Positions 1-64,000 of a stretch of DNA of 64,000 nucleotides are shown here, piece after piece (within the stretch, counting starts at the first letter, position 1; every line of letters starts with the position of its first letter). The notes under the pieces were generated by a model. It saw nothing but the letters and a program-made list of their open reading frames with translations. It did not search any database and had not been told where the DNA came from. Made by a program: the position numbers and the translations under genes. Origin of the DNA: an uncultured Aquimarina sp. (GTDB lineage: Bacteria > Bacteroidota > Bacteroidia > Flavobacteriales > Flavobacteriaceae); assembly GCA_947493035.1 (NCBI GenBank), contig CANLOW010000004.1, positions 1-64,000 on the forward strand, in the 5' to 3' direction.

Positions 1-100
1 TTTTATTGTCATGTTGTTATTATTTACATAATATGTAACAACATGACAATAAAAGATACAGCGTATAGCCCGACCTCTAGGAGAGGGCACGCCCAACAAA
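1..100. repeat. Dispersed flavobacterial intergenic repeat with 19-bp inverted repeat
   Basis: Positions 1-19 and 36-54 are perfect inverted repeats (arm TTTTATTGTCATGTTGTTA) around a 16-nt spacer. Positions 66-93 add a GC-rich segment that, read on the minus strand, runs GGGCGTGCC...GGTCGGGCTATACGC. From general knowledge this resembles an intergenic element seen in many copies in Flavobacteriaceae genomes: a GGGCGT...GGTCGGGCT core followed by a species- or copy-specific hairpin. The arms begin with T and end with A, the reverse of a rho-independent terminator. The element may continue left of the window. No second copy was seen in these 64 kb. Confidence 0.6.
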
Positions 101-109
101 ACAATAAAC

Positions 110-616
110 TTAATCAACCCCTATCACTAAACTTCTACGTTCTAAAAAAACTACATCATACCAGTCATTACCTCTTTTAGCTATTTTCTCGCACACACCT
201 ACTTCTTTAAACCCAACTTTCTTGTGTAAGTTGATTGCTATTTTATTTTCCTTGAATATGGATACTTGAAGTGTCCAATAACCTAAACTTTCACTTATTC
301 GGATTGTTTGCTCTAGTAGCTTTGTACCAATACTTATTCCTCTGTAAGCTGCCGAAACATAAATTCTCATTTCTGCAACACCAGAAAATTGAGGTCTATT
401 GGACACTTTACGTAATGCTGAATAAGCAATAATCTGACCATTTAGTGTTACCACTAAACGACATTGGTCATCATGTGCTTTATCCCACTGCCTCCAAGAC
501 GGGATTCCTGTTTCAAAACTAGCGATACCTGTACTAAGCCCTTCCTTATATATTTGTGAAATATCTTCCCAATCAAGATGTGTTAACTTCCTAAATTCTA
601 TACCCGTAGCACTCAT
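110..616 (-). CDS. GNAT N-acetyltransferase, phosphinothricin/methionine-sulfoximine acetyltransferase-like
   Basis: The 168-residue protein has the Gcn5-related acetyltransferase fold. The N-terminal IYKEGL...ASFET...W..WDKAH pattern is typical of the Pat/MnaT subfamily, which moves acetyl from acetyl-CoA onto the amino group of amino-acid analogues such as phosphinothricin or methionine sulfoximine. The acetyl-CoA-binding motif is YRGISIGTKLL near residues 92-102, with R and G at the expected places. The ATG at 614-616 is the only sensible start. It is a single gene with its own flanks; the dispersed repeat lies just past the stop. The substrate is not determined by sequence; self-protection or amino-acid detoxification is the family default. 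Confidence 0.85.
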   Translation of the reverse strand: MSATGIEFRKLTHLDWEDISQIYKEGLSTGIASFETGIPSWRQWDKAHDDQCRLVVTLNGQIIAYSALRKVSNRPQFSGVAEMRIYVSAAYRGISIGTKLLEQTIRISESLGYWTLQVSIFKENKIAINLHKKVGFKEVGVCEKIAKRGNDWYDVVFLERRSLVIGVD

Positions 617-734
617 GTTTTACAATTTCATATGCAATTTAAGAAATCAAGTCGACTCTTATGTATCTCACCATAGTCATCCTTGATTCATTTATCAACC
701 AAAAGACACAACATTATACTTCCGAAAGCATTTA

Positions 735-770
735 TAAAAAACAAAACCTCCTGAATGACTTCAAGAGGTT
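735..770 (-). terminator. Rho-independent terminator after tRNA-Arg
   Basis: On the minus strand the stem AACCTC/GAGGTT is extended internally by three to four pairs around a TGAC loop. A T-rich tract (TTGTTTTTTA) follows. It lies about 80 nt downstream of the tRNA-Arg 3' end and fits as its terminator. Confidence 0.75.
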
Positions 771-848
771 AGCTATAGTAAATATTTTTATTTTAAATCA
801 TCATATTAAATATTCCATAAAGCCAGTAATAACTTACTAAGTTTTATG

Positions 849-922
849 TGACCCTGAAGGGAGTCGAACCCCCAACCGCTGGAGCCGAAATCCAGTGCTC
901 TATCCAATTGAGCTACAGGGCC
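849..922 (-). tRNA. tRNA-Arg (anticodon TCG)
   Basis: A 74-nt cloverleaf is readable on the minus strand. The acceptor GGCCCTG pairs with CAGGGTC, with discriminator A at 849. The D-arm contains AGCTCAATTGG. The anticodon stem CTGGA/TCCAG encloses the loop TTTCGGC, giving anticodon TCG. The T-loop is TTCGACT. The 3' CCA is not encoded. The tRNA would read CGN arginine codons. Confidence 0.97.
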
Positions 923-982
923 CAAATTCTAGACATACAATCAAGACCTAAGAAAAGAAGTACCAATCTCTCTTCTTTTTAA

Positions 983-1435
983 TTAGCTAGAAAGTTTTGC
1001 TTTTACAATAGCAGAAATAGTTTTTCCATCAGCCTGCCCTGCCAACTTTGCAGAAACTTGTCCCATCACTTTACCCATATCTTTCATACTTTCTGCACCT
1101 ACTGCCGAAATTACTTCCTCTACAACTTTAGCCACTTCATCTTCACTCAACTGGGCTGGCAAAAATTTAGAAATCACTTCTGCTTGTACAATTTCAGGGT
1201 CAGCCAAATCATCTCTACCCTGTTCTTTAAAAATAACGGCGCTATCTTTACGTTGCTTTACTAATTTTTGAAGCAATTTAACTTCTTGCTCTTCCGTTAA
1301 CTCTTCTTTTGCTCCTGACTCCGTTTGCGCTAAAAGAATTGCTGATTTTACTGCTCGAAGTGCTGCTAAAGCATCTTGATCTTTAGCTTTCATTGCTATT
1401 TTCATAGCAGTCATTATATCTTTTGATAAACTCAT
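983..1435 (-). CDS. GatB/YqeY domain protein
   Basis: This 150-residue protein is of the YqeY family, the stand-alone relative of the tRNA-binding C-terminal domain of the GatB amidotransferase subunit. Recognisable segments are the N-terminal MSLSKDIMTAMKIAMKAKD, the central LTEEQEVKLLQKLVKQRKDS and the C-terminal KDMGKVMGQVSAKLAGQADG. The start is taken at the ATG at 1433-1435; an in-frame upstream start would add eight residues (MYLILKKD) not expected in the family. It follows ftsZ by about 100 bp on the same strand and may be the last gene of the dcw transcript. Its biochemical role is not established; an accessory role around aminoacyl-tRNA is assumed from the domain. Confidence 0.9.
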   Translation of the reverse strand: MSLSKDIMTAMKIAMKAKDQDALAALRAVKSAILLAQTESGAKEELTEEQEVKLLQKLVKQRKDSAVIFKEQGRDDLADPEIVQAEVISKFLPAQLSEDEVAKVVEEVISAVGAESMKDMGKVMGQVSAKLAGQADGKTISAIVKAKLSS

Positions 1436-1534
1436 ATCTTTTTTAAGTATTAAGTACAAAGTAAAGAGTGAAAAGACTTAGCTTATTTTAACTTTAAAAT
1501 CTTAGCTATCTCTTTATTGTCTGTTTTAAGGTTA

Positions 1535-3454
1535 TTAATCTACATTGTCATGTAAAAATGAATTGTTTTTTCTAAATTTCAATTCATCATTACCATCAGT
1601 ACTTAATGTTGTACGCGACATTTTCGATTCGAAATCACCTTCTTCAAAATTCAACCCTTGACGCTTATAAGCTGGTTCTTTTTCCATTTCGTCAATATTC
1701 GCAGCCGTACCATTTCTGAATTTATAATTAAATTCTTTCATATTCATTTTACGCTTTTCAGCTCTTGCCTTTAACAACTCAGAAATCGGACTTGACAAAG
1801 GCACACCTTCTACAGGTTTTTCTTTAATTTCTGCCGCAGGAGCTTCCACTTCAGTTTGCACTCTAGTCTGGAAACCTATTAATTCATCTTGCGCAATACT
1901 TTCTTGCTCAAATGCCCCCCCTAAACGTTCATCACTCTCATCATCCTCTAAAGTATATCTCACTACATCATCACTCTCATATACAGGAGCAGAGGAAGCA
2001 ACTACCACTTCTTCTTCATTAACTTCTTTATTCCTTAAAGCTTCATTCATTGGAAAATCGAAAGTCAAAGCCATTTGTTCTTCTGAATTTTCAGCAACAA
2101 CAACTTCTTCATCCACTACATCTATATCCTTTATTGATTCTACGTCAATAATTACGAAATCTTCTTCAGCAGGTATTTCTTCTTTTTTAACCTCAATATT
2201 AACCTCCTCGACAGGCGGCACAACATATTCAGCATCTATAACTTCTATATTTTTTATATCTACAACAGGCTCTTCAATAACTTCTGATTCTTCCTCTAGA
2301 GTCAATACAATACGTTCTTCCGTTTCAACGGAAGTTTCTGACTGTGGAGATAAATCAATTTTAGGAATATTTACATGCCCTGTGTTTTTTACAGAAAGAT
2401 CTTGCTCTGCCTTTTGATCGTCGTTTAAGTTATGTATAATTTTTTTTGTCTCACCCGAAACAAATTCTTCTTGTTGATCTATATTAAAACCCGTAGCAAT
2501 TACAGTTACTGAAATAGCATCATCTAGACTTTCATCGTCTCCGACACCCATAATGATATTAGCTCCAAAACCAGCTTCTTGCTGTATATAATCATTAATC
2601 TCTCCAATTTCATCAATCGTTATTTCATCCTTACCTGAAACAATTAATAATAAAACATTTTTAGCACCTTTGATTTTATTATCATTTAATAATGGAGAAT
2701 CTAATGCTTTAGATATTGCTAAACTTGCTCTTTCATCACCTGCTGCTGTAGCTGAACCCATAATCGCAGTACCACTATTACTCAATACAGTCTTTGCATC
2801 TCGTAAATCGATATTTTGAGTATAATGATGTGTTATTACTTCAGCGATACCACGAGAAGCTGTCGCTAACACTTCATCTGCTTTAGCAAAACCTGCTTTA
2901 AAGCCTAGGTTTCCATATACATCACGAAGTTTATTATTATTAATTACTATAAGAGAATCTACATTGGCACGTAACTTTTCTACTCCGATTTGAGCTTGCT
3001 CATTACGCATTTTTCCTTCGAACCCAAAAGGAATAGTAACGATACCTACAGTTAGGATATCTAATTCACGAGCCATTTTTGCAATTACTGGAGCTGCACC
3101 TGTCCCTGTACCCCCACCCATACCTGCAGTGATAAACACCATTTTGGTGGTAGTCTCAAGCATAGATGTGATTTCTTCGTAACTCTCGATAGCTGCTTTT
3201 TCACCCACTTCTGGATTGGCTCCTGCTCCTAATCCTTCTGTTAATGAAACCCCTAATTGTATCTTATTAGGTATAGGACTGTTTTCTAAAGCTTGAGAAT
3301 CTGTATTACAAATCACAAAATCCACTCCATTAATTCCTTGCTGGAACATGTAATTGATAGCATTGCTACCTCCTCCTCCTACACCGATTACTTTGATCAC
3401 GTTGGATCTATTTTTTGGCATATCGAATGCAATTCCTGAAAAATTATTCTCCAT
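1535..3454 (-). CDS. ftsZ: Cell division GTPase FtsZ with long acidic C-terminal extension
   Basis: This tubulin-like GTPase polymerises into the cytokinetic Z-ring. The T1 loop GVGGGGSNAIN is at residues 24-34, the tubulin signature GGGTGTG at 113-119 and the T7 region NIDLRDAKTVL at about 214-224. The conserved core ends near residue 325. The remaining 310 residues, out of 639, are a low-complexity, strongly acidic linker rich in Glu and Val, followed by a basic patch (residues about 560-585) and a conserved-looking tail ending SFLHDNVD. Most bacterial FtsZ proteins are 350-450 residues, so the linker is very long, as is usual in Flavobacteriia. The gene is 34 bp after ftsA. The start ATG at 3452-3454 is unambiguous. 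Confidence 0.98.
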   Translation of the reverse strand: MENNFSGIAFDMPKNRSNVIKVIGVGGGGSNAINYMFQQGINGVDFVICNTDSQALENSPIPNKIQLGVSLTEGLGAGANPEVGEKAAIESYEEITSMLETTTKMVFITAGMGGGTGTGAAPVIAKMARELDILTVGIVTIPFGFEGKMRNEQAQIGVEKLRANVDSLIVINNNKLRDVYGNLGFKAGFAKADEVLATASRGIAEVITHHYTQNIDLRDAKTVLSNSGTAIMGSATAAGDERASLAISKALDSPLLNDNKIKGAKNVLLLIVSGKDEITIDEIGEINDYIQQEAGFGANIIMGVGDDESLDDAISVTVIATGFNIDQQEEFVSGETKKIIHNLNDDQKAEQDLSVKNTGHVNIPKIDLSPQSETSVETEERIVLTLEEESEVIEEPVVDIKNIEVIDAEYVVPPVEEVNIEVKKEEIPAEEDFVIIDVESIKDIDVVDEEVVVAENSEEQMALTFDFPMNEALRNKEVNEEEVVVASSAPVYESDDVVRYTLEDDESDERLGGAFEQESIAQDELIGFQTRVQTEVEAPAAEIKEKPVEGVPLSSPISELLKARAEKRKMNMKEFNYKFRNGTAANIDEMEKEPAYKRQGLNFEEGDFESKMSRTTLSTDGNDELKFRKNNSFLHDNVD

Positions 3455-3488
3455 GATTTGTGTTGTGTTATATTCTGGGTTACTTCTC

Positions 3489-4970
3489 TTATTCTACATT
3501 ATCTAAAAACTCTTTGAACTTGTCGCCCCAACGTTCAAAAAAGCTTTTTTTATCAGTCATTACTTTCGCACGATCTTGATGCATTTTGTGTTCTGACTCT
3601 ACTTCAATATTGTTTTCAATATTGTCTTCAATTCCCTCTATTATTTCCTCTTCTTTTTGAGGTTTCACAGAAGCCATTTCTTTTTGCTTGTCTAACAATT
3701 CGTTTTCACTTGAAATCTGTTCTTTGATTTCATCTTCGTTCGTTTTTTGATTTGCTTCCAAACCTTCCATCACTAAACCAACAGCAGTTGCATACATTGG
3801 ACAGGTAATTTCTTTTTTACTAGTCCCTGAAAGATGTTCGTTTGGATAACCAATACGAGTATCCATACCCGTTACCAATTCAACCAACTGTTTCAAGTTT
3901 TTCAATTGAGCTCCGCCTCCTGTCAATACAATACCTGCAATTAGTTTTCGACTATTGTATTCATGACCATAATTTTTAATTTCTTGATATACCATCTCTA
4001 CGATTTCTACTACACGAGCATAAATCATTTTAGATAAATTCAATTTAGAAATTTCTTTAGGCTCACGTCCTCTTAGTCCAGGAATACTAATAAATTCTTT
4101 CTTTTGACTATCAAATGGTACCGCTGAACCAAATTTCACTTTTAGCATTTCTGCTTGTCGCTCAATGATAGCACAACCTTCTTTAATATCTTCTGTAATT
4201 ACGTTTCCTCCGAAAGGAATAACAGCTGTATGTCTGATAATACCATCTTTAAAAATAGCTAAATCAGTAGTACCGCCCCCTATGTCTATCAACGCTACAC
4301 CAGCTTCTTTTTCTTCTGAACTTAATACAGCTTTAGAAGATGCAATAGGCTCTAAAGTAATATTAGATAAATCTAATCCTGCACTTTTTACACAACGTCC
4401 TATATTTTTAATAGAAGCTATCTGACCTACAACCACATGAAAATTAGCTTCTAGTCGACCTCCATACATACCTACTGGCTCAGTAATTTCAGATTGACCA
4501 TCTACTTTATATTCTTGAGGTAACACATGCAAAATCTCTTCACCAGGCAATACTGCAAGCTTATGCATTTGACCACATAACTGCTCTATATCAACAGTAT
4601 CAATAACACGTTCGGCATCTTGACGTATGATATAATCGCTTTCTTGTGTACTTCTGATATGTTGCCCTGCTATACCGACAGTAACTTCATTAATCTCTAT
4701 ACCAGAAGCTGTTTGCGCTTCAAAAATGGCCTTTTGTATAGATTCTATCGTTTTGGTAATATTATTTACTACACCACGATGTACGCCTAAACTTTTTGAT
4801 TTCCCTACTCCAAGCACCTCTACTTTTCCATAATCATTGTAACGCCCAATCATAGCTACAATCTTCGTGGTACCTATATCTAACCCAACAGCGTACTCTG
4901 CACGACCTTTAATCGATTGCAAATTTGTTGTGTTATCTACCCCTTGATTTGATGTTACTTTTTCGTACAT
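3489..4970 (-). CDS. ftsA: Cell division protein FtsA
   Basis: FtsA is an actin-fold ATPase that tethers FtsZ to the inner membrane. The phosphate-1 motif GLDIGTTK is at residues 29-36 and the phosphate-2 motif DIGGGTTD at 229-236. A linker rich in Glu and Lys (about 410-470) leads to an amphipathic C-terminal helix (SFFERWGDKFKEFLDNV), the expected membrane-targeting sequence. At 493 residues it is longer than the E. coli protein (420) because of this linker. The start ATG lies inside the ftsQ 3' end (16-bp overlap), indicating translational coupling. Confidence 0.97.
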   Translation of the reverse strand: MYEKVTSNQGVDNTTNLQSIKGRAEYAVGLDIGTTKIVAMIGRYNDYGKVEVLGVGKSKSLGVHRGVVNNITKTIESIQKAIFEAQTASGIEINEVTVGIAGQHIRSTQESDYIIRQDAERVIDTVDIEQLCGQMHKLAVLPGEEILHVLPQEYKVDGQSEITEPVGMYGGRLEANFHVVVGQIASIKNIGRCVKSAGLDLSNITLEPIASSKAVLSSEEKEAGVALIDIGGGTTDLAIFKDGIIRHTAVIPFGGNVITEDIKEGCAIIERQAEMLKVKFGSAVPFDSQKKEFISIPGLRGREPKEISKLNLSKMIYARVVEIVEMVYQEIKNYGHEYNSRKLIAGIVLTGGGAQLKNLKQLVELVTGMDTRIGYPNEHLSGTSKKEITCPMYATAVGLVMEGLEANQKTNEDEIKEQISSENELLDKQKEMASVKPQKEEEIIEGIEDNIENNIEVESEHKMHQDRAKVMTDKKSFFERWGDKFKEFLDNVE

Positions 4971-5671
4971 ATCACTTGGTTTTTTACTTTCAAGCTAAGT
5001 TGTTTATATTCTTTTAACAACCCATCTTTCTTTGCTTTAACAAAAAATATTTTTAAATTTTTCACCTTAGTTCCCATATCACTAAGTCCTCCTAACACTA
5101 CATTAGCCTCTACATCTCTGAGATCTAACGAAAAATCCTTATCCTTCAAACACGTTATGCCCACTACATTTTGTTTCAGAAAAGCATCTTTATTGATTAC
5201 TTCAATAAGTGATACTATTTCGTCCTTGTATATTTCTTTAAAGCCATAAACTATTGGTACCCTCACAGAAATATCTGAAGCTAAAGGCATCAAATCTCCT
5301 GTTGTACTAATATATTTAGGCTTACTCGAAAACAAACGAGCAATAGGCACATGCTCTTCAACCAGCACACCAACTTTATGGTTTACTGAATGGTAAACCT
5401 CGACCGCTTTTACATGTGCTAATGATTGTACTTCTTGTTCAGCTTGTTTCAAAGCTAAAATTTCTTTCTTCTCATCAACCCCTACCTGTTCATTTTGTAT
5501 CAACAATTTATTAACGGTAGCTTTACTCAGGAATCTATTCTGCTGATCGACAAAGCGCACATTTCTTTGTTCAAATTCTCTTTTTTCATTTCGCTTATTT
5601 GCAAACGCATATAAAGCTGTTAGACAGACAAATGCAACCAATATCCCTATATTATATTTATACCGTCGCAC
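4955..5671 (-). CDS. ftsQ: Cell division protein FtsQ
   Basis: This 238-residue bitopic membrane protein has a short cytoplasmic basic N-terminus (RRYKYN), one transmembrane helix (about residues 8-25) and a periplasmic domain. The residues after the helix (KATVNKLL..., VEVYHSVNHKVGVLVEEHVPIAR) match the POTRA-like region of FtsQ, which recruits FtsL/FtsI to the septum. The start is GTG at 5669-5671, inside the murC stop region (14-bp overlap). No in-frame ATG exists upstream of the membrane helix. Sequence conservation is low, as usual for FtsQ; the position between murC and ftsA makes the call firm. Confidence 0.9.
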   Translation of the reverse strand: MRRYKYNIGILVAFVCLTALYAFANKRNEKREFEQRNVRFVDQQNRFLSKATVNKLLIQNEQVGVDEKKEILALKQAEQEVQSLAHVKAVEVYHSVNHKVGVLVEEHVPIARLFSSKPKYISTTGDLMPLASDISVRVPIVYGFKEIYKDEIVSLIEVINKDAFLKQNVVGITCLKDKDFSLDLRDVEANVVLGGLSDMGTKVKNLKIFFVKAKKDGLLKEYKQLSLKVKNQVICTKK

Positions 5672-7010
5672 TTTCTAATTCTTTTTTTATTTTTTTTACT
5701 TCTGCTCCAATATCACCAGCGCCAATAGTCACAATTACTTCTGCATCCACCAATGATATTTCTTTTAACATATCTTCTTTAGAGACCAATCTTTTATTAT
5801 CATTATCTATCATAGATAACAACCATTCTGAATCGACTCCTTTAATTGGTAATTCTCTTGCTGGATATATATCCAACAACCATATTTCATCGAATTGCGA
5901 TAAACTTTCAGCAAAATCTTCCGCAAAATCTTGAGTTCTACTAAATAAATGTGGCTGAAAAACACCTAACACTTTTTTACCTTCATGCATTTGTCTTATC
6001 GCCTGATGCAAAGCATTAATCTCTGTTGGATGATGTGCATAGTCATCTATAAAAACTAAATCATCTGTTTTTATTTGATAACTAAATCGTCTTTGTATTC
6101 CTTTAAAAGTTTTTAACGCAGCCAATAATTTATTAGCTTCTACTCCGTACTCTAAAGCTATAGCCATAGCCGTGATCACATTCTTCAAATTATGATGACC
6201 AGGCATTGATGCTTCCACATTTTCAATAACTCCTTCAGGTGTTCTAAAATTGAAAAAATAGCTACCATTAACTACTCTTATATCCTGAGCTAAATATTTT
6301 GAATCATCATTTAATCCTACTGTAATACCTTTAATAGGCAAACCATTAATGACTAATAGTTGATTTTTGTTTAGTGTTGCAAAATCTTCAAAAGATTGAA
6401 CTAAAGCATCTGCATCTCCATAAATATCTAAATGATCAGCATCCATCGAGGTAATCGCAGAAATATTTGGATGCAAATTCAAAAACGACCTATCAAATTC
6501 ATCTGCTTCAACGACTATAACATCATTACCACTACTGAGGTAGTTACTATTATAATTTTCACTTATTCCTCCTAGGAAAGCAGTTACTTTTACTCCCGAT
6601 TCATATAACAAATGTGCTAAAATAGTTGACGTTGTGGTCTTCCCATGTGTCCCAGCTACTGCTAATGTAAATACATCTCGAGTAATTAACCCTAGTACTT
6701 GAGAGCGTTTTAGTACTTGAAAACTATTCTCCTGAAAATAACATAATTGCTCGTGTAATTTAGGAACAGCTGGAGTGTAAACTATTAGAGTTGTTTCTTT
6801 TGACAAATATGTATCTGGAACATTTTCTAAAGTTGTTTCAAAAGTAATTTCAATACCTAATTCAATTAAAGCATCTGTAATTTCAGAAGATGTTTTATCA
6901 TACCCTGCTACAGAAACTCCTATACTTACATAATAACGAGCTAAGGCACTCATACCGATGCCTCCAATGCCTATAAAATATACACGTTCTATGTTTTGTA
7001 ATCCTTGCAT
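5658..7010 (-). CDS. murC: UDP-N-acetylmuramate--L-alanine ligase MurC
   Basis: MurC adds L-alanine to UDP-MurNAc with ATP in the cytoplasm, the first amino-acid step of peptidoglycan precursor synthesis. The nucleotide-sugar-binding GIGGIGMSALA is at residues 14-24 and the ATP-binding GTHGKTT at 120-126. The family signature HHPTEI is present (YAHHPTEINAL). Its 450 residues are the usual length. The ATG overlaps the murG stop by one base and the 3' end overlaps ftsQ, so it is inside a tightly coupled run. Confidence 0.98.
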   Translation of the reverse strand: MQGLQNIERVYFIGIGGIGMSALARYYVSIGVSVAGYDKTSSEITDALIELGIEITFETTLENVPDTYLSKETTLIVYTPAVPKLHEQLCYFQENSFQVLKRSQVLGLITRDVFTLAVAGTHGKTTTSTILAHLLYESGVKVTAFLGGISENYNSNYLSSGNDVIVVEADEFDRSFLNLHPNISAITSMDADHLDIYGDADALVQSFEDFATLNKNQLLVINGLPIKGITVGLNDDSKYLAQDIRVVNGSYFFNFRTPEGVIENVEASMPGHHNLKNVITAMAIALEYGVEANKLLAALKTFKGIQRRFSYQIKTDDLVFIDDYAHHPTEINALHQAIRQMHEGKKVLGVFQPHLFSRTQDFAEDFAESLSQFDEIWLLDIYPARELPIKGVDSEWLLSMIDNDNKRLVSKEDMLKEISLVDAEVIVTIGAGDIGAEVKKIKKELESATV

Positions 7011-8107
7011 TATGCCTTTATCAATTCTTTAATTTGTTCTACGATCTCTTTAGTTGCATTTGGTTTGGCTAAAGCGTTGAAATTCTTTCCCATCTCAACA
7101 CACAACCCTGGGTTCTCTAAAAATATCTTGAACTGTCTTTCAAAATCTGTTGAAATATATTTCTCTTTAACTAAGACTGCTGCCTTTTTTGAAACAATAG
7201 CTTCTGCATTTTTAGTCTGATGATCTTCCGCTACATTAGGTGATGGAATAAACATTGTAGGCTTACCTACCAATGCCAACTCAGAAACAGAACTCGCTCC
7301 TGCCCTAGAAATAATAAAATCTGCTGCACCGTAAGCCATATCCATTCTATCGACATACGCTAACACTTTCACCGAATGACTATCATATGACTTATAATTA
7401 TCATAATAATACTTTCCACACTGCCACAATACTGTAATATTTTCTTTTTCAAAATATTCTAGCCTATCGACAATAGTTTCATTGATCTTTTTTGCCCCTA
7501 GACTACCACCTATTACTAAAAGTACTTTCTTATTTTTCTCTAATCCAAAATAGTCTTTTGCCTTTCCTTGATCAATAGGATTTGCATGCATTTCCAAAAT
7601 ACTATCCCGAATAGGATTCCCTGTTACTAGAATCTTTTTTACGGGAAAATACTTATCTAAACCAGCATATGCCACACAGATTTTCTTTGCTGTTTTCGAT
7701 AATATTTTGTTAGTAATTCCTGGGTATGAATTCTGTTCTTGAATCAATGTTGGAATTCCGATATTACCAGCTACTTTCAATAGTGCTGCACTTGCATAGC
7801 CACCTGTACCAATAGCTACTTCTGGTTTATATTTTTTTAATATTTTATAAGATCTCCAAAGACTACTTAACACCTTAAATGGCAATAAGAGATTTTTAGG
7901 ATCTAGCTTTCGTTGTAACCCACTAATCCATAACCCTTCAATTGGATATCCAGCCTGGGGTACTTTTTGCATCTCCATACGGTCTTTCGCTCCAACAAAA
8001 ACAATGTTGACATCTGGGTATTGAGATTTTAATTCATCTGCAATAGCTATTGCAGGATAAATATGCCCTCCTGTACCTCCTCCAGATATTATAAATGTTT
8101 TACTCAT
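7010..8107 (-). CDS. murG: Lipid II synthase MurG (GlcNAc transferase)
   Basis: MurG is the GT28 glycosyltransferase that adds GlcNAc to lipid I to make lipid II at the inner face of the membrane. The N-terminal GGGTGGH loop is at residues 9-15, and the UDP-GlcNAc-binding segment SRAGASSVSELALVGKPTMFIPSP is clear in the C-terminal half (only part quoted here as a family marker). Length 365. The ATG overlaps the ftsW stop as ATGA, the standard coupling arrangement. Confidence 0.98.
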   Translation of the reverse strand: MSKTFIISGGGTGGHIYPAIAIADELKSQYPDVNIVFVGAKDRMEMQKVPQAGYPIEGLWISGLQRKLDPKNLLLPFKVLSSLWRSYKILKKYKPEVAIGTGGYASAALLKVAGNIGIPTLIQEQNSYPGITNKILSKTAKKICVAYAGLDKYFPVKKILVTGNPIRDSILEMHANPIDQGKAKDYFGLEKNKKVLLVIGGSLGAKKINETIVDRLEYFEKENITVLWQCGKYYYDNYKSYDSHSVKVLAYVDRMDMAYGAADFIISRAGASSVSELALVGKPTMFIPSPNVAEDHQTKNAEAIVSKKAAVLVKEKYISTDFERQFKIFLENPGLCVEMGKNFNALAKPNATKEIVEQIKELIKA

Positions 8108-9303
8108 ATGGTTTCACTTAATATATCTAATGGATTTAAATCCTCTTCTTCTTTCTCTTTTGGTTCTTGTTTTGCACTCACACTAATAATAATTCCCAAC
8201 GCTAAACACGTCATCCAAATAGACGAACCTCCACTACTGATTAGAGGTAATGTTTGTCCCGTTACAGGAAATAATTCTACTGCTACTGCCATATTAATAA
8301 AGGCCTGAAATATTATGGGCAATCCCACACCTATTACTAATAATTTCCCATAAACATCTGTAGCATTATGAGAAATGATCAAAATTCTTCCTAACATCAT
8401 TAAATATGCGAAGAGAATTAAAAACGCCCCTACCAAACCAAATTCTTCAACAACTATCGCATAGATAAAATCGGAAGAAGACTGCGGCAACAAATTACGC
8501 TGTTCGCTTTTACCAGGTCCTTTCCCTATGATTCCTCCTGTAGCGATAGCTATTTTCGCACGCTCGATTTGATACTTCTCGGATTTACTTCCCTCTGTAT
8601 CTTTATCCATAAAACTCTCAATACGACTGATCCATGTATCTATTCGATTAGGCATCAAATCAGGAAAAGCTTTATTTACCAAAACAAATAGTACTAATGC
8701 TACAATACCTGACAGAATGATAACTGTTAAATATTTCAATGGATACCCTCCTACGAACACCAATGTAGCCACCATTACAAAGATGATAGCCGCTGTCGAA
8801 AAATTGGCTGGCAAAATTAACATTAATACTATTGCCACAGGCATCCATAATGGTAAAATTGAATCTTTAAAACTGTATTTTTTTCCCAACACGCGTGCTA
8901 AATATCCAGCTACAAATGTCAATAACATTACAGACGCAAGTGCTGAAGTCTGAAAAGTCATCCCTACTACAGGTATTCGTATCCAACGACTAGCATTCGC
9001 ACCACCTATAGTATTGCCTTGAAGCAACGTAACTAACAACAGTACTACAACGATAGGCAAACCTATGTAAGACAACCCCTTGAAATAACGATATGGTATT
9101 CTATGCACCCCATAAAGAATAGAAAAGCCTAATAATAGGTGTACCCCATGCTTCACTAGAAATTTTAATGTATTTCCACTTCCTCCTGTATAAGCTAAAT
9201 TGCTACTTGCACTATACACAGGCATAAATGAAAATAATGCCAGAACAGCTATAATTGCCCACAGCACCTTATCTCCCTTTATGTTATTTAATAGTGATTT
9301 CAT
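8104..9303 (-). CDS. ftsW: Septal SEDS peptidoglycan polymerase FtsW
   Basis: FtsW is a polytopic SEDS-family glycosyltransferase that polymerises lipid II at the division site with its partner transpeptidase FtsI. About ten hydrophobic helices are visible. Family markers include GGANASRWI, the GPGKSEQRNLLPQSSSDFI region and the late GQTLPLISSGGSS motif. The ATG at 9301-9303 (MKSLLNNIKGDKVLWA) is preferred; a GTG seven codons upstream (9322-9324) is an alternative. A gap of about 110 bp separates it from murD, the largest internal gap between murD and ftsZ, and the reading-frame-free stretch could hold a secondary promoter. Confidence 0.97.
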   Translation of the reverse strand: MKSLLNNIKGDKVLWAIIAVLALFSFMPVYSASSNLAYTGGSGNTLKFLVKHGVHLLLGFSILYGVHRIPYRYFKGLSYIGLPIVVVLLLVTLLQGNTIGGANASRWIRIPVVGMTFQTSALASVMLLTFVAGYLARVLGKKYSFKDSILPLWMPVAIVLMLILPANFSTAAIIFVMVATLVFVGGYPLKYLTVIILSGIVALVLFVLVNKAFPDLMPNRIDTWISRIESFMDKDTEGSKSEKYQIERAKIAIATGGIIGKGPGKSEQRNLLPQSSSDFIYAIVVEEFGLVGAFLILFAYLMMLGRILIISHNATDVYGKLLVIGVGLPIIFQAFINMAVAVELFPVTGQTLPLISSGGSSIWMTCLALGIIISVSAKQEPKEKEEEDLNPLDILSETI

Positions 9304-9416
9304 ATTATTCAGTACAGAATACACCGTTTTTAGTATTAAAACTTATTCTTGTTATACTAAAAACCGTATTTCTAATTTCAGCTTTAGTTCTTGATACTCT
9401 TTACTTAATGCTTTAA

Positions 9417-10775
9417 TTATAAATTACGAACCGCTTCTTTAAATTGATCTCCTCTATCTTCATAGTTTTTAAACAAATCAAAACTTGCACAACATGGTGA
9501 TAACAAAACACTATCTCCTTTTTCTGAAACTCGATATGCCATTTGAACGGCTTCATTCATTGATTGTGTTTCTGTAATATACTCTACAGAACCTTGAAAT
9601 GCTTCAACAATTTTTGAATTATCAACACCTAGGCAGATGATTGCTTTTACTTTTTCATTTACTAAACCTAATAATTCAGAGTAATCATTTCCTTTATCTA
9701 CTCCTCCTACAATCCAAACGATAGGTTTTTTAACAGCTTCCAAAGCATAATAAGTTGCATTTATATTTGTAGCCTTGGAATCATTAATGTAGTGCACATT
9801 TTTAATCTTTAATACATCTTCTAAACGATGAGCTACATTCTTGAATGAAGATAAACTTTCACGAATCACTTGCTTACGTATCCCAACAAGCTTTGCTACA
9901 GTTGCAGCAGCCATAGCGTTTTTTGTATTATGCTTACCCGAAACAGCTAAGTCTGACACTTGAGCTATTTTCTCTTCATTTTCGTTAAATCTCATCATAA
10001 TTGTATTATTTTTTAAATATACCCCTTGCTCCAATTCTTGCTCTATGGAAAAAGGAATACACTGTGCTTTTATTTTACTATTCTCTATATATTCTTTAAT
10101 GACCTTATCATCTGCATCATATATGAAATAATCATTTTCAGATTGATTCATCGCAATGCGGAATTTAGAAGCCACATAATTTTCAAATTTGTAATCGTAT
10201 CGATCTAAATGATCAGGTGTAATATTGGTTAGCACAGCAATATGTGGTGTAAATTGAAACACTCCATCTAACTGAAAGCTACTCAACTCTAACACATAAT
10301 GCGAGCATTCTTGTTCTAATACTGATTTAGCAAAACTGTCTCCTATATTACCTGCAATACCTACTTTTGAAAGTTCACTCTTTAATAAATGTCCTGTCAA
10401 TAACGTAGTAGTTGTTTTCCCATTACTACCTGTAATACCAATAATAGTTGCACCAGTATACTTTGAAGCAAATTCTATTTCAGAGATTACAGGAATATTA
10501 TTTACTAATAGCTCTTGAACTATTGAAACCCTATCAGGAATCCCAGGACTTTTCACTACCACAGTAGCATTTAATATTTCTTCTTTAGTATGCTTTCCAC
10601 TTTCAAAAGGAATTTCTGCTTGCTCCAATTGCTTTGCGTATTCCTCTTTAATCATTCCAAAATCAGACACAAAGACATCATACCCTCTATCTTTCCCCAA
10701 AAGTGCTGTACCTACACCACTCTCTCCTGCCCCAAGGATTACTAGTTTTTCTGTATTTGACTTTTTTTCAATCAT
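9417..10775 (-). CDS. murD: UDP-MurNAc-L-alanine--D-glutamate ligase MurD
   Basis: This ATP-dependent Mur ligase adds D-glutamate to UDP-MurNAc-L-Ala. The N-terminal Rossmann segment VILGAGESGVG is at residues 12-22, the ATP loop GSNGKTT at 116-122 and the central NDSKATN motif (YINDSKATNINAT) is present. The 452-residue length is normal. The start is ATG, 73 bp after mraY. Confidence 0.98.
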   Translation of the reverse strand: MIEKKSNTEKLVILGAGESGVGTALLGKDRGYDVFVSDFGMIKEEYAKQLEQAEIPFESGKHTKEEILNATVVVKSPGIPDRVSIVQELLVNNIPVISEIEFASKYTGATIIGITGSNGKTTTTLLTGHLLKSELSKVGIAGNIGDSFAKSVLEQECSHYVLELSSFQLDGVFQFTPHIAVLTNITPDHLDRYDYKFENYVASKFRIAMNQSENDYFIYDADDKVIKEYIENSKIKAQCIPFSIEQELEQGVYLKNNTIMMRFNENEEKIAQVSDLAVSGKHNTKNAMAAATVAKLVGIRKQVIRESLSSFKNVAHRLEDVLKIKNVHYINDSKATNINATYYALEAVKKPIVWIVGGVDKGNDYSELLGLVNEKVKAIICLGVDNSKIVEAFQGSVEYITETQSMNEAVQMAYRVSEKGDSVLLSPCCASFDLFKNYEDRGDQFKEAVRNL

Positions 10776-10848
10776 TAATATTCACTTATCTACTCTACTT
10801 CAATTTCACTCTAAGCAATCTTATTTTCTTTTTTGTTCTTTCGTATTC

Positions 10849-12060
10849 CTATCTCAACTTCAAAGTCACTATCGTTACTACCGCTAACAAGATTCCCACA
10901 ATCCAAAATCTTGCTACAATTTTACTTTCATGAAATCCTTTTTTCTGATAATGATGGTGCAATGGAGACATCAAGAAAATACGTCTTCCCTCACCGTATT
11001 TTTTCTTGGTATACTTGAAGTAAGCCACCTGCATTACAACAGAAGCGTTTTCGGCTACAAAAATTCCACATAACAATGGCAGTAATAATTCTTTTCGTGC
11101 CATAACAGCAATCACTGCTATGATTCCACCAATTGTTAAACTCCCAGTATCTCCCATAAACACCTGCGCAGGGTATGTGTTATACCACAAGAATCCTATT
11201 AGACCACCTGCAAAAGCCGCTATAAAAATTGTTACCTCTCCAAAATTTGGAATGTACATGACATTTAAGTAATCTGAGAAAATAATATTACCTGACACCC
11301 AAGCGAAAACAGCTAATGCGAATACCATAATAGCCGAAGATCCTGCTGCTAAACCATCAATACCATCAGTTAGATTAGCACCATTAGATATTGCCGTAAC
11401 TATAAAAATGACTACTGGAATAAAAATGAGCCAAGTAAACTTTTTCCACTCTGGATTGATCCAGGTCAATACCTGAGAATAATCCAATTCGTTATTCTTA
11501 AAAAAAGGAATTGTCGTCTTTGTAGACTTTACTGGTTTTGTAAAAACCCTCTTTTCTGTTTGCGTTTCACTTTTAATCTCTTCTTTTATTGTTACACCAG
11601 GATGAAAATACATTACAACTCCAACAATAATACCTAGACCTACTTGACCAACTACTTTAAATTTCCCTGCTAAGCCTGCTTTATTTTTCTTTTTAACTTT
11701 TAAATAGTCATCTGTAAAACCAATTAACCCCATCCATACTGTAGTCACAATAAGCATTAAAATGTAGATGTTTTCTAATTTGGCAAACAACAAAACAGGT
11801 ACTAGCGTAGCTAGAATGATAATGATTCCCCCCATAGTCGGAGTCCCTGCCTTTTCTAATTGACCAGCAAGTCCTAAATCACGAATGCTTTCTCCCATTT
11901 GATTACGTTGTAACCTTCGAATGATCGACTTACCAAATACTATAGAAATTAACAACGAAACCAAAATAGCTAAGCCTGCACGAAATGATAAGAACCCAAA
12001 AGCACTTGCCCCAGGTAACTGATATTTTTTTTCTAAAAATTCAAATAAATAATAGAGCAT
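10849..12060 (-). CDS. mraY: Phospho-MurNAc-pentapeptide transferase MraY
   Basis: MraY transfers phospho-MurNAc-pentapeptide to undecaprenyl phosphate, making lipid I. The metal- and catalysis-associated DDYLK is at residues 117-121, [10 protein letters not shown] at 229-238, and FMGDTGSL and the LHHHYQKKG loop follow. At 403 residues it is about 40-50 residues longer than E. coli MraY (360). The extra length sits between helices at about residues 155-205, a charged loop that is typical of Bacteroidota MraY. The ATG overlaps the murE TAA by one base (TAATG). Confidence 0.98.
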
Positions 12061-13520
12061 TAGCTTAGTTTTTTAAATAGTTCTAGAATAACTTCCATAT
12101 CATTGAATGGAAACTTCTCTCCTTTTATCTCTTGGTAACTTTCATGTCCTTTCCCTGCTACTAAAATGATATCGTTTGGTTGCGCCATTTTAATAGCTGT
12201 TTTTATAGCTTGTTTACGATCTATAATCACTAATGTTCTCTTGTAATTCTCTGCACTTACTCCAGATTCCATTTGATTGATAATTTTATCTGGATCTTCT
12301 GATCTCGGATTATCACTAGTGAAAATCACTTGATCACTCATTTGAGAAGCAATATGACCCATTTTTGATCGCTTTTCTTGATCTCGATCTCCTCCACAAC
12401 CAATGACTGTAATCAAACTTTCATTATGTGTTCTGATTCCATTAATAGTTTCTAATACATTTTTCAATGCATCCGGTGTATGAGCAAAATCAATAATTGC
12501 ATTGACTTTATTTTCTGACACAACATATTCGAAACGCCCATCGACACTCTCTAAAGCACTAATCATTCGAAGCACCTCTTCTTTCTCTAAACCTAACTCA
12601 ATAGCTACGGCATAGACTGCTAATAGATTTGAGGCATTGAATTGACCTAAAAGCTTAGTCCATATCTCATTATCATTCAACCGAAGTAACATTCCTTGAA
12701 AACTGCTTTCTAAAATATTTACTCGATAATCTGCATATGATTTTAAAGCATAACTAAGCTTTCTTGCATTAGAATTTTGAAGCATAATGCTTCCATTTTT
12801 ATCATCTCCATTTATCAATGCAAATGCTCTTTTTGACAAATTATCGAAGAAACTTTTCTTAACATCTCGATATTCAACAAAGGTCTTATGGTAATCTAAA
12901 TGATCGTGAGTAAGGTTTGTAAAAACACCTCCTTCGAATACTAATCCTTCTATCCTTTTTTGATGAATTCCATGAGAACTCACTTCCATAAAACAATAAT
13001 CCACTCCCGCATCTACCATATGAGCTAAATGAGATTGAAGAGCTAAAGGATTTGGAGTCGTATGTGTAGCTGGTATTATTTTTTCTCCAACACATACCTT
13101 AACCGTAGAAATTAGACCTGTTTGATAACCTGCCTTTTTAAACAATTGATACAGCAGCGAAGTAACTGTTGTTTTTCCATTTGTCCCTGTAACTCCTATA
13201 AGCTTTAATTTCTCTGAAGGGTTATCATAATAATTAGCTGCCATGATAGCTAATGCTTGTTGTGAATTTTTCACTTTTACATAAGTCACTCCATTGACCA
13301 TATGCTCAGGAAGTATTTCACACACTATTGCAATAGCTCCTTGATCGACTGCCTTTTTGATATATTCATGTCCATCAACTTGAACACCTCGAATTGCGAC
13401 AAAAACATCATTCAATGCTATTTTTCTTGAATCGAAATGCAAATCAGTGATCGCAACTGCAGGATTCCCATTTACAGCCTCGATACTCACTCTATATAAT
13501 ATGTCGTTTAATACTATCAA
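12060..13520 (-). CDS. murE: UDP-MurNAc-tripeptide synthetase MurE (meso-DAP type)
   Basis: MurE adds the third stem-peptide residue. The ATP loop GTNGKTT is at residues 112-118. DNPR at 403-406, the motif associated with meso-diaminopimelate recognition, predicts DAP-type peptidoglycan. Length 486 residues. The reading frame has no ATG near the expected N-terminus ([17 protein letters not shown]). The first usable codon is TTG at 13518-13520, which overlaps the ftsI TGA stop as TTGA, so a coupled TTG start is inferred. Confidence 0.96.
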
Positions 13521-15511
13521 GATAATTCTACAGTTATTTGGGTTCTTTTCCCGATTTTTTCTCCAGGACTTATAGATTGATTAACAACCTGACCACTTCC
13601 TGAAACCTTCACTTTTAAACCTAAATTTTCTAATAATGGTAACACATCCATCAATTCCATACCTTTTATATTAGGCATAATGGTCTTATACTTATCACTC
13701 ATTTTACCGAACTCCTCATACTGAGGCAATCCTATATATTTCGATTCTTCTAAAGGGATATATTTAGCCTTATGATCTGTCACATGAATTTTTGACGCTA
13801 TTTCCTTAAACACCGGTGCCGCCACCGTACTACCGTAATACCCTTTCTTCTTATTAGGCTCATGAATAACTACAACACAAGAGTATTTTGGTTTTTCTAC
13901 AGGAAAGAAACCTGCAAAAGATGCTATATATTGAAGCGGTTTTCCTTTTACATAATAATATTTTTGACAAGTCCCTGTTTTTCCTGCCATAGAAAGTTGT
14001 TTACTATAAATATTAGTAGCCGTCCCTCTTTCTACCGTTTTATGCATCAAAAACTTCATTTTATTCGCATTCTCTTTCGAACAGATTTTAACAATAGTTT
14101 CTTTTTTCTCTTTCTCTTGTTCAACCGTATTCCAATTCTGAAATTCCTTTACAAATTGTGGTTTCACTAAAACACCTTCATTAGCAACTGCATTGTAATA
14201 CGCTAAAGTTTGTAGCGGAGTCATAGAAACTCCATAACCAAATGCCATCCAAGGTAAGCTAGTCCCAGACCATAGCTTAGTCCCTGGTCTTGGCAACAAT
14301 GGAGCTCTTTCCCCACTAATACTGACACCTAACTTTTCATTTAATTTTATATCATCGTAATAGTCTAATAAATCTTCAGGATCTTTTTTAAAAGCTTCAT
14401 TAATCAATTTTGCAAAAGCCGTATTTGACGAAACTTCAAATGCTTTCCCGAGGGATATTTTTCCATATCCTCCTCTATGAGAATCAGGCACCACTCTATC
14501 ATAGAATTTCACACGACCTTTCTCTGTATCTACTATATCAGTGGTATCGGCTTTACCGTTTTCTAATAATGCTAAAGTCGACATCAACTTAAAAGTAGAA
14601 CCAGGTTCGTGAGATTCTCCAACAGCATAATTATAATCTTCCAAGTATCTTCCACTTTCTTGCTTTGTGAGATTAGCAATAGCTTTCACTTCACCAGTCT
14701 CAACTTCCATCACAATAGCACATCCGTGGTGCGCTTCAAATTTTTTTAACTGTCTCATTAATGCATGATGGGCTACATCTTGCATATTAACATCGATAGT
14801 AGATACTAAATCAAATCCATCTCTAGGTTCTTCTTCATTATTACTCCTAACAGGCTTCCATTTTCCTTTCCCTATACTCTGAACTAATCTTTTCCCATTA
14901 TGACCGCGCAAAAAAGAACCATATGCACTTTCTAAACCTACTCCTTTATAATTACCCAAAGTATCTTGACGCTCATATCCCACAGTTCGTTTGGCTATTT
15001 GCCCCATTGGGTATTCACGAACAGTCCTCTGTTCTACTATTAGCCCTCCTCTAAATGCACCTTTCTTTAAAATCGGAAACTCCTTTACCTTTTTGTAAGT
15101 ATCATAATCTATATTCTTACATAACAAAAGGTATCTATTATTTCTCCTCCTAGCCATTTCGATCTTAGACAAATAATAACTAGTAGACTTCCCAAAAGTC
15201 GTAGCTAAAGATTTAGCTAATGCATTCACTTCCTTATTAAACAGCTCCTTTTTAGGAACTTTAGTATCCATACGGATATCATACTTTGTAACTGATATGG
15301 CTAACAAATTATGATTCACATCATACAAACTACCCCTATTCGCTGGAACCACCTCTGTTTTGAAAACCATCTTTTGTGCTTTCTCTCGATACTGGTCTCC
15401 CTTAAACAATTGTATATCCACAAGTTTAAAAGCCAAAAAACCTGAAAATATCACCATAAGGATGACAATCAGGTAAAATCTGTAAGCGATATTTTTCAAA
15501 TGTATACTCAA
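13517..15511 (-). CDS. ftsI: Septal transpeptidase FtsI (PBP3 type) with C-terminal PASTA domain
   Basis: This class B penicillin-binding protein crosslinks septal peptidoglycan with FtsW. An N-terminal membrane anchor (about residues 10-32) is followed by the dimerisation domain and the transpeptidase. The transpeptidase shows the catalytic S-T-F-K at 305-308, SSN at 361-363 and KTG at 511-513. Residues from about 605 to the end form one PASTA repeat, a domain common in Bacteroidota and Gram-positive PBPs but absent from E. coli FtsI. The start is a TTG at 15509-15511, one base after the ftsL TAA; the first internal ATG would fall inside the anchor, so the TTG is preferred. Confidence 0.96.
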   Translation of the reverse strand: MSIHLKNIAYRFYLIVILMVIFSGFLAFKLVDIQLFKGDQYREKAQKMVFKTEVVPANRGSLYDVNHNLLAISVTKYDIRMDTKVPKKELFNKEVNALAKSLATTFGKSTSYYLSKIEMARRRNNRYLLLCKNIDYDTYKKVKEFPILKKGAFRGGLIVEQRTVREYPMGQIAKRTVGYERQDTLGNYKGVGLESAYGSFLRGHNGKRLVQSIGKGKWKPVRSNNEEEPRDGFDLVSTIDVNMQDVAHHALMRQLKKFEAHHGCAIVMEVETGEVKAIANLTKQESGRYLEDYNYAVGESHEPGSTFKLMSTLALLENGKADTTDIVDTEKGRVKFYDRVVPDSHRGGYGKISLGKAFEVSSNTAFAKLINEAFKKDPEDLLDYYDDIKLNEKLGVSISGERAPLLPRPGTKLWSGTSLPWMAFGYGVSMTPLQTLAYYNAVANEGVLVKPQFVKEFQNWNTVEQEKEKKETIVKICSKENANKMKFLMHKTVERGTATNIYSKQLSMAGKTGTCQKYYYVKGKPLQYIASFAGFFPVEKPKYSCVVVIHEPNKKKGYYGSTVAAPVFKEIASKIHVTDHKAKYIPLEESKYIGLPQYEEFGKMSDKYKTIMPNIKGMELMDVLPLLENLGLKVKVSGSGQVVNQSISPGEKIGKRTQITVELS

Positions 15512-15512
15512 C

Positions 15513-15824
15513 TTATTTTTTGACTACTAATTTTATTGGTGGTTCGGATGGTGGTACAATTTTCATTCCTGACACCTGCGTTTCGACATACGACTCCATT
15601 TTCAATTTCATGAGATGAGATCTTCCCATCGCAAACTCTGAACGGTATTTTTTTAATTCTTGTTTTTTAGAAGCCAACTCATACACTTTTCTTTCAGCAC
15701 TATGAGACGTCCCTATCATTACTAATGCTAGAAAAGAAAGAAAAAGTAACATTACCCAGTTCTTTTCAGCTCCTTCATCTAGTAATACTTTACCTTTTAA
15801 TATGTCATATACCTGCTGCTTCAC
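15513..15824 (-). CDS. ftsL: FtsL-like cell division protein
   Basis: This 103-residue bitopic protein has a cytoplasmic N-terminus, one transmembrane helix (about residues 23-42, NWVMLLFLSFLALVMIGTS) and a coiled-coil-like periplasmic segment (ERKVYELASKKQELKKYRSEF). Its size, topology and position between rsmH and ftsI identify it as the FtsL counterpart, which links FtsQ to FtsW/FtsI. Primary sequence is poorly conserved. The start is GTG (15822-15824), overlapping the rsmH TAG by one base. Confidence 0.85.
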   Translation of the reverse strand: MKQQVYDILKGKVLLDEGAEKNWVMLLFLSFLALVMIGTSHSAERKVYELASKKQELKKYRSEFAMGRSHLMKLKMESYVETQVSGMKIVPPSEPPIKLVVKK

Positions 15825-16732
15825 TACTTTAACCTTTCTGCTACTCTAAGCTTTGCACTTCTTGCCCTACTATTTCGTATAATTTCTTCCTCATCAGGAA
15901 TGACCAAACCTCCTACTTTCTTAAAAGGCACTTCTACATTACCAAACATGTCTTTTTCTGGTTCTCCTTCGAACATCCCATTACGAATGTATCTTTTCAC
16001 CAATCTATCTTCTAAAGAATGATATGAAATCAAACTTAAACGACCTCCTTCTTCTAAAACCTCCTCAGTCTGCTCTAAAAACTCTTTTAGCACCTGAATC
16101 TCTTGGTTAACTTCAATTCGAATCGCTTGATAGACTTGTGCTAAAATTTTATGTTCTTTTCTACGCTCTAAACATGGAGCAATAACTTCTTTTAATCTTC
16201 CAGTTGTTTCAATCGGAGCATCTACACGAGCTGCAACAATTAAACGAGCCATCTTTGGTGCACTCCTTAGCTCTCCATATTGAGATAACATTCTTCTCAA
16301 ATCGATCTCTTCATAAGTATTTACTACTTCTTTAGCAGACAACACCGCCGACTGATCCATTCTCATATCTAAATCAGCATCAAATCGTGTCGAAAATCCT
16401 CTTTCTGCAACATCAAATTGATGAGACGACACCCCAAAGTCACCTAATATTCCATCTACTTTTTTCACATTATAAAAACGCAAATAACGTTTCAGGAAAC
16501 GAAAATTATACGGAAGCAACTGAAACCTAGGATCATCTAAAGCATTCTCATGTGCATCTTTATCTTGATCGAATGCAAATAGCTTTCCACCAGCACCAAG
16601 CCTAGACAAAATCTCTCGCGAATGCCCTCCTCCTCCAAAAGTTACATCTACATAAACACCATCAGGCTGAATATTTAAACCATCAACCGTTTCCTTTAAT
16701 AGTACCGGAATATGATATACTTCTTCACTCAT
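15824..16732 (-). CDS. rsmH: 16S rRNA (cytosine-1402-N4)-methyltransferase RsmH
   Basis: RsmH (MraW) is a SAM-dependent methyltransferase acting on C1402 in the ribosomal P-site. The SAM loop VDVTFGGGGHSREIL is at residues 28-42, and FDQDKDA and GDFGVSSHQFD motifs follow. The ATG at 16730-16732 gives 302 residues beginning MSEEVYHIPVLL; a TTG two codons upstream is possible but less likely. It overlaps the 3' end of mraZ by eight bases. Confidence 0.98.
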   Translation of the reverse strand: MSEEVYHIPVLLKETVDGLNIQPDGVYVDVTFGGGGHSREILSRLGAGGKLFAFDQDKDAHENALDDPRFQLLPYNFRFLKRYLRFYNVKKVDGILGDFGVSSHQFDVAERGFSTRFDADLDMRMDQSAVLSAKEVVNTYEEIDLRRMLSQYGELRSAPKMARLIVAARVDAPIETTGRLKEVIAPCLERRKEHKILAQVYQAIRIEVNQEIQVLKEFLEQTEEVLEEGGRLSLISYHSLEDRLVKRYIRNGMFEGEPEKDMFGNVEVPFKKVGGLVIPDEEEIIRNSRARSAKLRVAERLK

Positions 16733-17186
16733 CGTCAAAATTCATTACCTCCTCAGCTAATGTTGCAAAATCATCTACAGATTCTTCAACTACAGATTCG
16801 TATTTATTTTTATCCCAAATCTCCACAATATTGATTGCAGAAGACAACACCAATTCTTTCTCTATCCCAGCAAAAGCAATCAAATCTTTTGAAATCAACA
16901 GCCTTCCATTGCTATCAACCTCGACCATCTTTACCCCTGCTGTAAAACGTCGTATAAAATCATTGTTTCGCTTATTAAAGCGATTAAGCTTATTCATTTT
17001 TTGCATAAGCTTATTCCATTCATCCATAGGATACAATTCTAAACACGGCTGAAACACCGAACGCTTCAAAACGAAACCTTCTTGCAACACATTCTCCAAC
17101 TGCTTTTTACAAGCTGAAGGCAACGCCAGTCGACCCTTAGCGTCAACTTTACATTCATATGTACCGATTAGATGTATCACTTTCAA
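16725..17186 (-). CDS. mraZ: Transcriptional regulator MraZ
   Basis: MraZ is a DNA-binding protein with two SpoVT/AbrB-like repeats, each carrying a D-x-x-G-R signature (VDAKGRLALP near residue 14 and VDSNGRLLI near 90). Length 153. It is known to repress its own dcw operon through tandem GTGG-type repeats, and such repeats lie just upstream (17218-17241). No ATG is available at the N-terminus. Candidates are TTG at 17184-17186 (LKVIHLIGTYECK) and GTG at 17178-17180 (VIHLIGTYECK). The GTG would fit the usual MraZ N-terminus slightly better; the longer form is listed. Confidence 0.96.
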   Translation of the reverse strand: MKVIHLIGTYECKVDAKGRLALPSACKKQLENVLQEGFVLKRSVFQPCLELYPMDEWNKLMQKMNKLNRFNKRNNDFIRRFTAGVKMVEVDSNGRLLISKDLIAFAGIEKELVLSSAINIVEIWDKNKYESVVEESVDDFATLAEEVMNFDDE

Positions 17187-17197
17187 ATAGAATTAAT

Positions 17198-17205
17198 CAA
17201 AGATA
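17198..17205 (-). promoter_or_regulatory. Putative mraZ/dcw promoter -7 element
   Basis: The minus strand reads TATCTTTG, a match to the Bacteroidota -7 consensus TAnnTTTG. It would place transcription start a few bases before the TTG/GTG start codons. No clear TTG lies at -33; instead that zone is occupied by the MraZ-type repeats. Confidence 0.55.
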
Positions 17206-17217
17206 GTACATTTAAAA

Positions 17218-17241
17218 CCACATTTTACCACTTTACCCCAC
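17218..17241 (-). promoter_or_regulatory. MraZ operator: three GTGG repeats with exact 10-bp spacing
   Basis: On the minus strand GTGG begins at 17241, 17231 and 17221, an exact 10-bp period, with T/A-rich fill (GTGGGGTAAA, GTGGTAAAAT, GTGGTTTTAA). MraZ from other bacteria binds tandem TGGG/GTGG repeats spaced by one helical turn. The repeats overlap the expected -33 zone, so binding should block RNA polymerase. Confidence 0.8.
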
Positions 17242-17419
17242 ATTGTGAATAACTTCATTAACCCCCTGTTTTTTCACTTGCTTCAGCATGTTTTTTAAAA
17301 CTAGAAATGAAAAATTTATTAAAAAAAAGAGCTCTTCTAATTCCATTTTCTTCTTGGTTTACCTTTTAAAGCTGAATTACTGTAATTCAAAAAAATTAGG
17401 ATTACTGTTTGTTAAAATC

Positions 17420-17427
17420 TATATTTG
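17420..17427 (+). promoter_or_regulatory. Promoter -7 element for the hydrolase gene
   Basis: TATATTTG matches TAnnTTTG exactly, 23 bp before the ATG at 17450. It supports the short start for this gene, because the longer open frame would begin well upstream of transcription start. No good -33 TTG is visible. Confidence 0.55.
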
Positions 17428-17449
17428 CCGCTGTTACTTGAAAGTCTTA

Positions 17450-18214
17450 ATGAGTAAAGAATTGACAAAAGAAGGAAAGTTTAATTACATAAGTGCAGGA
17501 GAAGGAACTACCTTAGTAGTACTGCACGGTTTAATGGGAGGACTCAGCAATTTCGAAGCTTTGTTTAATTACTTTCCTACACATGGATACAAAGTAGTTA
17601 TCCCTGAACTACCTATCTACGAATTACCCTTAATCAAAACCAATGTAGGTAATCTTGCAAAGTTTTTGAAGGAATTTATAGATCACCTTGGCGAAGAAGA
17701 AGTTATTCTTGCTGGTAATTCTCTGGGGGGACATATAGGTTTGGTATTTACTAAAATGTTTCCTGAACATGTTAAAGCTCTTGTACTGACTGGTAGTTCT
17801 GGTTTGTATGAAAGCGGAATGGGAGAAAGCTACCCTAAAAGAGGTGATTACGAATATATCAAGAAGAAAGCCGAAGGTGTTTTCTATGACCCTAAAGTAG
17901 CTACCAAAGAAATGGTAGATGAAGTTTACAATACTGTAAACGACAGAAACAAACTTATTAGAACTTTAGCTATAGCAAAAAGTGCTATTAGGCACAATAT
18001 GGCAAAAGACATTACAAATATCACTGTACCTTCATGTATTATATGGGGTAAAGATGATATCGTAACACCACCTGATGTAGCTGAAGATTTTCATAGACTG
18101 CTACCTAATTCTAGTCTTTATTGGATAGAAAAATGCGGACATGCAGCTATGATGGAGCACCCAGATACTTTCAATCAGCTACTACACGAATGGATGAAGC
18201 AAGAAGAGCTTTAA
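17450..18214 (+). CDS. Alpha/beta-fold hydrolase
   Basis: The 254-residue cytoplasmic protein has an alpha/beta hydrolase fold. An oxyanion-type HGLMGG is near residue 25, the nucleophile elbow G-N-S-L-G-G (Ser nucleophile) near 92, the acid in WGKDDIVTPP and the catalytic His in KCGHAAMMEHP near the C-terminus. An uninterrupted frame runs 54 codons further upstream from 17288, but that part is AT-rich with an atypical composition and lies upstream of the -7 element; the ATG at 17450 (MSKELTKEGKF) is preferred. It is followed by engB on the same strand. Substrate unknown; esterase, thioesterase or C-C hydrolase are all possible. Confidence 0.9.
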   Translation: MSKELTKEGKFNYISAGEGTTLVVLHGLMGGLSNFEALFNYFPTHGYKVVIPELPIYELPLIKTNVGNLAKFLKEFIDHLGEEEVILAGNSLGGHIGLVFTKMFPEHVKALVLTGSSGLYESGMGESYPKRGDYEYIKKKAEGVFYDPKVATKEMVDEVYNTVNDRNKLIRTLAIAKSAIRHNMAKDITNITVPSCIIWGKDDIVTPPDVAEDFHRLLPNSSLYWIEKCGHAAMMEHPDTFNQLLHEWMKQEEL

Positions 18215-18281
18215 TATAATTTTCCGACATAAAACACTACTAACCATTGTCTTTATTTCTTGACAATTAAACACCTCTACA

Positions 18282-18887
18282 ATGAAAATAAAGAGTGCTA
18301 ATTTCGTGATGAGCAATAGTGACATTTCCAAATGCCCTAAAGGAAATATCCCTGAGTATGCATTTATTGGACGGTCTAATGTTGGAAAATCATCTCTTAT
18401 AAATGCACTTACCAACAAAAAAAGTCTTGCAAAAACATCCGGAAAGCCAGGTAAAACACAACTAATTAATCATTTCAAGATTAACGAAAGATGGCATCTT
18501 GTCGATTTACCGGGATACGGATACGCAAGGGTATCAAAAACAAGTAAAAAGACTTTTCAAAAATTCATAACGGATTACTTTGCACTTAGAGAGCAATTAA
18601 TTTGTGCTTTTGTACTTGTAGATAGTAGACACGATCCGCAAAAGATTGATTTAGAATTCATGGAATGGTTAGGCACAAATGGAATTCCTTTCAACATCAT
18701 TTTTACTAAAAGTGATAAACTAACAAAACACACACTTCCAACTCACATCGAAAATTACAAATTAAAGATGTTGGAGATCTGGGAAGAAATGCCTCCATAC
18801 CTCATCACTTCATCTACTAATAAAAATGGCTGCCAAGAATTACTAGACTGTATAGAAGAAATGAATATCAAATACGGAGGTTTTTAG
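18282..18887 (+). CDS. engB: Ribosome biogenesis GTPase EngB (YsxC/YihA)
   Basis: This is a small TRAFAC GTPase needed for 50S subunit assembly. The G1 loop GRSNVGKSS is near residues 31-39, G3 DLPGYG near 76, and G4 TKSD near 148. At 201 residues it has the family length. The ATG at 18282 is the first start and fits the family N-terminus ([11 protein letters not shown]). It is 67 bp downstream of the hydrolase, possibly co-transcribed. Confidence 0.97.
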
Positions 18888-18894
18888 CCTATAA

Positions 18895-19257
18895 TCACAT
18901 GTTCCTCAAACGAGCTTCTACAAGTTTAACAAATTCCCCTGTAGACTTTATCTCGTTAAAATCTCTAGCAGTTATAAATTCTATTACCGGCTCCGAAACG
19001 CACTCAAAAAGAACTAAAGGCAGTTCAATATTATTCATATCGGGGTATTTATCATAAAATTCTTCTTTATAACAAAACTCCATTTCCACTACTGCAGTTT
19101 CACGAAAAGTTCTCCATTCCTCATTCTCAACAAAATTCCCATGTGTCAACTTACACAAACCACAGGCATAAGTTGAAGGCTTAATTATTTTATGAGCAAA
19201 ATCTAGTGTTTTACTCCAAAATCCCTCATTCGCATCATACACAAATATCAATTTCAT
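18895..19257 (-). CDS. Conserved hypothetical protein with CxxC motif
   Basis: This 120-residue soluble protein starts MKLIFVYDANEGFWSK and carries C-G-L-C at residues 32-35 followed by KLTHG. No signal peptide or membrane helix is visible. Similar short proteins with the N-terminal KLIFVYNA and the CxLCxLTHG pattern are, to my knowledge, common and uncharacterised in Flavobacteriaceae. A thiol or metal role for the CxxC is possible but unproven. It is convergent with engB, with seven bases between the stops. Confidence 0.8.
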   Translation of the reverse strand: MKLIFVYDANEGFWSKTLDFAHKIIKPSTYACGLCKLTHGNFVENEEWRTFRETAVVEMEFCYKEEFYDKYPDMNNIELPLVLFECVSEPVIEFITARDFNEIKSTGEFVKLVEARLRNM

Positions 19258-19366
19258 ACTTTGATAGTCGCAATAAAAACCCGAACTTATCCAACTAGTC
19301 TAAACTAAATCATTTAACACAGAAATGTCTCTGTAAAAAATGATTTTAAATTTAACAATAAAGTAT

Positions 19367-19397
19367 TTGCGTAACGGTAAAAAAATACGTTAATTTG
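19367..19397 (+). promoter_or_regulatory. Promoter of the rpmB-rpmG-DUF4295 operon
   Basis: TTG at 19367-19369 and TTAATTTG at 19390-19397 are separated by 20 bp, close to the Bacteroidota pattern TTG-N19-TAnnTTTG. The leader to rpmB (19430) would be about 25 nt. Confidence 0.65.
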
Positions 19398-19429
19398 CAC
19401 CCCTGTTATAGAAATAAAACAAAAGAACC

Positions 19430-19669
19430 ATGTCAAGAGTTTGTGAGTTAACTGGAAAAAAAGCGATGGTGGGAAACAATGTTTCTCATGCGATGAATAA
19501 AACCAAGCGTAAATTTAATGCTAACTTAATTAAGAAGCGCTTTTATATTCCTGAAGAAGATCAATGGATCACTTTAAAAATATCTACTTCTGCACTGAAG
19601 ACTATCAATAAAATTGGTATAGCTGCTGCATTGAAAGAAGCTAGAGAAAAAGGTATCTACAAAAAATAA
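19430..19669 (+). CDS. rpmB: 50S ribosomal protein L28
   Basis: L28 is a small basic protein of the large subunit. The N-terminal [21 protein letters not shown] and internal [11 protein letters not shown] segments are family hallmarks (the first is given only in part). Length 79 residues, normal. It is first in an rpmB-rpmG-DUF4295 operon with short spacings, followed by ftsY, an order conserved in Bacteroidota. Confidence 0.98.
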
Positions 19670-19696
19670 TTCCTTAAATAAGTAAATCGAGTCACC

Positions 19697-19879
19697 ATGG
19701 CAAAGAAAGGAAACAGAATACAAGTAATTTTGGAATGTACTGAGCACAAAGCTACAGGACAACCAGGAACATCTAGATATATAACTACTAAGAACAAAAA
19801 GAATACGCCTGATAGAATTGAATTGAAGAAATTCAACCCTATCTTGAAGCGTATGACAGTTCACAAAGAGATAAAATAA
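19697..19879 (+). CDS. rpmG: 50S ribosomal protein L33
   Basis: The 60-residue L33 contains [29 protein letters not shown] and the C-terminal HKEIK. Only one of the positions that carry the paired cysteines of zinc-binding L33 is Cys (ECTEH), so this is the Cys-poor (C-minus) form, which does not need zinc. It is 27 bp after rpmB. Confidence 0.98.
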
Positions 19880-19885
19880 TAAGAC

Positions 19886-20035
19886 ATGGCAAAGAAATCA
19901 GTAGCAACATTACAAACAGGTTCGAAGAGATTAACAAAGGCCATCAAGATGGTTAAATCTCCAAAATCAGGTGCATATACTTTCGTAGAAGCTATTATGG
20001 CACCAGACGCAGTTAACGACTTCTTGAAAAAATAA
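19886..20035 (+). CDS. DUF4295 family small protein
   Basis: This 49-residue, Lys-rich protein (MAKKSVATLQTGSKRLTKA... ending NDFLKK) starts six bases after rpmG. DUF4295 proteins occur in Bacteroidota, nearly always directly after L33 and before ftsY. From location and charge it is assumed to be ribosome-associated; its function is unknown. Its short length makes it easy to miss in automatic calling. Confidence 0.93.
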   Translation: MAKKSVATLQTGSKRLTKAIKMVKSPKSGAYTFVEAIMAPDAVNDFLKK

Positions 20036-20053
20036 TTTTCAATATACGATCAG

Positions 20054-20088
20054 AAGGCCATTCTACTTTTAGTTGAATGGCTTTTTTT
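20054..20088 (+). terminator. Terminator of the rpmB operon
   Basis: Stem GCCATTC (20057-20063) and GAATGGC (20075-20081), extended by outer A-T/G-T pairs, is followed by seven T. The last T of the tract is also the first base of the ftsY -7 element. Confidence 0.85.
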
Positions 20089-20095
20089 ATATTTG
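20088..20095 (+). promoter_or_regulatory. ftsY promoter -7 element overlapping the upstream terminator
   Basis: TATATTTG matches TAnnTTTG. Transcription would start near 20101, leaving a leader of about 20 nt before the ATG at 20123. This argues against an upstream in-frame start at 20093. No TTG is found at the ideal -33 distance; one at 20073-20075 is too close. Confidence 0.55.
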
Positions 20096-20122
20096 CAAGT
20101 CTCAACTAAACAAGATCACTTC

Positions 20123-21076
20123 ATGAGCTTTTTTAAAAGAATATTTTCATCAGAAAAAAAAGAAACTCTAGACAAAGGTTTGGAGAAATCTAAAAGTAGC
20201 TTCTTTTCTAAACTAAGCAAAGCCGTTGCTGGAAAATCGAAAGTAGACGATGATGTTCTTGATGAATTAGAAGAGGTTTTAGTAAGTAGTGACGTTGGTA
20301 TAAAAACTACCGTAAAAATTATTGAACGTATTGAAGATCGTGTTTCAAAAGACAAGTACTTAGGTACCGATGAGTTGAATACTATCTTAAGAGAAGAAAT
20401 AGCTTCTTTACTTTCCGAATCAGATCATGGTATAGCCAGTGATTTTGAGATCCCTAAAAAAGATGTTCCTCATGTCATTATGGTTGTTGGTGTTAACGGA
20501 GCTGGAAAAACAACTACTATTGGTAAATTAAGTCATCAACTAAAGCAAAAAGGATTAAATGTCGTACTTGGTGCCGCAGATACTTTTAGAGCTGCTGCAA
20601 TTGACCAATTACAAGTTTGGGCTGATCGAGTTGATGTCCCAATTGTAAGACAAGAAATGGGTAGTGATCCGGCCTCAGTTGCCTACGACTCACTACAATC
20701 AGGTCTTTCAAAAAATGCAGATATTGTTATTATAGATACTGCTGGACGTTTACACAATAAAGTAAACTTAATGAATGAGCTTACTAAAGTGAAAAAGGTA
20801 ATGCAAAAAGTGATTCCTGATGCTCCTCATGAAGTATTGCTAGTTTTAGATGGCTCTACAGGACAAAATGCTTTTGAACAAGCTAAACAGTTCACTGCTG
20901 CAACAGACGTAACAGCACTTGCAATTACAAAACTAGATGGCACAGCTAAAGGTGGTGTAGTTATCGGAATCAGTGACCAATTTCAAATTCCAGTAAAATA
21001 CATTGGTGTAGGTGAAGGCATCGAAGACTTACAAGTATTTAATAAGTTCGAGTTTGTAGATTCTTTTTTCAAGTAA
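20123..21076 (+). CDS. ftsY: Signal recognition particle receptor FtsY
   Basis: FtsY is the SRP receptor GTPase that docks ribosome-SRP complexes at the membrane. The N-terminal acidic part is short (about 15 residues before the NG domain). The G1 loop GVNGAGKTTTIGKL is near residue 124, and DTFRAAA, DTAGRLHNK and TKLDGTAKGG follow in order. Length 317 from the ATG at 20123 (MSFFKRIFSSEKK). Confidence 0.98.
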   Translation: MSFFKRIFSSEKKETLDKGLEKSKSSFFSKLSKAVAGKSKVDDDVLDELEEVLVSSDVGIKTTVKIIERIEDRVSKDKYLGTDELNTILREEIASLLSESDHGIASDFEIPKKDVPHVIMVVGVNGAGKTTTIGKLSHQLKQKGLNVVLGAADTFRAAAIDQLQVWADRVDVPIVRQEMGSDPASVAYDSLQSGLSKNADIVIIDTAGRLHNKVNLMNELTKVKKVMQKVIPDAPHEVLLVLDGSTGQNAFEQAKQFTAATDVTALAITKLDGTAKGGVVIGISDQFQIPVKYIGVGEGIEDLQVFNKFEFVDSFFK

Positions 21077-21592
21077 ATCTTTAAAAAGGCAACTACATAA
21101 AATAAACCATTAACGGAGTAGAAAACCCATAATTTCTATTGCGATTGAAAGTCATTTTCTATTTCCAAGCTTATTACTACAAACTTATAGGCTTTACCTT
21201 ATAAGCTAAAAATATACATAAACCCTACAGCTTAATCTCCATAAATACTACAATAGATAAAATTCCAGAAGCTTAAAAGTGAAATGTACTAAAGCAATAG
21301 CTTTAACTATTGAGACCAATAAATTTTCTACCCAAAATCAAACCCTAGGATATTACATCCTTCGGCGACATCATTAAACACTTCGTTGCATTTCTAAATT
21401 CAACTACATCTATACTAAAACATAAAAAACAATTGTTTTTATTACGGATTACAAAACTCATTATAAAGTACTATTGAAAAAGTTAACTACTTTTAAAATA
21501 GACTCAACCATAAAAAAGGTCGCAATTAAAATTGCGACCTTTTCTTCTCCTAAAGATATATTACTAAATCAGTAATGAATTACATTATAAAA
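21077..21592. other. Intergenic region between convergent ftsY and GH16 genes
   Basis: About 515 bp without a supportable gene. All frames are broken by stops. The only clear element is the bidirectional terminator near the right end. A run of short AT-rich sequence with no recognisable protein remnant fills the rest. Confidence 0.6.
21512..21545. terminator. Bidirectional terminator between ftsY and the GH16 gene
   Basis: AAAGGTCGCAAT pairs with ATTGCGACCTTT, flanked by A-tract on the left and T-tract on the right. It works for both convergent genes but lies about 440 bp from the ftsY stop and 50 bp from the GH16 stop. Confidence 0.85.
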
Positions 21593-23191
21593 TTAACCCA
21601 CAACCAACTTAAGAACCTCATTTTTGTCAATTTGAATAAAATAGACACCAGGTGCCATATCAGAAATTTCAACCTCTATAGATTCTCCTCCTGCATATAT
21701 TTGCTTCACTTGTTGTCCAGCACTATTGAATATTGTTACAGAACTTCCTTCCTTAAGCCCTTCGATATTTAATGTACTACCTGATAACACAGGATTAGGG
21801 TAAATACTAATTTCAGACTCAAGATCTGTAAGCTCCTTATTCCCAAGTCTTACAATATTCCATTTCTGATTATTATTGTTTGTATTAGCCGCCCATATAT
21901 GGATTTGTCCATCACGTTGACCAGCTGCAACATCTAATGCTCTAGATAAACAATGTGTTGGCTTTAACATATAAACAGATCCATTTTTTTCAACTTTCCA
22001 CTTCTTATGATCTCCAGAGAAATTTGTCCATGTTTTTACATTTCCTCCATTAAAACATTGCGCACTTTGAACTTCTAAATAACGTCCAGTACCATTATTT
22101 TTAATTGTATAAACATTGTTACCTAAGTGATTAAATCTCCATTGTTGATCAGCGAAATTACCCGTATTTACAAGTCTTGCATCATGATTCTCCAATGCAC
22201 GAGCCAATAAACTTTGATTTAGCCTTGGATTGGTAAGTCTGTATAAACCATTAGCGATTAATTGTCCAGAGTTGTTGTTACCACCTCCAGAATTATCTCC
22301 ACCAGTGTTACCTCCACCAGATCCATTAACTGGCTTATAAACACGCATCCAATCTACCCAAAAAATATTACCACTTTCTAATTCAGCATCTGTTGGATCT
22401 GGTCTCCAATCTGTTTGATTTTCTGCATCGATGATAATATCCATTTCCTTATTAAGACCTGTTCCGTTTGTATACCCAAGTGGATCAATCTTATCTCTTC
22501 CAGAAACTGTTCTAACCAATTTCCCATCTATGTAGTATTCCAATGTCCAAGGATCTTTCCAATAACATCCATATCTATGAAAAGCTGCTCTCCACACAGT
22601 TCCCGCTGGTTGTCGTCGATGCCAAGAACCATCATCTTTTGGCTGGTAATCCTGAAAAGGACTTCTTATAAAAACATGATGACTAATATGCATTCTTTCT
22701 GCAAACCACTGCTGTCCTTCTCCGCCACCATATCCTTCCATGGCATCTATCTCCTGAGTATCATCTGGACTTAATAACCAAAAAGCATTTGCTAGTTTTT
22801 GGTTCATAATCTTCGCACTAATTTCAAAATAAACTGGGTACTTAATACGCTTCTTATTAGTTATAATACCACAATACACTTGATCAGTACCAGGAACTCT
22901 TACAGCCTGTATAGCTAATTTATCTCCATCTGACCAAGCCTGAGGCGAATTCCAAAGTGTTTTTCCTGGACCTGTCCAATTGTTATGATACCTTGGATAC
23001 CACTTATCTGTAAAAGCTGTTGGTCTATCTCCTTCTGACATTCTATAATTAAAATCATCAGAAATATTTGATTGTAGCTGCCATTCTTTTCCTTGCCCAG
23101 CATTCGCAGGAACAGGAAATGAGCTCCATTCTTGAGCCGTTGTATTTATTGCAAAAAACATTAGCAATAAAACTGTCATTAAATTTTTCAT
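21593..23191 (-). CDS. Secreted GH16 glycoside hydrolase (agarase/porphyranase-like) with ricin-type lectin and T9SS sorting domains
   Basis: 532 residues in four parts. A signal peptide covers about 1-19. A GH16 catalytic domain (about 20-290) has the E-I-D-A-M-E signature at 147-152, giving nucleophile E147, assisting D149 and acid/base E152. Then a Gly/Asn-rich linker and a ricin-type beta-trefoil (about 312-450) with three QxW-like motifs (DQQWRF, HKKWKV, NQKWNI). The last 70 residues are a type IX secretion C-terminal domain (YPNP...GVYFIQI). The MHISHHVFIRSPFQDYQP segment resembles marine beta-agarases and porphyranases, so an algal galactan is the likely substrate; this is inference. 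No SusC/SusD genes are nearby, so it is not in a canonical utilisation locus. Confidence 0.92.
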   Translation of the reverse strand: MKNLMTVLLLMFFAINTTAQEWSSFPVPANAGQGKEWQLQSNISDDFNYRMSEGDRPTAFTDKWYPRYHNNWTGPGKTLWNSPQAWSDGDKLAIQAVRVPGTDQVYCGIITNKKRIKYPVYFEISAKIMNQKLANAFWLLSPDDTQEIDAMEGYGGGEGQQWFAERMHISHHVFIRSPFQDYQPKDDGSWHRRQPAGTVWRAAFHRYGCYWKDPWTLEYYIDGKLVRTVSGRDKIDPLGYTNGTGLNKEMDIIIDAENQTDWRPDPTDAELESGNIFWVDWMRVYKPVNGSGGGNTGGDNSGGGNNNSGQLIANGLYRLTNPRLNQSLLARALENHDARLVNTGNFADQQWRFNHLGNNVYTIKNNGTGRYLEVQSAQCFNGGNVKTWTNFSGDHKKWKVEKNGSVYMLKPTHCLSRALDVAAGQRDGQIHIWAANTNNNNQKWNIVRLGNKELTDLESEISIYPNPVLSGSTLNIEGLKEGSSVTIFNSAGQQVKQIYAGGESIEVEISDMAPGVYFIQIDKNEVLKLVVG

Positions 23192-23393
23192 AAATTTGTT
23201 AGGGATTTAGTTGTTGTTATTTAAAAAACTATTGTGAGCGACTAGTAAAGCCTATTCCAGTCGTAAAGTTCATTGCTAAATTACCTGTTCATTTAGTGCT
23301 TTTAATAATTAACATATCAAAAAGTAAACTTTTCTCCCCCTTAAAAACAACCAAAACGCACATTTTAAAGGGTTTACAAAATACACATACTAC

Positions 23394-23423
23394 AAAAAAA
23401 GTAGAAAAAAAGTAGAAAAAAGA
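23394..23423. repeat. Phased A-tracts with 11-bp period
   Basis: A7-GTAG (23394-23404), A7-GTAG (23405-23415), then A6-GAG. A-tracts repeating at one helical turn usually produce intrinsic DNA curvature. The array ends 26 bp before the TTG start of the DUF6377 gene. Confidence 0.7.
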
Positions 23424-23449
23424 GACTTTTGAGACCTAAACTATAACGT

Positions 23450-25081
23450 TTGAAATTAGCTTTAACCACACTATTATTACTATTAACATTTGCAACTAAT
23501 GTTTTTGGGAAAAAACCTCAACTTGATTCGCTATTCGGTGTATTAGAAGACGCTATACAAAATCGAAAAACATTTGAAGACGCAAAAAAAAATGATATCA
23601 CAAGTTTCAAAAAATTATTACAGAAAGAACTTTCGCTAGAAAGCAGATACGAAATACAGAATAAAATAATATCAGAATACTTAGATTATAATTTTGATTC
23701 AATTCAAAAATATTTGTCTGCCAATCTTAAAATAGCTTTAGAGATAGGGAATCCTATTTACATTAAAGAAATAGAACTAAAAACAGCTAAAATATTTACT
23801 TTTTCAGGAAGGGAAGCTGATGCTTTTCAGAAAATTAAAGAGATTGAAAAACAACGAGATTCAACCCCTAAGGAACTATTATATAAATACTACAGGCTAC
23901 ATTATGACTTTCTTACTTATATGACATTCCAAAGTTATTCAAGTAAGAATCGAAATTATTATTACTCTTTATCAAAACATTACCATGATTCGATAACAAA
24001 TATTCTTCCAAAAAACTCCGGTATTTACCTAGAACTTTTAGAATTAGGCCACTTTTATGATGAGGATTATAGGCAGAGCATCGAAATTAACAAACTACGC
24101 CTTAATGATCTAGATCCTAAGTCACAACATTTCCCTGTAATCTCATTTTATCGAGCTTTTGCTCACTTAAAATTAAATGAGATTGATAAAGCAAAAAAGT
24201 TTTTTATCCTTTCAGCAATTCGAGACATTGAGTTATCAAGAAAAAACAACCCCTATTTAGTTGAACTAGCCGCTTTACTTTACAAGGAAAACAAAATTGA
24301 ATTGGCTAATAAATATATTAATATAGCAATGGAAGATGCTCGTTCTTACAACTCCAATTTCCGCTTTTTACACCTCTCTTCTGCCCTACCTATTATTAAC
24401 AAATCATATTTACAAAACATCACCAAACAAAAGGCCAAGTTGCATAAAAGGAATATTTTATTAATGTCTTTCGCTATACTACTCTTCTTTATAACCATAA
24501 TATGTTTTACTCTAATTCGAAAAATATCTTTTGCTCGAAATGAACTTAAAAAACTAAACGCTGATCTTCATAATTTAAATAATGAATTAAAAATCTCTGT
24601 TTTTTCATATAAAGAATCTAATCGGACTAAAGAATTACATTTAGGGCATTTTCTTGAAATATGTTCGCAATACATCGACAAACTTGACAATTACAGAAAA
24701 ATGGTAAATAAAGAAGTTTCTAATCGTAATTACTCTGAATTATTTCAAACTTCTAAATCAAAGAAACTTATTGAATTAGAGCAAAATGAATTTCATAAAA
24801 ATTTTGACAAAATGTTCCTTTCTATTTATCCTAATTTTGTTGATCAAGTTAATGGGTTACTAAGACTTGAAGAAAGAATAATTTTAGACAAAGGAGAATT
24901 TCTAAATACTGAATTAAGGATATTAGCACTAATCAAACTCGGTATAAAAGATAGCCGAAAAATTGCTAAACTACTTAGATATTCTGTAAGTACTATATAC
25001 AACTACAGAACACAAATGAAAAACAAAACTAAGGGAAATCGAGAATCACTTGATGATGATATACTAAACCTAACCTTCTAA
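23450..25081 (+). CDS. DUF6377 family membrane-spanning regulator with C-terminal HTH
   Basis: 543 residues. A signal peptide (about 1-20) is followed by a periplasmic helical TPR-like domain (about 25-330). A single membrane helix (335-356) leads to a coiled coil (360-382) and a cytoplasmic C-terminus with a helix-turn-helix (ELRILALIKLGIKDSRKIAKLLRYS, about 488-515, partly quoted). This layout is typical of DUF6377 proteins in Bacteroidota, thought to be one-component membrane-bound regulators. The start is TTG at 23450-23452; no ATG is available before the signal peptide. It is divergent from the GH16 gene and could regulate it, but that is only positional inference. Confidence 0.85.
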   Translation: MKLALTTLLLLLTFATNVFGKKPQLDSLFGVLEDAIQNRKTFEDAKKNDITSFKKLLQKELSLESRYEIQNKIISEYLDYNFDSIQKYLSANLKIALEIGNPIYIKEIELKTAKIFTFSGREADAFQKIKEIEKQRDSTPKELLYKYYRLHYDFLTYMTFQSYSSKNRNYYYSLSKHYHDSITNILPKNSGIYLELLELGHFYDEDYRQSIEINKLRLNDLDPKSQHFPVISFYRAFAHLKLNEIDKAKKFFILSAIRDIELSRKNNPYLVELAALLYKENKIELANKYINIAMEDARSYNSNFRFLHLSSALPIINKSYLQNITKQKAKLHKRNILLMSFAILLFFITIICFTLIRKISFARNELKKLNADLHNLNNELKISVFSYKESNRTKELHLGHFLEICSQYIDKLDNYRKMVNKEVSNRNYSELFQTSKSKKLIELEQNEFHKNFDKMFLSIYPNFVDQVNGLLRLEERIILDKGEFLNTELRILALIKLGIKDSRKIAKLLRYSVSTIYNYRTQMKNKTKGNRESLDDDILNLTF

Positions 25082-25158
25082 ACCCCTATATTTTAATATA
25101 AAAAACTAAGTAATAAAAAGCTCTTCTTTCCGTATGATACATTCAGAAAAAATGGGTG

Positions 25159-26616
25159 CTAAACATACTGTCCTGTTAGCGCTTTTTCTAATTTTAAAAA
25201 AAACTCATCTGTCTTATATGGCTTAGGAATAACATCTGTCATTCCACAAGCATAAAACTCTTTAAGGTTATCCTTTAAAGTAACAGCTGTTAGCGCAATA
25301 ATAGGCGTCCTCATATCAAATTTCCTAATCTCACGTGTCGCTTCAAGACCAGTTATACCAGGCATATGAATATCCATTAGAATTAAGTCAAACTCAAAAT
25401 TTTTAGCCTTATCTACTGCTATTTCGCCATTATCGGCGATACTACACACAACCCCTTGCTTTTGAAGAATCTTCTTGGTAATTAATTGATTGATCTTATT
25501 ATCTTCTACAATCAACACTTTAGCTCCTTTCATAATTTCAAAGTTAATTTGACTAAGCAAATCTACTTGAGTATTTGACATTTCCTCCTCATACACCTCA
25601 AAAGATAATTCGAAAAAGAATTTAGAGCCTTTGCCTAATTCACTTTTTACTGAGATTTCAGCATCCATAAGCCCTAATAAACGTTTTACAATAGATAGCC
25701 CCAATCCACTACCACCATACTTGGTATTAATCTGTAAACTTTCACTACTAAAACCTTTGAATAAATTTTCTTGTTTAGATTTCGAAATCCCTAAACCTTC
25801 ATCTGAAACTTCAAAATAAAGCAAAACACTATTATCCTTTAAATCTCTTACCTTATTTACATAAATATCAATAGATCCATTTTCTGTAAATTTGATAGCA
25901 TTGCCCACCAAGTTGATGATAATTTGAGAAATCTTCAAAGCATCACCTTTAACTTTTTCTGGTACTTTTGGTCCCACAATAAGGTTCAATTGATTACCAC
26001 GCTCGTGCGCTCTAGACTTTAAAGCTTCAACTACATCTGTTAAACGACGTAAGGGACTAAAAATCTCACTCCCTACTTCTACACCACCTTTCTCAAGCTT
26101 ATTGAAGTCTAAAATATTATTTACTAATGACAAAAGATATTCTCCTGAGAACTTAAGAGAGTCCAAATGCTCTAATTGTGAATCTGTGGGATTCTCCTCT
26201 ATAAGTAAATGTGTCAAACCAGTAACGGCATAAAGAGGCGTTCTTAATTCATGTGTAATTGTAGAAAGGAATTCAGCCTTAGCCCTATTGGCTTTTTCCG
26301 CATTCTCCTTTTCTAAGATAAGCTCTATGTTTTTCTGCTGAAGAAGCTTATTTGCTTTGGTTCTCAATCTATTATTAGCATATAATACCGAAGATAAAAG
26401 GCATAATATGAGTACCATCGCCACTGTTAAGACAGAAGCAATCTTACTTAATTTAAAATATCTTTCTTGATCCCCTGTATCATCAACAGGCGTTTCTATT
26501 GTTTCTATATTTTGAACGTGCTGAACCTCCTGTCCTTTAACACCTCCATAACTTGTGGTATATAGCACTCCTAAAAGAGAAAACACAAATAAGCAAAGTA
26601 ATTTTTTGCACCCCAT
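25159..26616 (-). CDS. Hybrid sensor histidine kinase/response regulator without an obvious sensor domain
   Basis: 485 residues. A signal-like hydrophobic segment (1-24), a very short external stretch (about 25-58) and a membrane helix (59-81) come first. A coiled coil leads to HisKA with the H-box HELRTPLYAV (phospho-His H122). HATPase_c follows with the N-box NLVGNAIKFTENG and G-box GGSGLGLSIV (301-310). The receiver domain (about 365-485) has the phospho-acceptor D415 in LMDIHMPG. There is no recognisable periplasmic or PAS sensor. It is convergent with the DUF6377 gene. It may receive signals through a partner protein; the partner is not evident here. Confidence 0.93.
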   Translation of the reverse strand: MGCKKLLCLFVFSLLGVLYTTSYGGVKGQEVQHVQNIETIETPVDDTGDQERYFKLSKIASVLTVAMVLILCLLSSVLYANNRLRTKANKLLQQKNIELILEKENAEKANRAKAEFLSTITHELRTPLYAVTGLTHLLIEENPTDSQLEHLDSLKFSGEYLLSLVNNILDFNKLEKGGVEVGSEIFSPLRRLTDVVEALKSRAHERGNQLNLIVGPKVPEKVKGDALKISQIIINLVGNAIKFTENGSIDIYVNKVRDLKDNSVLLYFEVSDEGLGISKSKQENLFKGFSSESLQINTKYGGSGLGLSIVKRLLGLMDAEISVKSELGKGSKFFFELSFEVYEEEMSNTQVDLLSQINFEIMKGAKVLIVEDNKINQLITKKILQKQGVVCSIADNGEIAVDKAKNFEFDLILMDIHMPGITGLEATREIRKFDMRTPIIALTAVTLKDNLKEFYACGMTDVIPKPYKTDEFFLKLEKALTGQYV

Positions 26617-26741
26617 TTCCCAGTAATTACTAGGAATAAATATAGTAATTAAATACTACACACAAATGTACCCTACTGAATTTCAGTTATACTGCAATAA
26701 TTTATAACAAAAACACATCAAAACAACACACAAGAAAAAGA

Positions 26742-27617
26742 CTATGTCAGATGTTTTTGAGCTTTATAAGAAGAACGCACTAAAGCGCTACTCTCTACAT
26801 GACGGAATCCCATTTCGTAACCAATTTTTTCAAATTTCTGAAACTGATCCGGCGTAATGAACTGCTTTACAGGTAAATGCTTTTTTGTTGGCGCTAAATA
26901 CTGACCAATAGTAAGTACATCTAGGTTAACAGATTTAAGATCCTCCATTGTCTTTAAGACCTCCTCTTCTGTTTCACCTAACCCTAACATGATACCGCTC
27001 TTTGTTCTATTAATTCCCTCTGACTTTAAATACCTAAGCACTTCTAAACTTTGATCATATTTTGCTTGAATACGCACTTCTCTAGTCAAACGTCTTACGG
27101 TTTCCATATTATGAGAGACCACCTCTGGACCTACCTCTATAATACGATCTATGTTATGCTTTTTTCCCATAAAATCAGGAATCAATGTTTCCAAAGTCGT
27201 TTCAGGATTCATACGACGAATTGCTTTAATCGTCTCTGCCCAAATAATAGAACCCCCATCGGCTAAATCATCTCTATCTACTGAAGTAATCACTGCGTGC
27301 TTGATTTTCATCAACTTTATAGAACGAGCTACCTTTTCCGGTTCTGCCCAATCTACAGTTTCAGGGCGTCCTGTTTTTACTCCACAAAATCCACATGAAC
27401 GTGTACAAATATTACCTAAAATCATAAAGGTTGCAGTACCCTCACTCCAACATTCGCCCATATTAGGGCAACTACCTGAAGTACAAATGGTATGCAAGTC
27501 GTATTTATCTACTAAACCTCTAAGTTCTGTATATTTTTTACCAGTTGGCAATTTAACACGTAGCCATTTAGGTTTTTTCACTCTATCATTTTCCTTCTCT
27601 ACTGCTATTGCATCCAT
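26742..27617 (-). CDS. lipA: Lipoyl synthase LipA
   Basis: This radical SAM enzyme inserts two sulfurs into protein-bound octanoyl groups. The auxiliary cluster ligands are C45, C50 and C56 ([12 protein letters not shown]). The SAM cluster ligands are C71, C75 and C78 (CTRSCGFC). The C-terminal RSSY motif is present. Length 291. It lies 100 bp downstream of a lipoyl-dependent acyltransferase gene on the same strand, a functional match: that enzyme is a substrate of LipA. Confidence 0.98.
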
Positions 27618-27716
27618 AACTTCAAAAAATTCTTTTTTTTAGGTTGATGATCGAGTGTTAAGTAAAGCGGCAAACGCCTTCTATATTCTATCTTCTACCT
27701 ATTTAGTAAAATTACA

Positions 27717-29066
27717 CTATACTGCCCTGTTAATATCCCAAGATTCTAACAACTCCTTAACACGCTGCACAAACATTCCCCCTAAAGCACCATTAACCAC
27801 TCTATGATCATAAGAATGTGATAAAAACATTCTTTTACGGATTCCAATAAAATCACCTTCAGGTGTTTCTATTACCGCCGGTACTTTTCGAATAGCTCCT
27901 AGTGCTAATATCCCTACTTGAGGCTGATTAATAATAGGGGTCCCCATAATCGTACCAAAACTACCTATATTAGTTACTGTATAGGTTCCATCTTTAATAT
28001 CATCAGGCTTCAAATTATTATTTCTAGCCCTGTTAGCTAAATCATTTACTTTTTGAGCTAAGCCCACTAAATTTAATTGATCTGCATTCTTTATTACAGG
28101 TACAATCAAATTTCCATCAGGTAAGGCCGTTGCCATCCCCAAATTGATATCTTTCTTTTTGATTATCTTATTTCCATCAACAGAAATATTCATTAAAGGA
28201 TATTCGCGTAAAGCTTGAGCAATTACTTCCATAAAGATTGGAGTGAAAGTCAATTTTTCGCCTTGACGCTTCAGAAAATCTTTTTTTGCATTTTCTCTCC
28301 AATTCCAGATATTAGTTACATCTGCCTCAATAAAAGATTGTACATGAGCTGAAGTAGATAAAGAAGCAGTCATATGGTCTGAAATCAATTTTCCCATACG
28401 AGACATTTCAATAACCTCATCTTCACCTGAAACAATTGGCGCAACCATTTTCGAACTTGGTGTAGCCACATTCGTTTCCGAAATTTTTATTTTAGCAACA
28501 GACTCTACCTGTTTTTTTAGATGTGAAATACCTGAATCACTAGGAGTAACAGGCTTCTTTTTAGCTATAAATTGTAAAATATCATTCTTCGTTACTCTTT
28601 CTCCAGCTCCTGTTCCTTTTATAGAGTCTAACTCTAAACTCGAAACTCCTTCCGCTTGCGCTATATTTCTAACTAAAGGTGAATAAAAACGTCCTGCAGT
28701 ATTGACTGAGGGAGTTAAAATTTGATTCTCCGCTGCTACTCGTTCTATTTCTTCTTCTATAGCCAAAGCACTTTCCTTGATTTTCGGCTCTTCTTCTTTA
28801 GCTTCAGGGTCATTATTCGCTTCACCTTCTACATCGATAATAGCGATAACTTCACCAACCTTTACAACTTCTCCTTCTTCAAAGCATTGTTCTCTAAGAA
28901 TCCCTGAAACCTCACTAGGAACATCTGAGTCTACTTTATCTGTAGCAATCTCCAACAACACATCGTCAGCTTCAATAAAGTCTCCTACATTCTTTAACCA
29001 AGTAGTTATCGTAGCCTCTGCCACACTTTCTCCCATTTTCGGAAGCTTTAGCTCGTACTTTGTCAT
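27717..29066 (-). CDS. 2-oxo acid dehydrogenase E2 (dihydrolipoamide acyltransferase)
   Basis: 449 residues. A single N-terminal lipoyl domain (1-80) carries the lipoylated Lys K44 in ATDKVDSD. A peripheral subunit-binding domain (about 130-165, SPLVRNIAQAEGV...GERVTKNDI) follows, then the catalytic acyltransferase domain ending in HSYDHRVVNGALG with the active-site His. The Val-Val-Asn-Gly replaces the commoner V-V-D-G. One lipoyl domain and the sequence style suggest a branched-chain or general 2-oxoacid complex rather than the main pyruvate complex; this is uncertain. It lies in a run recR-glycosyltransferase-E2. Confidence 0.94.
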   Translation of the reverse strand: MTKYELKLPKMGESVAEATITTWLKNVGDFIEADDVLLEIATDKVDSDVPSEVSGILREQCFEEGEVVKVGEVIAIIDVEGEANNDPEAKEEEPKIKESALAIEEEIERVAAENQILTPSVNTAGRFYSPLVRNIAQAEGVSSLELDSIKGTGAGERVTKNDILQFIAKKKPVTPSDSGISHLKKQVESVAKIKISETNVATPSSKMVAPIVSGEDEVIEMSRMGKLISDHMTASLSTSAHVQSFIEADVTNIWNWRENAKKDFLKRQGEKLTFTPIFMEVIAQALREYPLMNISVDGNKIIKKKDINLGMATALPDGNLIVPVIKNADQLNLVGLAQKVNDLANRARNNNLKPDDIKDGTYTVTNIGSFGTIMGTPIINQPQVGILALGAIRKVPAVIETPEGDFIGIRKRMFLSHSYDHRVVNGALGGMFVQRVKELLESWDINRAV

Positions 29067-29092
29067 AAAAGATATTTTCTATTGCAAACTTA

Positions 29093-30208
29093 CTAAAAAG
29101 ATACCACCTCTCCTCGACCTGAACTGGTATCACTTCCCACGGCACAATTAGCATGAGGCAATATAAACCTAAAGAATTGCCTATCAACACCTTTCAAGCA
29201 CTCTAACAATTCCTTATAGGTATAATTACGTGTGTCTAAAAAAATCAAACTGTCATCCTTTTCTTTCAACTCAGAACATTTAACAGTTTCCAGAAGATCA
29301 TACTTCTGTTTTAACAAATGCATAAGCTCATCCGATTCTCCAAAAAGTTTATATTTTTCAAAAGAGATATCTGTATTCGTTTTTTTCAAACCTCCTAAAA
29401 AAGAAGAAACATGTATTCCTCCTGAAATAATAAGATCTGTTACCCAGGTATACTTAAAATATTTTTTATAAAATAATTTCATTGCCCCATAAAAACGCTC
29501 GCGATACACTTTATCTTTTGTAGTGCTTTCCCCCTTAAAATGAACCACTTTTTCAGAACCTAGATAATAATTTTCATAACCTAACTGCTGTACTGAATAT
29601 GAAAAATCAATATCCTCTCCGTACATAAAATAACGTTCATCAAAACCTCTAGCTTCTTGATAAACTGATTTTTTAACCAACATAAAAGCACCTACTAAAA
29701 TTTCTACTTGCCCCTCTCCATCTCTTTTCAAATGATCTGCATAATAAGGTGCTATTTTCGAGAGTTTCTTCCCAAAAACTTTAAAAAACGAAACCCAAGT
29801 TGTTGGTAAATTCCTCTTACTCTCTGGTAAAAACACACCTCGTCCATCAATCAATTGCAAACCCATAATTCCCAAATTAGGCAATCTATCAGCTTTTTGA
29901 ATACAGTTAACAAAAGTATCTTCTTGCACTATAGTGTCAGGATTCAATACACATATATATTCCCCATTAGCTATTTCTACCGCTTGATTATAAGCTTTAG
30001 AAAAACCTAAATTTTCTTTATTTTCCACTAAGTGTATTTCTGGGAAATACTTCTTCACCATAGCTACACTATTATCTGGAGAGTTATTATCTGCAACAAT
30101 AATCTCAGCATCTAACCCTTCTACAGCTCTTTGAACACTATGTAAACACAATTCTAAAAAGTGCATGACGTTATAGTTAAGTACTATAACACTCAGTTTT
30201 ATATTCAT
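29093..30208 (-). CDS. Family 2 glycosyltransferase
   Basis: 371 residues with a GT-A fold. SVIVLNYNV at about residues 6-14 begins the nucleotide-sugar domain; VADNNSPDNS, ENLGFSKAYNQA and the acidic LNPDT motif (DxD-equivalent) follow, and MYGEDIDFSYSVQQLGY carries the probable ED catalytic base. The pattern is the rhamnosyltransferase-like group (WbbL type) of GT2. No membrane helices are evident. One base separates it from the recR stop, so it is co-transcribed. Likely makes a surface polysaccharide or glycan; acceptor unknown. Confidence 0.92.
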   Translation of the reverse strand: MNIKLSVIVLNYNVMHFLELCLHSVQRAVEGLDAEIIVADNNSPDNSVAMVKKYFPEIHLVENKENLGFSKAYNQAVEIANGEYICVLNPDTIVQEDTFVNCIQKADRLPNLGIMGLQLIDGRGVFLPESKRNLPTTWVSFFKVFGKKLSKIAPYYADHLKRDGEGQVEILVGAFMLVKKSVYQEARGFDERYFMYGEDIDFSYSVQQLGYENYYLGSEKVVHFKGESTTKDKVYRERFYGAMKLFYKKYFKYTWVTDLIISGGIHVSSFLGGLKKTNTDISFEKYKLFGESDELMHLLKQKYDLLETVKCSELKEKDDSLIFLDTRNYTYKELLECLKGVDRQFFRFILPHANCAVGSDTSSGRGEVVSF

Positions 30209-30209
30209 A

Positions 30210-30827
30210 TTATAATTTCAAGGCTTTTTCAAATGGAATTCTATTCATAATACTGCGACCTAATGTAATTTCATCTGCGAATTCGATTTCATCATTGACG
30301 CCAATACCTCTTGCAATCGTAGAAGTAGCTACTTCTTGCCCCTTAATTTGCTTGTATATGTAAAAATTAGTGGTATCCCCTTCCATGGTAGCACTCAATG
30401 CAAAAATCAATTCTTTTATTTCTCCTTTTCTCACACGATCTACTAATTGCTCTATTGTCAAATCATGTGGTCCAATTCCTTCTATTGGGCTTATTTTCCC
30501 TCCTAACACATGGTACAAACCTCTAAATTGACTTGTACTTTCGATAGCCATTACATCGCGAATATCTTCTACTACACATACTATTGATCGATCTCTATTA
30601 TGACTAGCGCATATTTCACAAACTTCTACATCACTAATATTATAACACTCTTTACATTTCTTAATTTCTAAACGACAATCCTTAAGAGCTTCCGTTAAAT
30701 ATTCTGTTTGTTGAGATGGCTGACGTAGTAAATGCAATACTAGCCGTAAAGCTGTACGTTTTCCAATACCTGGTAACTGTGAAACTTCTGCTACCGCGCG
30801 CTCCAATAATTTTGAAGAAAATTCCAT
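30210..30827 (-). CDS. recR: Recombination protein RecR
   Basis: RecR acts with RecF/RecO in loading RecA at gaps. An N-terminal helix-hairpin-helix ([13 protein letters not shown]), a C4 zinc finger (CKEC...CEIC, about 57-72) and a Toprim domain ([12 protein letters not shown]...) are in the usual order. Length 205. The leader is about 300 bp and without a gene. Confidence 0.98.
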
Positions 30828-31028
30828 GACATCAAAAATAGATATTAGTATTGAGATATGAGAAGTAGTATATAAAACTTATACAGTTTTAGTCTAACGG
30901 CGAAGCGATCTAATATCTAAATACTCCCATCTGTGCTAGAAATGTTAAAGTTATCATAGAAATGTAACCTAAGGGATAAAATTACGTCTATTATATTGTA
31001 ATAATAGTTTAGTTAGTTGGTTAGTGTT

Positions 31029-31089
31029 GTTGATTTTACATAATTAGTTTTTTTGTGATTAATGTTTATGTTTCCCTTGTAAAATCAAC
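31029..31089. repeat. 12-bp perfect inverted repeat with 37-bp interior
   Basis: GTTGATTTTACA (31029-31040) is matched by TGTAAAATCAAC (31078-31089). The interior is T-rich. It abuts the terminator at 31090-31130. It could form a long-loop hairpin in RNA or be the ends of a small decayed insertion. Confidence 0.6.
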
Positions 31090-31130
31090 GAAAAAAGCCG
31101 CAGTCCTATCATGAACTGCGGCTTATTTTT
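31090..31130. terminator. Strong bidirectional terminator downstream of the Bax-inhibitor gene
   Basis: AAGCCGCAGT (31095-31104) pairs with ACTGCGGCTT (31115-31124) around a 10-nt loop, flanked by A6 on the left and a T-tract on the right. On the minus strand it ends in TTTTTT and terminates the bshC/Bax-inhibitor transcript. Confidence 0.92.
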
Positions 31131-31145
31131 TAACTTCTTTATTCA

Positions 31146-31844
31146 CTAATCTCTAGAAAGTATATTAAGGATATACCAAAACAATAACATTAATGAAGCG
31201 AACAGACCTAAACTAGCACCTACATATTGATCTTCTGTATAACTATTAGCCATATTAGATGTTTGATATAAGATAGAACCTGATGCCAAAACAACCATTC
31301 CTACACTAAACCATAATCCAAGATTAAAGCCAAATAACATCCCAGCTACGATCAACCCTAAAGCAATAAACCCTCCAATGGTTAATGCGGAACGTAAATA
31401 AGAAAAGTCTTTCTTAGTCAATAATACAACTGCTGAAATTCCTGTAAATAATGACAATGATAGAATTGCAGCTTGGTTGATAATATTTCCACCTCCTTGA
31501 GCTGCTATACTCGTAGCAATAAAAATTAACGGAATAAAAATAAAAGCTTGTGCGACTACATATAAAAGCAAGCCTGCATATTGTTGTCCCCTTTCATGAT
31601 TTGTATGCACTACCTTATCTGCATAATTTGTGGCTAACATAAATCCTCCTAACATCAACAACCATTTCCAACCTTGAGTTAAAGACAATGCAAATTTCAC
31701 AATAGGTTCACTTTGAAAAAACACCCATTCTACAATTATAAAAAGCAGTACCGCTAAAGCAACGTGAGTATATGTTTTCTTATAAAAAGCAAGTCGTTTT
31801 TCTGGCGTTAATGCACTTACTGGTAAATATTGTATTTCTTCCAT
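31146..31844 (-). CDS. Bax inhibitor-1/YccA family membrane protein
   Basis: 232 residues with about seven transmembrane helices and a soluble N-terminus (MEEIQYLPVSALTPEKRLAF). The family includes TMBIM/BI-1 calcium-leak channels and E. coli YccA/YbhL, which modulate FtsH. The start at 31842-31844 is preferred; an upstream in-frame codon adds nine residues (MLYLLKIIR) not expected. It is 44 bp after bshC on the same strand and so probably co-transcribed, ending at the terminator. Confidence 0.9.
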   Translation of the reverse strand: MEEIQYLPVSALTPEKRLAFYKKTYTHVALAVLLFIIVEWVFFQSEPIVKFALSLTQGWKWLLMLGGFMLATNYADKVVHTNHERGQQYAGLLLYVVAQAFIFIPLIFIATSIAAQGGGNIINQAAILSLSLFTGISAVVLLTKKDFSYLRSALTIGGFIALGLIVAGMLFGFNLGLWFSVGMVVLASGSILYQTSNMANSYTEDQYVGASLGLFASLMLLFWYILNILSRD

Positions 31845-31888
31845 TCTGATAATTTTTAATAAATATAGCAACTCTTAACTTAAAAATA

Positions 31889-33505
31889 TTACTCTATTGA
31901 AATCACTTTAAATTTCATCTTTAAAGGATCTAAATTTTCTTTTACCACATCGAAGAATAACTTCCCATATTCTAAATAAAATTCGGCAAAATTTGATTTT
32001 CGCTCTTGTAGACTCTGTTGAGGGAATAATTCATTTTGAAGCATTACAACACGTGCTACTTCATCTTTTAGTTTTATTCTCTGCGCTTTCAACAGACGCT
32101 TCTCTAAATTTTTTAAGCCTTTCAATTGTTTTACTTCTTGGGCTTTTACAGCTCCTACAAAACTCTTATCCGTTTGTTGGGCTAACTCCTTTAATTTTTC
32201 AAACTGAAGCTCCAATACTTCTCTTTGTTCTGAAAAATCAATAGCTATATTGGATATTTTTCGCACCCTCCAATTGATTAAATCATTTTGTTTCTTGAAA
32301 AGTTTCGATATGGGAACATCTAATCGCTCTAACTTTTTTCTTGATTTAGCACCTACCAACACAACAGAATCTCGAAGCATCAATATTGGAAAGACTACCT
32401 TATGTCCCTCAAACATTTCTTTTAACTGAAACCAATATGCTAATTCACCTCCACCTCCTACGTAAGCGATATTGGGCAAAATAACCTCTTGATATAACGG
32501 TCTTAAAAGTACATTAGGACTAAATCGTTCAGGATATTTTAAAACTTCTTCTTTTAAAGATTCAATACTATCCCAAACAATATCTTTATCTACTACTCCA
32601 AATTTCCCTTCAGCCAACTGCTCTATCCGACTTCTAACTCCCTTTACTCCATAAAATAAATTGACCGCTCTCGGATTCACTTGAATTTTATATCCTTTGC
32701 CAGAAATTTCCTGAGCTGTTTTGGTTACCGCTGTAAATGAAATTTGTTCTTCTAGCTCTCTCAACATATTTGGCACATATAGTTGCTTAAGCGCTCTATC
32801 ATTACCATCAACGATGATTAAACCATATTCTTTGAATAACTCATTCACAAAGTATCGAGTAGCATCTGCTAAGTTTTCGTGCTCTAAATATGCTTTAGAA
32901 AACAAGTCTTTTAATGCTTTTGCATTATCTCCAATCCCTAATTCTTTTTCAAAAGAATCGAATACCTCAGACAGACCTTCAGTTGGATATTCTCCCACAT
33001 AGCCATTATCATTTTCTAACCCAGCTTTATAATTCCATTGTATTTTTTTCCCTTTGAAATTAAAATGATTAATCTCTAAAAAATCATGATCTTCAGTAGC
33101 CATCCAGTATACAGGAACATAATGAAAGCTTCCTTCCTTTTTATTTAGTTTTTCACAAAGATTAATTACCGAGAATATCTTGTACACAAAATACAATGGG
33201 CCCGAAAATAAGTTCAACTGATGCCCCGTAGTAATCGTTAATGTATTTGGCTTACTTAATAAATCTAGATTATGGGTAACCTCCTGCGATATTTCAGTAT
33301 TTGCATATTGACCTTTCAATGCCTTTACCAAAACTTCACGATGCCCTTTAGAATATTGACTTGATTTTTCTTCTGCTTGAATCTTCAGGTTTTCTTCCGA
33401 TGGAAACCTATTATAAAAACGCTCGGTCTTAGGTTGTTGGTCTATGTAATCACAGATTAATTGAGAAAAGTAACCTGTCTTTTTAAATTCGATCGATGAT
33501 GTCAT
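31889..33505 (-). CDS. bshC: Bacillithiol synthase BshC (cysteine-adding enzyme)
   Basis: 538 residues matching BshC, the last step of bacillithiol synthesis, in which cysteine is joined to GlcN-malate. Marker segments are ITTGHQLNLFSGPLYFVYKIFSVI (partly quoted), VYWMATEDHDFLEINHF and the long C-terminal coiled-coil region rich in Lys/Glu that mediates dimerisation. The ATG at 33503-33505 (MTSSIEFKKTGYFSQL) is preferred over a TTG five codons upstream. bshA and bshB are not in this window. Bacillithiol is known from Bacillota and several Bacteroidota. Confidence 0.95.
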   Translation of the reverse strand: MTSSIEFKKTGYFSQLICDYIDQQPKTERFYNRFPSEENLKIQAEEKSSQYSKGHREVLVKALKGQYANTEISQEVTHNLDLLSKPNTLTITTGHQLNLFSGPLYFVYKIFSVINLCEKLNKKEGSFHYVPVYWMATEDHDFLEINHFNFKGKKIQWNYKAGLENDNGYVGEYPTEGLSEVFDSFEKELGIGDNAKALKDLFSKAYLEHENLADATRYFVNELFKEYGLIIVDGNDRALKQLYVPNMLRELEEQISFTAVTKTAQEISGKGYKIQVNPRAVNLFYGVKGVRSRIEQLAEGKFGVVDKDIVWDSIESLKEEVLKYPERFSPNVLLRPLYQEVILPNIAYVGGGGELAYWFQLKEMFEGHKVVFPILMLRDSVVLVGAKSRKKLERLDVPISKLFKKQNDLINWRVRKISNIAIDFSEQREVLELQFEKLKELAQQTDKSFVGAVKAQEVKQLKGLKNLEKRLLKAQRIKLKDEVARVVMLQNELFPQQSLQERKSNFAEFYLEYGKLFFDVVKENLDPLKMKFKVISIE

Positions 33506-33721
33506 GTACCGTTTGTCCAATTGCGTTGAGTAAAATTACAAAATCAACTCCCCTGGTGCAAGAATACTAAGTATGTAACTAAAAACTATTTTCATTAAAT
33601 ACAACCCTAGTATTAGGAAATACACCCCACAGTATAGAATTAAATATGCTTTAAGCAATACCTTTTTAAGTTTGCTATCGGTGGCTTGGTTTTTGTAATT
33701 TCGTTTCCTAAAGAATAAAGA

Positions 33722-35017
33722 GTGCGTATAGCTAAAGAATTTCCTATTGAGGATTTACATTTTCTTAAAAATCAATTACTAGATTGGAGTCAACAATACG
33801 AGCATGTAGTTTGGTTAGACTCTAACCTCTACCCTCAACGACATTCTAATGCCGAAATCATACTTGCTGTAGATGCTATAGACATTATGAAGACAAATCA
33901 TCATAATGCATTCGATCAACTAGAGCACTTTCAAAAAAAACAAAATGATTGGCTTTTCGGATATTTAGGATATGACCTAAAAAATGATACCGAATCTTTG
34001 ACCTCCGAAAACCAAGATGGACTTGACTTTTCAGATCTCTATTTCTTTAGACCTAGAAAAGTAATTACACTCTCAAAAAAGGCAATCACATTTCATTACT
34101 TGAATGAAAACAATAATGAAATTGAATCTGATTTTAATACAATTAAGTTAAGTAATTCAAGTAGTCCAGAGAAATCTACAAAACCATTAAAAATACAAAG
34201 CCGCCTTACCAAAAGTGAATATTTACAAAGGGGGCAACAGTTCCTAGATCATATTCACAAGGGAGATATTTACGAAGCTAATTTTTGTCAAGAATTTTAT
34301 GCTAAAGACGCATCTATAGTACCTTTATCTATATATAAAGCACTTAACAATATCTCTAAACCTCCTTTTGCTGCATATTTAAAATTAGAAAATTTATTTG
34401 CGTGTTGTGCCTCACCAGAGCGCTACTTAAAGAAAGAAGAGAACGTATTGATTTCTCAACCTATTAAAGGAACTGCAAAAAGGCATCAACACAGTTGTAA
34501 AGATTCGGATGCTGCGAGTAACTTATTACTTAGCGAAAAGGAACGCGCAGAAAATGTGATGATTGTAGACTTGGTGAGAAATGATCTTTCTAAAACCGCT
34601 ACTAAAGGAAGCGTAAAAGTGACCGAATTATACCAATTATACACTTTTAAACAAGTACATCAACTGATTTCTACGATTACTAGTGAATTGAAAGAAAGCA
34701 TATCGCCTGTAGCTGCTATAAAAAGCACTTTTCCTATGGGAAGTATGACAGGAGCTCCTAAAATTAGTGCTATGGAAATCATTGAAGAAAATGAAGCTTC
34801 TAAACGAGGCTTATATAGTGGTGCTATTGGTTATTTCACTCCTGAAGGTGATTTTGACTTTAATGTGGTCATTCGTTCTATACTTTATAATGCTACTAAA
34901 AAGTTTGTTTCTTTCTCCGTAGGAAGTGCTATTACTTCACAATCTGACTTAAATGCCGAGTATGAAGAGTGCTTAGTTAAAGCAGCTGCGATGCGAAAAG
35001 TACTTTCTAGTTGGTAG
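33722..35017 (+). CDS. pabB: Aminodeoxychorismate synthase component I (PabB-type)
   Basis: 431 residues of the chorismate-utilising family. The catalytic region has GDIYEANFCQEF, PFAAYL, then SPERYL and QPIKGTAKR. The Lys in P-I-K-G-T is the nucleophile that marks PabB (anthranilate synthases have P-I-A-G-T). Later come ERAENVMIVDLVRND and GSMTGAPKISAM. PabB makes 4-amino-4-deoxychorismate for folate. The start is GTG at 33722-33724; no earlier in-frame ATG. The glutaminase and lyase partners are not adjacent. Confidence 0.93.
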   Translation: MRIAKEFPIEDLHFLKNQLLDWSQQYEHVVWLDSNLYPQRHSNAEIILAVDAIDIMKTNHHNAFDQLEHFQKKQNDWLFGYLGYDLKNDTESLTSENQDGLDFSDLYFFRPRKVITLSKKAITFHYLNENNNEIESDFNTIKLSNSSSPEKSTKPLKIQSRLTKSEYLQRGQQFLDHIHKGDIYEANFCQEFYAKDASIVPLSIYKALNNISKPPFAAYLKLENLFACCASPERYLKKEENVLISQPIKGTAKRHQHSCKDSDAASNLLLSEKERAENVMIVDLVRNDLSKTATKGSVKVTELYQLYTFKQVHQLISTITSELKESISPVAAIKSTFPMGSMTGAPKISAMEIIEENEASKRGLYSGAIGYFTPEGDFDFNVVIRSILYNATKKFVSFSVGSAITSQSDLNAEYEECLVKAAAMRKVLSSW

Positions 35018-35081
35018 CTGGTAAAATCCCAAAAACGCTTTTGCCTTACGTTTAATAACATTTTTTTTACATACGATTTAT

Positions 35082-35089
35082 TAACTTTG
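35082..35089 (+). promoter_or_regulatory. Promoter -7 element for the DUF6428 gene
   Basis: TAACTTTG matches TAnnTTTG exactly. Transcription start would be near 35095, just before the palindrome at 35104-35118. The -33 zone is T-rich without a clean TTG. Confidence 0.6.
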
Positions 35090-35103
35090 AATGAAACTGG
35101 ATC

Positions 35104-35118
35104 GTGACTCTGAGTCAC
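35104..35118. promoter_or_regulatory. Perfect palindromic operator GTGACTC-T-GAGTCAC
   Basis: A perfect 7+1+7 inverted repeat between the -7 element and the ATG at 35147, about +10 to +24 of the predicted transcript. A further GTGAC half-site follows at 35126-35130. Its location suits a repressor that blocks elongation or initiation. Confidence 0.65.
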
Positions 35119-35146
35119 CAGTAAAGTGACCTTAATTCTATTAGAA

Positions 35147-35593
35147 ATGATTTTATCAGAAATAAAAAAACACCTAGAATCACTAGATCAAATTGCTTTT
35201 CAATTACCTAATAGTGAATTAGTCCCGAGACATTTTCATGTCACTGAAGTTGGAAAAATCACTAAGGATTTTATTGATTGTGGTGGCGTTTTAAGAAAAG
35301 AAGAAGTAGTCAACTTTCAATTATGGGAAGCTGATGACTACGATCACAGACTGCACCCTCAAAAGTTATTAGGAATAATAGAGCTATCCGAAAAAGTCTT
35401 AAATCTAAAAGATGCTGATATTGAAGTTGAATATCAAGGCGAAACTATTGGAAAATATGGATTAGGTTTTGACGGCACTAATTTCCTATTAACCAACACC
35501 AAAACGGATTGTTTGGCTAAAGACAAATGTGGCGTTCCAGAACCTCAACAACAGGTTACGAATGCTTGTACTCCTGGATCTGGTTGTTGTTAA
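35147..35593 (+). CDS. DUF6428 family protein with Cys-rich tail
   Basis: 148 residues of the DUF6428 type: RHFHVTEVGKITKDFIDCGG, VNFQLWEADDYDHRL, and a C-terminal segment with Cys residues ending CTPGSGCC (C-x-x-x-x-x-C-C). No signal peptide. In other Bacteroidota this family is, to my knowledge, often found beside ArsR-type regulators and arsenate reductases, so a link to metalloid or thiol stress is plausible; here it stands alone. ATG at 35147 is preferred over a GTG seven codons upstream, which lies in the operator region. Biochemical function unknown. Confidence 0.85.
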   Translation: MILSEIKKHLESLDQIAFQLPNSELVPRHFHVTEVGKITKDFIDCGGVLRKEEVVNFQLWEADDYDHRLHPQKLLGIIELSEKVLNLKDADIEVEYQGETIGKYGLGFDGTNFLLTNTKTDCLAKDKCGVPEPQQQVTNACTPGSGCC

Positions 35594-35610
35594 GCGAAAA
35601 ATCGCTGCTT

Positions 35611-35689
35611 CGAGCCTCCAGCTACCAGCTTCAAGCATTTGCTCGTAGCTGGTAGCTCGCTGCTTGTAGCTTAAACGTCGCTAGACGTT
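35611..35689. repeat. AGCTACCAGCT inverted repeat and hairpins between DUF6428 and ychF genes
   Basis: AGCTACCAGCT (35620-35630) pairs with AGCTGGTAGCT (35647-35657), and related AGCT/GCTTG-type words fill the segment. A second short hairpin, AACGTC/GACGTT, lies over the ychF stop. GC content is clearly above the surroundings. AGCTGGTAGCT occurs in part again near the pabB stop (TTGGTAGCTGG, 35014-35024). Such AGCTGGAAGCT-like repeats are scattered in many flavobacterial genomes; here the hairpin may act as a terminator for the convergent genes. Confidence 0.6.
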
Positions 35690-36775
35690 AAATAAGAAAT
35701 GCATTACATCTCCGTCATTTACGACATATCCTTTACCTTCTACTTTTAATTTTCCTGTTTCTCTAGCTTTTGCTTCACTTCCTAATTCTTCGTAATCTGC
35801 ATAAGAAATCACCTCAGCTCTAATAAATCCTTTTTCGAAATCGGTATGAATTACACCTGCTGCTTGTGGCGCTGTTGATCCAACATTGATCGTCCAAGCA
35901 CGTACTTCTTTTTCTCCTGCTGTAAAATATGTTTGTTGATTCAACAACTTGTAAGCGGCACGAATTAATACTGCTGCACCAGGCTCATCTAATCCCATAT
36001 CAGCTAAAAACATTTGTCTTTCTTCGTAATCATCCAACTCGTTGATATCTGCTTCCATACCAACAGCCAAAACAATTACTTCTGCTTTTTCATCAGCTAC
36101 TTCAGCTTTCACCTTAGTTACATAATCATTTCCTGAAGCTGCAGAAGCTTCATCTACATTACAAACATATAATACACGCTTATCCGTAATTAATTGTAAT
36201 GGTTTTACGAACTCAGCATCAACATCTTCTTCGAACTCTAATGCTCGAACCGATTTACCAGCCTCTAAATGTTCTTTTAATTGAATAAGTATCGCTTCTT
36301 CTGCCTGCGCTTCTTTATTCCCAGTACGAGAAGCACGCTTTACCTTATCTAATTTCTTTTCTACCGTCTCCAAATCTTTCAATTGAAGTTCGATATCAAT
36401 CGTTTCTTTATCCCGAATTGGATCTACAGAACCATCTACATGTACAATGTTATCATTATCAAAACAACGTAATACATGGATAATAGCATCCGTCTCACGG
36501 ATATTCCCTAAAAACTGATTTCCTAATCCTTCTCCTTTACTCGCACCACGTACTAAACCAGCAATATCAACGATTTCAACTGTAGCAGGAACAACACGCT
36601 CTGGATTGACCAAAGATTCCAATTTCTCTAATCTTGGATCTGGTACATTTACCACTCCGATATTAGGTTCAATAGTACAGAACGGGAAATTGGCACTCTG
36701 TGCTTTTGCATTAGACAAACAATTGAAAAGAGTTGATTTCCCTACATTAGGTAATCCTACAATACCTGCTTTCAT
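35681..36775 (-). CDS. ychF: Redox-regulated ATPase/GTPase YchF
   Basis: 364 residues of the Obg-related YchF/OLA1 family. The P-loop GLPNVGKST is at residues 6-14, then NFPFCTIEPN, DIAGLVRGASKGEGLGN, and the C-terminal TGS domain (TAGEKEVRAWTIN...DVMHFLFNV). The family prefers ATP and associates with ribosomes. ATG at 36773-36775. Confidence 0.97.
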   Translation of the reverse strand: MKAGIVGLPNVGKSTLFNCLSNAKAQSANFPFCTIEPNIGVVNVPDPRLEKLESLVNPERVVPATVEIVDIAGLVRGASKGEGLGNQFLGNIRETDAIIHVLRCFDNDNIVHVDGSVDPIRDKETIDIELQLKDLETVEKKLDKVKRASRTGNKEAQAEEAILIQLKEHLEAGKSVRALEFEEDVDAEFVKPLQLITDKRVLYVCNVDEASAASGNDYVTKVKAEVADEKAEVIVLAVGMEADINELDDYEERQMFLADMGLDEPGAAVLIRAAYKLLNQQTYFTAGEKEVRAWTINVGSTAPQAAGVIHTDFEKGFIRAEVISYADYEELGSEAKARETGKLKVEGKGYVVNDGDVMHFLFNV

Positions 36776-36806
36776 TATCGATTTGAATTAATTCGTAAAA
36801 CGAGTG

Positions 36807-36814
36807 CAAATATA
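36807..36814 (-). promoter_or_regulatory. ychF promoter -7 element
   Basis: The minus strand reads TATATTTG, an exact TAnnTTTG match, 32 bp upstream of the ychF ATG. No clear -33 TTG. Confidence 0.6.
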
Positions 36815-37193
36815 CGCTTTAGACCGTTTCGCTGTTACATAAAAGAATAAGAGAATAAAAGAAGGTAAAACAATGGCTTAATTAGACCCAACTCCCATCA
36901 AGAATCTTAAGAGGAATAAAGGAAAATCCAATACCCTCTCTTTAACAATTCACATGAAATATTAACTAAAAAGTAAGTTTCAAAATGCTCATACTACAAT
37001 TTTTGATGTCTTCACTTTTCTAATTAGAATGAAATCTGTAAAAATATTTTACAGAGTGTTAAACTATTTTCTGTCTTCACTAATTCTATTAAAACCCTCA
37101 AAAACTCCAATAAAACCAATATATAGAGCAGATTATCTTTCATCTTCATCACTTAAATTTAATTCAAAAAATGTTAAAATTTAGTACTATGTA

Positions 37194-37225
37194 TTGCATA
37201 ATACCTTTTTAAGAATATATATTTG
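37194..37225 (+). promoter_or_regulatory. padR promoter
   Basis: TTG (37194-37196) and TATATTTG (37218-37225) are separated by 21 bp. The predicted start is near 37231. The palindrome TCTCA-AA-TGAGA at 37238-37249 lies just inside the transcript and is a candidate autoregulatory site. Confidence 0.65.
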
Positions 37226-37295
37226 CATAGATAAACATCTCAAATGAGAACAATTGTGACTATGAGCCTTTATAAATATTCTAAAAAAGCAGCCA

Positions 37296-37631
37296 ATGAA
37301 AATTGAAAACACTAAAGCTCAAATGCGAAAAGGCGTACTCGAATATTGCATCCTTTCTATTTTAAAGCAAGGAGATGCTTATGTCGCAGAAATCTTATCT
37401 ACGCTAAAAGAATCTAAAATGTTAGTCGTAGAAGGGACTGTTTATCCTTTAATGACTAGACTAAAGAATGCTGAATTACTGAGTTACCGCTGGGAAGAAT
37501 CAACCTCTGGGCCTCCAAGAAAATATTATTCGATCACACCTAAAGGAGATCAATTTCTAGAAGAACTACACACTACATGGTCTGATTTATCTAACGCTGT
37601 ACAACACATTACCAACTTAAACAAAAACTAA
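37296..37631 (+). CDS. PadR family transcriptional regulator
   Basis: 111 residues of the short PadR type (PadR-s2): winged helix with MRKGVLEYCILSIL, VAEILSTLKES, EGTVYPLMTRLKNAELLSYRW and GPPRKYYSITPKG. Such regulators are often autoregulatory and respond to envelope or drug stress. It is followed after six bases by a PspC-domain gene, so it very probably controls this pair. Confidence 0.95.
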   Translation: MKIENTKAQMRKGVLEYCILSILKQGDAYVAEILSTLKESKMLVVEGTVYPLMTRLKNAELLSYRWEESTSGPPRKYYSITPKGDQFLEELHTTWSDLSNAVQHITNLNKN

Positions 37632-37637
37632 AAAATC

Positions 37638-39377
37638 ATGAATAAAACTGTAGATATAAATTTAGCTGGATTTCTCTTCCATATTGATGAAGAAGCCTAT
37701 TCAAGACTGAAACAGTATTTACATGCTGTTGAAGCCTCTCTTAATAATGACCCTGGCAAAAGTGAAATCATGTCTGATATTGAAGCACGTATTGCCGAGT
37801 TATTTTTTGACAAGCAAGCTTTTCAAAATCAAGTAATCAATGTTGGGATGGTTGAGGAAGTAATCACTATCATGGGAGCTCCTGAAGATTATGAAATTGA
37901 TGATACTGAAACAGAAAAGAGTAGTTCTGAAACCAAATCAACAACATCTGAAAAAGAAATTCCTAAAAAACTTTATCGAGATGCTAACGATGCTTATGCT
38001 GGTGGAGTTTCTTCGGGACTTGGTCATTACTTTAATATTGAACCCTTTTGGATCAGGTTATCTTGGGTATTACTTACTATTTTCACTAGTGGGAGTTTTA
38101 TTTTAATCTATCTCGGATTCTGGTTTTTTGTACCTAGAGCAAATACAACCGCTGAACAACTCGAAATGAAAGGACAAGCTGTTAACCTTAATAGTATTGG
38201 AGAATCAGTACGTTCGTCTGGAGAAAATATTAGCAGAAAGTCGGCTACTTTTTTTGAAAATGCTGGAGAAATCCTAAAAAAGCTTGTTTCATTTTTAGTA
38301 AAATTCTTCGGCGCATATCTAGTCTTTATTGCTTCAATTGTTATTATAGGAAGTTTAATCGCGGTTACAAGTGTTTTTATCTTTAAGGCTGGAGAAAATC
38401 ACTTTTACGATTTCATTAATGCTGCTAATATTGGCATTCCATACCAATTAATCGGATTACCAATTTTCCTACTTGTTGCTATACCAATGTTTTTCCTAGG
38501 TTTTTTAGGAATGCGTTTATTGTTAAAAAGAACAAAAACAATCAATAAACCTATTGTATTTAGTCTTATTGGAGTATGGTTTTTAAGTGGAATTATTATT
38601 GGCGTATTTATTTACAAAGAAGCGAATGAGCGTAGCCAACAAGCATTTATTCACGATACTACCGAACTTCCTTTTACTGCAAATGACACCTTAAATATAT
38701 CTGCTCTTACTAAGCTTTCCGATACACAGGAAACTAATTTATCAAGAAGTGGCTTTGAAAATAATAGTTTTTCAGTAAACTATGATACTGGAGAAAAAAG
38801 AATACTACTTCACAAAACACATCTTTATGTAAAGCCTTCATCGGATGAGAAAGCGTACATAAAAATTAGTAAGCTAGGAAAAGGGAAAAACTTTGACAGT
38901 GCTAAAGCGAATGCCGAAGCCATATCTTATGATTATAAAATAGAAGGCAATAAACTGATCTTATCAAAAGATGCAATGACTGATTTTCAAAATGAATGGA
39001 AAAATCAACAATTATACATCAATCTATTTATCCCAGAGGGCATGACTGTAATTGGAAATCAAAGTACAACACAAATGAATCGTAATGCATGGGATGAATC
39101 TACTTCTTTAAACCATAAGGAGGGAAAATATGTAACCATGCAAAATCAAAAGCTAATTTGTACTTCTTGTAATACTTCCGAAACTATGCATCATGATCAT
39201 AATGAAAATTACATCAATGATAATGGTATTAATCTAAACTTTACAGGAGACAATAATGAAAAGTTTCATTTGAAGATTGATGAAAATGGAATCCGTATAG
39301 AAGGAAAAGATAATAGCGAGGATTTTAAATTAAAAATTGATGAAAACGGGGTGCAAATTGATGGAAATACTGATTAG
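37638..39377 (+). CDS. PspC domain membrane protein
   Basis: 579 residues. An N-terminal cytoplasmic domain (1-90, VDINLAGFLFHIDEEAY...DIEARIAELF) precedes a PspC domain (about 110-168, KKLYRDANDAYAGGVSSGLGHYF) with its first membrane helix. Three or four more helices are at about 216-245, 264-291 and 300-321. A large soluble C-terminal part ends in two tandem copies of a short beta repeat (HLKIDENGIRIEG and KLKIDENGVQIDG). PspC is a membrane partner in phage-shock envelope stress. The PadR-PspC pairing is common in Bacteroidota. Confidence 0.92.
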   Translation: MNKTVDINLAGFLFHIDEEAYSRLKQYLHAVEASLNNDPGKSEIMSDIEARIAELFFDKQAFQNQVINVGMVEEVITIMGAPEDYEIDDTETEKSSSETKSTTSEKEIPKKLYRDANDAYAGGVSSGLGHYFNIEPFWIRLSWVLLTIFTSGSFILIYLGFWFFVPRANTTAEQLEMKGQAVNLNSIGESVRSSGENISRKSATFFENAGEILKKLVSFLVKFFGAYLVFIASIVIIGSLIAVTSVFIFKAGENHFYDFINAANIGIPYQLIGLPIFLLVAIPMFFLGFLGMRLLLKRTKTINKPIVFSLIGVWFLSGIIIGVFIYKEANERSQQAFIHDTTELPFTANDTLNISALTKLSDTQETNLSRSGFENNSFSVNYDTGEKRILLHKTHLYVKPSSDEKAYIKISKLGKGKNFDSAKANAEAISYDYKIEGNKLILSKDAMTDFQNEWKNQQLYINLFIPEGMTVIGNQSTTQMNRNAWDESTSLNHKEGKYVTMQNQKLICTSCNTSETMHHDHNENYINDNGINLNFTGDNNEKFHLKIDENGIRIEGKDNSEDFKLKIDENGVQIDGNTD

Positions 39378-39395
39378 ATCTCTTTACCGAAATAA

Positions 39396-39478
39396 GCCTC
39401 TACTTTTTTCATAGTTCACAATTAAGTTTCCTACGAGCAGGCTCCTATTTGGGGCAAGGAGCCTAGCTCGTTTTTTCT
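39396..39478 (+). terminator. Terminator of the padR-pspC operon, copy 1 of a repeated 3' element
   Basis: ACGAGC and AGGCTCC (39433-39445) pair with GGAGCCT, a bulged A (39465), then GCTCGT (39466-39471), followed by T6. The element and about 40 nt upstream (CTCTACTTTTTTCA...TTCACAATTAA) are repeated at 40220-40305 after the next gene. Confidence 0.88.
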
Positions 39479-39513
39479 TTTAAAATGACAAACCACTAAC
39501 CAATAAATTTTAT

Positions 39514-40188
39514 ATGCAAACTAACTCAACACTTAAGCAAACATCAAATACCTTAAGGGTACTGTACCTTTTATGGATGGGCATTGGTATTTTTTCTATC
39601 ATGTACGTCCCCAATAAACTGATCAATTGGGAAGATATTAACGCGACAACAAATAACTTAGTTAATAATGAATTTCTATATAGAGCAGGGATACTCGGCA
39701 GATTTATTACTCAATTATTATTTATCCCTGTTGTTTTACAGTTAAATAAACTTTTAAAATCTATAAATCAAGAAGTTTCCCTTTATATGGTAGTCCTGTC
39801 TTTAATTGCAGTGCCTATAGCGATGGTAAATACTTTCAATGATACCGCTGCACTTTTAAGTGTAAGTGACCCAGATCAAATGATGCTTTATCTTAAACTA
39901 AGTAGTCAAGGAATCTGGATTGCAGAAATCTTTTGGGGATTATGGTTATATCCTTTAGGGTATTTAGTTTATAAATCTGAACTGTTTCCAAAATTCGTAG
40001 GAATAGCACTTATTATTGGAGGAATTGGCTATACGATTTATGGTACAGGAAACATTCTTTCTCCGGATCATTATTCACTTTGGTCTAAATTTGAAACGTT
40101 AAATCTTGGAGAAATGGTATTTGTACTATGGCTCATTTTCGTTGGAGCTAAAGTACCAGAAGAAGAAACCCGTCTAAAAAACTGGTAA
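39514..40188 (+). CDS. DUF4386 family membrane protein
   Basis: 224 residues with six hydrophobic helices. The internal GILGRFITQLLFIPVVLQL and FNDTAALL segments and the late FPKFVGIALIIGGIGY are typical of DUF4386. Function unknown. It stands between two copies of the same terminator element, so it is probably its own transcription unit although only 137 bp separate it from the PspC gene. Confidence 0.88.
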   Translation: MQTNSTLKQTSNTLRVLYLLWMGIGIFSIMYVPNKLINWEDINATTNNLVNNEFLYRAGILGRFITQLLFIPVVLQLNKLLKSINQEVSLYMVVLSLIAVPIAMVNTFNDTAALLSVSDPDQMMLYLKLSSQGIWIAEIFWGLWLYPLGYLVYKSELFPKFVGIALIIGGIGYTIYGTGNILSPDHYSLWSKFETLNLGEMVFVLWLIFVGAKVPEEETRLKNW

Positions 40189-40219
40189 GCCATATAAATA
40201 TCTTGATTCTCTACTAGAG

Positions 40220-40305
40220 GCCTCTACTCTTTTCAAATTTCACAATTAAAGTTCTCTATGGGCAGACTCCTTTCTATTTGTGGCAAGGGGTCTAGCTCAT
40301 TTTTA
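40220..40305 (+). terminator. Terminator of the DUF4386 gene, copy 2 of the repeated 3' element
   Basis: GGGC-AGACTCCTT (40260-40272) pairs with AAGGGGTCT (40285-40293), a bulged A (40294), then GCTC (40295-40298), followed by ATTTTT. Pairing is kept relative to copy 1 although several stem bases differ, and the bulged A is in the same place. Confidence 0.85.
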
Positions 40306-40389
40306 AAAATCAACTAATTATATTTAGGTAAAATATAGAGTGTAACATTTTTTAATAAGTAAATAAATTATAAGAATTCTTAATTTTTT

Positions 40390-41376
40390 CTACAACGCTG
40401 CTACTCTTTTCTTTTTGATTGATTTGTTATTAAACTTTCCATTAATCAAGAAAGCAAATCGGTCTAGAAAATTCATTTCAGAAATAAATACTGCTTTACT
40501 TTCTTTATTCTTAAATAACAGCTGAGGAGAACTTACTAAACTAGCATCAGGCAGCCCACTATTTCTATAATCTTTAGAGCTTATTATCTCTCCTTTCTTA
40601 TATGTATTCTTAAAATCCTTTTTCACTATATAATACACACCTATAGGCACAAAATCTCCTTTCAATTTCTTCACTGAAGGAACTTTACTTCCTATCAATA
40701 ATGCTGATCTTGTTGTGGTTTTAGCTGCTAATTGAACTGTACTATATTTCTTCATCTCAGAAAGCTGAGTTTCTAATTCTGTTAATTTAATTGCATTAGA
40801 ATCAATTTCTATATCAGCTGTTGATGTTGCATCAAAATCCATCTCTTCCATCTCTTCATAATCCCAAAGAATCCTCTTTAAATGAATTTTCAAATCAAAA
40901 TCATTCATTGCAAGTAATTTAAATTTTGCTTGACTCGACGAATTAATATCTGAATCTGCATAAATCAAACCTTTTACATTGTAGTTATTTGCGATAAGCT
41001 GTGCTTCTCTTAATAAATCTTTCTTATCGTTAAATTCACTTTCCGAAGCTAAAAAATCATTAATCAAAGTTCCAATAGATTTAACCTCTTCCTCTTTCTG
41101 GCGTTGTAAATCTTGCTCACCTTCATTACTAATCTCAACTTCTCTTAATTCTTCTATTTGCTTTTCTAAAGCTAGGTAATCTTTATTGATTATTTTTTTA
41201 TTACCACCTCCACTTGTAAAATCTATTTCTCTAAATCCTACGGAATATAACGAAGGAGAAGCCTTAGATTCTTTTAATTTCCTACCTGTATGCACAGGGT
41301 CTAATTCGTATACAGTCGTTTGGGCAAACAATGTAAATCCAATAAAAATTAAAAAGTAGGTTAAATTATTCTTCAT
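40390..41376 (-). CDS. Exported hypothetical protein with coiled coils
   Basis: 328 residues beginning MKNNLTYFLIFIGFTLFAQT, a signal peptide cleaved near residue 19. The start is taken at the ATG 41374-41376; ten extra codons upstream would spoil the signal. Two strongly charged coiled-coil stretches (about 65-105 and 185-215) flank a small helical domain. The C-terminal part (LKGDFVPIGVYYIVKKDFKNTYKKGE) looks like a small beta domain repeated in style from SPOR-like proteins, but no family is recognised. It is nine-codon close to a lipoprotein gene upstream on the same strand and forms an operon amt-lipoprotein-this gene. Confidence 0.75.
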   Translation of the reverse strand: MKNNLTYFLIFIGFTLFAQTTVYELDPVHTGRKLKESKASPSLYSVGFREIDFTSGGGNKKIINKDYLALEKQIEELREVEISNEGEQDLQRQKEEEVKSIGTLINDFLASESEFNDKKDLLREAQLIANNYNVKGLIYADSDINSSSQAKFKLLAMNDFDLKIHLKRILWDYEEMEEMDFDATSTADIEIDSNAIKLTELETQLSEMKKYSTVQLAAKTTTRSALLIGSKVPSVKKLKGDFVPIGVYYIVKKDFKNTYKKGEIISSKDYRNSGLPDASLVSSPQLLFKNKESKAVFISEMNFLDRFAFLINGKFNNKSIKKKRVAAL

Positions 41377-41414
41377 ACTAATTGCTATTAAAATGGGGAT
41401 TAACAAAAAGGGTA

Positions 41415-42056
41415 TTATTTTCTAATTAAATAATTGTACGCATTTAACACGTTTCTGAAAGCTAATTTTTGCTCTTCAGACATTATGCTTTTTTCATATT
41501 TTTTATCACCGATAAGTACTTCTATGACTTCCTTACCTGAAGCTACTTTTTCCATAACGTCTAGCATATTTTCTTTTAATGGAATTTCTAGAAGCTCTAT
41601 TTTATATACTTTTTTACCTTTTGTTTCTGACTTAATTACATCTCCTTTAAAAGAGTAATCCTTATTATCAACTGTTAGTAAAACATTCTCTGTATTTAAC
41701 CATTCATCTGCTACATACCTTATTCTTAATAATATTTGATATGTACCGTTAGATTTTTTGATATATGGATAAAAACATTTTTTGGTACTAAATTTAGGAC
41801 TGCTATGATCGAAATAATATTCTATTCCATTGATCACCTTTAATCTCATATTATCTATAGGGCTATCTACCTTATTATTTCCTAATACGATCCCTTTTTG
41901 ATTTTCATCATACTTACTTTCACCTGTTACTTTGCTGTGAACAGAATTTGAAGCTACTGAAGGTGCTGATCCTGTTTTTTTACAACTAATGCACAAACAA
42001 ATAGTTATACCAATTAATATTTTTGTAAATGTTTTTGTCATTATATCTTGCTTCAT
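41415..42056 (-). CDS. Putative lipoprotein
   Basis: 213 residues with a lipoprotein signal: MTKTFTKILIGITICLCISC, with the lipid-attached Cys followed by KK. The start is placed at ATG 42054-42056, seven bases after the amt stop; the ATG at 42039-42041 is equally possible. The mature part begins with a Ser/Thr/Gly-rich linker and then a beta-rich domain (residues about 60-190) with no recognised family. Located between amt and another exported protein, and likely co-transcribed with both. Confidence 0.8.
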   Translation of the reverse strand: MKQDIMTKTFTKILIGITICLCISCKKTGSAPSVASNSVHSKVTGESKYDENQKGIVLGNNKVDSPIDNMRLKVINGIEYYFDHSSPKFSTKKCFYPYIKKSNGTYQILLRIRYVADEWLNTENVLLTVDNKDYSFKGDVIKSETKGKKVYKIELLEIPLKENMLDVMEKVASGKEVIEVLIGDKKYEKSIMSEEQKLAFRNVLNAYNYLIRK

Positions 42057-42063
42057 TACTAAT

Positions 42064-43326
42064 CTATACTTCTTCAGTATTATTTTTCTCTTCTCCTTGA
42101 TCAATTTGATCAATCTCTTCTGATTTCTCTTCTTCGAAATCTATATTATGCTCCATGTTATCTAGCCCCATCATTTCATACTTTAATGGTACTCGTATTC
42201 CCACAGTGTACTTCAGCAAAACAACTACTACAAAAGTTATAATAATAGACCATACAGCTACAGCGACACCTCCAATTGTTTGAACTTTTAATTGCTCAAA
42301 ATCACCACTGTATACAAGACCTGTCTCCGATGCAAAAAGACCTACCAAAATCGTACCAAAAAATCCTCCAACACCATGTACTGAGAATGCCGATACTGCA
42401 TCATCTATTTTTAATTTTTTCTCTACAAAATCTGTACTTAAAGTTACTAGGACCCCTGCTACTGCACCAATAGCTAAAGCTCCTACAGGAGTTACAACAG
42501 AACAACCTGCGGTGATACTAACCAAACCTCCTAGAGTTCCATTTAATGTCTTTGTTATACTCGCCTTTTTAAACAAAATCCAACTAATCACTAAAGAGAA
42601 AATACCTGCTGAAGCAGCAGCCAAATTAGTATTCAAAATAATTAATGGCACTAATTTTCCGCTTTCACCTGTTATTGATAATGTTGACCCTGCATTTAAA
42701 CCAAACCATCCCATCCATAGAATAAATACTCCTAAAACAGCAAAAAGGGTATTGTGTCCTGGCTTTGAATAAACTTCACCATTCTCTCCATACTTCCCTG
42801 CTCTAGGTCCTAATAATGCTGCATATACAAGTGCTGCAAAACCTCCCATTAAATGAACTGCTGTAGCTCCTGAAAAATCAATAAATCCTAATTGTGTTAA
42901 CCATCCATCTGTTTGCCATATCCAATGACCTGCTATGGGGTATATAAAAGTAGTAAACAAGAACGTAAATATGATATATGTGGGAAACATCGCACGCTCG
43001 GCAATTGAACCTGAAATTATCGTTGCTGCTGTTGCACAAAATACTGTTTGGAACAAAAGATTATGCATATCACTTGGCTCAACATAAAACATGGAAAGCT
43101 CTCCCACTAAACCAAAGACTGAATCTCCATACATAAGAGAGTATCCAACAGCCCAAAATGCTATGATACCAACAAAAATATCCATGATATTCTTCATAGC
43201 AATGTTAGCAATATTCTTTTCACTAGTTAGCCCAGCTTCAAACAATGTAAAACCAGCTTGCATGAAAAAAACTAAAATCCCCATCATTACTACCCAAAAG
43301 AGATCTAGTGTTGCATTAACGTCCAT
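42064..43326 (-). CDS. amt: Ammonium transporter (Amt/MEP/Rh family)
   Basis: 420 residues with eleven hydrophobic helices. The N-terminus MDVNATLDLFWVVMMGILVFFMQAGF, the AMKNIMD segment, and the two pore histidines in HLMGGFAALVYA and FSVHGVGGFFGT are all Amt hallmarks (motifs partly quoted). The C-terminal cytoplasmic tail is extended and very acidic (EEEKSEEIDQIDQGEEKNNTEE). No glnK/PII gene adjoins it, unlike most amt loci; two exported proteins of unknown function follow instead. Confidence 0.97.
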   Translation of the reverse strand: MDVNATLDLFWVVMMGILVFFMQAGFTLFEAGLTSEKNIANIAMKNIMDIFVGIIAFWAVGYSLMYGDSVFGLVGELSMFYVEPSDMHNLLFQTVFCATAATIISGSIAERAMFPTYIIFTFLFTTFIYPIAGHWIWQTDGWLTQLGFIDFSGATAVHLMGGFAALVYAALLGPRAGKYGENGEVYSKPGHNTLFAVLGVFILWMGWFGLNAGSTLSITGESGKLVPLIILNTNLAAASAGIFSLVISWILFKKASITKTLNGTLGGLVSITAGCSVVTPVGALAIGAVAGVLVTLSTDFVEKKLKIDDAVSAFSVHGVGGFFGTILVGLFASETGLVYSGDFEQLKVQTIGGVAVAVWSIIITFVVVVLLKYTVGIRVPLKYEMMGLDNMEHNIDFEEEKSEEIDQIDQGEEKNNTEEV

Positions 43327-43342
43327 AAACTTATTTTTTTTG

Positions 43343-43350
43343 CAAAATTA
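43343..43350 (-). promoter_or_regulatory. amt promoter -7 element
   Basis: The minus strand reads TAATTTTG, a TAnnTTTG match, 17 bp upstream of the amt ATG, giving a very short leader of about 10 nt. Confidence 0.5.
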
Positions 43351-43791
43351 CTTTAATGTTAAAGTTTTTTAAAATATCATGAGTATCAATTACTTAAATT
43401 CTACGTAATACACATTTAATCGATAAAATACATTATTTAATGAATCAAGCATGAAACAGATGTTAATTTCTGTTTATCTAAAAAACCAAAAAAATAAACA
43501 AAATAAGTACAACTACTTATATATACGACAATACTTAAGTATCCCAAATTAAAGCTATTTACAAGAGTTAATTTGATTATTATCTACAAATGGGCAGTCT
43601 TATGCTTATCAAGAATACAAATGACTTACCAATTGACATCGAAACTAATATCAGTTATTGATCATTAGGTTGTTTTTTCTTTATAGTCTATTTGTTATTG
43701 ATTAAGCTAAGAGGCTGGATTCAACCCGAAAAAATTGTGGAGTGTTAGAAATGAATTTATTTTAAAATATAGAAAAAAATTTCATACTAAC

Positions 43792-43896
43792 TTTTGTCAC
43801 TCAGCACATGATGAGGGATCCTATCTAGGATATTTAGTTAACCTAATTGATATGTTTGATGAGATTCCTTCCTGCAAAGGAATGACGATTGGTGTG
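43792..43896. repeat. Dispersed GTCAYTC...GATTCCTTCCT...GGAATGAC intergenic repeat
   Basis: TTTTGTCACTC at the left and GGAATGACGATTGGTGTG at the right form an imperfect inverted pair, with GAGATTCCTTCCTGCAAAGG before the right end. From general knowledge, sequences of this form (GTCATTC...AGATTCCTCCCT...GGAATGAC) are scattered intergenic repeats in many bacteria and are often mistaken for short genes. Confidence 0.6.
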
Positions 43897-44084
43897 TCCA
43901 CAACTTTTTGGTTTGATTAAAGAGACTCTAAAAAAAGCTTTTTTCAAGAGCAAAACATCTAGCTGAAATGTAGTTTAACAAGTTTGACATAAGCCTAAAA
44001 GGCTTCTCTCATTACCCTATAAAACAAAAGGACATAACGACACATTACATCTTTAGTAGTTATATTATATACTTGAAATTAAGC

Positions 44085-44119
44085 ACAAAAAAAAGCTCTA
44101 ACCTAAAAGGTGAGAGCTT
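44085..44119 (-). terminator. Terminator of the Roadblock-like operon
   Basis: On the minus strand AAGCTCT/AGAGCTT plus the inner ACCT/AGGT stem is followed by eight T. It is about 27 bp after the stop of the last gene. Confidence 0.88.
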
Positions 44120-44145
44120 AAACTATAATATACTTTATATTAAAA

Positions 44146-44349
44146 TTAATCCATTGAAAAGAAAAACTTATCAAAAAGCCTTTTTTTCTTCTTCTTGGTG
44201 CTGACGACATTGTCACTTGCACTAGATATATCAGTATTAGAAGAAGACGATCCGTATATAGACATGTACTGTTGTTCATATTTTTTTATAAACAACACAA
44301 AATCCTTTTCTAACCCTAAGTTGGATAATTCTAACTTATTATAAGGCAT
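44146..44349 (-). CDS. Small hypothetical protein of the Roadblock-like operon
   Basis: 67 residues: an N-terminal predicted helix (KLELSNLGLEKDFVLFIKKYEQQYMSIYG), a Ser-rich linker, then a very basic stretch (KKKKKRLFDKFFFSMD) that could bind a membrane or nucleic acid. The ATG overlaps the 3' end of the preceding gene by eleven bases, which supports it being a real translated gene. No family recognised. Confidence 0.65.
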   Translation of the reverse strand: MPYNKLELSNLGLEKDFVLFIKKYEQQYMSIYGSSSSNTDISSASDNVVSTKKKKKRLFDKFFFSMD

Positions 44350-44713
44350 TATTTAATTCTTTTCTATACTTGTTAAGTAACGTTTTAGTTATTGCAATAT
44401 TCGCCTTTGAAGAATCTATTGCTAAATAAATAAAATAACCACCACTAGGTGCTACGTTAATAATATGAATTTGAGTATCTAAAGTAATAGAAATATCTTT
44501 TATTTCATCTTTTAAACCTAATGCTTCCTTTGCTCTTAACTTAGCATTAACTACTTCTAAGTTGTAAGCAGAAGCTAATACAGGGTCGAAACTTGATACA
44601 GCAGTATCAGAGACCATAGATTCTCCTGTGCTTAATTCAGTTACACTAATTGCGATGTAACCAGGAATATTTTCACTTACGTTTTTTACTAAATCATCTA
44701 AAATGTCTTGCAT
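44339..44713 (-). CDS. Probable Roadblock/LC7-fold protein (second of pair)
   Basis: 124 residues. MQDILDDLVKNVSENIPGYIAISVTELSTGESM, then an alpha helix (DPVLASAYNLEVVNAKLRAKEAL), a beta strand run (DISITLDTQIHIINVAPSGGYFIYLAIDSS) and a C-terminal helix. This order, helix-beta-beta-helix-beta-beta-beta-helix, is that of Roadblock/LC7 (MglB-like) domains, which bind small Ras-like GTPases or dimerise in signalling complexes. The start at 44711-44713 is preferred; the frame is open 31 codons further upstream across the preceding gene's end. No GTPase gene adjoins. Family membership is inference from pattern, not a database hit. Confidence 0.7.
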   Translation of the reverse strand: MQDILDDLVKNVSENIPGYIAISVTELSTGESMVSDTAVSSFDPVLASAYNLEVVNAKLRAKEALGLKDEIKDISITLDTQIHIINVAPSGGYFIYLAIDSSKANIAITKTLLNKYRKELNNAL

Positions 44714-44742
44714 GCTTATTGGTTTTAGGGTGTTTATAAATG

Positions 44743-45069
44743 TTATATTTTCTTCAATGTTAATCCTATCAATGCCGTATTGATACTCTTCTCCGAAAAG
44801 AAGCATAAAAAGCTCTTATCGTCATACTTATATAAAAACATCGACTTGCTTCCTGTCCTTAAAGTGATATCACTAATATTAGATTCAAAAAAGTTTTCAA
44901 AAAAATCTTCAGACATATTAAATAAAACATTGGCAAAAACACCAATCTTTTTAAAGTCTGAATTCAGATCATTTTCTTCTTTTGAATAAGTATCTACTAT
45001 TTCTCCTTTCTCATTCACTAAAAGAATGATAGCTGATTTCGTTTTATCTGCTATAGCTTCTAAATTCAT
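44743..45069 (-). CDS. Probable Roadblock/LC7-fold protein (first of pair)
   Basis: 108 residues. SAIILLVNEKGEIVDTYSKEE forms the first beta hairpin, IGVFANVLFNMSEDFFENFF a helix, then SDITLRTGSKSMFLYKYDDKSFLCFFSEKSINTALIG the beta strands and last helix. The layout resembles MglB/Roadblock domains although Cys and Phe are unusually frequent. It is the first gene of a three-gene minus-strand operon with a TATATTTG promoter. A heterodimer with the next protein is plausible; nothing in the sequence proves it. Confidence 0.7.
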   Translation of the reverse strand: MNLEAIADKTKSAIILLVNEKGEIVDTYSKEENDLNSDFKKIGVFANVLFNMSEDFFENFFESNISDITLRTGSKSMFLYKYDDKSFLCFFSEKSINTALIGLTLKKI

Positions 45070-45102
45070 AATGGTAGTTCATACACTCGGAATTTGAAAT
45101 GA

Positions 45103-45110
45103 CAAATATA
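45103..45110 (-). promoter_or_regulatory. Promoter -7 element of the Roadblock-like operon
   Basis: The minus strand reads TATATTTG, an exact consensus match 33 bp upstream of the first ATG of the operon. Confidence 0.6.
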
Positions 45111-45485
45111 TATCAAACAATAACATTAGGCTTTTATTAACAATCAATCAATTAAAGAATCTGCCGAAATGCACAATTAATCGTTAATATACCAAAAAAA
45201 CCTTTTTATTAAGATTTTCCACACTATGTAATAGTTGAAAATACCCAAATCCCTAATGGAATTAAAAATTCTATTTGTTTAAAGAATCAAAAATAAGCTA
45301 TTATTAAATAATTGAGTTGTTTTAAGAGTATTATTTACACAATCATAACTATTTTAAAACTAACACCTCATAAAACAATAAAAGCCAATAATTTACCTTA
45401 ATACAACAAGTGAACAAGACATTATAACTTCTAGTAGGATCTATTAAGTAATAAATTTAATACCTTGCTTAGAAATAAATTTTCA
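45111..45485. other. Intergenic region between divergent Roadblock-like operon and lactonase gene
   Basis: About 375 bp of very AT-rich sequence with no gene. No clear TAnnTTTG element was found for the lactonase gene on the plus strand. Confidence 0.55.
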
Positions 45486-46607
45486 ATGAAAAAGTCGTTT
45501 TACATCTTTACTATATGTTTTATTATGTTTTTTGGAATGAATGCTCAAAAGACTTACTTGTTCACTAGTGGATATACTAAAAACAAGAAAGGAGAAGGTG
45601 TACAAGTATTCGAATTTAATCTAGAAAACGGCTTAACAACGAAAGTTGCTTCGATAAAAGACATTATCAATGCAAGTTATTTTGAATTAAATTCTACAGG
45701 AAACAACTTATACACCTGTAATGATTTAGGGCGGGAGCAAGAAGGAAAAGTTAGTGTTTATGATTTCAACCCAAAAAAACTAACTTTCAATTTATTACAA
45801 CAAGCTTCTAGTAAAGGATACAATCCTTGCCATATCACTTTATCTTCTAAAGATGATTTAGTAGCTGTATCTAACTATACTCAATCTAGTGCTGCTGTTT
45901 TCAATATTAAATCTGATCGTCGCTTAGACAACAATCCTTCTGTTTTCAAATTTAAGGGAAATAGTACTATGAAAAGTAGGCAAGAAGCTTCGCACCTCCA
46001 CTCTGCTAAATTTAGTCCAGACGACAAATACATATATCTCCCAGATTTAGGAACTGATCAAATTCATACCTTAAAAATTAAAAAGGACTCTCCTTTATCG
46101 TGTAAAAATCTTACTACAAACACAGCTAAATCAGCAGGACCAAGACATTTCACCTTCCACCCTAATGGTAATTTTGCATACGTTATAAACGAATTAAGTG
46201 GAACAGTTGTAGGTTATCGATTCAAGGAAGGGAAACTCATTGAGCTTGGAAGTTATTTTTCTTATTCAAAGAAACAAAATGATTACGGGTCAGCTGACAT
46301 ACATATTTCTCCTGATGGTAAATTTCTGTACGCATCAAACCGATGGACAGAAGAAAACACCATTTCCATTTTCAAATTGAATCAAGAAAACGGTAGTCTA
46401 GAACTCAAAGGGCATCAATCTACTTATGGAGATCACCCAAGAAATTTTGTTATTGATCCTTCTGGTAATTTTTTATTAGTAGCTAATCGAAACACAAACA
46501 ATATTGTGTTTTTCAAACGTGATCAAGAAACAGGTTTATTAAGTAAATTGGATCATGAAATCACAATGAATGAACCTACTTGTTTAAAATTTCGCACCTA
46601 TAATTAA
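45486..46607 (+). CDS. Exported lactonase family protein (6-phosphogluconolactonase-like beta-propeller)
   Basis: 373 residues. A signal peptide (MKKSFYIFTICFIMFFGMNAQ) precedes a seven-bladed beta-propeller of the YbhE/lactonase family: LFTSGYTKNKKGEGVQVFEF, HLHSAKFSPDDKYIYLPDLGTDQIH, GPRHFTFHPNGNFAYVINELSGTV and GDHPRNFVIDPSGNFLLVANRNTNNI (partly quoted). Family members hydrolyse 6-phosphogluconolactone or act on cyclic carboxy-muconolactones; export to the periplasm argues against the pentose-phosphate role. The start ATG at 45486 gives a proper signal; an upstream TTG is disfavoured. Confidence 0.9.
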   Translation: MKKSFYIFTICFIMFFGMNAQKTYLFTSGYTKNKKGEGVQVFEFNLENGLTTKVASIKDIINASYFELNSTGNNLYTCNDLGREQEGKVSVYDFNPKKLTFNLLQQASSKGYNPCHITLSSKDDLVAVSNYTQSSAAVFNIKSDRRLDNNPSVFKFKGNSTMKSRQEASHLHSAKFSPDDKYIYLPDLGTDQIHTLKIKKDSPLSCKNLTTNTAKSAGPRHFTFHPNGNFAYVINELSGTVVGYRFKEGKLIELGSYFSYSKKQNDYGSADIHISPDGKFLYASNRWTEENTISIFKLNQENGSLELKGHQSTYGDHPRNFVIDPSGNFLLVANRNTNNIVFFKRDQETGLLSKLDHEITMNEPTCLKFRTYN

Positions 46608-46857
46608 GAACTTCAATAACCAGAATCCCTTAAGAAAAGTTTTCTTGCTAATCTGATTATAGATTAAAATAACATTACCAATAGTAAAATAGAATTTTAT
46701 TTTATTAAGTATACCTATCCTCTTATCTGTATATTAAAAAATATATCCTCAAGAAAACCATCTCCTGATACAAAGACAATTTTCACCAAAACCAATCTCA
46801 GGCAAAATGTTATATTTTTACTAAAAAAAATATTCTGCACAATAATAGGTATTACGT

Positions 46858-46876
46858 TCAGTTACAAAGTAACTGA
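46858..46876. promoter_or_regulatory. Perfect palindrome TCAGTTAC-AAA-GTAACTGA upstream of the beta-helix array
   Basis: An 8+3+8 perfect inverted repeat that ends 11 bp before the ATG of the first array gene. It could be an operator for the whole array or a small hairpin in the leader. No second copy was noticed in this window. Confidence 0.6.
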
Positions 46877-46887
46877 CAAACCTAATC

Positions 46888-48870
46888 ATGCTTAATCACA
46901 AAGGCTTTCGTTTCAATACTATTTTTTTAGTAATGATAATGTGTTTATTTTCTTGCTCTGATGTTGAAAATTCGGATATAAAACCAAACGACGACATTGT
47001 CTCAGATATTCCTGATGACAGCGCTCCTCCATCAGAAGAACCTATTGAAGAAACTACTCAGAAAATTTATTGTGATTTTGATTTATCAAAAGTAAATGAA
47101 GGGGAAAATGTTGTTATTAATTGCAAATTAGATTTAGAAGGAAAAACAATCTCATTACCTGATAACATTACTCTTTCATACAATAACGGAAGTATTGTAA
47201 ACGGGACACTTCTTTTCACTGCCACGGGCAAGATTGATGGACGTTTATTAAATTTATCCTTAAAATTAGAAGGAAATGCACAATTAATAAATAATGAATT
47301 CGAATTCATACCTAGCCTATGGGAAATTACAGAGGGTGAAGTTGACCAAACTAAAGCTTTAGACAATAAAAACAATATACAAACTGCATTAAATACGGTA
47401 AAAAAACTTCAAGGGAATACATTCAAAATTGATAAAATGAATGCTTTTTTTGAGGTAGGAAATTATCAAAATCTTGATGTATTCAGATCTGTAGACCATG
47501 CTATCAAAATACCTTCTGATTTTAATGTAATAATGTCAAAAGAAAATACATTCTTAAAAGTTTTTCCTAATGATTCTCCCAACTACGCATTGATGGCAAT
47601 ATTTGACTCAAAAAATGTGACCATAGATGGTGGTAATCTTTTAGGTGACAGAGACAAACACGCATATACAGATAGCAGCCCACATGAACATGGACATTGC
47701 TTACAAATACGCTCAGGAGTTAATGTATTGATAAAAAATTGCTATTTCGGATACGGAAGTGGAGACGGAATCGATATTAATAGTATCGGTTTCACTTTTC
47801 AACCGACTTATAAACCTTCTAATGACATTAAAATATTATCAAACACTTTTGATACAAACAGAAGAAATAACATTTCTATTACAGATGGAAATAACATCTT
47901 TATTGAAAATAACCTCTTATTGAATGCAGGAATCCATACGGTTGACTCTAGAGGTATTGACCCAGGGTTTGGTATCGACTTAGAATCCGTAAGAGATCGT
48001 GACTCTAATGGAGAACTCATCTTTTTTCAACGTTCTGAAGACATTTTTATAAGAAACAATACTGAACGAGGAAGTCGAGTTGGAGCAATTACTGCTGCAA
48101 TATCTTATGATGTTTTGATTGAAAATAATATTACTGAAGGAGCTATTGGATACAGCTTTGGTAATGGAATTACCATTACAGAAAATAAAATAACTGCTAA
48201 AGAAAATAACGGAGATGGAAAATCAGGGATTTTTGCTGGAAAAATAGGAGGTGATGCTACCGTGTACAATAATATTGTCTCTAATAATGAAATTAATGGG
48301 TACAGTGTTGGTATTACCGTTCACAATAGAGATACTGAAATTACAGGGAATACTATTTCTAACTTTACTACAGGTCTATTTCTTAAAAAACTAAAAAATG
48401 TTCAGTTTAATGATAACATACTAAATAGCGATCAGCCTTCTAGTAAAGGGATTTTTGTTAATCTAACATCTTTAGATGATGTCTCCTTTTCAAACAACAA
48501 AATAAATGTTAAGGGAAATTCTCTTGTTTTATCTAGTGTTAATAGTTCCTCTAGCTACAAATTTACCTTCGATTTAAATGAATTTAAATCTGTTGCTCCA
48601 ATATTAATTAGTAAAACAACAGGGTTATTATTCAAAGAAAATACCTTGAATAATGGGATTCAGTTATTTGATTCTAATGACATTACATTTTCCAATAACG
48701 ACATTACATCAAATAACAACCATGGGATCTATTTAAGAAATAAGAATAAAGATGTTGCTATTAAATCAAACAAAATTCAAGTAGCCACATCAAACTTCAA
48801 CTGTATTGAAATACAAAATAGCACAAATAAAATCGACCTATCTATCGTCGAAAATGAATGCAAAATCTAA
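46888..48870 (+). CDS. Beta-helix lipoprotein, array copy 1
   Basis: 660 residues. Lipobox C-L-F-S-C puts lipid on C23. Residues 24-60 are an acidic Pro/Ser/Glu linker. A small beta domain (61-150) has the Cys pair C62/C79 and the G-x-I-x-x-G-x-L pattern. The rest is a parallel beta-helix with many N-N-x-I/N-x-T-type turns. Conserved positions shared with the paralogues: GDRDKH (253-258), HEHGH (266-270), SGDGIDI (291-297), NRRNNISITDG (324-334) and GFGIDLE (360-366). Two Cys near the C-terminus probably form a disulfide cap. Beta-helix proteins of this kind are usually polysaccharide lyases, hydrolases or surface adhesins; no enzyme family is identified. First of five co-directional copies. 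Confidence 0.9.
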   Translation: MLNHKGFRFNTIFLVMIMCLFSCSDVENSDIKPNDDIVSDIPDDSAPPSEEPIEETTQKIYCDFDLSKVNEGENVVINCKLDLEGKTISLPDNITLSYNNGSIVNGTLLFTATGKIDGRLLNLSLKLEGNAQLINNEFEFIPSLWEITEGEVDQTKALDNKNNIQTALNTVKKLQGNTFKIDKMNAFFEVGNYQNLDVFRSVDHAIKIPSDFNVIMSKENTFLKVFPNDSPNYALMAIFDSKNVTIDGGNLLGDRDKHAYTDSSPHEHGHCLQIRSGVNVLIKNCYFGYGSGDGIDINSIGFTFQPTYKPSNDIKILSNTFDTNRRNNISITDGNNIFIENNLLLNAGIHTVDSRGIDPGFGIDLESVRDRDSNGELIFFQRSEDIFIRNNTERGSRVGAITAAISYDVLIENNITEGAIGYSFGNGITITENKITAKENNGDGKSGIFAGKIGGDATVYNNIVSNNEINGYSVGITVHNRDTEITGNTISNFTTGLFLKKLKNVQFNDNILNSDQPSSKGIFVNLTSLDDVSFSNNKINVKGNSLVLSSVNSSSSYKFTFDLNEFKSVAPILISKTTGLLFKENTLNNGIQLFDSNDITFSNNDITSNNNHGIYLRNKNKDVAIKSNKIQVATSNFNCIEIQNSTNKIDLSIVENECKI

Positions 48871-48874
48871 AAAA

Positions 48875-50881
48875 ATGAAAAACACCGCTTCTTATATTAA
48901 ACATTCTATAAGCATAGTTTTAGTTTTATTGTTAACTGTTTTTTCTTCATGCTCTGATGTTGAAAATTCGGATATAAAATCAAACGACGACATTGTCTCA
49001 GATACTCCTGATGACAGCGCTCCTCCATCAGAAGAACCCATTGAAGAAACCCCAGAAGTAACAGAAAAAAACTGCGATATCGATTGGAATACATTAATGG
49101 TAAAAGATGTTCTAATTGTCGATTGTCTTTACGATTTGAACAATGAAACAATCCGAATTCCCAGAGGAGTATTGATTAAACATGAAGAAGGTGGTGAAAT
49201 AATAAATGGTACTTTCGAATTTGAAGGTATAAACGGAATCGCTGGAGCATTACTTCATCATACATTAACCTTATCAGGAGAAGTCACTTTACTAAATAAC
49301 ATATTTGAATTTATTCCCGAAAAATGGAATATCACTGAAGGTGTTGTTGATGACCTTGTTGCTCGAGAGAATCGTGATATTTTAGAAAATGCTATGATTT
49401 TCACTCAAAATATGGGAGCTGAAAGGTTTATCATTGACAGAATGGATGCTTTCTTTAATGTCGATGAGCCTGAAACTTTACGTCCATCCACTGCAGCCAT
49501 CAATGTACCTTCTAATTTCACCTTACAAATGAGTGATAATACACATCTAAGAATGCAACCTAATGCTGCTATTAGACCAACTCTTTTAGCAACACATTTA
49601 GGTGAAAATATTCTTATTGATGGAGGAATACTTCATGGAGATAGAGATCAACATGATTATTCAAGCGGAGGAACTCATGAATGGGGACATTTGCTTAGAA
49701 TTTCAGGAACCAAAAATTCAGTATTCAGAAACATGACGTTCATGGATGCCACGGGAGACGGTGTCGATGTTCACGCAATTGGACATTCTTTCGATCCTTT
49801 TTATGCTTATTGTGACAATGTAGTGATAGAAAAAAATACTTTCATAAGAAATAGAAGAAATCAAATTTCTATTACTGATGGAAGGAATATCATCGTAGAT
49901 AAAAATGAATTTATAGATGCGAGTATACATACTGAAAAATCTAGAGGTATTGCCCCAGGATTTGGAATCGATGTAGAAGCCGTTAGATTTGGAAATCCTA
50001 GAGGGATTTCGGAAATAGCTGAAGATATCACCATAAAAAACAATACTGAAAGAGGAAGCCGCGTGGGCGCAGTAACAGTTCATACTGGTGACCGAGTGAC
50101 TATTGAAAATAATACTTTCGAAAACAGCATCTCTTATTCAACTTCTATAGGAACTATTATTAGAAATAATGAAATCACTGGAAAAACACCCAAAAATACA
50201 GACCGTGGTATCGCTATTGTAGCTGGACGAAGTGACGTATATGACAAAAATTATGATGGAAGAGTATATGGCAATACCATAAACAACTACAGTATTGGTA
50301 TGGTTTTAACCAATAAAGACTTAGAAGCTTATGACAATCAAATTATTGATTGTAAAGTAGGTATTAACATTGCAACTATTAGAAATTCAAAAATCTACAA
50401 TAATACTGTAAAAAGTAGTCGTGAAAATAGTGATGGTATTGTTAGTCATCCAACTATAGAATATATGGATAATGTATACGTTGGATTAGAAAATAAAGGT
50501 AATATCGTCGATGTTACAAGAACTCCTTTAAAATTTGTTAATGTAAATACAGGTACCGACCAAACTGATTTTAAGTTAATGATTAATTACAATACGATCA
50601 ACTCTACCTCAACTTGTACGTTTGCAAATTCTCATGGATTTGACGCTTCTAACAATACAATACGAGAAGGTGGATTCCGATTATCAGAAGTTGAAAGAGC
50701 GAATTTTACAGAAAACAAGATCACTTCGACTGTAGCTAATGGTATTCGTATAGATGCTGGTTGTAGTAACCTGTTAATTTCTAAAAACACCATCAAAGTA
50801 ACAGGAAGAAATCTTGAGTGTATAAAAGAAAACACTAGTGATGGTATCAATATCACTATAACTGATAATTCATGCAATTAA
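48875..50881 (+). CDS. Beta-helix lipoprotein, array copy 2
   Basis: 668 residues from ATG 48875, four bases after copy 1; the frame is open 23 codons upstream inside copy 1. Lipobox ...FSSC with the same SDVENSDIK start as copy 1: about 101 bp of the linker DNA differ at only three positions from copy 1. The N-terminal beta domain (NCDIDWNTLMVKDVLIVDC) is the most divergent of the five. The centre of the helix has GDRDQH, HEWGH, TGDGVDV, NRRNQISITDG and GFGIDVE, with DNA blocks identical to copy 3. It ends in the conserved Cys pair (LECIKEN...DNSCN). Same inferred role as copy 1. Confidence 0.9.
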   Translation: MKNTASYIKHSISIVLVLLLTVFSSCSDVENSDIKSNDDIVSDTPDDSAPPSEEPIEETPEVTEKNCDIDWNTLMVKDVLIVDCLYDLNNETIRIPRGVLIKHEEGGEIINGTFEFEGINGIAGALLHHTLTLSGEVTLLNNIFEFIPEKWNITEGVVDDLVARENRDILENAMIFTQNMGAERFIIDRMDAFFNVDEPETLRPSTAAINVPSNFTLQMSDNTHLRMQPNAAIRPTLLATHLGENILIDGGILHGDRDQHDYSSGGTHEWGHLLRISGTKNSVFRNMTFMDATGDGVDVHAIGHSFDPFYAYCDNVVIEKNTFIRNRRNQISITDGRNIIVDKNEFIDASIHTEKSRGIAPGFGIDVEAVRFGNPRGISEIAEDITIKNNTERGSRVGAVTVHTGDRVTIENNTFENSISYSTSIGTIIRNNEITGKTPKNTDRGIAIVAGRSDVYDKNYDGRVYGNTINNYSIGMVLTNKDLEAYDNQIIDCKVGINIATIRNSKIYNNTVKSSRENSDGIVSHPTIEYMDNVYVGLENKGNIVDVTRTPLKFVNVNTGTDQTDFKLMINYNTINSTSTCTFANSHGFDASNNTIREGGFRLSEVERANFTENKITSTVANGIRIDAGCSNLLISKNTIKVTGRNLECIKENTSDGINITITDNSCN

Positions 50882-50901
50882 TAAAAGTTAAATAAAATAA
50901 C

Positions 50902-52863
50902 ATGAAAAATAGCGTATACTCGTTAGAATATATCATCTGTATTATTTTCTCATTAGCTGTGTTTTCATGCGCTGATGTAGAAAAATCAGATATCAAACCG
51001 AATGATGATATCGTTGTTGAATCCCCATCAACATCAGATTCTCCGGAAGAAACTCCCTCTGAGGAAACTCCTGAAATCACAGAATGTATACTAGATTTAT
51101 CAACGGTAAAAGAAGGTGAGACTATAGCTATTAATTGCCTTTTAGATTTAGAAGAGAAAACGATAATGCTTCCTAAAAACGTAACACTTTCATACGACGG
51201 AGGTGATATCATCAATGGAACTTTAAACTTTTCTAATACAGGGCTAATTGATGGTCGCTTACTAAATTCATCATTAAAAATTGATGGAGACACGCAATTA
51301 ATCAATACTGAATTTGAATTTACACCTAGCCGTTGGGCTATTACCGAAGGTAAAGTAAACGATGATGTAGCCAGAAGAAATCGAGATATTTTAGAAGAGA
51401 ACATGGTTCTTATAAAAGAATTAGGAGCTTCTAAATTCTTAATTGAGAATATGGATGCTTATTTTAATGTCGTAGAAATTAAATCTAATTTCAGACCCTC
51501 TCAAGGAGCAATTAGTATTCCTGCTGACTTTTATTTAAAAATGAGTGACAATACTCATATCCGAATGCAACCTAACAATTTCAAACAACCGTCTCTTTTA
51601 GGCATTTTCACAGCAAACAATGTTACCATTGAAGGAGGAAATCTATATGGTGATAGAGATGAACATGATTATTCAAGCGGAGGAACTCATGAATGGGGAC
51701 ATTGTGTTAATATTGATGGTTCAAAAAATGTAATTATTAAAAACATAACAATAACAGATGCTGCTGGTGATGGTGTTAACATTCATGATTTTGGACATAC
51801 ATTTGACCCACACTACACGTTTTCTGAAGATGTATTAGTTACAGGAAATAAAATTATAAGGGCTAGAAGAAATGGAATTAGTATTACAGGAGGCAAAGAA
51901 CTTATCATTGAAGAAAATGAGTTAATCGACTCTGGAACATCTACCGACAAATCTATTGGAACAGCTCCCCAATGGGCTATTGACATAGAGCCCGTTTGGT
52001 CAAATGGAACCAAATTTGAAATCGTAGAAAATGTAATTATTCGTAACAATACAGAACGAGGATCAGAAAAAGGAGGCTTCATAAATGCTAGAGGCCATTA
52101 CATAACTTATGAGGGTAATCTAATGGAGAGTACTATTGCCATAGGAGAAACTATAGGCTCTATCGTTAGAAACAATACATTCAAAAACCCTACAAAAAAT
52201 TCCAAGACAGCTATTTTAGCTGGAATGAATGATCCTAGAGGGCATGGAAATGAACGTAATTCAGATAATCAGGTATATGGAAACACGATAATTGGTTTCG
52301 ATAAAGGGATCTTTTTACAAGATCCTGAGATTGATCTTCACAGCAATACAATCACAAATTGCAAAAGTGGAATACAAATATTAAACTCAAGAGATTCTAA
52401 AATACGAAACAACACTATCACAAGTAATCGAGAGAGAAGTGAAGGCATAGCCAATAAAGTAAGTGAATATATCGATAACGTAACGATAACTGAAAACACT
52501 ATTAAGGTAGTTGGGTCTCCTTTTAGGTTTACTAGTGTAAATTTAGAGGACCCTCAAAAGGATTTCCGTATTACTATTGAAAATAATGACGCAACTTCTA
52601 CAGGCAATAATATTTCAAGCTTTAATAAAATAAGAGGTTTTTTCTTTAAAAATAATTTGTGTCATAATTCTGGAATTCGAACAGTAAGGGCATCATCAGG
52701 GTATATCTCAAATAACACCTTTGAAAATGGAATTATTATAATTAGCGAAGGTTCTACTGACATTAGTTTTACAGATAACATCGTTACTGGTGGTAAGTGC
52801 TTTAATGAAAATAGCACTGATGTTAGTAATATTATTAAAAGCAATAACACTTGTGATATTTAA
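50902..52863 (+). CDS. Beta-helix lipoprotein, array copy 3
   Basis: 653 residues, ATG 21 bp after copy 2. Lipobox AVFSC. Linker DVEKSDIKPNDDIVVE and a TSDSPEETPSEETPE stretch are almost the same as in copy 4. N-terminal beta domain with the Cys pair (ECILDLSTV...INCLLDL). Helix motifs: GDRDEH, HEWGH, AGDGVNI, RARRNGISITGG and QWAIDIE, so the residue before V-N differs from copies 1 and 2. C-terminal Cys pair present (KCFNENST...NNTCDI). Same inferred role. Confidence 0.9.
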   Translation: MKNSVYSLEYIICIIFSLAVFSCADVEKSDIKPNDDIVVESPSTSDSPEETPSEETPEITECILDLSTVKEGETIAINCLLDLEEKTIMLPKNVTLSYDGGDIINGTLNFSNTGLIDGRLLNSSLKIDGDTQLINTEFEFTPSRWAITEGKVNDDVARRNRDILEENMVLIKELGASKFLIENMDAYFNVVEIKSNFRPSQGAISIPADFYLKMSDNTHIRMQPNNFKQPSLLGIFTANNVTIEGGNLYGDRDEHDYSSGGTHEWGHCVNIDGSKNVIIKNITITDAAGDGVNIHDFGHTFDPHYTFSEDVLVTGNKIIRARRNGISITGGKELIIEENELIDSGTSTDKSIGTAPQWAIDIEPVWSNGTKFEIVENVIIRNNTERGSEKGGFINARGHYITYEGNLMESTIAIGETIGSIVRNNTFKNPTKNSKTAILAGMNDPRGHGNERNSDNQVYGNTIIGFDKGIFLQDPEIDLHSNTITNCKSGIQILNSRDSKIRNNTITSNRERSEGIANKVSEYIDNVTITENTIKVVGSPFRFTSVNLEDPQKDFRITIENNDATSTGNNISSFNKIRGFFFKNNLCHNSGIRTVRASSGYISNNTFENGIIIISEGSTDISFTDNIVTGGKCFNENSTDVSNIIKSNNTCDI

Positions 52864-52875
52864 ACTTTTCAACTC

Positions 52876-54849
52876 ATGAGAAAAATTCTAAGCTATAGCA
52901 ATCACATTCTTTATACTATTCTTTTAGCATCCATATTTTCATGCGCTGATGTCGAAAAATCAGATATCAAACCGAATGATGATATCGTTGTGGAAACCCC
53001 TTCAACATCAGATTCTCCGGAAGAAACTCCCCCTGAGGAAACTCCTGAAATCACAGAATGTATACTAGGTTTATCAAATGTAGAAGAAGGTGAGACCATC
53101 TCTATTAATTGCCTTTTAGATTTAGAAGAAAAAACGATAATGCTTCCTAAAAACGTAACACTTTCGTACGACGGAGGTGATATAATCAATGGAACTTTAA
53201 ACTTTTCAAATACAGGACAAATTGATGGACGACTACTAAATTCATCATTAAAAATTGATGGAGACGCGCAATTAATAAATACTGAATTTGAATTTACACC
53301 TAGCCGATGGGGAATTATTGAAGGAAAAGTAAACGATGATGTAGCCAGAAGAAATCGAGATATTTTAGAAGAAAGCATGTTTTTGATAAAAGAACTTGGC
53401 GGACAAAAGTTTAGTATCGATAAGATGGATGCCTATTTTAAAGTGGACGAACCCTCAGGAAAACCTGTACCATCACTGGCAGCTATCAATGTTCCTTCTG
53501 ACTATCATTTATTGATGTCCGACAATACTCATTTACGCATGCAACCTAATGCATATAAACGCCCTGACTTGATCGGATTGCATAGAATTACTAATACCAT
53601 TATAGAAGGAGGTTTTTTACATGGTGATAGAGATGAACATGATTATTCTAGTGGAGGAACTCATGAATGGGGGCATACAATTACCATTTTAGGCTCAACC
53701 AATATTACTATACAAGGCGTGACATCTATGGATGCTACTGGAGACGGTATGACAATATCATCTTTTGGCCATGCTTTTGATCCTCATTATACGCCTTGCG
53801 ATAATATCTTGATTACTGATTGCAAAATTATTCGATCTAGAAGAAATGGTATAGGTTCTGGTGATGGTAGAAATGTTCTAATAGAAAAAAATGAATTTAT
53901 AGACGTAGGGCAAGACACTGACAAATCTACTGGTACCCCACCGAGAATGGCTATAGATATTGAAGCACATAATAGAGACGGTAAAATATTTCAAATTGCA
54001 AAAGATTTTACAATTCGCAATAATAAAGAAAGAGGAAGTGTTGTAATGTCTTTTTACATTGCTTCTGGATACAATATAGTTATAGAAGACAATATTACGG
54101 AAAGCCCTATCTCTTATTTTGGTACTCACAATTCAATTATTCGTAACAATGAAATTACTGCCGCTACAGATAGACAACGTAATAATGTTATTGGTATTTG
54201 GGCAGGAGCTAGCATAACTGAATTTACTAATTACAATAATAAGATTTACAATAATACTGTAAATGGATATGCTGTTGGTATAGATATCTTAAATTTTGAT
54301 AATGAGGTATATAATAATACTATAAAAAACTGTAGAACTGGAATTGTTTTAAATACATTAAAAGATTCTAAAATATATAACAATACAATTATTAGTAACA
54401 GAGAAAGAAGCGCTGGAATAGCTTCAAAACCTCATACGGAAACCATAAATAATGTAATTGTTGAAGACAACAATATAGAGGTAGTACTACAAGCATTTAA
54501 CTTTGTAGAAGTGAATGATAAAGATGGGGATACTAATACCTTTGAAATAAAAAACAACAAAGCCAAAGCTGAAAAAACATCTTCTTTTAACTTTTTAAGT
54601 GGTATCACTTTTAGTAAAAATGAATTAGGAGGCGGAATGCGTTTAGTTGGAGCAAAAAATTCAGAGTTTTCTAACAATACAATAACAACAACTGGCGATA
54701 TACATGGTATTGATTTTTCTAGCTTGAATGATAATATTAAAGCTATCGACAATACTATTGCTATCAAAAAAGGAAGAGCACAATGTATCCGAGACAAGGA
54801 GAATAATAACAATTTAACTATCGAAAACAATAATTGCTCGCAATTATAA
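52876..54849 (+). CDS. Beta-helix lipoprotein, array copy 4
   Basis: 657 residues, ATG 12 bp after copy 3. Lipobox SIFSC. The first about 450 bp are nearly identical in DNA to copy 3, including synonymous positions. Helix motifs: GDRDEH, HEWGH, TGDGMTI, RSRRNGIGSGDG and RMAIDIE. The SITDG motif is altered (GSGDG). C-terminal Cys pair present (AQCIRDK...NNNCSQL). Same inferred role. Confidence 0.9.
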   Translation: MRKILSYSNHILYTILLASIFSCADVEKSDIKPNDDIVVETPSTSDSPEETPPEETPEITECILGLSNVEEGETISINCLLDLEEKTIMLPKNVTLSYDGGDIINGTLNFSNTGQIDGRLLNSSLKIDGDAQLINTEFEFTPSRWGIIEGKVNDDVARRNRDILEESMFLIKELGGQKFSIDKMDAYFKVDEPSGKPVPSLAAINVPSDYHLLMSDNTHLRMQPNAYKRPDLIGLHRITNTIIEGGFLHGDRDEHDYSSGGTHEWGHTITILGSTNITIQGVTSMDATGDGMTISSFGHAFDPHYTPCDNILITDCKIIRSRRNGIGSGDGRNVLIEKNEFIDVGQDTDKSTGTPPRMAIDIEAHNRDGKIFQIAKDFTIRNNKERGSVVMSFYIASGYNIVIEDNITESPISYFGTHNSIIRNNEITAATDRQRNNVIGIWAGASITEFTNYNNKIYNNTVNGYAVGIDILNFDNEVYNNTIKNCRTGIVLNTLKDSKIYNNTIISNRERSAGIASKPHTETINNVIVEDNNIEVVLQAFNFVEVNDKDGDTNTFEIKNNKAKAEKTSSFNFLSGITFSKNELGGGMRLVGAKNSEFSNNTITTTGDIHGIDFSSLNDNIKAIDNTIAIKKGRAQCIRDKENNNNLTIENNNCSQL

Positions 54850-54862
54850 AAAACTATTTCAC

Positions 54863-56962
54863 ATGTTTAGAAAAATTATCTGCTTAGTATTTTTTTTAAC
54901 TGTACTCTCATGTGCTGATGTCGAAAAATTAGATATCAAACCGAATGATGATATCGTTGTGGAAGCCCCGACAACATCAAATTCTCCAGAAGAAACTCCT
55001 GAAACCACAGAATGTATATTAGATTTATCAACAGTAAAAGAAGGTGAAACTATCACTATTAATTGCCTTTTAGATTTAGAAGGAAAAACGATAATGCTTC
55101 CTAAAAACGTAACACTTTCTTACGACGGTGGTGAAATAACCAATGGAACTTTAAACTTTTCTAATACAGGACAAATCGACGGACGACTACTAAATTCATC
55201 ATTAAAAATTGATGGAGATACGAAGCTAATAAATGATAACTTCTTATTTCTTGCTAATAAATGGAGAATTATAGAAGGCAAAACAATACAATCCATAGCT
55301 TTCAATAATCATTTAACTATACAAAAGGTTATTGATTTAGTTAAAAGTATGGGAGCTAAAACTTTTAGTATTGATAAGCTAGATGCCTATTTTGAAACGA
55401 GTAATGGTAAAGAAGCTAATACTGCTGCAATACATTTACCTTCAGATTTCCATTTAAAAATGTCTAAAAACACTCGCCTTCGTGTTTTTCCTGTAGATGA
55501 AATATACAGTAGCAGATTAATTAGAATTGAAGCAAACAGTAACATTAAAGTTTCTGGAGGTTTTTTAATTGGAGACAGAGTAGATCATGGGCCTACTAAA
55601 GGAGGTAATGTCTTGTTTGTTGTAAAAGGAGGACAAGATATTGTTATTGATAATGTAAATATGAGTTTTGGGTCTTCTACAGGTTTAACAGTTAACAGTG
55701 TATTGTTTCCTGGAGATAATAGATATGTTCCTAGTAAAAATATCTTAATTAATAATTGTGTCTTTGACTCAAATAGAGCAAATAACTTATCCATTACCGA
55801 TGGGCTAGATGTTCGAGTAGAGAATTGTAAGTTATACAGAGCAGGTAACGAGGTTAAAGGTAAATTTGGCCCTTCACTTGGTATTGCCCCTCGAATAGGA
55901 ATCGTAATAGAACCTGTGCAAGGCCAGGTGGTAGATCGTGTTACTATTAAAAATAATACGATTGAAGAAAGCCAGACCAATTCAATTTTGGCTGCAGGAG
56001 GCTTCAATATTGTCATTACAGGAAACTCTGCTGATGCTTCTGTAGGTTGGACTACAGCAACGAATGTTAAAATAATCGACAATCCTAATTTAAACGGGGG
56101 CATTATTGGAGGGCTTGACTTACCATTTGCTTTAAGCGTGAGTTCGAATAATATAATTTCAGGAAATACGGTTAAAAATGCTAATACTGGTGTTTTCCTT
56201 ACCAATGATGATATAAAAATGTTTAACAATCAATTGATCGATTGTCGCATAGGAATTATGATAAGAAACTTAAAGGACTCTGAAATATATGACAATATCA
56301 TTACTAGTGACAAAGAAGCTTCTTTTGGTATTAATGGGCAGATTTCAGCAAATAAAGTCATCATTAGAGACAATATTGTAAAACTTTCAGATGGTAGATC
56401 TATGAATATGGTAGGTATTAATAAAGAAGAAGAGTTTATTGATCATAAACTTACCATAAAAGGTAACACTTTTGAATGTGCTAAATCTGGCATTATAACT
56501 TTCAGCAATGGTTTTGAAATAACCAAAAATGATTTTTCATTAGCAGGTTTTGGGTTAACGAATTCAAAAAACATCTTAATTAATGATAATAAAATAATAA
56601 GCAAAAGTGATAATGCTTTTAGCATTAATAAAACGGAATCTTCAAAAAACATTACAGTAACGGATAATACTTTTCAAAATACAAGTTCTACTAGACTCGG
56701 TGCATACGGTGTTCGAGTGAATACTGTAGGTACTTCAGCTTTATCTGAAAATAGTAATATAGTCTTCAGTAATAATAATATTAAAGTAATTGGTACTAAT
56801 TATGCCTTGCACGTTACAAATTTTGATGATGTTACTATCACAGGAAATAATATCGAAAACGAAGAGTTAGCTTCAATTTATTTTAGGGGAAATAATTCTG
56901 AAATTTCAAACAACACAGCTTCTAGCACAGACATAGAAGGTGTCAATAATATAGTTAATTAA
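54863..56962 (+). CDS. Beta-helix lipoprotein, array copy 5 (divergent)
   Basis: 699 residues, ATG 13 bp after copy 4, lipobox TVLSC. The linker and N-terminal beta domain (to about residue 115) are close to copies 3 and 4 at DNA level, then the sequence diverges. GDRVDH and NRANNLSITDG are kept; HEWGH is replaced by a sequence without His pairs, SGDG by SSTG, and G-I-D-x-E by GIVIE. The C-terminus is longer with extra turns and lacks the terminal Cys pair. If the motifs mark an active or metal site, this copy has lost it; it may have a binding or structural role. Confidence 0.88.
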   Translation: MFRKIICLVFFLTVLSCADVEKLDIKPNDDIVVEAPTTSNSPEETPETTECILDLSTVKEGETITINCLLDLEGKTIMLPKNVTLSYDGGEITNGTLNFSNTGQIDGRLLNSSLKIDGDTKLINDNFLFLANKWRIIEGKTIQSIAFNNHLTIQKVIDLVKSMGAKTFSIDKLDAYFETSNGKEANTAAIHLPSDFHLKMSKNTRLRVFPVDEIYSSRLIRIEANSNIKVSGGFLIGDRVDHGPTKGGNVLFVVKGGQDIVIDNVNMSFGSSTGLTVNSVLFPGDNRYVPSKNILINNCVFDSNRANNLSITDGLDVRVENCKLYRAGNEVKGKFGPSLGIAPRIGIVIEPVQGQVVDRVTIKNNTIEESQTNSILAAGGFNIVITGNSADASVGWTTATNVKIIDNPNLNGGIIGGLDLPFALSVSSNNIISGNTVKNANTGVFLTNDDIKMFNNQLIDCRIGIMIRNLKDSEIYDNIITSDKEASFGINGQISANKVIIRDNIVKLSDGRSMNMVGINKEEEFIDHKLTIKGNTFECAKSGIITFSNGFEITKNDFSLAGFGLTNSKNILINDNKIISKSDNAFSINKTESSKNITVTDNTFQNTSSTRLGAYGVRVNTVGTSALSENSNIVFSNNNIKVIGTNYALHVTNFDDVTITGNNIENEELASIYFRGNNSEISNNTASSTDIEGVNNIVN

Positions 56963-57343
56963 CTCTTTTTGTTTATAAAAGTAAGACATACTATTTCTCA
57001 AAATATTGATATGAAGAAATGAAAGTAAACTGCTTTAACCTGTATTATGCATTAGAACTTTGTTATGAGTATTGAAAGCTCAATGAAATCTAGTATTTTC
57101 TTGATTTTAGCATAGCACCGTTATGGTTAAATCAAAAAATGCAATGAAGCGTTTGATTTTGCAGAGATTTCGATACGGAATAGATTTTCTAATGCATAAT
57201 GCGGGTTTAATTTCTTCTATAAAACAATTACAGCAAGTCAATCATATCAAGTGTACAAGTGATATAAAAAACATCTTGAAACCTTTTCAAAATAAGTTTA
57301 TCATACATGCTTCTGTTTTGCTATTTTTGCCATTCATAAATTT
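56963..57343. other. Intergenic region between beta-helix array and tRNA-Ser
   Basis: About 380 bp with no supportable gene. A frame at 57123-57461 runs into the tRNA and has no recognisable protein content. No strong terminator for the array was found. Confidence 0.55.
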
Positions 57344-57428
57344 AGAAGAGTGGCCGAGTGGTTTATGGCGCACGCCTGGAAAGCGTGTTTACGGAAACGT
57401 ATCGAGGGTTCGAATCCCTTCTCTTCTG
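57344..57428 (+). tRNA. tRNA-Ser (anticodon GGA)
   Basis: 85-nt class II tRNA. Acceptor AGAAGAG pairs with CTCTTCT; discriminator G at 57428. Anticodon stem CACGC/GCGTG with loop CTGGAAA gives GGA. A long variable arm (TTTACGGAAACGTATC region) and T-loop TTCGAAT follow. CCA is not encoded. Confidence 0.97.
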
Positions 57429-57434
57429 CAATAC

Positions 57435-57472
57435 AAAAGAGCTTTACATTATTTTTGTTAAGCTCTTTTTTT
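57435..57472 (+). terminator. Terminator after tRNA-Ser
   Basis: AAAAGAGCTT (57435-57444) pairs with AAGCTCTTTT (57460-57469) and runs into a T7 tract, seven bases past the tRNA. Confidence 0.9.
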
Positions 57473-57605
57473 ATGAAAAATCCGGACTTCAGTAGAATAA
57501 AAATCATTAAACCTATTTGTAATACCCTAAGCACCAAACAAGAAACACCAAACAATATTTCATATTGATAATAAATCAGTTAGCACACTAAAACGTTCAT
57601 ATTTT

Positions 57606-57671
57606 ATGAGTGGGATATTCTTTCAAAATTTTAAATACAGGGCGAAATGACAAACTCTTAACCCCACTCAT
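57606..57671. repeat. 9-bp inverted repeat downstream of tRNA-Ser
   Basis: ATGAGTGGG (57606-57614) is matched by CCCACTCAT (57663-57671) with a 48-bp interior. The interior has no reading frame. It may be a hairpin closing the minus-strand gene that ends at 57692, or a boundary remnant. Confidence 0.5.
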
Positions 57672-57691
57672 TAACAAATGTCTAATCTTTT

Positions 57692-58045
57692 TTAGTTGAG
57701 ATTATGAGTATACAAAGAGATCTGATTCTCTATATAATTGAATTTTGGAACACATATCTTAAATCTCACATTCATATTTTGTTCTAAAAATCTCATGATT
57801 TTCACAATCTCAATATCTTTATATAGCAAACAACGCTCTTCTTTTTGTATTGTATTAATCACCGATTTTAGCATTTTTAAGAGCTCTTCTTTACTAAATT
57901 CTTTGGTTTCATCTAAAGCAGCCTTAATTACATGGTTAGGATAGCTTTGATCAACTAAGGCCTTTAACCTATCATCACACAACCTCCAAGTGAATAATAA
58001 TTTATTCAAAATTTCATTTACTTCATTTTTATTTGACAGATCCAT
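57692..58045 (-). CDS. Hypothetical protein, accessory region
   Basis: 117 residues, soluble, mostly helical (MDLSNKNEVNEILNKLLFTWRLC..., KEELLKMLKSVINTIQKEERCLLY), no signal peptide, no recognised family. It is divergent from the HTH regulator gene at 58268 and shares with it a 220-bp region containing two inverted repeats, so it may be controlled by that regulator. Confidence 0.6.
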   Translation of the reverse strand: MDLSNKNEVNEILNKLLFTWRLCDDRLKALVDQSYPNHVIKAALDETKEFSKEELLKMLKSVINTIQKEERCLLYKDIEIVKIMRFLEQNMNVRFKICVPKFNYIENQISLYTHNLN

Positions 58046-58195
58046 TTGATGACTTCATTTGAGCTCAACCGTTTAGATAGTTTAAACAGTTTATAAAAAT
58101 AGCTGATTTACAAAACTTTGATTTCACTTTTGTTTCAAGTTGTATTTAATAATAATATATTTGATTTAGTTTTAAATACATTACTTGTTCAGTAA

Positions 58196-58240
58196 ATATA
58201 CATAACTAAATACGCATTAAACCTAACTAGTTGTGTATAT
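58196..58240. promoter_or_regulatory. Imperfect inverted repeat, candidate operator of the HTH gene
   Basis: ATATACATAACTA (58196-58208) and TAGTTGTGTATAT (58228-58240) pair with one mismatch around a 19-bp spacer; the arm centres are 32 bp apart, about three helical turns. It ends 27 bp before the HTH ATG. Another pair, AACCGTTT/AAACAGTT, lies at about 58069-58093 nearer the divergent gene. Confidence 0.6.
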
Positions 58241-58267
58241 TAGCATTTTTACGTATTCCCCAAAAAT

Positions 58268-58705
58268 ATGAGGTCTTTAGAGGAAATAATTCAAATTTTG
58301 AAAGAAAATGAAGTTACAGGTTACAAAATTTGCAAAGATACTAAAGGCGCTATCTCTGAAAACGGAGCAAATAAAATATTAGACGGTAAGTCTCCCAACC
58401 CCAGAAGGATAACTTTAGAGTTATTGAACTCATATATCAACGATCAACAACTTGATGATATTCCTAAAACATCCATTTTTAATATAAATGAAGTTTTAAA
58501 AAATGAAGTTTCTGATGATGATTTAAAAACCTGCATTGAAGTAGTTTTGAATAATCTAGAACGATCCCAAAAAGTAACTATTTTCAAGACCTATACTAAC
58601 TTGATACAAAATGAAATAGAAGTACAAGTAAGAAGGGAATACACTGAAATGATTAGTAAATTGATTCAATCTAAAGAACCAAGTAAGCTAGTTAGCAATG
58701 AATAG
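58268..58705 (+). CDS. Putative phage-type HTH DNA-binding protein
   Basis: 145 residues. The first 60 (LEEIIQILKENEVTGYKICKDTKGAISENGANKILDGKSPNPRRITLELLNSYI, only named here by its parts) fit a Cro/CI-type helix-turn-helix: helix 2 YKICKDTK, recognition helix ENGANKILDG, then the NPRRITLELL helix that is usual in these repressors. The C-terminal 80 residues are helical and may dimerise. It is divergent from the 57692 gene, preceded by an inverted repeat, and its 3' end overlaps the convergent coiled-coil gene by 18 bp. Confidence 0.75.
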   Translation: MRSLEEIIQILKENEVTGYKICKDTKGAISENGANKILDGKSPNPRRITLELLNSYINDQQLDDIPKTSIFNINEVLKNEVSDDDLKTCIEVVLNNLERSQKVTIFKTYTNLIQNEIEVQVRREYTEMISKLIQSKEPSKLVSNE

Positions 58706-59005
58706 TTTTACATCTTCATAGTCTAATTGACTTAGCAGAGAAAGCATCTCATTTTTTAAGATGCTATTTTTTTTTAGTAGCTCATTGTTTCTAGCGATCA
58801 ATCTTAACTCAAGATCCTTCATTCTGATCTCGTAGTCTTTCTTATCAACCTCTACTTTTTTTAACGTAGCAATTTCTTTAAGGCTTCTCTCTAATACAAA
58901 AAATTGAGCATCGGTGATATATGCAAACTGAGCATTCCTCGTCTTATCCTCTAACAACCATTTGTCTAAAGTAGCACGTATTTTGAAATAAATTTTTCTT
59001 ACCAT
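58688..59005 (-). CDS. Coiled-coil hypothetical protein
   Basis: 105 residues from the ATG at 59003-59005. Residues about 40-95 form a coiled coil with heptad-like Leu/Ile (LERSLKEIATLKKVEVDKKDY, LELRLIARNNELLKKNSILKNEML). No signal or membrane helix. Last gene of a three-gene minus-strand set after a small lipoprotein and a four-helix membrane protein. Function unknown. Confidence 0.65.
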   Translation of the reverse strand: MVRKIYFKIRATLDKWLLEDKTRNAQFAYITDAQFFVLERSLKEIATLKKVEVDKKDYEIRMKDLELRLIARNNELLKKNSILKNEMLSLLSQLDYEDVKLFIAN

Positions 59006-59017
59006 CACCTTACGCTT

Positions 59018-59533
59018 TTATGAAACAATTGATCTTTTAGAATTATCAGCACTATCCTGAATACTATTTTCTGCCTTCCTCTCGTTTTCTGTTAATTTAT
59101 TCAGTATATCTCTAGACACTTTACTTTCTAATATTCTAGATGCACTTAACATTTGCCAAGATTTTACAACTAAAAATGTAATAATAACAGCTACAACATG
59201 ATTGATTATAATTAATGTTGAATTTTTTTCAATAATAAAAAACTCAATCAAACTATATATTACTACAAAAAGTATTGGTACAGTAGATATTAAATAAGCT
59301 TGTAGAGGAATAGTAATAAGAACAACCAATAAGCTAATATACACTTCGAAATAAGCAATAAATGAATATAGATTGTACCAACCCAAGAATAAATCTGTTG
59401 ATTCTTTATCTACTAATAGATGAAAGTAAAGTGGTAAAAATGATAAAGCCCTAAGAATTGAAGCAAAAGTCCTTACTCTACCATTAAAAATAATCGTATT
59501 TTTTGTATTGACTTTTACTCCTTCTTTTACCAT
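59018..59533 (-). CDS. Four-helix membrane protein of unknown function
   Basis: 171 residues with hydrophobic helices at about 24-42, 55-75, 80-100 and 108-125, then a charged cytoplasmic C-terminal tail (LTENERKAENSIQDSADNSKRS). It follows a small lipoprotein gene by four bases and precedes the coiled-coil gene by twelve, so the three are co-transcribed. No family recognised. Confidence 0.65.
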   Translation of the reverse strand: MVKEGVKVNTKNTIIFNGRVRTFASILRALSFLPLYFHLLVDKESTDLFLGWYNLYSFIAYFEVYISLLVVLITIPLQAYLISTVPILFVVIYSLIEFFIIEKNSTLIIINHVVAVIITFLVVKSWQMLSASRILESKVSRDILNKLTENERKAENSIQDSADNSKRSIVS

Positions 59534-59537
59534 ACTA

Positions 59538-59702
59538 TTATCTACGTCTTATATTATATCTAGAAAGGTACGCCGGCGAAAAACCATCTACTTCCGATAC
59601 ATTTTCATTATTATTTTCTTGTATATCAGCTGTGTCTGGAGAACAACTCATTGCACATAGTGATACTAAAACGGTTGCTAAAAGAAATTTAAACGTTTTC
59701 AT
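59538..59702 (-). CDS. Small lipoprotein
   Basis: 54 residues: MKTFKFLLATVLVSLCAMSC is a lipoprotein signal with lipobox A-M-S-C (C20), then a short acidic linker (SPDTADIQENNNENVSEVDG) and a basic end (YLSRYNIRRR). It was found by translating the minus strand directly. Four bases separate it from the next gene. A lipid-anchored peptide this short is more likely a regulatory or accessory subunit than an enzyme. Confidence 0.7.
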   Translation of the reverse strand: MKTFKFLLATVLVSLCAMSCSPDTADIQENNNENVSEVDGFSPAYLSRYNIRRR

Positions 59703-60477
59703 AATTTTTGTATTTATAAGGTTTGTTATTGCCTCCCAAATTATTTATGAAAACGATTGTATTTTAAATTTTTAGCATCTAATTATCAACTATTTACTGA
59801 TGATAAATATACAAGTAAATAGTATTACAACAAATTTTTTATATCTAATTTTCAGGGTTTTAGATATACCGAAAGACCAATAAAATCAAGTAATTCGAAT
59901 TATTTACGGCTCATTTTTGATTCATTTTTGATTCAAATGTATTTTGGTAATTAATTAGTCATTTTATAGATTAAAACAACAACTCTAAATTCAATATAAT
60001 TTAGAACTGTTTTTACACCCAAAAACACATTTAAACAAAATTTTAAAAGTCAAAAGAATTAAGTTGATAGTGTTTTTTTAAAATATTAAACTCTTATTTC
60101 TGCATTTAGAATCATATCCATTGCATACTACAAACTAATTTCTATAAGATAACTGTTCTCGTAATAGATTTGTAAAAATGCCAAAAGAATACAGGTTTGG
60201 TTTTATATAAGTTATGTGTTCCTTTTAATAATCAACTGCATCGGTGCAAGCCTCAGAGAATTCAACACACGTTGTGGGATTAAAAACAAATCTATTGATA
60301 GTAGCATTCGTTTTATGCATTCAACAACATGCAATTAACGAAATTGTCAAAAAATTTTACAGTGGTAAAAAATTGATTCTTGCATCAATACATCTACGTA
60401 TCTATTGAAAACACTACATTCTTAATATAAAACACTGCCCGAAAAGTCATTTTTAAGAAGAAAATTACACTAACCTC

Positions 60478-60509
60478 TTGTTTTTAAAGCTAAAAAGTAT
60501 TTACATTTG
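60478..60509 (+). promoter_or_regulatory. Promoter of the YtrA-type ABC operon
   Basis: TTG (60478-60480) and TACATTTG (60502-60509) with 21 bp between them fit TTG-N19-21-TAnnTTTG. The operator begins two bases later. Confidence 0.7.
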
Positions 60510-60510
60510 C

Positions 60511-60534
60511 AGTGTACTAGATAACTAATACACT
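60511..60534. promoter_or_regulatory. GntR/YtrA-type operator AGTGTA-N12-TACACT
   Basis: AGTGTACTAG (60511-60520) and CTAATACACT (60525-60534) form an inverted repeat with one mismatch around ATAA. The outer AGTGTA/TACACT matches the operator half-sites described for YtrA-subfamily GntR regulators. It covers the predicted transcription start and ends six bases before the ATG at 60541. Confidence 0.75.
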
Positions 60535-60540
60535 AAAATT

Positions 60541-61380
60541 ATGATAACACTAGATAACTTTAGTTTTCATTACAAAAAGAATAAACCCATTATATCTAAT
60601 TTAAATCTAAACTTAGCAAAAGGAAAGATTTACGGTTTATTTGGTATCAATGGATGTGGAAAGACTACTCTACTTCATGCACTATCAGGGATGAATTTTC
60701 CTAAAGAAGGGACAATAGACCTCAATGGTTTTCAACCTAAAGACAGGAAGCTTGACTTTTTACAACAATTATTCTTTGTACCTGATGCGGTAGAGTTACC
60801 CAAGATGAAGATTGCAACTTATATAAAAATTTACTCGGTATTTTATCCGAAATTTTCTGAGAAGCAATTAAAAGAATACCTAACCATCTTTAAAATTGAT
60901 CCTTTTGAAAGCCTAAATAATATGTCGTTTGGTCAGCAGAAAAAATTTCACTTGGCCTTTGCTATGGCGACAAACGTATCTGTACTATTGTTAGATGAAC
61001 CAACTAATGGTTTGGATATCCCTTCTAAAGATCAATTTAGAAAACTAATGATGCAGCAAATGGATGATGAAAGAATTGTAATTATTTCTACACATCAAGC
61101 CAGAGATTTAGATCAAATTATCGATCATGTATTACTAATTAACGATGGACAAATGTTAGTTAACAACAGTATTTACGAGCTTTCTAAAAGGGTAAAACTT
61201 AGTTCATACAATAGCGTCGATGATCTTAAAGAGAAAAAGGTATTGAACTACAAAACAGGAATTCGAGGTATAGAGGCTTTAGAAATAAATATAGATGATG
61301 ATTTTAGCGACCTCCCCATAGAATTCTTTATACAAACTTGTATAGAAAAACCTGCTTCTTTAAAAAACATACTTAATTAA
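60541..61380 (+). CDS. ABC transporter ATP-binding protein (YtrA-operon type)
   Basis: 279 residues. Walker A GINGCGKTT (about 35-43), Q-loop region QQLFFVPD, a signature MSFGQQKK in place of LSGGQ, Walker B VLLLDEPTNG and the switch His in STHQ. The order and the modified signature are of the ABC-2-type family seen beside YtrA regulators. A C-terminal extension of about 60 residues follows the ATPase core. It is first in the operon with the permease 10 bp downstream. Confidence 0.94.
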   Translation: MITLDNFSFHYKKNKPIISNLNLNLAKGKIYGLFGINGCGKTTLLHALSGMNFPKEGTIDLNGFQPKDRKLDFLQQLFFVPDAVELPKMKIATYIKIYSVFYPKFSEKQLKEYLTIFKIDPFESLNNMSFGQQKKFHLAFAMATNVSVLLLDEPTNGLDIPSKDQFRKLMMQQMDDERIVIISTHQARDLDQIIDHVLLINDGQMLVNNSIYELSKRVKLSSYNSVDDLKEKKVLNYKTGIRGIEALEINIDDDFSDLPIEFFIQTCIEKPASLKNILN

Positions 61381-61390
61381 TTCTTTTATC

Positions 61391-62221
61391 ATGAAATTTA
61401 GTTTAAAACGATTTGGAAGCTTGATTAGGTTATTCTTCCAACAACATTGGAAATCTATAGCTGTATATTTTACCATTTACACTTTGGCTTTGTTGGCCAT
61501 GAGTAGCTTTACATGGATTATAACAAAAGGAGATGCCATTGGAAATACTAACAAAGGAGATCACAATATTTTCTTTTTATTGATGGACTTTTTCACATTT
61601 TCGATGTCATGTTTTGGAGCATTTATTATACTTCAATATATTTTTAAAAAGCAATTTCACACCACCAATAGCACCATTCACTATTTTCAAATACCTGCTA
61701 GTACTTTTGAAAAATGGTTATTTGATACCTTAGTTATTGGTATTGGTTTTACCGCTATCAGTGTCTCTCTTTTATACGTAGCACAACAAGTCTTATTCAA
61801 TAATATTTTATTAACCAATGACAACCCCATTGAGGTTAAAGGAATTTTCAAAAATGTTGATTTTCTGAAGTTCATGATATTATTTATGATACTGAGTATC
61901 GCTACCATTTGCACTGATTATTTAAAAAATGATTCTAAAAAATGGAATTGGAGAAGTGTCGGCCTGCTGATAATGATAATTATGTTTCCTGTAAATTGGT
62001 TTTTCGATTGGATATTTTTTAAAAGTGACCCTATTACTGGTGACACTTGGACAAGAATTCCATTTCAAGGGGTATCAATTAATAACCCTTTAGAGAAATA
62101 CGAAAATTATAGTGTAGAACATGTATGGACATTAGACCAAATGTTTTGGTATATCGGTCTACCAACATTATTGATTGTTTGGGGTATTCACTATTTCAAA
62201 TTAAAAGAATATGAAATATGA
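61391..62221 (+). CDS. ABC transporter permease
   Basis: 276 residues with six hydrophobic helices (about 19-44, 60-85, 112-135, 158-178, 190-212 and 252-272). This is the ABC-2-like membrane partner of the ATPase. No substrate can be deduced; homologous operons are linked to cell-wall antibiotic or envelope stress. The stop overlaps the GntR start as ATGA. Confidence 0.88.
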   Translation: MKFSLKRFGSLIRLFFQQHWKSIAVYFTIYTLALLAMSSFTWIITKGDAIGNTNKGDHNIFFLLMDFFTFSMSCFGAFIILQYIFKKQFHTTNSTIHYFQIPASTFEKWLFDTLVIGIGFTAISVSLLYVAQQVLFNNILLTNDNPIEVKGIFKNVDFLKFMILFMILSIATICTDYLKNDSKKWNWRSVGLLIMIIMFPVNWFFDWIFFKSDPITGDTWTRIPFQGVSINNPLEKYENYSVEHVWTLDQMFWYIGLPTLLIVWGIHYFKLKEYEI

Positions 62222-62604
62222 GTGGAGGATTTAAAAAACAACAAGCGATCTATGAGCAAATTGCAGATTCATTATGCGACCTCATTTTAAAAGGAGAGCT
62301 TGCTGAAGAAGAAAAAATAGCTAGTATTCGAGAATCGGCCATTACTATGGAGGTAAATCCGAATACGGTGCAACGTGCTTACGAATGGTTACAACAACAA
62401 GAGATCATATACACGAAACGTGGTCGAGGTTATTTTGTGTCCGAGGGAGCTTCTAAAAAAGTAATGGAGGCCAAAAAACAACAATTTTTAAAAGAAACAT
62501 TACCTGAATTCTTCAAATCGATGCAACTTTTAGACATCAATGCGGATGAATTAATGATTTTATATCAAGAATTTATAAAAGAAAACACCAATGAAAACAT
62601 ATAA
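62218..62604 (+). CDS. GntR family transcriptional regulator, YtrA subfamily
   Basis: 128 residues: an N-terminal winged helix (QAIYEQIADSLCDLILKGEL, SIRESAITMEVNPNTVQRAYEWLQQQEII, RGRGYFV; partly quoted) and a short helical C-terminus without a ligand-binding domain of the FadR or HutC type. This short form defines the YtrA subfamily, which usually controls its own ABC operon. The matching operator lies at 60511-60534. ATGA overlap with the permease and 14-bp overlap with the next gene show tight coupling. Confidence 0.95.
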   Translation: MSGGFKKQQAIYEQIADSLCDLILKGELAEEEKIASIRESAITMEVNPNTVQRAYEWLQQQEIIYTKRGRGYFVSEGASKKVMEAKKQQFLKETLPEFFKSMQLLDINADELMILYQEFIKENTNENI

Positions 62605-63289
62605 AATATTGACTTTCATTTTAATTAGTTTCCTGTTAGGAGCAGTTATTTTCGAAAAAATAGCTTTAAAAGATGAAGTGGAAAAAATAGATCGAACAGA
62701 TCGCTTCGGTGCATATTATAACAAGCAAGAATTACCTCCTTTTCGACATGTTGTATTAGAAGGGAACAACGTAGGGATCACAAAATTTGTTCAAGGAATG
62801 GGAACAAGGTCGATACGTTATGGTAATTTAATGAAAAAGAAGATGAAAGCTCATGTGAACAATGATACGCTGTATATCAAGTATGACGGGTCACTTCAAA
62901 AAAATGATTTTTCGGCTTTATGGGGTAAGAACACAACAAGCTTAAGAAATGTCCTGATACACTATGACACCATTACTTCAATAAAAACGACTAAAAGTCA
63001 TAGCTATATTTTAGCCAACAAACTCCCAAAATTAGATGTTAACATACAACAAAAAAGTTGGTTCTGTTTACACGGAAATCAAGTGAATCAATTGTCTATC
63101 GATACTGAAAATAGTTTAACGACTTTTTACCATGGACCATCAACTCATACAGACAGCTTAAGCATCAAAGCTTATAATAATTCAGAAGTATCACTTAGAA
63201 ATATCTTTGCAAAAACAGATCATTTTGAAATTTCGGATGACACCAAACTGGACCGTAATGGCTATAATGAATCTCATATACCTGAATAA
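62591..63289 (+). CDS. Membrane-anchored hypothetical protein of the ABC operon
   Basis: 232 residues. One N-terminal membrane helix (about 6-24) is followed by an external beta-rich domain (about 50-225) with repeating beta strands (TLYIKYDG, VLIHYDTITSIKTTKS, LPKLDVNIQQ, LSIKAYNNSEVSLRNIF) that resemble the DUF2807-type beta-helix in outline. The match is weak. Translated in overlap with the GntR gene, so it belongs to the operon; it could sense or bind what the transporter handles. Confidence 0.75.
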   Translation: MKTYKILTFILISFLLGAVIFEKIALKDEVEKIDRTDRFGAYYNKQELPPFRHVVLEGNNVGITKFVQGMGTRSIRYGNLMKKKMKAHVNNDTLYIKYDGSLQKNDFSALWGKNTTSLRNVLIHYDTITSIKTTKSHSYILANKLPKLDVNIQQKSWFCLHGNQVNQLSIDTENSLTTFYHGPSTHTDSLSIKAYNNSEVSLRNIFAKTDHFEISDDTKLDRNGYNESHIPE

Positions 63290-63468
63290 CAACATATAAT
63301 ATTTAGTAATAAGTATTAAGATATATAATTGCCTTTCGCTATGCGATAAGTGCCAGGATTCTGATTGCCTAAACTCAAGGTAAAGTATATAATTGAATAC
63401 GCTTTTAAAACAAAAAATATAAATCTCTGGACTCAGTACTTAATACTGTGTACTAAAAACATAAAATC

Positions 63469-64000
63469 ATGAAAAAATTAATCATTTCGTTATTAGCAAC
63501 CTTAAGCTTAGGAGCTTCAACCTACGCACAAGAAAACACTTCTAAAGGACATGTTTGGAAAGTAAGCAAAAATGGGAAAACGAATTACCTTGGAGGTAGT
63601 GTCCATGCACTTAGAAAATCAGACTCCCCTTTACCATTAGCATATGATATGGCTTTAAAGAATGCTGACAAAATCATTTTTGAAACCGATATAGATGTCT
63701 TTAAAGATCCCGAAATTGCTCAAAAAATGATGTTAGAAGGAAGAATCCCTGATGGAAAAACGTTGAAAGACTACATATCCGAAGATAGCTATCAATTGGT
63801 TGACAAAGTTTGTAAAGCAAATGCTATTCCTACAGAACAAATAATAATGATGAAACCTATGCTAGGAAGTATGATGATTAGCATGAATAAATTGATGAAG
63901 TTAGGCTATGATATGACCAGCGGAGTAGACATTATCTTAGGACAACAAGCAAAAAAATTAGGTAAATCAATCGGACAGCTTGAAACGCCTGAACAACAAT
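63469..64000 (+). CDS. TraB/GumN family exported protein (partial, cut by window end)
   Basis: Open to the window end (177 residues visible). A signal peptide (MKKLIISLLATLSLGASTYAQ) precedes the TraB-type domain, with G-G-S-V-H-A-L (a GxxH motif) and IIFETD (conserved Glu). Later ISEDSYQLVDK and MTSGVDIILGQQAKKLGK fit the family, whose members include metallo-peptidase-like Tiki proteins. Start at ATG 63469. No link to the ABC operon is shown. Confidence 0.85.
   Translation, partial: MKKLIISLLATLSLGASTYAQENTSKGHVWKVSKNGKTNYLGGSVHALRKSDSPLPLAYDMALKNADKIIFETDIDVFKDPEIAQKMMLEGRIPDGKTLKDYISEDSYQLVDKVCKANAIPTEQIIMMKPMLGSMMISMNKLMKLGYDMTSGVDIILGQQAKKLGKSIGQLETPEQQ

Follow-up and report, generated by a model that had tools for sequence, protein, structure and literature searches.

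Relation to described beta-helix proteins

The closest sequence relatives found for the proteins studied here outside their own family are phage tail spikes, namely those of PHROG 2234 (phrog_2234), gp19.1 of Bacillus phage SPO1, and gp22 of the crassvirus PhicrAss001; no published activity was found for the PHROG 2234 spikes or gp22. A parallel beta-helix fold is also in common with RbmB of Vibrio cholerae, a polysaccharide lyase (PMC11637428). The same fold is found in the alpha-1,3-galactosidases of GH110 and the lyases of PL6, and the structural model described below resembles the mannuronan C5-epimerases AlgE4 and AlgE6 and the alginate epimerase/lyase 8ja4, with no common active-site signature shown for the latter three. 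As regards gene arrangement, toxin systems are known to include orphan immunity-gene arrays, which consist of relatives of one cognate gene, each for a different foreign type. When the open-licence PMC literature was searched by titles and abstract openings, no description of the present family was found, nor was an activity found reported for any of its members.

Organization of the five-gene array

The window analysed is a 64,000-nucleotide stretch from an uncultured Aquimarina sp. (contig CANLOW010000004.1, positions 1 to 64,000). Five close-packed ORFs of 653–699 amino acids were found on the plus strand at 46888–56962, all encoding beta-helix lipoproteins: copy 1 (46888..48870, 660 aa), copy 2 (48875..50881), copy 3 (50902..52863, 653 aa), copy 4 (52876..54849, 657 aa) and copy 5 (54863..56962, 699 aa). 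Copies 2–5 share 37–39% identity with copy 1. The ORF of copy 2 opens with a TTG at 48806 and has ATG codons at 48854 and 48875, either of which may be the start; counted from the ATG at 48875, the intergenic gaps are about 4, 20, 12 and 13 nt. Since the three terminator-like sites at 45300–59000 are all on the minus strand, a single transcript for the five plus-strand genes is plausible.

Upstream of the array lies a gene for a 7-bladed lactonase (45465..46607, plus strand), which also occurs near the relative of copy 2 in another Aquimarina (L068) and is not thought to be part of the system. A tRNA-Ser(gga) gene (57344..57429, plus strand) is located downstream. The relative in L068 (L068_8) is a single copy near a site equivalent to that of the window array, and an identical tRNA-Ser is found there upstream of the gene, as opposed to downstream of the array in the window.

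Domain architecture and conserved residues

Each copy comprises a lipobox cysteine, an acidic linker rich in Pro, Ser and Thr, a domain with two conserved cysteines, and a beta-helix matched in all five by Pfam Beta_helix (PF13229, E 2.7e-18 to 6.3e-13), in agreement with the initial annotation, which had described five such lipoprotein genes. Its view that the proteins belong to no known lyase or hydrolase family was upheld by both profile collections. At E-values up to 1, Pfam gave only Beta_helix, NosD (29.9–43.5 bits against a cut-off of 23.6, lying over the repeat coils) and sub-cutoff chance names, with no GH28, PL6 or GH110, and from NCBIfam just a generic repeat matched, above cut-off in copies 1 and 3 and below it in copy 5, with no match in copies 2 and 4. 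The absence of SusC/SusD was likewise consistent with the ORF lists, as no ORF at 36–64 kb exceeds 699 aa.

The proposed motif set (GDRxxH, HEWGH, GDG, RRN and GIDxE) is not complete in all five copies: the core motifs are present in copy 1 and canonical motifs in copy 2, but in copy 5 HEWGH and GDG are missing, as are the second RRN Arg and the GIDxE Asp. A C-terminal cysteine pair is present in copies 1–4 and absent from copy 5. Only three of the motif residues are near-invariant across 106 unique relatives: the GIDxE Glu (in 106), the first RRN Arg (in 105) and the GDR Arg (in 103). The earlier suggestion of a shared functional surface is upheld. An AlphaFold2 model of copy 2 (residues 87–691 of the 48806 frame, pLDDT 95) was predicted, and by its strand pattern these three residues are placed on successive coils; such near-invariance looks like chemistry. 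HEWGH was also considered as an HExxH zinc peptidase motif and rejected, as residues 205–209 of the model form coil and the start of a strand in place of an alpha-helix, and the first His is conserved in only 72/106 relatives (Glu in 72, last His in 63).

After the lipobox cysteine, found in 104/106 relatives, an acidic residue occupies position +4 in 90/104 and Lys position +3 in 36/104. This pattern resembles K-(D/E)2, a published export signal for lipoproteins (PMC5080379). In the window copies the sequence is C-(A/S)-D-V-E-(K/N), acidic at +3 and +5, and with Val at +4 it does not match the exact signal. The family probably consists of outer-membrane lipoproteins facing outward.

Kinship with phage tail spikes

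The PHROG 2234 tail spike profile matched the helices of all five copies (E 1.1e-31 to 6.6e-24), alignment by hhalign gave 1.7e-36 with SPO1 gp19.1, and the core matched crassvirus gp22 at 2.3e-31. Three Bacillus phage spikes (SPO1 gp19.1, 268TH002 and Bobb) carry G(D/E)(R/K)xxH, (H/N)EWG, GD, RRN and GIDxE in the same order as the window proteins, and the Arg/Arg/Glu set is also present when the three are aligned, with GDK for GDR in SPO1. In gp22 the helix core occurs in a close form, and this protein also matches the N-terminal domain of the family. Kinship with tail spikes, missing from the initial annotation, is clear. Viral contigs were scanned as well: the N-terminal-signal patterns found 0 loci in either the genome-contig or the viral-contig scan, the core alignment found 44 and 4, respectively, and a third scan found 4 viral loci, one of them on a contig already found. 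GDRDxHDY is common to the phage stretches examined, among which L112/L160 and L161/L162 additionally have RRQG and the G(I/V)DFEP form.

The PHROG 2234 spikes and gp22 are phage virion proteins, whereas the proteins studied here are bacterial lipoproteins, mostly encoded in exopolysaccharide (EPS) loci. The latter are probably not virion parts themselves, given the lipobox cysteine and the EPS-locus home.

The initial annotation had named PL6, GH28, GH110 and tail spikes for structural comparison; PL6 and GH110 share the beta-helix fold. In structure, the model of copy 2 is similar to tail spikes, to mannuronan epimerases and to RbmB, a biofilm lyase, and the first PDB match in Foldseek is the adhesin PfbA, with lyases and epimerases among the structural matches. 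C5 epimerases gave weak profile matches to the later coils only; the stretch from GDG to GIDxE weakly matched galactosidases 8yk1-3 (E 0.0013–0.0026), and Pfam assigns no window copy to GH110 or PL6. Profile A3 searched against PDB sequences gave 18 matches with E-values up to 1, none of them RbmB, and phmmer gave no match for copy 3 against the same sequences. For SPO1 gp19.1, phmmer gave 3 weak matches, the best being a galacturonosidase (1.5e-4, residues 11–127) at the edge of the core.

Exopolysaccharide loci as the common setting of the family

The gene is usually found in an exopolysaccharide cluster, a context not recognized in the initial annotation. Relatives were located inside EPS biosynthesis clusters (at least 5 EPS-type genes) in 30/44 named loci, and EPS context was found for 14/18 and 35/42 Aquimarina regions (49/60 together). 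Among control regions, picked by hand at round coordinates, the count was 0/20, one of them holding a single GT4-like gene. The context set leaves out L119 (a short paralogue), L120 (an unrelated stretch), L202 (another genus), the fragments G062:C284, G064:C279 and G068:C10 and most copies that were already among the named loci, and counts two regions twice. In 78/79 EPS loci (76/77 distinct), the gene is on the strand opposite to the EPS cluster. The EPS labels GT4, GT2, EpsG, MBOAT, sugar transferase, ATP-grasp and pyruvyl transferase were checked with Pfam using one representative each; the other 3/10 cluster representatives, provisionally named SGNH, PaaK-like and polymerase-like, matched no Pfam family at 1e-5, and further labels are provisional as well.

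A copy is also encoded within this Aquimarina's own EPS cluster (191711–193639 on contig C4), and no EPS gene is near the window array. A location in an EPS system, as for RbmB, is thus a feature of the relatives and not of the array. RbmB also differs in that the available portion of its report does not describe it as a lipoprotein or mention arrays (PMC11637428), whereas the window encodes five lipoproteins in an array.

Covariation between helix type and the genes of the EPS cluster is modest. In Mantel tests, from which multi-copy named loci were left out (28 loci for EpsG and 38/48 for gene content, 9 of the 48 having been picked because they are in EPS clusters), helix identity correlated with EPS gene content when the N domain was controlled for (r 0.24, p 1e-4, 38 loci; dereplicated, r 0.17, p 0.01, 34 loci). 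The N domain did so to about the same degree when the helix was controlled for (r 0.19, p 0.006). EpsG correlated better with the N domain (r 0.44) than with the helix (r 0.37), and nearest neighbours by helix and by EpsG agreed in 13/28. No significant correlation of helix and EpsG was seen given the initiating transferase (n = 18, r 0.13, p 0.19), and there was none between helix and initiating transferase (r -0.12).

Proposed function

The usual location of the gene in EPS clusters suggests that EPS is the target. With moderate confidence, we propose that the proteins are surface EPS depolymerases of type-specific reach and that the window holds an orphan repertoire directed at foreign EPS. 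The tail-spike-type helix of each protein would recognize, and probably cut, one EPS type. In its usual form, a single gene on the opposite strand of an EPS cluster, the enzyme would act on the cell's own EPS by trimming, release or dispersal, comparable to RbmB on Vibrio polysaccharide. The array would then comprise five orphan genes with helices of five types other than that of the own EPS-locus copy, enabling the cell to target EPS made by other strains or species in invasion, feeding or detachment. If this is correct, the family, present in 77 distinct EPS loci examined, carrying the tail-spike core and swapping helices between species, would provide type-matched candidate EPS-degrading enzymes, phage and host evolution would be linked around one cassette, and bacteria would be keeping collections of tools for the EPS of other species. 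To our knowledge, enzymes for such EPS are scarce.

The main alternative, which we consider rather unlikely, is that the proteins are non-catalytic EPS receptors, the helix holding the cell's own EPS on the outer membrane and the array binding foreign EPS in mixed biofilms. A lipoprotein anchor followed by a linker would suit such a role, PfbA as top PDB match is an adhesin, tail spikes are capable of both binding and cutting, and copy 5 and its kin persist without the motif residues, also in EPS loci (G070, L166; G038, L135). Catalysis is favoured instead by the near-invariant Arg/Arg/Glu, retained in the Bacillus phage spikes apart from GDK in SPO1, and by the lyases and epimerases among the structural matches. 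Another reading is an EPS-modifying, epimerase-like enzyme acting during export, as AlgG does on alginate. This is improbable given the lipoprotein nature of the family and the export-like signal in much of it, the gene strand opposite to the biosynthesis genes, and tail spikes as the closest sequence kin found outside the family; a biosynthetic step would moreover not readily account for an orphan array apart from EPS genes.

The names of some Aquimarina (agarivorans, agarilytica) denote agar degraders, and together with the position of the array outside EPS genes this could point to a degradation locus whose surface enzymes act on polysaccharides from algae or other environmental sources. 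We give this little credence, as 36–64 kb holds no SusC-sized ORF, no specific glycan-degrading Pfam family was matched, and the kin are found in EPS biosynthesis loci. Even less probable is an anti-phage role, in which displayed tail-spike-like domains would strip or mask EPS receptors used by phages: the two-domain match to gp22, the match to tail spikes and the modularity of the helices, a property of phage receptor proteins, would fit, but no PADLOC defence profile matched at E 0.01 and no phages are needed to account for the conserved copy in EPS loci.

Mosaic structure of the array

The depolymerase proposal assigns each helix its own EPS type, and in a helix tree of 75 rows each of the five window copies joined a different clade. 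The tree is a chosen subset with 2 exact duplicates removed, genes beyond the window genome partly hand-picked, and no phage sequences. A set of related specificities, as suggested earlier, is likely. The nearest helices were those of the EPS-locus gene L085_7 for copy 1 (54%), L068_8 for copy 2 (86%), the array gene L069_8 for copy 3 (89%; then the EPS-locus genes L102, 59%, and L098, 53%), the EPS-locus gene L084_7 of Yeosuana for copy 4 (57%) and an EPS-locus gene of G070 for copy 5 (L166, 58%). AU tests, run with the tree already known, rejected the helices of copies 3–5 as one clade (dlnL 590, p-AU 2.6e-47) as well as those of copies 1, 3, 4 and 5 (dlnL 825, p-AU 1.5e-8).

The anchors behave differently from the helices. 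Residues 61–150 of copies 3–5 are 81–91% identical, followed by a sharp drop in identity. At the nucleotide level, homogenized 5' stretches with approximate limits were found on the plus strand in copy 3 (50992..51403, about residues 31–167), copy 4 (52966..53377) and copy 5 (54935..55211, about residues 25–116). The stretch of copy 3 shares 90–96% identity with copy 4 in 60-nt windows and 88–91% with copy 5 up to about residue 127, beyond which stretch identity is mostly 35–65%. Copies 1, 3, 4 and 5 grouped together in the N-domain tree, in which only 10/72 inner branches were well supported; grouping the copy 3 N domain with that of L069_8, the partner of its helix, was not rejected (dlnL 34.7, p-AU 0.092), and placing that of copy 5 with G070 was rejected only narrowly (dlnL 56.5, p-AU 0.037). 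No marked excess of anchor identity was seen for copy 2 paired with copies 1, 3, 4 or 5. Recombination within the conserved 5' end may have partly homogenized the anchors.

Judged from the helix tree and the AU tests, the five genes are not simple tandem duplicates made in place. Local tandem duplication with later divergence, for which the adjacency, common strand and similar N-terminal ends would speak, is extremely improbable given the helix clades, rejected under the model used, and the sharp identity breaks.

It is possible, and we put it forward tentatively, that the modular arrays of Aquimarina and Tenacibaculum are accreting repertoires of surface enzymes directed at the slime of competitors or neighbours, in which helices specific for many EPS types and of common ancestry with phage tail spikes, exchanged with the EPS loci of other species, are set on a resident anchor. 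The logic would be comparable to that of orphan immunity arrays, also in the adjacency of the genes, with the difference that the present arrays are built of putative depolymerases, beta-helix lipoproteins tied to EPS loci, with no toxin. A Tenacibaculum array shows the same mosaic as the window array, and tandem copies within an EPS locus of A. intermedia (L100) show the reverse pattern, their helices being more alike than their anchors.

Array genes and distribution of relatives

The array (46888–56962, + strand) comprises five genes, copies 1 to 5 in 5' to 3' order, with an intergenic spacing of about 4 to 20 nt and products of 653–699 aa. In each product a lipobox Cys and an acidic linker are accompanied by an N-terminal domain with two Cys and by a beta-helix. 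Above the Pfam cut-off, only the generic Beta_helix and NosD models were found in copies 1–5; the NCBIfam match was a repeat model alone, confined to copies 1 and 3, and the PHROGs match of all five was phrog_2234, a family of tail spikes (E 1.1e-31 to 6.6e-24).

Elsewhere, the 3.3 Mb genome encodes three further full-length copies and one short paralogue. Matches were found in 59 of 66 genomes of the genus Aquimarina (1–4 per genome, the present genome apart), in 37 of 299 genomes of a family-level sample and in none of the 15 genomes that represented the order's other families. Named relatives come from Algibacter, Flavivirga, Galbibacter, Tamlana, Leptobacterium, Yeosuana, Seonamhaeicola and others, and further from Marinifilaceae, Marinilabiliaceae and Cyclobacteriaceae; Paenibacillus gave a single weak match (30% over 106 residues).

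The short paralogue (contig C2, 105292–106182; locus L119, 7638–9038) has 466 aa and no two-Cys domain, and keeps the core motifs as GDRDTH, HDEGH, GDG, NRRQGIS and GIDIE; of the 65 other Aquimarina genomes searched, 18 have similar short genes. One orphan copy, located away from EPS (exopolysaccharide) genes (G000:C8 60836–62788), is 97–98% identical to its counterpart in a second Aquimarina genome (G077:C25 29262–31214), a conservation that the array genes do not show. In-frame stops were seen in some matches (G018:C1 966765, G013:C27 42075, G054:C135 164327, G068:C10 99403 and several of the family sample). Most of these still have open frames of about 540–710 aa, and the stop may merely be the end of a shorter helix; the G068 match, with frames of just 210 aa and 88 aa, has the appearance of a decayed gene.

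The usual copy resides in EPS loci

When the neighbour genes of 44 named loci were clustered over stretches of up to 10 kb per side, at least five EPS-type genes were present in 30. The remaining 14 included short contigs (about 4 kb) as well as arrays and copies at other chromosomal places. Aquimarina regions with a long match lay inside EPS clusters in 14 of 18 and 35 of 42 cases, compared to 0 of 20 control regions from the genus. The cluster representatives were assigned by Pfam to Glycos_transf_1, Glycos_transf_2, MBOAT, EpsG, Bac_transf, ATP-grasp and PS_pyruv_trans, and three of the ten scanned had no Pfam match. In 78 of 79 EPS loci (77 distinct loci; sole exception L101) the relative lies on one strand and most cluster genes on the other; it is thus a member of the locus outside its main transcripts. 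The EPS-locus copy of the present genome lies on the same contig as the array (C4 191711–193639; locus L117), and on its strand, inside the same EPS cluster, are two genes that we take to be DUF1800- and DUF1501-like (L117 10606–13775).

The array is a mosaic

Judged from its sequences, the array is a mosaic. A tree built from 75 proteins placed the copies at five separate positions: copy 1 grouped with L085_7, copy 2 with L068_8 from another Aquimarina, copy 3 with the array gene L069_8 and with genes from the EPS loci of Wocania and Algibacter amylolyticus, copy 4 with an EPS-locus gene of Yeosuana, and copy 5 with a G070 gene, itself in an EPS locus (L166). For the helix alone, forcing copies 3–5 together cost 590 log units (p-AU 2.6e-47), and forcing copies 1, 3, 4 and 5 together cost 825 (p-AU 1.5e-8). 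The best helix matches were EPS-locus genes for copies 1, 4 and 5 and, after one array gene, for copy 3.

In the tree of the N-terminal part (N part), copies 3, 4 and 5 grouped (SH-aLRT 96) and were joined by copy 1 (91), the rest of the tree being weakly supported. Outside the window, the top N-terminal matches of these four copies were other genes not in EPS loci. Identity among copies 3–5 was 63–73% over residues 1–60, 81–91% over residues 61–150 and 27–55% beyond residue 235, with abrupt drops in nucleotide identity near residue 116–127 versus copy 5 and near 167 between copies 3 and 4. Of 2529 background pairs, none had a larger excess of N-part over helix identity than copies 3 and 5, one had a larger excess than copies 4 and 5, and six had a larger excess than copies 3 and 4; copy 2 showed no such excess. 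The separation of the N part from its helix partner was narrowly significant for copy 5 (p-AU 0.037) and not significant for copy 3 (p-AU 0.092).

A five-gene array of Tenacibaculum (L076) has the same mosaic: the N parts of four members form one clade (support 100), and L076_4 and L076_5 share 72% identity in their anchors and 25% in their helices, a difference surpassed by no background pair. Related Aquimarina EPS-locus genes (G004, G001, G020) likewise keep the N part with a different helix. Tandem copies also occur within EPS loci, three in A. intermedia (L100 7052–13766) and two in G051 (L173); those of L100 show a mosaic pattern reversed relative to the present array.

The array site has been rearranged, since the single copy-2 relative in L068 is flanked by tRNA-Ser and ABC transporter genes, whereas the array is flanked by a lactonase gene and the same tRNA-Ser. 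Upstream of the lactonase gene (44339–45069, - strand) are two small overlapping ORFs whose products, judged by eye, resemble roadblock/LC7-like proteins.

Helix type and EPS gene content

Helix distance tracked EPS-locus gene content with the N part controlled, at r 0.24 (p 0.0001) for 38 loci and r 0.17 (p 0.0105) for the 34 that remained after dereplication, as did the N part with the helix controlled (r 0.19, p 0.006; dereplicated 0.24, p 0.0015). Helix pairs at least 60% alike (20 pairs) shared 53–70% of neighbour genes, those at 50–60% shared 29%, and others about 20%. Against EpsG, the helix gave r 0.37 (p 0.0001), or 0.28 (p 0.0013) with the N part controlled, and the N part gave a higher value (0.44); with the initiating transferase controlled, the helix correlation with EpsG was not significant (n 18, p 0.19). 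Read from the EPS-locus genes, the link of helix to polysaccharide type is modest.

Proposed function

The rbm cluster of Vibrio encodes RbmB, which has a predicted beta-helix fold and is reported as a lyase breaking Vibrio polysaccharide (PMC11637428). From the parallel with RbmB, together with the kinship to tail spikes, the setting in EPS loci and the anchoring as lipoproteins, we propose that the lipoproteins are type-specific EPS depolymerases displayed on the cell surface, where the EPS-locus copy would act on self EPS and the array would provide a repertoire for other EPS types. The Arg/Arg/Glu core would be compatible with either lyase or hydrolase chemistry; several core residues are missing in copy 5 and the G070 gene, which may be restricted to binding. 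The fold and tail-spike kinship are ordinary; new, as far as our literature searches show, are the mosaic orphan array and the conserved location of the family within EPS loci of Bacteroidota. In two Bacillus phages (L157 1512–4069; L158 2297–4757), a tail-spike relative directly adjoins a poly-gamma-glutamate hydrolase gene, possibly as a pair of coat-degrading enzymes.
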